15,590 bases of DNA from assembly GCA_016176845.1 (NCBI GenBank), contig JACOWJ010000044.1, positions 1 through 15,590 of the forward strand, read 5' to 3'. Source of the stretch: Nitrospinota bacterium. GTDB lineage: Bacteria > 2-12-FULL-45-22 > JACOWJ01. Within the stretch, counting starts at the first letter, position 1, and the number at the start of each line of letters is the position of its first letter. Shown here one piece after another: positions 1-15,590 of this stretch. The notes under the pieces were generated by a model. That model searched no databases, was not told the DNA's origin, and saw only the letters and a program-made list of their open reading frames with translations. Made by a program: the position numbers and the translations under genes.

Positions 1-979
1 AGCCGAGAACATCGGGGTTGATCTCGTTGTCTGCCCGTAAGGGGCGCTCGTCGAGATGCCATTGATACTGGTCGAAGAAGTCGAACAGTTTCTCAAAGGC
101 GGCATCCGCGATGCGAATCTTCTCCCCAAACATTTCTTCGACCTGATGGCGCAGGAAGAGACCGCCGTTCAGGTAGGGCACCTTCCCAAGGAGCCGGTTG
201 GTGGCCGCCGGGCGCTCGCCCTCTTTCTTCGCAAAGCCCTCGAAGAAGAGCGGGCAGAGGAAATCGGCATAGAACCGGTCCTGGCCGCGCTGCTGGCTTT
301 GTGCCAGCCGGTTCCGCAGGTAGTTTGGATCACTATCGAGGAAGCCTTTCTTCTGAATGAAGTAGATGAACATCAGGCGGTTGATCATCACCGAGGCGTA
401 CCAGCGCTGCATCTCCTCATCGGGAACGCCCTGAAGGAACCTCAGGAAGGCCGCATGCTCGGCCTTGAAGCGGTCGTAGAAACGCCGGGTCACCCGCTCC
501 ACGTCGAAAGCGGCGCGGGCGCGGCGGGTTACGTCCATGAGGGAAAGTGCTTCTTCCTCTACGAGGCTGAAGGCAATAGCTTGAAGCTTCTGAATCAGGG
601 CATCGCCGGGCTGATGGCGATGGCAGGTATGCTCCCGGCAGGCCGTGGGCCAGCCCGCTTCGCGTTTGACCCACTGCCAGATTTGCAGGGTCTTGCCCGC
701 ATCGGTGTAGAGGATGAGGTGCTCGTGGACCGACCGCGCGACCTGCCGTTCGATCTTGCGCCGCATGGCGTAATCGGGAATGCGACCCTCGCCCGATGGG
801 ACGCAGGCAAAGGCGACCATCCCGCGCTTCTGGGCGATGGCGGCCAGCGTGAAGGTCTGGCCGTCTATAGAAACTTCCAGGTTGGCCGATGGATGATCCC
901 AGCCCAGCTCTTCGATGAAAAGAGGCCTGAAATCCAACTCCTGGAGGTATCGCCGGACACGGGTGACATCGAGAAGCAT
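1..979 (-). CDS. Eco57I/PglX-like DNA methyltransferase, N-terminal part (cut by window edge)
   Basis: The minus strand is open from an ATG at 979 to the left edge, giving 326 whole codons that begin MLLDVTRVRRYL. Visible segments are an N-terminal alpha/beta region with many Arg/His residues (IPDYAMRRKIERQVARSVHEH, about residues 67-87), a helical stretch with YASVMINRLMFIYFIQKKGF (about 190-209), and the end motif LRADNEINPDVLG. These are typical of the N-terminal half of large Eco57I-type or PglX-like adenine methyltransferases, in which the SAM-binding and NPPY catalytic motifs come later; those lie outside the window and were not seen. The start follows the helicase stop by only 3 nt, so the two genes are almost certainly translated from one message. 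Family members often exceed 1000 residues, so more than half is probably missing. Modification alone, a type IIG fusion, or a BREX/DISARM-type methylase are all possible. Confidence 0.8.
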   Translation of the reverse strand, partial: MLLDVTRVRRYLQELDFRPLFIEELGWDHPSANLEVSIDGQTFTLAAIAQKRGMVAFACVPSGEGRIPDYAMRRKIERQVARSVHEHLILYTDAGKTLQIWQWVKREAGWPTACREHTCHRHQPGDALIQKLQAIAFSLVEEEALSLMDVTRRARAAFDVERVTRRFYDRFKAEHAAFLRFLQGVPDEEMQRWYASVMINRLMFIYFIQKKGFLDSDPNYLRNRLAQSQQRGQDRFYADFLCPLFFEGFAKKEGERPAATNRLLGKVPYLNGGLFLRHQVEEMFGEKIRIADAAFEKLFDFFDQYQWHLDERPLRADNEINPDVLG

Positions 980-982
980 CGA

Positions 983-3900
983 CTACTTTTCCCCCTGGAT
1001 CGCGGACAGTCCCATGGAACAGAGGATGCGTGGCTCCTGCGCCTGCTCTTCCTCGTGGATAAGGCAGAGGCGGTCCTCGTCGCGCAGGGCGATGACCAGT
1101 TGGGCGAGCGTCTCGTCGGAGATGCCGCTGCGCAATTGCCGATTGAGGGGTTCCACTGCCGATGGACGCAGAGGATAGCGATAGATCTCGTCGATGGCCT
1201 TGAGCAGCTCTTGCGGGGCAAAGAGGGGGCCTTTGACCTCCTCCGCGTACCGTTTGAGCCGCTCGTAGGTGCGGAAGCGCGCGCCCGAAGGGCGCCCCAG
1301 TTGGCCGCCGACGGACTTTTCCTCCTCCACGATGAGCTCGACCCCCCGCTGCACCAGGGCGTGGTGATCCTCGATGCGCGGCAGGGCGGGCGTATCAGGC
1401 AGGCATTCGGCGGCCTTGAGAATGGCGACCTGAGACTCGGTGACGCTCCGGCCATCCTGATCGATCCACGCCAGCGCGTCGTTACCCTCGGCGGTGCGCA
1501 GGTAGACCAGTACCCCTTCCGGCTCCTGATCGCTGGGCCGGTGGGCCCGCGTGGAGTAGACGACGGGCGGCAGCTCGGGAACGATCTTCTGCAGGCCGGG
1601 GTCGGCGGTAATGGCGTTCTTCCAAATCTGGTAGGCGTAAGAGGCCAGGTCCACTTCCGTGTCGGCCTCCCCGTCAAGGATGCCCGACTTCTCATGATAG
1701 AGATCAAGCACTGTCTGGTCGTTGCGGTCGTCCTCGAAGAAGGCCTCATCCGTGCCCACCACCTCCGCGTTCTCGCTCAGGCGCTGACGCACACGCTCTC
1801 GCAGGCGGATGATGCGCTCCACACCGTCGGCGGGCAGGAAGGAGTAGCAGAGGATCTCTTCGGCCTGCTGTCCGATGCGGTCCACACGCCCCGCGCGCTG
1901 GACCAGGCGGATGATCGCCCACGGCAGGTCGTAGTTGACGACGATGGAGCCGTCTTGCAGGTTTTGCCCTTCGCTGAGGACATCCGTTGCCACGAGGACG
2001 CGGAGCTCCTCTTCGGGCGGGATCTGGCCGCGCTTTTCGTTGCTTACGGGGCTGAACCGCCAGGCCAGGGCGGTCGGATCGGGCGAGTCGCCCGTAACGC
2101 CCGCGAGCCTGGAGAAGCCGCGCGCTTTGAGCTGGGCCTCCAGATAGCGCACGGTGTCGGCAAACTGAGTGAAAATGATGACCTTCTCGTTCGGGTGGTT
2201 CTCCGTCAACAGGTCGAGGAGTGCCCCAAGTTTAACATCCCTGCTGGCGTCCCAAGGACCGCACTTTTGCAGAATTTTGAGCAAGGCGTCGACGTCACTG
2301 CGCAGATCTTCCGCCAATGTCTTGACGAACAGGGCGGGACGCAGCCATTTGAAGCGGTGTTGGTGTTGGCTGGCATATTCCGCATAGATCTCGGCGGCGC
2401 GACGCTTGAGGCCCATCTCAAAATCTCCTTTAGGGCACTCTTTACCTGGATCAATCTGAGAAAAGGAGATGTCTGGGGATAGACCGTTAAAATCCTCGTC
2501 GGTGCGCAACGCAGCTGTCTCCGCGAGCACGCGATCATCGTTATTATCGTTATTATCGTCGTCAAACAGCTCCGCCGTGACGCCGACCGCATCGGCATCC
2601 TCGTCGTAGGTGCGGGTATCCAGCAACCCGGCATCTTGCGCGCCGATCGGGAGCGATTTCCCCTGTTCGATGGCATGGAGGAAGATGGTATTGCGCAGGA
2701 TGTGGCGCTCGATGGATTGGAGGAAGGCCTGCCCGCTGCTTTCCAGCCGCTTGAAAAGATTGGTGCGGCAGAAGCCCATCAACCGCTTGCCGGCGCGTCT
2801 GGCCTCGGCCGGCGTCGGTGGCTCGTGCGGCGCGGCGGCGACGTAGTTTCCCAGGCCATAGCGGGGCAGGTTGAGCGCGTTGAGGGTATCCACGACCTCC
2901 GGTGTATAGAGCCGCGCATACGGGTCCTGGGGGTTGGTATCATCGATGCTGAACTTTACGGTCTTCGGCAGACGTGTGGGAAAGTAGGATCGCGTGCCAT
3001 CCTCGAAGGTCAGGAACTTGCGCCCGGTGGCAGGGTCGGCCTCAGCGTAGTTGTCCTGAATGAAACCGCGCGTGCGCCGCACCATGTAGAGGCGCATGAG
3101 ATCGCGCCAATCATCGGCATATTCGCTCTTTTCAAACGCCGCGAGCGAACGAACGGGACATTGGTGGCGCCGGATGAACTCGGTCTCGCCCAATGTGCGC
3201 AACAATCGCTCAGGTCGGACACCCAGGTCTTTGTCCTCCGGAACGAAGAGGCGTAGCTGGCTGGAAAGGTCGAGATAGGTCTTGTTGTAAGGTGTGGCAG
3301 ACAGCAGGATGCATTTGCTCTCGTTCTCCTGGACGTACTCTTGAATCGCCCGGTAGCGCTTCCCTTCGCGGTTGCGGAGGTTGTGACTCTCATCGATCAG
3401 GACGATGCGGTATCGCCGCAGATGGGGCAATTCTTGGATGACCCGACTGATAGAGAGCACCCGCGCGCGCAGGCGATATTGTTCCCGGTAGCTCTCCCAC
3501 ATCTTGACCAGGTTCTTCGGACAGAGGATCAACGTCTCGAGCCCGTAATCGTCCTCGAAGATGCGCGCCAGCGCGGTGGCCATCAGCGTCTTGCCCAGAC
3601 CCACCACGTCACCGATCAGCACGCCGCCGCGCCGGTTGAGATGGTGCGCGGCAATCTTAACCGCCGCCGTCTGGAATTCGAAGAGCTTCTGGCCGAAGTC
3701 GCGCGGGATGCGAAACTCCGAAAGGCCCGCACGGGCCTCCTGGGAGAGGTGATACGCCATCTTCACGTAGATGTGGTAAGGGGGGATCCGCTCCTCGCGC
3801 GCCCAGCTCTCTTCGATGATGCGCACCAGTTCATCCGAGATGTCCAGGCACCACCGGTCGTTCCACCGCTCTTCAAACCACCGGGCCAGCTTTTGGCAGG

Positions 3901-4447
3901 CGTCGTAGTCGAGCACATCCACGTTCAATTCGCCTTGCTGCGAAAGGCCTGCAAGCGTCAGGTTGCTGCTACCGAGGTAGCCGACAATGGGATTGATAGG
4001 GTCGGGACGAAAGAGCAGATAGAGCTTCGCGTGCAGCGGGTGGCGCAGGAAGAGCTGGACGATGACCTTCCTGGCCCGGATCTGGGCGGCCAGGCGGCGC
4101 AGGCCGGCCTCGTCCTCATTGGTGGGAACGCCGAGGGTCAACTGATTGCGGAAATCTTCGGCCAATTTTCGCTTGAGGCGCAGCGCGGTCTGGTTGTCTA
4201 TGCCGTCGTCCCGTTTGGCAAGGCTCATGGCCGCGCGCAGTTCTTCCTGCGGCAGTCTTTGCATGCCCACGAGCAGACGGCAACAGTGACCGTCGCCACC
4301 GGCCCATGGCTCGATATATGGGCCAAGCTGTTTCCAGCCGCGTAGATTGAAGTAACCCACGCAGAAGTCGGCGCGGTTCGCCACCTCAAGGGTTTTTCGC
4401 AGCGTGGGGAGGAGTAGTTGCTCGATGTTGTCGAAGATGCGGGGCAT
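983..4447 (-). CDS. PLD-like nuclease domain fused to SNF2-family helicase (defence-type)
   Basis: This 1154-residue protein has an N-terminal phospholipase-D-like domain (roughly 1-200) with one HxK motif (H139, K141) followed by GSSNLT (159-164). An SNF2/superfamily 2 ATPase follows: Walker A GDVVGLGKT (279-287), the DESH box (352-355), SAT (384-386), motif V around ATDVLSEGQ (820-828) and motif VI QRAGRVDRIGQ (850-860). A single HKD half-site suggests dimeric nuclease or DNA-end binding, as in other PLD proteins. An acidic/Asn-rich linker (629-638) sits in the large insert between the two helicase lobes. It is the first gene of a minus-strand operon with the methyltransferase. The start at 4447 has AAGG 8 nt upstream and a good promoter at 4506-4534. 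Helicase plus methylase pairs of this kind occur in restriction-modification-like defence islands, and DISARM class 1 (drmD-drmMI) has a similar order. I do not assign a specific system because the neighbours are off-window. Confidence 0.9.
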   Translation of the reverse strand: MPRIFDNIEQLLLPTLRKTLEVANRADFCVGYFNLRGWKQLGPYIEPWAGGDGHCCRLLVGMQRLPQEELRAAMSLAKRDDGIDNQTALRLKRKLAEDFRNQLTLGVPTNEDEAGLRRLAAQIRARKVIVQLFLRHPLHAKLYLLFRPDPINPIVGYLGSSNLTLAGLSQQGELNVDVLDYDACQKLARWFEERWNDRWCLDISDELVRIIEESWAREERIPPYHIYVKMAYHLSQEARAGLSEFRIPRDFGQKLFEFQTAAVKIAAHHLNRRGGVLIGDVVGLGKTLMATALARIFEDDYGLETLILCPKNLVKMWESYREQYRLRARVLSISRVIQELPHLRRYRIVLIDESHNLRNREGKRYRAIQEYVQENESKCILLSATPYNKTYLDLSSQLRLFVPEDKDLGVRPERLLRTLGETEFIRRHQCPVRSLAAFEKSEYADDWRDLMRLYMVRRTRGFIQDNYAEADPATGRKFLTFEDGTRSYFPTRLPKTVKFSIDDTNPQDPYARLYTPEVVDTLNALNLPRYGLGNYVAAAPHEPPTPAEARRAGKRLMGFCRTNLFKRLESSGQAFLQSIERHILRNTIFLHAIEQGKSLPIGAQDAGLLDTRTYDEDADAVGVTAELFDDDNNDNNDDRVLAETAALRTDEDFNGLSPDISFSQIDPGKECPKGDFEMGLKRRAAEIYAEYASQHQHRFKWLRPALFVKTLAEDLRSDVDALLKILQKCGPWDASRDVKLGALLDLLTENHPNEKVIIFTQFADTVRYLEAQLKARGFSRLAGVTGDSPDPTALAWRFSPVSNEKRGQIPPEEELRVLVATDVLSEGQNLQDGSIVVNYDLPWAIIRLVQRAGRVDRIGQQAEEILCYSFLPADGVERIIRLRERVRQRLSENAEVVGTDEAFFEDDRNDQTVLDLYHEKSGILDGEADTEVDLASYAYQIWKNAITADPGLQKIVPELPPVVYSTRAHRPSDQEPEGVLVYLRTAEGNDALAWIDQDGRSVTESQVAILKAAECLPDTPALPRIEDHHALVQRGVELIVEEEKSVGGQLGRPSGARFRTYERLKRYAEEVKGPLFAPQELLKAIDEIYRYPLRPSAVEPLNRQLRSGISDETLAQLVIALRDEDRLCLIHEEEQAQEPRILCSMGLSAIQGEK

Positions 4448-4505
4448 CCCTTCATCCTTATCTTTATCTTTTCACCCCATCTCCCGGAATGATCCGGTGG
4501 AGGTT

Positions 4506-4534
4506 ATCATAAGCCGGTCTCCTTGAAAAGTCAA
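4506..4534 (-). promoter_or_regulatory. Sigma70-like promoter of the helicase-methylase operon
   Basis: Read on the minus strand, TTGACT (4534-4529) is followed after exactly 17 nt by TATGAT (4511-4506). Each box differs from consensus at one base. It points at the helicase start about 60 nt downstream. It lies back to back with the argH promoter in a 185-bp divergent gap. Confidence 0.7.
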
Positions 4535-4552
4535 AGCCGAAAACCTTAAACC

Positions 4553-4581
4553 TTGTCTAAAATAGCCTTCTCTGCTAAAGT
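4553..4581 (+). promoter_or_regulatory. Probable argH promoter
   Basis: TTGTCT (4553-4558) and TAAAGT (4576-4581) are separated by 17 nt; each matches consensus at four of six positions. The TGCTAAA context around the -10 resembles the lysA promoter at 7513. A second AT-rich stretch (TATATTATGCATAT, 4605-4618) closer to the gene could also serve as a -10, so the assignment is moderate. Confidence 0.45.
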
Positions 4582-4635
4582 ATTAAAGTCGCCCTGAAGA
4601 ACCTTATATTATGCATATAGAGGAGCAAACCGTTG

Positions 4636-6006
4636 ATGAGTTCCAAGCCGTGGGGAGGTCGATTCTCTCAGGGGACGGATCCCCTGGTTGAGGAGTTTAC
4701 CGCCTCCATCTCTTTTGATCAGGCCCTCTACCGGTACGATATCCAGGGCAGCATCGCCCATACGCGGATGCTGGCCAAGGTCGGTATCCTCACCGAAGAA
4801 GAGGCCAAAGCCATCGTTCGAGGCCTGTTGGAGATCCAACAGGAGATCGAAGCCGGGAGCTTTCCCTTCAGCCTCGAGCTGGAGGATATCCATATGAACA
4901 TCGAGCGGAGGCTGGCCGAGCGGATCGGGCCGGTGGCCGGCAAGCTGCACACCGCGCGCAGCCGCAACGACCAGGTAGCCCTGGACCTGCGGCTCTACCT
5001 GCGGGAGGAGATCGGGCAGATCGACCGGTCCCTGATTGATCTGCAGGAGGCGTTGGTCGAGATGGCGGAGAGGTATATCGAGGTGATCCTCCCAGGATAC
5101 ACCCACCTTCAGCGGGCCCAACCCATCCTCTTCTCGCATCACCTGCTCGCCTATCACGAGATGTTGAAGCGGGACCGACAGCGATACGCCGACTGTCTGA
5201 AGCGGGTAGAGGTCTGTCCCCTGGGGGCGGGCGCCCTGGCGGGCACCTCCCTCCCCATCGATCGTTTCCACACGGCGGAGCTCCTCGGCTTCCCCGAGGT
5301 GACGCACAACAGCCTGGACAGCGTGGGGGATCGAGATTTCGCCCTGGAATTCCTGGCCGCCTCCGCCATCCTGATGATGCACCTGAGCCGGCTCTGCGAG
5401 GAGTGGATCCTCTGGAGCTCCGCCGAGTTCAACTTCCTGGAGATCGCGGACGCCTTCTGCACGGGCAGCAGCCTGATGCCCCAGAAGAAAAACCCCGATG
5501 TGTTGGAGCTGGTCCGGGGGAAGTCGGGCCGCGTGTACGGCAGCCTCGTCTCCCTGCTGACCACGATGAAGGGCCTGCCCCTGGCTTACAACAAGGACCT
5601 GCAAGAGGACAAAGAGCCGATCTTCGATGCCGTCCGCACCGTGAAGGCCAGCCTGAATGTCCTGACCTGTCTCTTGCCCCACGTCCGCCCGAAGGAGGAA
5701 GTGATGCACCGAGCCGCCCAGGGAGGGTTCATGACCGCCACAGACCTGGTGGAGTACCTGGTGAACCGAGGGGTTCCCCTGCGTCAGGCCCACGAGATCG
5801 TGGGCCGCATGGTCCGATATTGCCTGGAGCAAAACCGGGAATTGGAAGAGCTGAGCTGGGAGGAGGCGGTGGGCTTCTCCCCCGCCCTTCAGCCGGACTT
5901 TAAGCAGTGGCTTTCCCTGGAGAGGTCCGTAGAGGGCAAGCGCTCGTACGGGGGTACGGCCAGGGAAAGGGTCATGGAAAGGATTCGGGAGATCCGCTCA
6001 AGTTAG
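4636..6006 (+). CDS. argH: Argininosuccinate lyase
   Basis: This is the last enzyme of arginine synthesis, a cytoplasmic homotetramer that splits argininosuccinate into arginine and fumarate. The 456-residue product has the usual family length. It shows the N-terminal KPWGGRF, the TARSRNDQ segment (about 106-113), THLQRAQP with the active-site His (about 156-163), and the superfamily signature [12 protein letters not shown] near residue 277, which includes the catalytic serine loop. AGAGGAG at 4619-4625 is the ribosome site. A TTG at 4633 (7-nt spacing) lies directly before the ATG at 4636 (10-nt spacing), so the true start could be either and would differ by one residue. No other arginine gene is in the window. 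Downstream lies the amino-acid cluster lysA-dapABL, a neighbour order I associate with Desulfobacterota. Confidence 0.97.
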
Positions 6007-6144
6007 TGTCTGAACGAAAACCCCGATTTTTAGCTACAAAAATCGGTCATGGTTCGACAGGCTCACCATGACCGGTCACCCTGAGCTTGTCGAAGGGTAA
6101 AAGGGCAAACCAACAAATCTACAGATAGGTTTTCGTTCAGACAC
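6006..6144 (+). repeat. Palindromic MITE-like element with 17-bp terminal inverted repeats
   Basis: GTGTCTGAACGAAAACC at 6006-6022 is matched exactly by its reverse complement at 6128-6144. Inside is a hairpin CCGATTTTT/AAAAATCGG (6023-6031 with 6038-6046). Next comes a second stem, GGTCATGG/CCATGACC. The arms TTCGACAGGCTCA and TGAGCTTGTCGAA then pair with one mismatch. The latter core (TGAGC-TGTCGAA) resembles dispersed intergenic repeats known in many bacterial genomes. There is no coding capacity. The left arm begins at the last base of the argH stop codon, so the element abuts the gene. Confidence 0.75.
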
Positions 6145-6157
6145 AAGTTAGGGATTA

Positions 6158-6208
6158 GGGGCTAGGGGCTAAGGGTAGTAAGAAGAGTTTTCGCTATTCC
6201 CTAGCCCC
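6158..6208 (+). repeat. Inverted repeat GGGGCTAGGG / CCCTAGCCCC
   Basis: Perfect 10-bp arms (6158-6167 and 6199-6208) are separated by 31 nt. The left arm sits in a run of TTAGGG/GGGGCTA-type repeats (6149-6175). No T-run follows the hairpin on the plus strand, so it does not look like a terminator of argH. Its role is unknown. Confidence 0.6.
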
Positions 6209-6266
6209 TCAAAAAAGGAAATTCCTGATGCATTTCGGTGAGGGGGAGCGGAAGGAGATTCTCGAA

Positions 6267-7484
6267 ATGAAGGGAAGGCGAGCGACTCGCTTCGGGAAAC
6301 CCCTGTTGGGGATCATGGCCCTTTTTGCAGGTCTGATCCTGGTGGGCTGTGGCCTGAAGGGCCCACCCGCCCCCCCAGAGGAACTGGTTCCTAAAGGCAT
6401 TAAGGACCTCAGTGCGATCTTCCGGAAGAATTCCGTGATCCTGAGGTGGGCCGTTCCTGCCCGCCGGGGGGATGGCTCGAAGCTGGAAGATCTGGGCGGG
6501 TTCGAGGTTTTCCGGAAGGAGGTCGGACCGGAAGAGCCCGCCTCTCTTGGGGGCAAGGAGGAAAAGGGCATCAACGACGAGGAGGGGGGGGGGGAAGGGG
6601 AGCTGCCTTCGAACCTCGATGAGGAAACTTCTCGCCGGTGGCAGCGAATGGATCGGGTAACGGTCCCTCCCTATACCCGGATCGCCCGGGCCCGGATCGA
6701 AGAGCCTCATCCCATCCAGCTGGAGGAAAGGGTGGCCACCCTGGTTGACGGAGGGATGGACCTCTCTCCTGCCGGTTTGGCCTATGGAAAGAGGTACCGG
6801 TACTATGTCGTCAGCTTTAACCACGAGGGGCTATACAGCAAGATCTCCAATGCAGCTGAAGTCTCCATCTCCCCTCCCTCGAAACCTCCTTCTGATCTCG
6901 TTGCTCGGAGTGGGGATCAAAAGGCCTCCCTTTATTGGCAGCCTCCGGCGGAAAATATCGATGGAACCGGGCTAACCGATCTAAAGGGCTACAACCTCTA
7001 TCGGAGCAGCGACCCCGGCCATTATCCCTCCACTCCGGTCAATCAGGGGCTGATCTCTGAGAATCTCTACCATGATACCGGATTGACCAACCATCAGAAA
7101 TATTATTACATCGTAAAGGCCGTCAAAGGGGATCCCCTCCTGGGGGAGGAGAGCGAGGGCTCCAGTGAGGTCGAGGCGATCCCCACCAACCGGATCCCCC
7201 CGAGCCGTCCCCGGGGATTGAACGGCATGCAGGGAGGGGGTTTCATCAATTTGACCTGGGAGGTGAATCCCGAAAAGGACCTTTTGGGCTATTATGTCTA
7301 CCGCAGCACGTCCCCGAAACGGGGCTATCGGCGCTTAACCCCTCAGCCCATCAGCTACACAACCTATACGGACCGGGACATCAAGGCCAGGGTGACTTAC
7401 TATTACATGTTGACGGCCGTAGACAACGCTTCTCCTCCCCACGAGAGCGAATTCTCCCTGGAGGTCAGCCTGGAGGTTCGTTAG
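6267..7484 (+). CDS. FnIII-repeat lipoprotein with LptM-like mature N-terminus
   Basis: The 405-residue product is probably an outer-membrane lipoprotein. From the ATG at 6267 it has a clean type II signal: a basic start (KGRRATRFGK), a hydrophobic core and the lipobox LVGC with Cys28. An in-frame ATG at 6228 would add 13 charged residues and spoil the signal; AAGGAG at 6252-6257 also favours 6267. The mature end CGLKGPPAPPEE resembles LptM/YifL, the small lipoprotein encoded beside lysA/dapF in gammaproteobacteria. Three fibronectin type III-like units follow (about 40-200, 205-305 and 310-405), the last two with the typical GYNLYRS and GYYVYRS strands. The first is interrupted by an acidic Gly/Glu linker (about 90-125) encoded across an 11-G run. 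It lies between argH and lysA. A role in envelope assembly is inference from the N-terminus only. Confidence 0.85.
   Translation: MKGRRATRFGKPLLGIMALFAGLILVGCGLKGPPAPPEELVPKGIKDLSAIFRKNSVILRWAVPARRGDGSKLEDLGGFEVFRKEVGPEEPASLGGKEEKGINDEEGGGEGELPSNLDEETSRRWQRMDRVTVPPYTRIARARIEEPHPIQLEERVATLVDGGMDLSPAGLAYGKRYRYYVVSFNHEGLYSKISNAAEVSISPPSKPPSDLVARSGDQKASLYWQPPAENIDGTGLTDLKGYNLYRSSDPGHYPSTPVNQGLISENLYHDTGLTNHQKYYYIVKAVKGDPLLGEESEGSSEVEAIPTNRIPPSRPRGLNGMQGGGFINLTWEVNPEKDLLGYYVYRSTSPKRGYRRLTPQPISYTTYTDRDIKARVTYYYMLTAVDNASPPHESEFSLEVSLEVR
6584..6594 (+). repeat. G11 homopolymer tract inside the lipoprotein gene
   Basis: Eleven consecutive G residues lie in the linker of the first FnIII unit, flanked by further G-rich sequence. 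The frame is intact with 11 G; one more or one fewer would break the gene. Such tracts are slippage-prone in replication and error-prone in sequencing. Confidence 0.9.
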
Positions 7485-7512
7485 GATTCCAACCCTGCAA
7501 GCATGCTTTCGA

Positions 7513-7542
7513 TTGACATCGGCATCGGTCCTGTGCTAAATT
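7513..7542 (+). promoter_or_regulatory. lysA-dap operon promoter
   Basis: A perfect TTGACA (7513-7518) is followed after 18 nt by TAAATT (7537-7542), or after 17 nt by CTAAAT. It lies in the 125-bp gap after the lipoprotein stop, about 70 nt before the lysA start. Confidence 0.7.
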
Positions 7543-7609
7543 GGCCCACACGATGGCCGGAAGAAGGCATATTTCTTAATTGGTTGTGTATTTGAGGAAA
7601 GAAAAAGAC

Positions 7610-8878
7610 ATGCACTATTTCCTCTATCGGGGCTCGGAATTATACTGCGAGGATCTCCCGATCTCCCGGATCGCCGAGGAGGTCAAGACCCCCTTTTATC
7701 TGTACAGCCATCAGACCTTAACCCGCCATTTTCGGGTCTTTGACGAAGCTTTCGAGGACCTGCCTCATTTGATCTGCTTTGCGGTAAAGGCCAATGCCAA
7801 CCTGGCCATCCTGAAGCTCTTCGCTCGGGAGGGCTCGGGCTTCGACGTCGTCTCGGGCGGGGAGCTCTACCGGGCCCTCCGGGCGGGAGCGGACCCCCAG
7901 AAGATCGTCTATGCCGGGGTGGGCAAGACCCCGGAGGAGATCCGCGATGCCCTACAGGCGGGGATCCTGATGTTCAACGTGGAGTCGCCCCAGGAGTTGA
8001 AAGCCATCGAGGAAGTCGCAGCCTCCTTGGGGACCCAGGCTCGGGTGGCCTTGCGGGTCAACCCGGACGTGGACCCCCAGACCCACCCTTACATCTCCAC
8101 GGGCCTGAAGAAGAACAAGTTCGGCTTCGATATCCGATCGGCGCTTCAGGAATACCGGGTGGCCCGCCAACTCCCCCATCTGGAGATCGTGGGGATTCAC
8201 ATCCATATCGGCTCTCAGATCGTGGAAATTGCTCCCTTCCGGGACGCCTTCGATCGGGTGATCTCTTTCATCGCGGACCTGAAACGGGAAGGCATTGCCA
8301 TCCGATATCTGGACCTGGGGGGCGGCCTGGGCATCCCTTACAAGGACGAGGAGCCTCCTACTCCGAAGGATCTGGCCCAGGCCTTGTCATCCGTGGCCTC
8401 TTCGCTGGATTGCACCTTTGTCCTGGAGCCCGGCCGGGTGATTGTGGGCAATGCGGGCATCCTGGTTACCCGCGTCCTTTACCACAAATCCACTCCCGAG
8501 AAGCACTTCCTGATCGTCGATGCCGGGATGAACGATCTGATCCGCCCCAGCCTCTATGGCTCCTACCATGGCATCCAGCCAGTGATCCGGAAGGGGGACA
8601 AGGGGGACTCTCAGCCATCGTCCATCATAGCCGATGTCGTGGGCCCGATCTGCGAAAGCGGGGATTTTCTGGCGAAGGATCGGCGCCTCCCGGAGGCAGC
8701 TCCGGGTGAGCTCCTGGCCGTCATGACGGCCGGGGCTTATGGCTTCACCATGTCCTCCAACTACAACGCCCGACCCCGGGTGGCTGAGGTGTTGGTCAAG
8801 GGATCGGAATACCGGGTGATCCGCCAGAGGGAAACTTACGCGGATCTGGTCCGGGGAGAGAAGATCCCGGAGTGGTAG
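7610..8878 (+). CDS. lysA: Diaminopimelate decarboxylase
   Basis: This PLP enzyme converts meso-diaminopimelate to lysine, the last step of the pathway. The 422-residue product shows the PLP lysine in FAVKANAN (K60), the HIHIGSQ motif (197-203), the glycine-rich LDLGGGLG phosphate loop (about 235-242), the CESGD active-site cysteine (C348) and the C-terminal GAYGFTMSSNYN. I chose the ATG at 7610 because the protein then starts MHYFLYRGSELYCED, as in the family, and GAGGAA lies 10 nt upstream. A TTG at 7580 would add ten residues without support. It is the first gene of the lysine cluster and is followed after 34 nt by dapA. A small GAAGC/GCTTC hairpin lies in that gap just before the dapA ribosome site. 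Confidence 0.97.
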   Translation: MHYFLYRGSELYCEDLPISRIAEEVKTPFYLYSHQTLTRHFRVFDEAFEDLPHLICFAVKANANLAILKLFAREGSGFDVVSGGELYRALRAGADPQKIVYAGVGKTPEEIRDALQAGILMFNVESPQELKAIEEVAASLGTQARVALRVNPDVDPQTHPYISTGLKKNKFGFDIRSALQEYRVARQLPHLEIVGIHIHIGSQIVEIAPFRDAFDRVISFIADLKREGIAIRYLDLGGGLGIPYKDEEPPTPKDLAQALSSVASSLDCTFVLEPGRVIVGNAGILVTRVLYHKSTPEKHFLIVDAGMNDLIRPSLYGSYHGIQPVIRKGDKGDSQPSSIIADVVGPICESGDFLAKDRRLPEAAPGELLAVMTAGAYGFTMSSNYNARPRVAEVLVKGSEYRVIRQRETYADLVRGEKIPEW

Positions 8879-8912
8879 AATCGGAAGCTTCGCTTCTTAA
8901 GGAGGGCTTTAG

Positions 8913-9797
8913 ATGTTTGAAGGCGCCATTACCGCCATCGTGACCCCCTTTCGCCAGGGAAAGGTGGATGAGCCGGGCTTCAGGGGGCTGATCGAGTTCC
9001 TGATCGAGAACGGGATCCAGGGGATCGTTCCCTGCGGGACCACCGGGGAGTCGGCTACCCTCTCCCATGAGGAGCATCAGCGGGTGATCGAGATCGCCAT
9101 CGAGGCCGGCGGGAAGCGGGTCCCGATCATCGCGGGCACCGGATCGAACTCCACGGAAGAGGCCCTGAGCCTGACCCGTCATGCCAAAAAGGCAGGGGCG
9201 GACGGCGCCCTGCTGGTCGCCCCGTATTACAACCGGCCCACGCAAGAGGGGCTCTACCAGCACTACCGGCGGATCGCCGAGGAGGTGGACCTCCCCATCG
9301 TCCTTTACAACATCCCCAGCCGGACGGGGGTCAACATCCTCCCGCCCACCGTCGCCCGCCTCTCCCGAATTCCCAACATCGTGGGCATCAAGGAGGCCTC
9401 AGGCTCCCTGAGCCAGGTTAGCGAAGTGGTGGCCCTCTGCGGCGACGATTTCACCGTCCTCTCGGGCGATGACGCCCTCACCCTGCCCATCCTGGCGGTC
9501 GGGGGCAAAGGGGTGATCTCGGTGGTGGCCAATGTCCTCCCTCGGGAGATGTCCGAGATGGTCCGAGAGTTCCGGGCGGGGGGCCTATCGCGTGCCCAGG
9601 GCCTCCATTATAAGCTGCGGGCCCTGATGGATGCGCTCTTCTGGGAGACGAACCCCATCCCGGTCAAGGCGGCCCTGGCCCTGATGGGGAGGATTTCCCC
9701 GGAGATGCGGCTGCCCTTGACTCCGCTCTCCGACGCTTACCGGGATCGACTGAGGGGCGTGCTGGCCGGGTACGGTCTGGTGGGGGAATCAAGATGA
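8913..9797 (+). CDS. dapA: 4-hydroxy-tetrahydrodipicolinate synthase
   Basis: This enzyme condenses pyruvate with aspartate semialdehyde, the first committed step to diaminopimelate and lysine. The 294-residue TIM-barrel protein has GTTGES (42-47), the tyrosine of the catalytic triad in YNIPSRTG (Y132, R137) and the Schiff-base lysine in GIKEASG (K160). AAGGAGG at 8899-8905 gives an ideal ribosome site. The stop overlaps the dapB start (ATGA), indicating coupled translation. DapA is commonly feedback-inhibited by lysine; nothing in the sequence decides whether this one is. Confidence 0.98.
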   Translation: MFEGAITAIVTPFRQGKVDEPGFRGLIEFLIENGIQGIVPCGTTGESATLSHEEHQRVIEIAIEAGGKRVPIIAGTGSNSTEEALSLTRHAKKAGADGALLVAPYYNRPTQEGLYQHYRRIAEEVDLPIVLYNIPSRTGVNILPPTVARLSRIPNIVGIKEASGSLSQVSEVVALCGDDFTVLSGDDALTLPILAVGGKGVISVVANVLPREMSEMVREFRAGGLSRAQGLHYKLRALMDALFWETNPIPVKAALALMGRISPEMRLPLTPLSDAYRDRLRGVLAGYGLVGESR

Positions 9798-10594
9798 TCA
9801 GAGCAATCGTAGCAGGCGTGGGCGGCCGGATGGGCAGGGTGGTCTCCCAGCTCATCCTGGAGGGAGCGGAGCTCGAGCTGTGCGGGGGCGTCGAGCGGCG
9901 TGATCATCCGGCCGTGGGACGCGACCTGGGGGAGCTGTTGGGGGGGAAGGGACTGGGGCTTTGGGTGGAGAGTGATCTGGAAAGGATCATCGATCGCGGA
10001 GAAGTGCTCATCGAGTTCACCTCCCCGGAGGCCTCCCTGGAGCACCTGGAGGTGGTGGCCCGGCATGGCAAGGCTGCCGTCATCGGCACCACCGGTTTTA
10101 ACCCCGATCAGCTGGCCCGGATGAGGTCGCTGGCCGAGAAGGCCTCCTGTCTCTGGTCGCCCAATATGAGCCTGGGCGTCAACCTGATGTACGCCCTGGT
10201 GGAACGGGCCGCGGCCGCCTTGGGGGATGCGTATGACATCGAGGTCATCGAGGCCCATCACCATTTCAAGGTCGATGCCCCCAGCGGCACCGCCATCAAG
10301 CTGGCGGAAGTGCTGGCCGGCGCCACCGGGCGGAGCCTCTCGGAGGCGGGAGTTTACGGTCGCAAGGGGCAGGTCGGAGAGCGAAAAAGGGGGGAGATCG
10401 GTATCCATGCCATCCGGGCGGGGGACATTGTGGGCGACCACACGGTGATCTTCGGAGGGATGGGAGAACGGCTGGAGGTTACTCACCGCGCTCAAAGCCG
10501 AGAAAACTTCGCCCGAGGGGCCTTGCGCGCCGCCCAGTGGATCGTGAATCAAGGACCGGGCCTTTACAGCATGAAAGACGTCCTGGGGTTTTAA
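9794..10594 (+). CDS. dapB: 4-hydroxy-tetrahydrodipicolinate reductase
   Basis: This enzyme reduces the DapA product to tetrahydrodipicolinate with NAD(P)H. The 266-residue protein begins with the nucleotide-binding VAGVGGRMGR (6-15), carries GTTG at 98-101, and has the family signature EAHHHFKVDAPSGTA (153-167) with the catalytic His/Lys region. Its start overlaps the dapA stop by 4 nt. The gene ends 93 nt before dapL, and I see no convincing terminator or promoter in that gap. Confidence 0.98.
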   Translation: MIRAIVAGVGGRMGRVVSQLILEGAELELCGGVERRDHPAVGRDLGELLGGKGLGLWVESDLERIIDRGEVLIEFTSPEASLEHLEVVARHGKAAVIGTTGFNPDQLARMRSLAEKASCLWSPNMSLGVNLMYALVERAAAALGDAYDIEVIEAHHHFKVDAPSGTAIKLAEVLAGATGRSLSEAGVYGRKGQVGERKRGEIGIHAIRAGDIVGDHTVIFGGMGERLEVTHRAQSRENFARGALRAAQWIVNQGPGLYSMKDVLGF

Positions 10595-10687
10595 CGCCTG
10601 AGTCCCTTAGATCTCCGGCCATGTGCGACTTTGATTTACCCACTGAGCGACCGAATCGCCTTAGACCTATTATTATAAGGAGAGACC

Positions 10688-11854
10688 GTGCAGACCGCAG
10701 ATCGATTGAAAAAGATTCCGCCCTACCTCTTCATGGAGCTTCGCCAAAAGATCGCCAAGGCCAGGGCGGAGGGCATCGATGTGATCAGCCTGGCGATCGG
10801 CGACCCGGTGGAGCCCACCCCCCAGCCCATCATCGATGAGCTGAGCAAAGAGGCTTACCACCCCGCCAACCATCGCTATCCCACGGACGAGGAGAAGGGG
10901 ATGCTGGCCTTTCGAGAGGCGGTGGCGGAGTGGTATCGCACGCGATACGCGGTTTCCCTCGACCCCAAGATCGAGGTGTTGGGACTGATCGGTTCGAAGG
11001 AGGGGTGCCATCATTTTGTCCTGGCGGTAGTCAACCCGGGGGACGTGGTGTTGATGACCGACCCGGGCTACCCGGCCTATCAGGCGAGCATCTGGATGGC
11101 GGGCGGGGAGCCCTACCGCGTCCCGATCCGGGCGGAGCACGGTTTCTTGCCCGTCTTTGACGACGTGCCCTCGGAGATCGCCCGCAAGGCCACGGCGATC
11201 TTCCTCAATTATCCCAACAACCCCACGGGGGCGGTGGCCAACCCCCAGTTCTTCGCCCGGCTGGTAGAGTTCGCCCGCTCTTACGACATCGCCGTTTGCT
11301 ATGACAATCCGTACAGCGAGATCGTCTTCGAAGGGGAAAGGCCCCTCAGCTTCCTGGCAGCGGAAGGGGCGAAGGGAGTGGGGGTGGAGCTTAACTCGCT
11401 CTCCAAGCCCTTCAATATGACCGGATGGCGGATCGGCATGGCCATGGGCAATGCCGACCTGATCTCGGCCATCTCCAAGGTCAAGGAGAACACCGACTCG
11501 GGGATCTTCAACGCCATCCAGTATGCGGGGATCGTGGCCCTGCGAAAGTGCCAGGACAACATCTCCAAAATGCTTGAGATTTACGGCAACCGCCGGAAGC
11601 GGGTGGTGGACACCTTCAACCAGTTGGGCTGGGACTATCGCCCTCCCAAGGGGACCTTCTACCTCTGGCTCCCGACCCCCAAGGGGATGGGAGCCCTGGA
11701 GCTCACCACGCTGCTATTCGAGAAGGCCCACGTGGTGGTCGCCGCGGGCACGGCTTACGGACAATACGGGGAGGGGTATGTCCGGATCTCCTTAACCGTG
11801 CCGGACGACCGGCTGGACGAGGCCTTGAGGCGGATCCGGGCGACGCTAAGCTGA
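10688..11854 (+). CDS. dapL: LL-diaminopimelate aminotransferase
   Basis: This PLP class I/II aminotransferase converts tetrahydrodipicolinate directly to LL-diaminopimelate, replacing the acylated DapD/DapC/DapE route. The 388-residue product shows NYPNNPTGA (174-182), the aspartate of YDNPYS (D206), the PLP lysine in SLSKPFNMTGWRIG (K240) and a late GYVRISL arginine. The start is GTG at 10688, with AAGGAG only 5 nt upstream; the N-terminus QTADRLKKIPPYLF fits the family. Close paralogues include alanine and aspartate aminotransferases, but placement directly after dapB and the N-terminal style support DapL. With lysA, dapA and dapB it covers most of lysine synthesis; dapF is not in the window. 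Confidence 0.92.
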   Translation: MQTADRLKKIPPYLFMELRQKIAKARAEGIDVISLAIGDPVEPTPQPIIDELSKEAYHPANHRYPTDEEKGMLAFREAVAEWYRTRYAVSLDPKIEVLGLIGSKEGCHHFVLAVVNPGDVVLMTDPGYPAYQASIWMAGGEPYRVPIRAEHGFLPVFDDVPSEIARKATAIFLNYPNNPTGAVANPQFFARLVEFARSYDIAVCYDNPYSEIVFEGERPLSFLAAEGAKGVGVELNSLSKPFNMTGWRIGMAMGNADLISAISKVKENTDSGIFNAIQYAGIVALRKCQDNISKMLEIYGNRRKRVVDTFNQLGWDYRPPKGTFYLWLPTPKGMGALELTTLLFEKAHVVVAAGTAYGQYGEGYVRISLTVPDDRLDEALRRIRATLS

Positions 11855-11860
11855 TAATAC

Positions 11861-11889
11861 TCACAAAATTAGGCACGTTCTGATATAAT
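11861..11889 (+). promoter_or_regulatory. Extended -10 promoter for the small membrane genes
   Basis: TGATATAAT (11881-11889) is a perfect TATAAT with the TGn extension. The -35 region (TCACAA at 11861) is poor, as is usual for extended -10 promoters. Transcription would begin about 11896, leaving a leader of roughly 23 nt before the ATG at 11919. Confidence 0.65.
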
Positions 11890-11918
11890 GGTTGACGGGG
11901 TTCGAGTTCGACGCTGAG

Positions 11919-12146
11919 ATGTCACAGCTTGATGTACTGAAAGAGAAAATTGCTTATCTCAAGCTATGGCTCAGCATCATGGTCGTCACCGACATTAGCT
12001 TAGTCGGCTGGCTACTGGGAAATTACACTGTGGCGAACCGCGTGCTAATCATTGGCGACGTGGTTGCAATCTTTGTAATTTCATTTGGAATTTACGTCTT
12101 ACACAAACGTATCGAGAAGGAAATCGAAAGGCTAAAGGAGTTTTAG
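11919..12146 (+). CDS. Small two-helix membrane protein, function unknown
   Basis: The product is 75 residues and starts MSQLDVLKEKIAYLKLW. An N-terminal amphipathic helix (about 1-14) leads into a hydrophobic segment (about 15-33, LWLSIMVVTDISLVGWLL). A short NYTVANR turn follows, then a second hydrophobic segment (about 42-60) and a charged C-terminal helix (HKRIEKEIERLKEF). This is a hairpin membrane protein with cytoplasm-type charged ends. An upstream in-frame TTG at 11892 is unlikely because it lies at or before the predicted transcription start. The base composition is visibly more AT-rich than the flanking dapL and folK. It resembles hypothetical proteins seen in other bacteria, but I know no assigned role. 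The next gene follows after 2 nt. Confidence 0.75.
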   Translation: MSQLDVLKEKIAYLKLWLSIMVVTDISLVGWLLGNYTVANRVLIIGDVVAIFVISFGIYVLHKRIEKEIERLKEF

Positions 12147-12148
12147 CC

Positions 12149-12235
12149 ATGCATATCTTTGTCGCACTGATTATGGTTGGGGTTGCAGTACTGTTTGTTT
12201 ATGCTGCCCTCGACGCAACAAAACACCCAGACTAA
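12149..12235 (+). CDS. 28-residue single-span membrane microprotein
   Basis: An ATG at 12149 opens a 28-codon frame, MHIFVALIMVG followed by VAVLFVYAALDATKHPD, ending in TAA at 12235. AAAGGAG (12134-12140) lies inside the end of the previous gene with 8-nt spacing, which is ideal. Residues 2-21 form one hydrophobic helix, ending in a short polar tail DATKHPD. The tight spacing after the 75-residue gene and the strong ribosome site make translation likely. The function is unknown. It could be a regulator or partner of the upstream membrane protein, or a type-I-toxin-like peptide; neither can be told from sequence. Confidence 0.6.
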   Translation: MHIFVALIMVGVAVLFVYAALDATKHPD

Positions 12236-12285
12236 TCTCGTGTCCCTATAAGAAAAGGAAATTCTCACTACGATCGAGTTATCCC

Positions 12286-12789
12286 ATGCTTAGGAGCTAC
12301 ATCGGGGTCGGCTCCAATTTGGGAGAGCCCCTTCTCAACTGCCAGAGGGCCATCGATTTGCTGGCCCAGCAGGGGGGGCTGGAGGTTGTAAGAAGATCTT
12401 CTCTTTACAAAACCGAGCCCTTGGGATATACTAGTCAACCCTGGTTTATCAATGGGGTGGTGGAGCTGACGGGTTCCTTGAGCCCCAGGGAGCTACTGAA
12501 AAGGCTGCAGGACATCGAGCTCCTATTGGGAAGGCAGCGCGAGAGACGATGGGGTCCTCGGACCCTGGATCTGGACCTGCTCTCTTATGAGGATTGGGTC
12601 CTCCAGGAGGAGGATCTAATGATCCCCCATCCCCGCATCGCTGAACGGAGGTTTGTCCTGGTTCCTCTGGCCGAGATCGCTCCGGATTGGCGGCATCCCC
12701 AGTCCAACCGGACGGTCCAGGAACTGTTGCAAACGGCAGGAAGCGAACGGGTGATCCGGATCTCGAGCGCTTGCGGGATGTGGTCTTAA
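12286..12789 (+). CDS. folK: 2-amino-4-hydroxy-6-hydroxymethyldihydropteridine pyrophosphokinase
   Basis: This enzyme transfers pyrophosphate from ATP to the pterin in folate synthesis. The 167-residue protein has the N-terminal YIGVGSNLG, a YKTEPLGYTSQPWFINGVVE pterin-side segment (41-60) and the HPPK signature RWGPRTLDLDLL (88-99) with the two Mg-binding aspartates (D95, D97). No good ribosome site precedes the ATG at 12286: the AAAAGGAA at 12253-12260 is too far away and no in-frame start lies between. Initiation may therefore be weak or the leader structured. No other folate gene is nearby. The gene stands at the head of a run leading to the pantothenate genes, but a terminator separates it from panB. 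Confidence 0.95.
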   Translation: MLRSYIGVGSNLGEPLLNCQRAIDLLAQQGGLEVVRRSSLYKTEPLGYTSQPWFINGVVELTGSLSPRELLKRLQDIELLLGRQRERRWGPRTLDLDLLSYEDWVLQEEDLMIPHPRIAERRFVLVPLAEIAPDWRHPQSNRTVQELLQTAGSERVIRISSACGMWS

Positions 12790-13059
12790 CTTTTTTATCA
12801 GACAATCCTTCGGAGGATGAGATAGATCGATAAAAAATCGCCCTGAAGCGGGGGACCCAAATTTACGCGCCGCTTGGATCCAAAGAGTCGGACCGAGACG
12901 GAAGGGTCGAATTGCTTACAGAGAGAAGGGGCAAACTCCCTCGTACGACAAGCGAGAGCGCCGGAGTTTGCGGGCGCCCGATGGAGACCGGACAAGGTCC
13001 GGATTCAAACCGGCGTCACCCTGAAGAAAGCGGGGTTTCTCCTGCGATAGATCCCAAGC

Positions 13060-13101
13060 AAAAGGCCTTCCGGACTCGATCCGGAAGGCCTTTTGTCTTT
13101 T
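13060..13101 (+). terminator. Strong intrinsic terminator
   Basis: A perfect 15-bp stem (13060-13074 with 13080-13094, arms AAAAGGCCTTCCGGA and its complement) closes a 5-nt loop and runs straight into TTTTGTCTTTT. The A-rich 5' arm makes it potentially bidirectional. It separates folK and the preceding structured region from panB. Confidence 0.9.
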
Positions 13102-13103
13102 AA

Positions 13104-13205
13104 CCGATGACGGCTTACGCCTACCTGGTGCGCCGAGGAGGAACGCCAGGAGATCCTTCCGGCCTTTGTAAGAGGGCAAGTACGGCCGGACGGGCCAGAC
13201 ATCGG
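13104..13205 (+). promoter_or_regulatory. Branched leader of panB (three-way junction fold)
   Basis: CCGATG (13104-13109) pairs with CATCGG (13200-13205). Inside are two separate stems, CCTGG/CCAGG (13124-13128 with 13146-13150, extendable with GCG/CGC) and TCCGGCC/GGCCGGA (13158-13164 with 13184-13190). The pairing is perfect in each helix. The outer stem ends 15 nt before the panB ribosome site. I saw no clear promoter. The pairings are read by eye without an energy calculation. Confidence 0.4.
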
Positions 13206-13234
13206 CTGTCATCCCCACAGAAGGAAGCAGCATC

Positions 13235-14041
13235 ATGGAGAAGGAAAAGGTCACCGTCACCCAGATCCGTAAGTGGAAGGAGGCCGGGAAGAAGATCACC
13301 GTGCTGACGGCCTACGACTATCCCCTGGCGAAGATCCTGGATCAGGCCGGGATCGATATCCTCCTGGTGGGAGACTCGCTGGGCAATGTCGTCCTCGGCC
13401 ACCCCAACACCCTTCCCGTGACCATGGAGGACATGATCCACCATACCCAGGCGGTCGTTCGGGCATGCAAGCAGGCCATGGTCGTCGCCGATATGCCCTT
13501 CATGTCCTATCAGGTCAGCCGGGAGGAGGCCATCCGGAACGCCGGACGCCTGATCAAGGAAGGGGGCGCAGAGGTCGTCAAGCTGGAGGGAGGCATGGCG
13601 GTCGAAGAGAGCATCCGGGCGATCGTCCAGTGCGGTATTCCCGTCATGGGCCATGTAGGCCTCACCCCTCAGTCGATCCATTCCTTCGGTGGCCACAAGG
13701 TCCAGGGCCGGGGGGATGAGGCGGCTCAGAGGGTTTTGGCCGACGCTCGGGCGGTGGAGCGAGCTGGCGCTTTTTCCATCGTGCTCGAAGGGATCCCCCG
13801 GTCGCTGGGGGAGCGAATCACTCAGGAGCTCAGCATCCCCACCATCGGCATCGGGGCCGGCCCGTGCTGTGATGGACAGGTCCTGGTCACTTACGACCTG
13901 TTGGGGTTTTACGATGACTTCGCTCCCCGGTTCGTCAAGCGGTACGCCAACCTGCGGGGCATCATTTTCGAGGCCATCCAGGCTTACAAGGACGAGGTGG
14001 AGGGCGGCCTTTTCCCCACGGAAACGCATTGCTTCAAATAG
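13235..14041 (+). CDS. panB: 3-methyl-2-oxobutanoate hydroxymethyltransferase
   Basis: This enzyme transfers a hydroxymethyl group from methylene-tetrahydrofolate to ketoisovalerate, the first step of pantothenate synthesis. The 268-residue TIM-barrel protein has [12 protein letters not shown] (25-36), the Mg-binding VGDSLG (D46) and VADMPF (D86), VKLEGG with K116, and the catalytic glutamate in LEGIP (E185). AAGGA at 13221-13225 serves the ATG at 13235. It follows a long structured leader and starts the panB-panC-panD run. The use of a folate cofactor makes the nearby folK metabolically fitting, though a terminator lies between them. Confidence 0.98.
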
Positions 14042-14147
14042 GATCACGCGTCACAGCCACGGGTCCTCTGCTGGGATGGATCAAGAGAAGATTGGGCCTT
14101 CATCCTGCCCGTGATCGGTGGCGAATTACGAATGACGAGGGGGTTTT

Positions 14148-15002
14148 ATGGAGATCATCGAGAACCCGCAAAGGATGCAGGAGAGGGCCAACCAGCTCCG
14201 CGCCGAGGACAAGACCATTGGCTTCGTTCCCACCATGGGCTACCTGCATGAGGGACACCTGAGCTTGATGCGAAGGGCCCGAGGCGAATGTCAGGTCTCT
14301 GTGCTGAGCATCTTCGTCAATCCCACCCAGTTTGGCCCCAGGGAGGATCTCGACCGTTATCCTCGAGATATGGAGGGGGACCTGCAGAAGGCCGCCTCAG
14401 AACAGGTGGATCTCGTCTACCTGCCTTCGGCCCGGGATATGTATCCGGCGGGGTTTCGTACTTACGTCACGGTGGAGGAGCTGAGCGAGAAGCTCTGCGG
14501 GGCCTCTCGGCCCGGCCACTTCCGTGGGGTGACCACCGTCGTCCTGAAGCTCTTTAACCTGGTCAAGCCCCACCGGGCCTATTTTGGGGAGAAGGACTAC
14601 CAGCAGCTGACCATCATCCGGAAGATGGTCGAGGACCTCAATTTAGATCTTCAGATCGTGGGGATGCCCACCGTGCGGGAGAGCGATGGCCTGGCCATGA
14701 GCTCGCGGAACGCCTATCTAAGCGCAGGGGAGCGTCGTTCCGCTTTATCGCTCAGCCGCGCACTGAAGCGGGCGGGGGAAATGGTGGCCGGGGGAGAGAG
14801 GTCCGCCGCTCTCCTCCGAGAGGAAATCCGCCGGACCATTGAGGAAGAACCGAACACGCAGATCGACTACATCGCGGTCAGCCATCCCCTCACCTTGAAA
14901 GACCTGGAGAGGATCGCGGGCCCAGCCCTGATCGCCCTGGCGGTCCAGGTAGGAAGTACCCGACTCATCGATAATTGTATCGTGGAGGCCCACGCACAAT
15001 GA
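14148..15002 (+). CDS. panC: Pantothenate synthetase (pantoate-beta-alanine ligase)
   Basis: This enzyme joins pantoate and beta-alanine with ATP. The 284-residue protein belongs to the nucleotidyltransferase HIGH superfamily: [10 protein letters not shown] (28-37) with H34 and H37, FVNPTQFGP (56-64), the ATP-binding FGEKDYQQL (146-154) and the KMSKS-like MSSRN (184-188). AGGGGG just upstream acts as the ribosome site. The 106-bp gap after panB contains a GATCACG/CGTGATC inverted repeat (14042-14048 with 14110-14116) and otherwise nothing clear. The stop overlaps the panD start by 4 nt. Confidence 0.98.
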
Positions 15003-15352
15003 AAAGGATAATGTTCGCGACGAAGATCCACCGAGCCAGAGTCACCGAGGCCAATCTGGACTACGAGGGAAGCATTACCGTGGATGTGGAGCTGCTTGAG
15101 GCGGCAGGCATCCTGACCTATGAGCAGGTTCATATTTACAATATCAGCAATGGTCAGCGGTTCGAGACTTATGCCCTCGATGGGGAGAGAGGCTCGGGGG
15201 TGATCTGTCTCAACGGGGCCGCTGCCCGGTGCGTGGTGGTGGGAGACCTGATCATCATTGCTACCTATCGGATGGTCAACGAGAAGGAGGCCCTGAACTG
15301 GATGCCCACGGTGGTGAAGGTGGACGCGAATAACCGGATCCAGAGAGTCTAA
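14999..15352 (+). CDS. panD: Aspartate 1-decarboxylase precursor
   Basis: This pyruvoyl enzyme makes beta-alanine for PanC. The 117-residue proenzyme has the self-cleavage site in YEGSIT, Gly24-Ser25, where Ser25 becomes the pyruvoyl group. K9 and R54 regions are intact, and [19 protein letters not shown] is typical. The correct start is the ATG at 14999, overlapping the panC stop (ATGA); an upstream in-frame start at 14975 would lie inside panC and add residues not found in the family. Being encoded next to PanC fits direct supply of beta-alanine. Confidence 0.97.
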
Positions 15353-15357
15353 CTGTT

Positions 15358-15425
15358 TATCCGGAAACTCCTCTTGCTCCTCTGCTTTTTCGGTCCGAGG
15401 AGGTATGCTTGGAGGTTTTCGGATA
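15358..15425 (+). repeat. Long imperfect hairpin after panD
   Basis: TATCCGGAAACTCC (15358-15371) pairs imperfectly with GGAGGTTTTCGGATA (15411-15425), and CTCCTC/GAGGAG (15377-15382 with 15397-15402) pairs inside. It could end the pan transcript, but no T-run follows on the plus strand. Alternatively it may belong to the left end of the element that holds the adjacent structured RNA. Confidence 0.5.
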
Positions 15426-15439
15426 GGCTCTAATATTAC

Positions 15440-15590
15440 AGCGCAAAGTTGCCCGTAACCGCTGATGTATAGCGGTTTAGCAGTCACCCCGGGGGGCCGG
15501 GAACCGAAGGAGTCATGAGGACCCCCGGTGAGACCCTTTGCGGATCTGGTATACTTCTCTGCAACTTTATGAAAGGAGGAGTATACCGAT
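15440..15590 (+). ncRNA. Structured RNA upstream of an off-window gene; HEARO / IscB omega-RNA candidate
   Basis: An outer stem CGCAAAG/CTTTGCG (15442-15448 with 15536-15542) encloses AACCGCT/AGCGGTT (15457-15463 with 15471-15477). It also encloses a CACC+GGGGG / CCCCC+GGTG stem (15485-15488 and 15491-15495 with 15522-15530), whose loop holds CCGAAGGAGTCATGAGGA. AAAGTTGC (15445-15452) can instead pair with GCAACTTT (15561-15568). A last stem GGTATACT/AGTATACC (15548-15555 with 15580-15587) holds the Shine-Dalgarno AAAGGAGG in its loop, and a start codon probably falls at 15589. The order of stems and the AGTCATGAGG and CCCTTTGCGGA words resemble, from memory, HEARO RNAs, the omega-RNAs encoded directly upstream of IscB/IsrB HNH nucleases. 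I am fairly sure it is structured RNA and only moderately sure of the class. A weak promoter (TTGGAG 15409, TAATAT 15431) would start transcription close to the first stem. Confidence 0.5.

Follow-up and report, generated by a model that had tools for sequence, protein, structure and literature searches.

The window analysed here is an entire contig (C32, 15,590 bp) of a metagenome-assembled genome (MAG) whose assembly amounts to 1.53 Mb and is 68%-complete. On its minus strand, positions 2-4447 hold a PLD/SNF2-type helicase (983-4447) and a type IIG restriction-methyltransferase that the contig edge truncates, leaving its start (2-979), a pair that is likely a defence or restriction locus. 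Near the opposite end, panD, recognised by an Asp_decarbox profile match, ends at 15352, and an 84-bp palindromic genomic repeat (TTATCCGGAAACTCCTC...GGAGGTTTTCGGATAGGCTCTAA) occupies 15350-15433 of the plus strand. A query containing this repeat gave 27 other matches in the same genome at 71-96% identity, most of them spanning 15350-15433; the copies include C37:20155-20238, C49:31094-31177, C56:67798-67883, C28:17280-17363 and C1:4678-4763. Its ends read TTAAC.GTCTATCCGGAAA and TTTTCGGATAGGCTCTAA, and it is perhaps a MITE or REP-like element. A mir-1822 match at 15354-15431 was set aside as a chance match to the palindromic repeat. The preliminary description had suggested, on condition of a HEARO-type RNA, that roughly 16 nt of supposed pan-operon flank ahead of the fold would be the guide. 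Since 15350-15433 is a genomic repeat with about 27 further matches, this flank does not belong to the pan operon; the bases in question are the end of the repeat, and a 16-nt guide finds no support.

What follows the repeat is, in our reading, the left end of a transposable element sitting in the repeat's last bases. A transposon family known mainly from Chloroflexi MAGs has TATTACAGCGCAAAGTT as its terminal inverted repeat. When 84,980 genomes were scanned with the query TAATATTACNGCGCAAAGTT, 23 loci were returned, most of them in Chloroflexi MAGs, and 13 of these are short copies that finish in a right end CYTTGCGCTGTAAT(A/G) and are flanked on both sides by an identical 4-bp NTAA duplication. 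From the ends and duplications of these short relatives, the first base of the element is 15434 and the target duplication is CTAA at 15430-15433 (plus strand), presumably its left copy; the left CTAA is present at this locus and the right end falls outside the contig. Elsewhere in this genome, the 84-bp repeat also carries the CTAA in copies that have no insertion. The left terminal inverted repeat, TATTACAGCGCAAAGTTG (15434-15451, plus strand), is identical in full-length IS701 copies (L077/L113, L079/L114 and L082/L112) and in MITE-like copies, and its TA(T/C)TACA(A/G)C pattern is also seen in distant IS701 copies, which begin with CTAG followed directly by TA(T/C)TACAAC (CTAG and then TATTACAACGAGA). 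Exact 4-bp target duplications are on record for the IS701 family in an earlier survey (PMC2266710). The TTAC at 15436-15439, once regarded as the target tetranucleotide of an IS200/IS605-type insertion, is part of the terminal repeat TATTACAGCGCAAAG, and the terminal repeat, the NTAA duplication and the reading frame of the relatives all identify an IS701-family DDE element instead. With the terminal repeat recognised, we also dropped a retron, an integron attC site and an IS110 bridge-RNA as candidates, along with the idea, based on a likeness, that TAATATTAC is the nick site of a small circular DNA virus.

Similar ends occur elsewhere in the genome and beyond. Bases from the element start recur at C5:387-411, with the terminal repeat at C5:391-411, where a degraded terminal-repeat copy (L016, 391-488) with an 11-bp inverted repeat (AGCGCAAAGTT/AACTTTGCGCT) supplies the last codons and stop of a minus-strand Na+/H+ exchanger reading frame. 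On contig C31, a sequence resembling the terminal repeat, with a single mismatch (TAATATTACATCGCAAAG), occupies positions 1501-1518 (L148); it precedes what appears by eye to be the beginning of a tyrosine recombinase, and a tRNA-like sequence comes after. The Chloroflexi MAG DBS2-1.bin85 contains many non-autonomous copies of 113 or 173 nt with perfect NTAA duplications (L072, L074, L075, L081, L084 and L090-L094); a search of that MAG for a close IS701 transposase found none. That the contig ends within the element is in keeping with repetitive DNA.

The class of the element can be read from its full-length relatives, three elements that each carry two locus labels (L082 is L112, L077 is L113 and L079 is L114). 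In all three an open reading frame begins 101-103 nt after the left end and contains a DDE_5 domain (E 1e-34 to 1e-58), and the two proteins scanned against the NCBIfam IS701 transposase model NF033540 scored 362 and 345 bits. The stop codon of the L082 and L079 frames falls within the right terminal repeat (NLAL and stop, AACCTTGCGCTGTAA). The window shares with the IS701 family (NF033540, DDE_5/PF13546; PMC2266710) the TA(T/C)TACA(A/G)C terminal repeat, and its presumed left CTAA fits the NTAA/CTAG type of 4-bp duplication; in the relatives a frame also starts shortly after the left end. It differs in a leader that exceeds theirs by about 50 nt and has two additional hairpins, and the transposase would fall past the contig edge. 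That a transposase gene follows position 15590 is therefore presumed, since the contig stops there. Searching this 68%-complete genome for a matching transposase found none; DDE_5 matched a single short fragment there, at the end of contig C38, and by eye this appears to belong to another subfamily.

The tail of the window resembles the leaders of these relatives in layout. A Shine-Dalgarno sequence, AAAGGAGG, lies at 15572-15579 on the plus strand ahead of a presumed transposase ATG at 15589 that continues past the contig. A promoter scan of 15340-15590 predicted one site only, with 0.0 expected in shuffled sequence and judged by consensus match alone: a -35-like GTGAGA (15528-15533), a 16-nt spacer and an extended -10 box, TGGTATACT (15547-15555), on the plus strand. 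The -10 region and the Shine-Dalgarno are paired with each other in a hairpin at 15548-15587 of the plus strand, formed by GGTATACTTCTCT (15548-15560) and GGAGGAGTATACC (15575-15587; 12 nt, 92% complementary). This 13-bp hairpin is the strongest part of the fold (z -3.2, 1 of 300 shuffles). The earlier proposal that the ribosome site sits in a hairpin was right as to the hairpin, not as to the loop, for the Shine-Dalgarno lies mostly within the 3' arm. The leaders of L112-L114 likewise end in a hairpin with a TGGTA box, at the corresponding place, in the 5' arm and the Shine-Dalgarno and ATG in the 3' arm, so that the start codon itself is paired in these three; the window matches their order (TGGTATACT...GGAGGAGTATACCGAT). 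The hairpin is significant in all four sequences (z -3.2 to -4.7, 0-1 of 300 shuffles), and their consensus, drawn from four sequences only, contains three pairs changed on both sides and still paired. The likeness of the tail to the relatives is modest at the level of sequence: it aligns with the L113 leader as TGGTA..CTTCT....TGAAAGGAG..GAGT.TACC (18 of 2000 shuffles equally good) and with L114 (44 of 2000), and with L112 there was no significant alignment. Ten more distant IS701 leaders (L121, L122, L124-L126, L158-L160, L162 and L163) showed no clear hairpin, and the general claim that all IS701 leaders hide their ribosome site was not upheld when tested on them.

The RNA fold as a whole is significant, with its significance unevenly spread. 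The stretch 15420-15590 folds at -60.9 kcal/mol (z -2.3, 3 of 200 shuffles equally good) and the 157 nt from 15434 to 15590 reach z -3.5 (1 of 300), with a longest perfect stem of 14 bp against a shuffle mean of 8.8, a length attained by 1 of 300 shuffles. With the last hairpin removed, 15434-15547 is unremarkable (z -1.7, 18 of 300 equally good), and most of the fold significance thus sits in the 15548-15560/15575-15587 hairpin. The folded RNA of the preliminary description is confirmed in part. In the minimum free energy (MFE) fold, the stretch ahead of that hairpin forms a long-range helix P1 (15442-15448 with 15536-15542, spanning 15442-15542 of the plus strand) that encloses P2 (15457-15477) and P3 (15483-15534); the P1-P3 stretch corresponds to the roughly 50 nt by which the leader exceeds the 101-103 nt of its relatives. 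Neither this genome nor the searches for DNA relatives yielded a relative with P2 or P3, and searching plasmids, phages and viral contigs for DNA related to the leader gave nothing useful. The competition between helices proposed for 15445-15448 exists as sequence: AAAGTTGC (15445-15452) is a perfect 8-nt complement of GCAACTTT (15561-15568) and shares AAAG (15445-15448) with P1. The predicted ensemble nevertheless uses P1 and not this alternative, and within 150 nt a complement of 8 nt is no rarity.

We consider it most likely that this is an ordinary insertion-sequence end. More specifically, we assign a probability of about 0.8 to the reading that an IS701-family insertion sequence landed in the CTAA behind panD and that its left end occupies 15434-15590. 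The preliminary description was correct in placing a mobile element there, with structured RNA ahead of a presumed reading frame. Its further suggestion, that this RNA is an omega RNA (HEARO, RF02033) of an IscB/IsrB element with a guide drawn from the flank, is favoured by the position of a structured RNA, about 150 nt long, between the left boundary of a mobile element and a presumed frame, and by TTAC at that boundary. Yet cmscan against Rfam gave no HEARO match at the gathering threshold or, with lax filters on 15330-15590, at E<=10, and neither sequence nor structure matches. Searches for HEARO and for the RRXRR domain covered this genome and 144 others and gave clear matches in G048 and G128 only; both features are absent here, although the same searches recover both in those two genomes. 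Aligned true copies begin GUCA and are unlike the window in sequence and layout, and the same left end is elsewhere followed by IS701 transposases, with all relatives having this different transposase class. We regard a HEARO here as extremely improbable. An L20 ribosomal-protein leader (L20-Deltaproteobacteria, RF03126) of an infC-rpmI-rplT operon, which deserves no more credence, matches over 15495-15578 with 20.1 bits (E 0.064), where the gathering threshold of 42.8 is more than twice as high. This match is disrupted by the better-supported hairpin, the genome's rplT operon lies with thrS, infC and pheST inside contig C4, and no L20 leader was found around thrS there.

The main rival to the IS701 reading is a MITE-like defective short copy at 15434-15542, with the hairpin and ribosome site belonging to an unrelated next gene; it takes this place because the genome yielded no fitting transposase. 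Relatives of 103-173 nt with such ends do exist, and CTTTGCG at 15536-15542 mirrors GCGCAAAG, in the manner of the degraded copy at C5:394-488. Where the right end CTTTGCGCTGTAATA would be expected, however, the sequence is CTTTGCGGATCTGG, a second CTAA does not follow, and the tail is like IS701 leaders in both sequence and fold, so that we think this alternative unlikely. A ligand-sensing riboswitch, in which AAAGTTGC, the 5' side of P1, would re-pair with the loop sequence GCAACTTT of the ribosome-site hairpin, would draw on two mutually exclusive pairings and on the three-way junction that P1-P3 form in the MFE fold. It seems to us scarcely plausible, given that no Rfam family attains threshold with cmscan, that the fold of 15434-15547 is unremarkable (z -1.7), and that P2 and P3 are common to no relative. 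It is only marginally less doubtful that the surplus P1-P3 is a regulatory RNA module acquired by the insertion sequence, with the AAAGTTGC/GCAACTTT pairing as its means of switching the ribosome-site hairpin.

If the IS701 reading is right, how might the leader hairpin serve the element? The terminal inverted repeat would be bound by the transposase, by analogy with the family. RNA reading through from the pan operon would contain both arms of the hairpin and fold, and its ribosome site would be hidden. Because the extended -10 box sits in the 5' arm, the native transcript is expected to start at about 15561 without that arm; RNA beginning at 15561-15563 would leave the ribosome site freer. 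Folding predictions give the Shine-Dalgarno a mean unpaired probability of 0.29 for all transcripts that begin upstream of the hairpin and of 0.50-0.58 for starts at 15561-15563, a partial release only; the hairpin energy, -18.9 kcal/mol in the former, is about -1 to -2 kcal/mol in the latter. Transposase would thereby be kept low wherever the insertion site is a transcribed operon. We favour this role in read-through protection, with moderate confidence and on the strength of modelling. In IS10 and IS50, transcripts from outside, and no others, form a hairpin that covers the ribosome site and so protects against external transcription. The window would resemble them in its predicted native start inside or after the 5' arm and in a ribosome site predicted to be paired in long transcripts; it differs in belonging to another IS family and in being a predicted case, built on folding and promoter prediction. 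A further comparison, for its site in a palindromic repeat and its structured leader, is ISPpu9 of Pseudomonas putida: transposase expression of this insertion sequence, located in repetitive extragenic palindromes, is affected by 5'-UTR structure and, as a point of difference, also regulated by two small RNAs (PMC8450116). In the literature searched we found no report of this kind of control for IS701.

The analysis disposes of what had seemed to be a new guide RNA of the IscB type, and the window illustrates cleanly that, at the edge of a contig, the end of an insertion sequence can look like a riboswitch or a guide RNA. For the IS701 family itself, the promoter box that overlaps the anti-Shine-Dalgarno arm in four leaders is a small, testable point.
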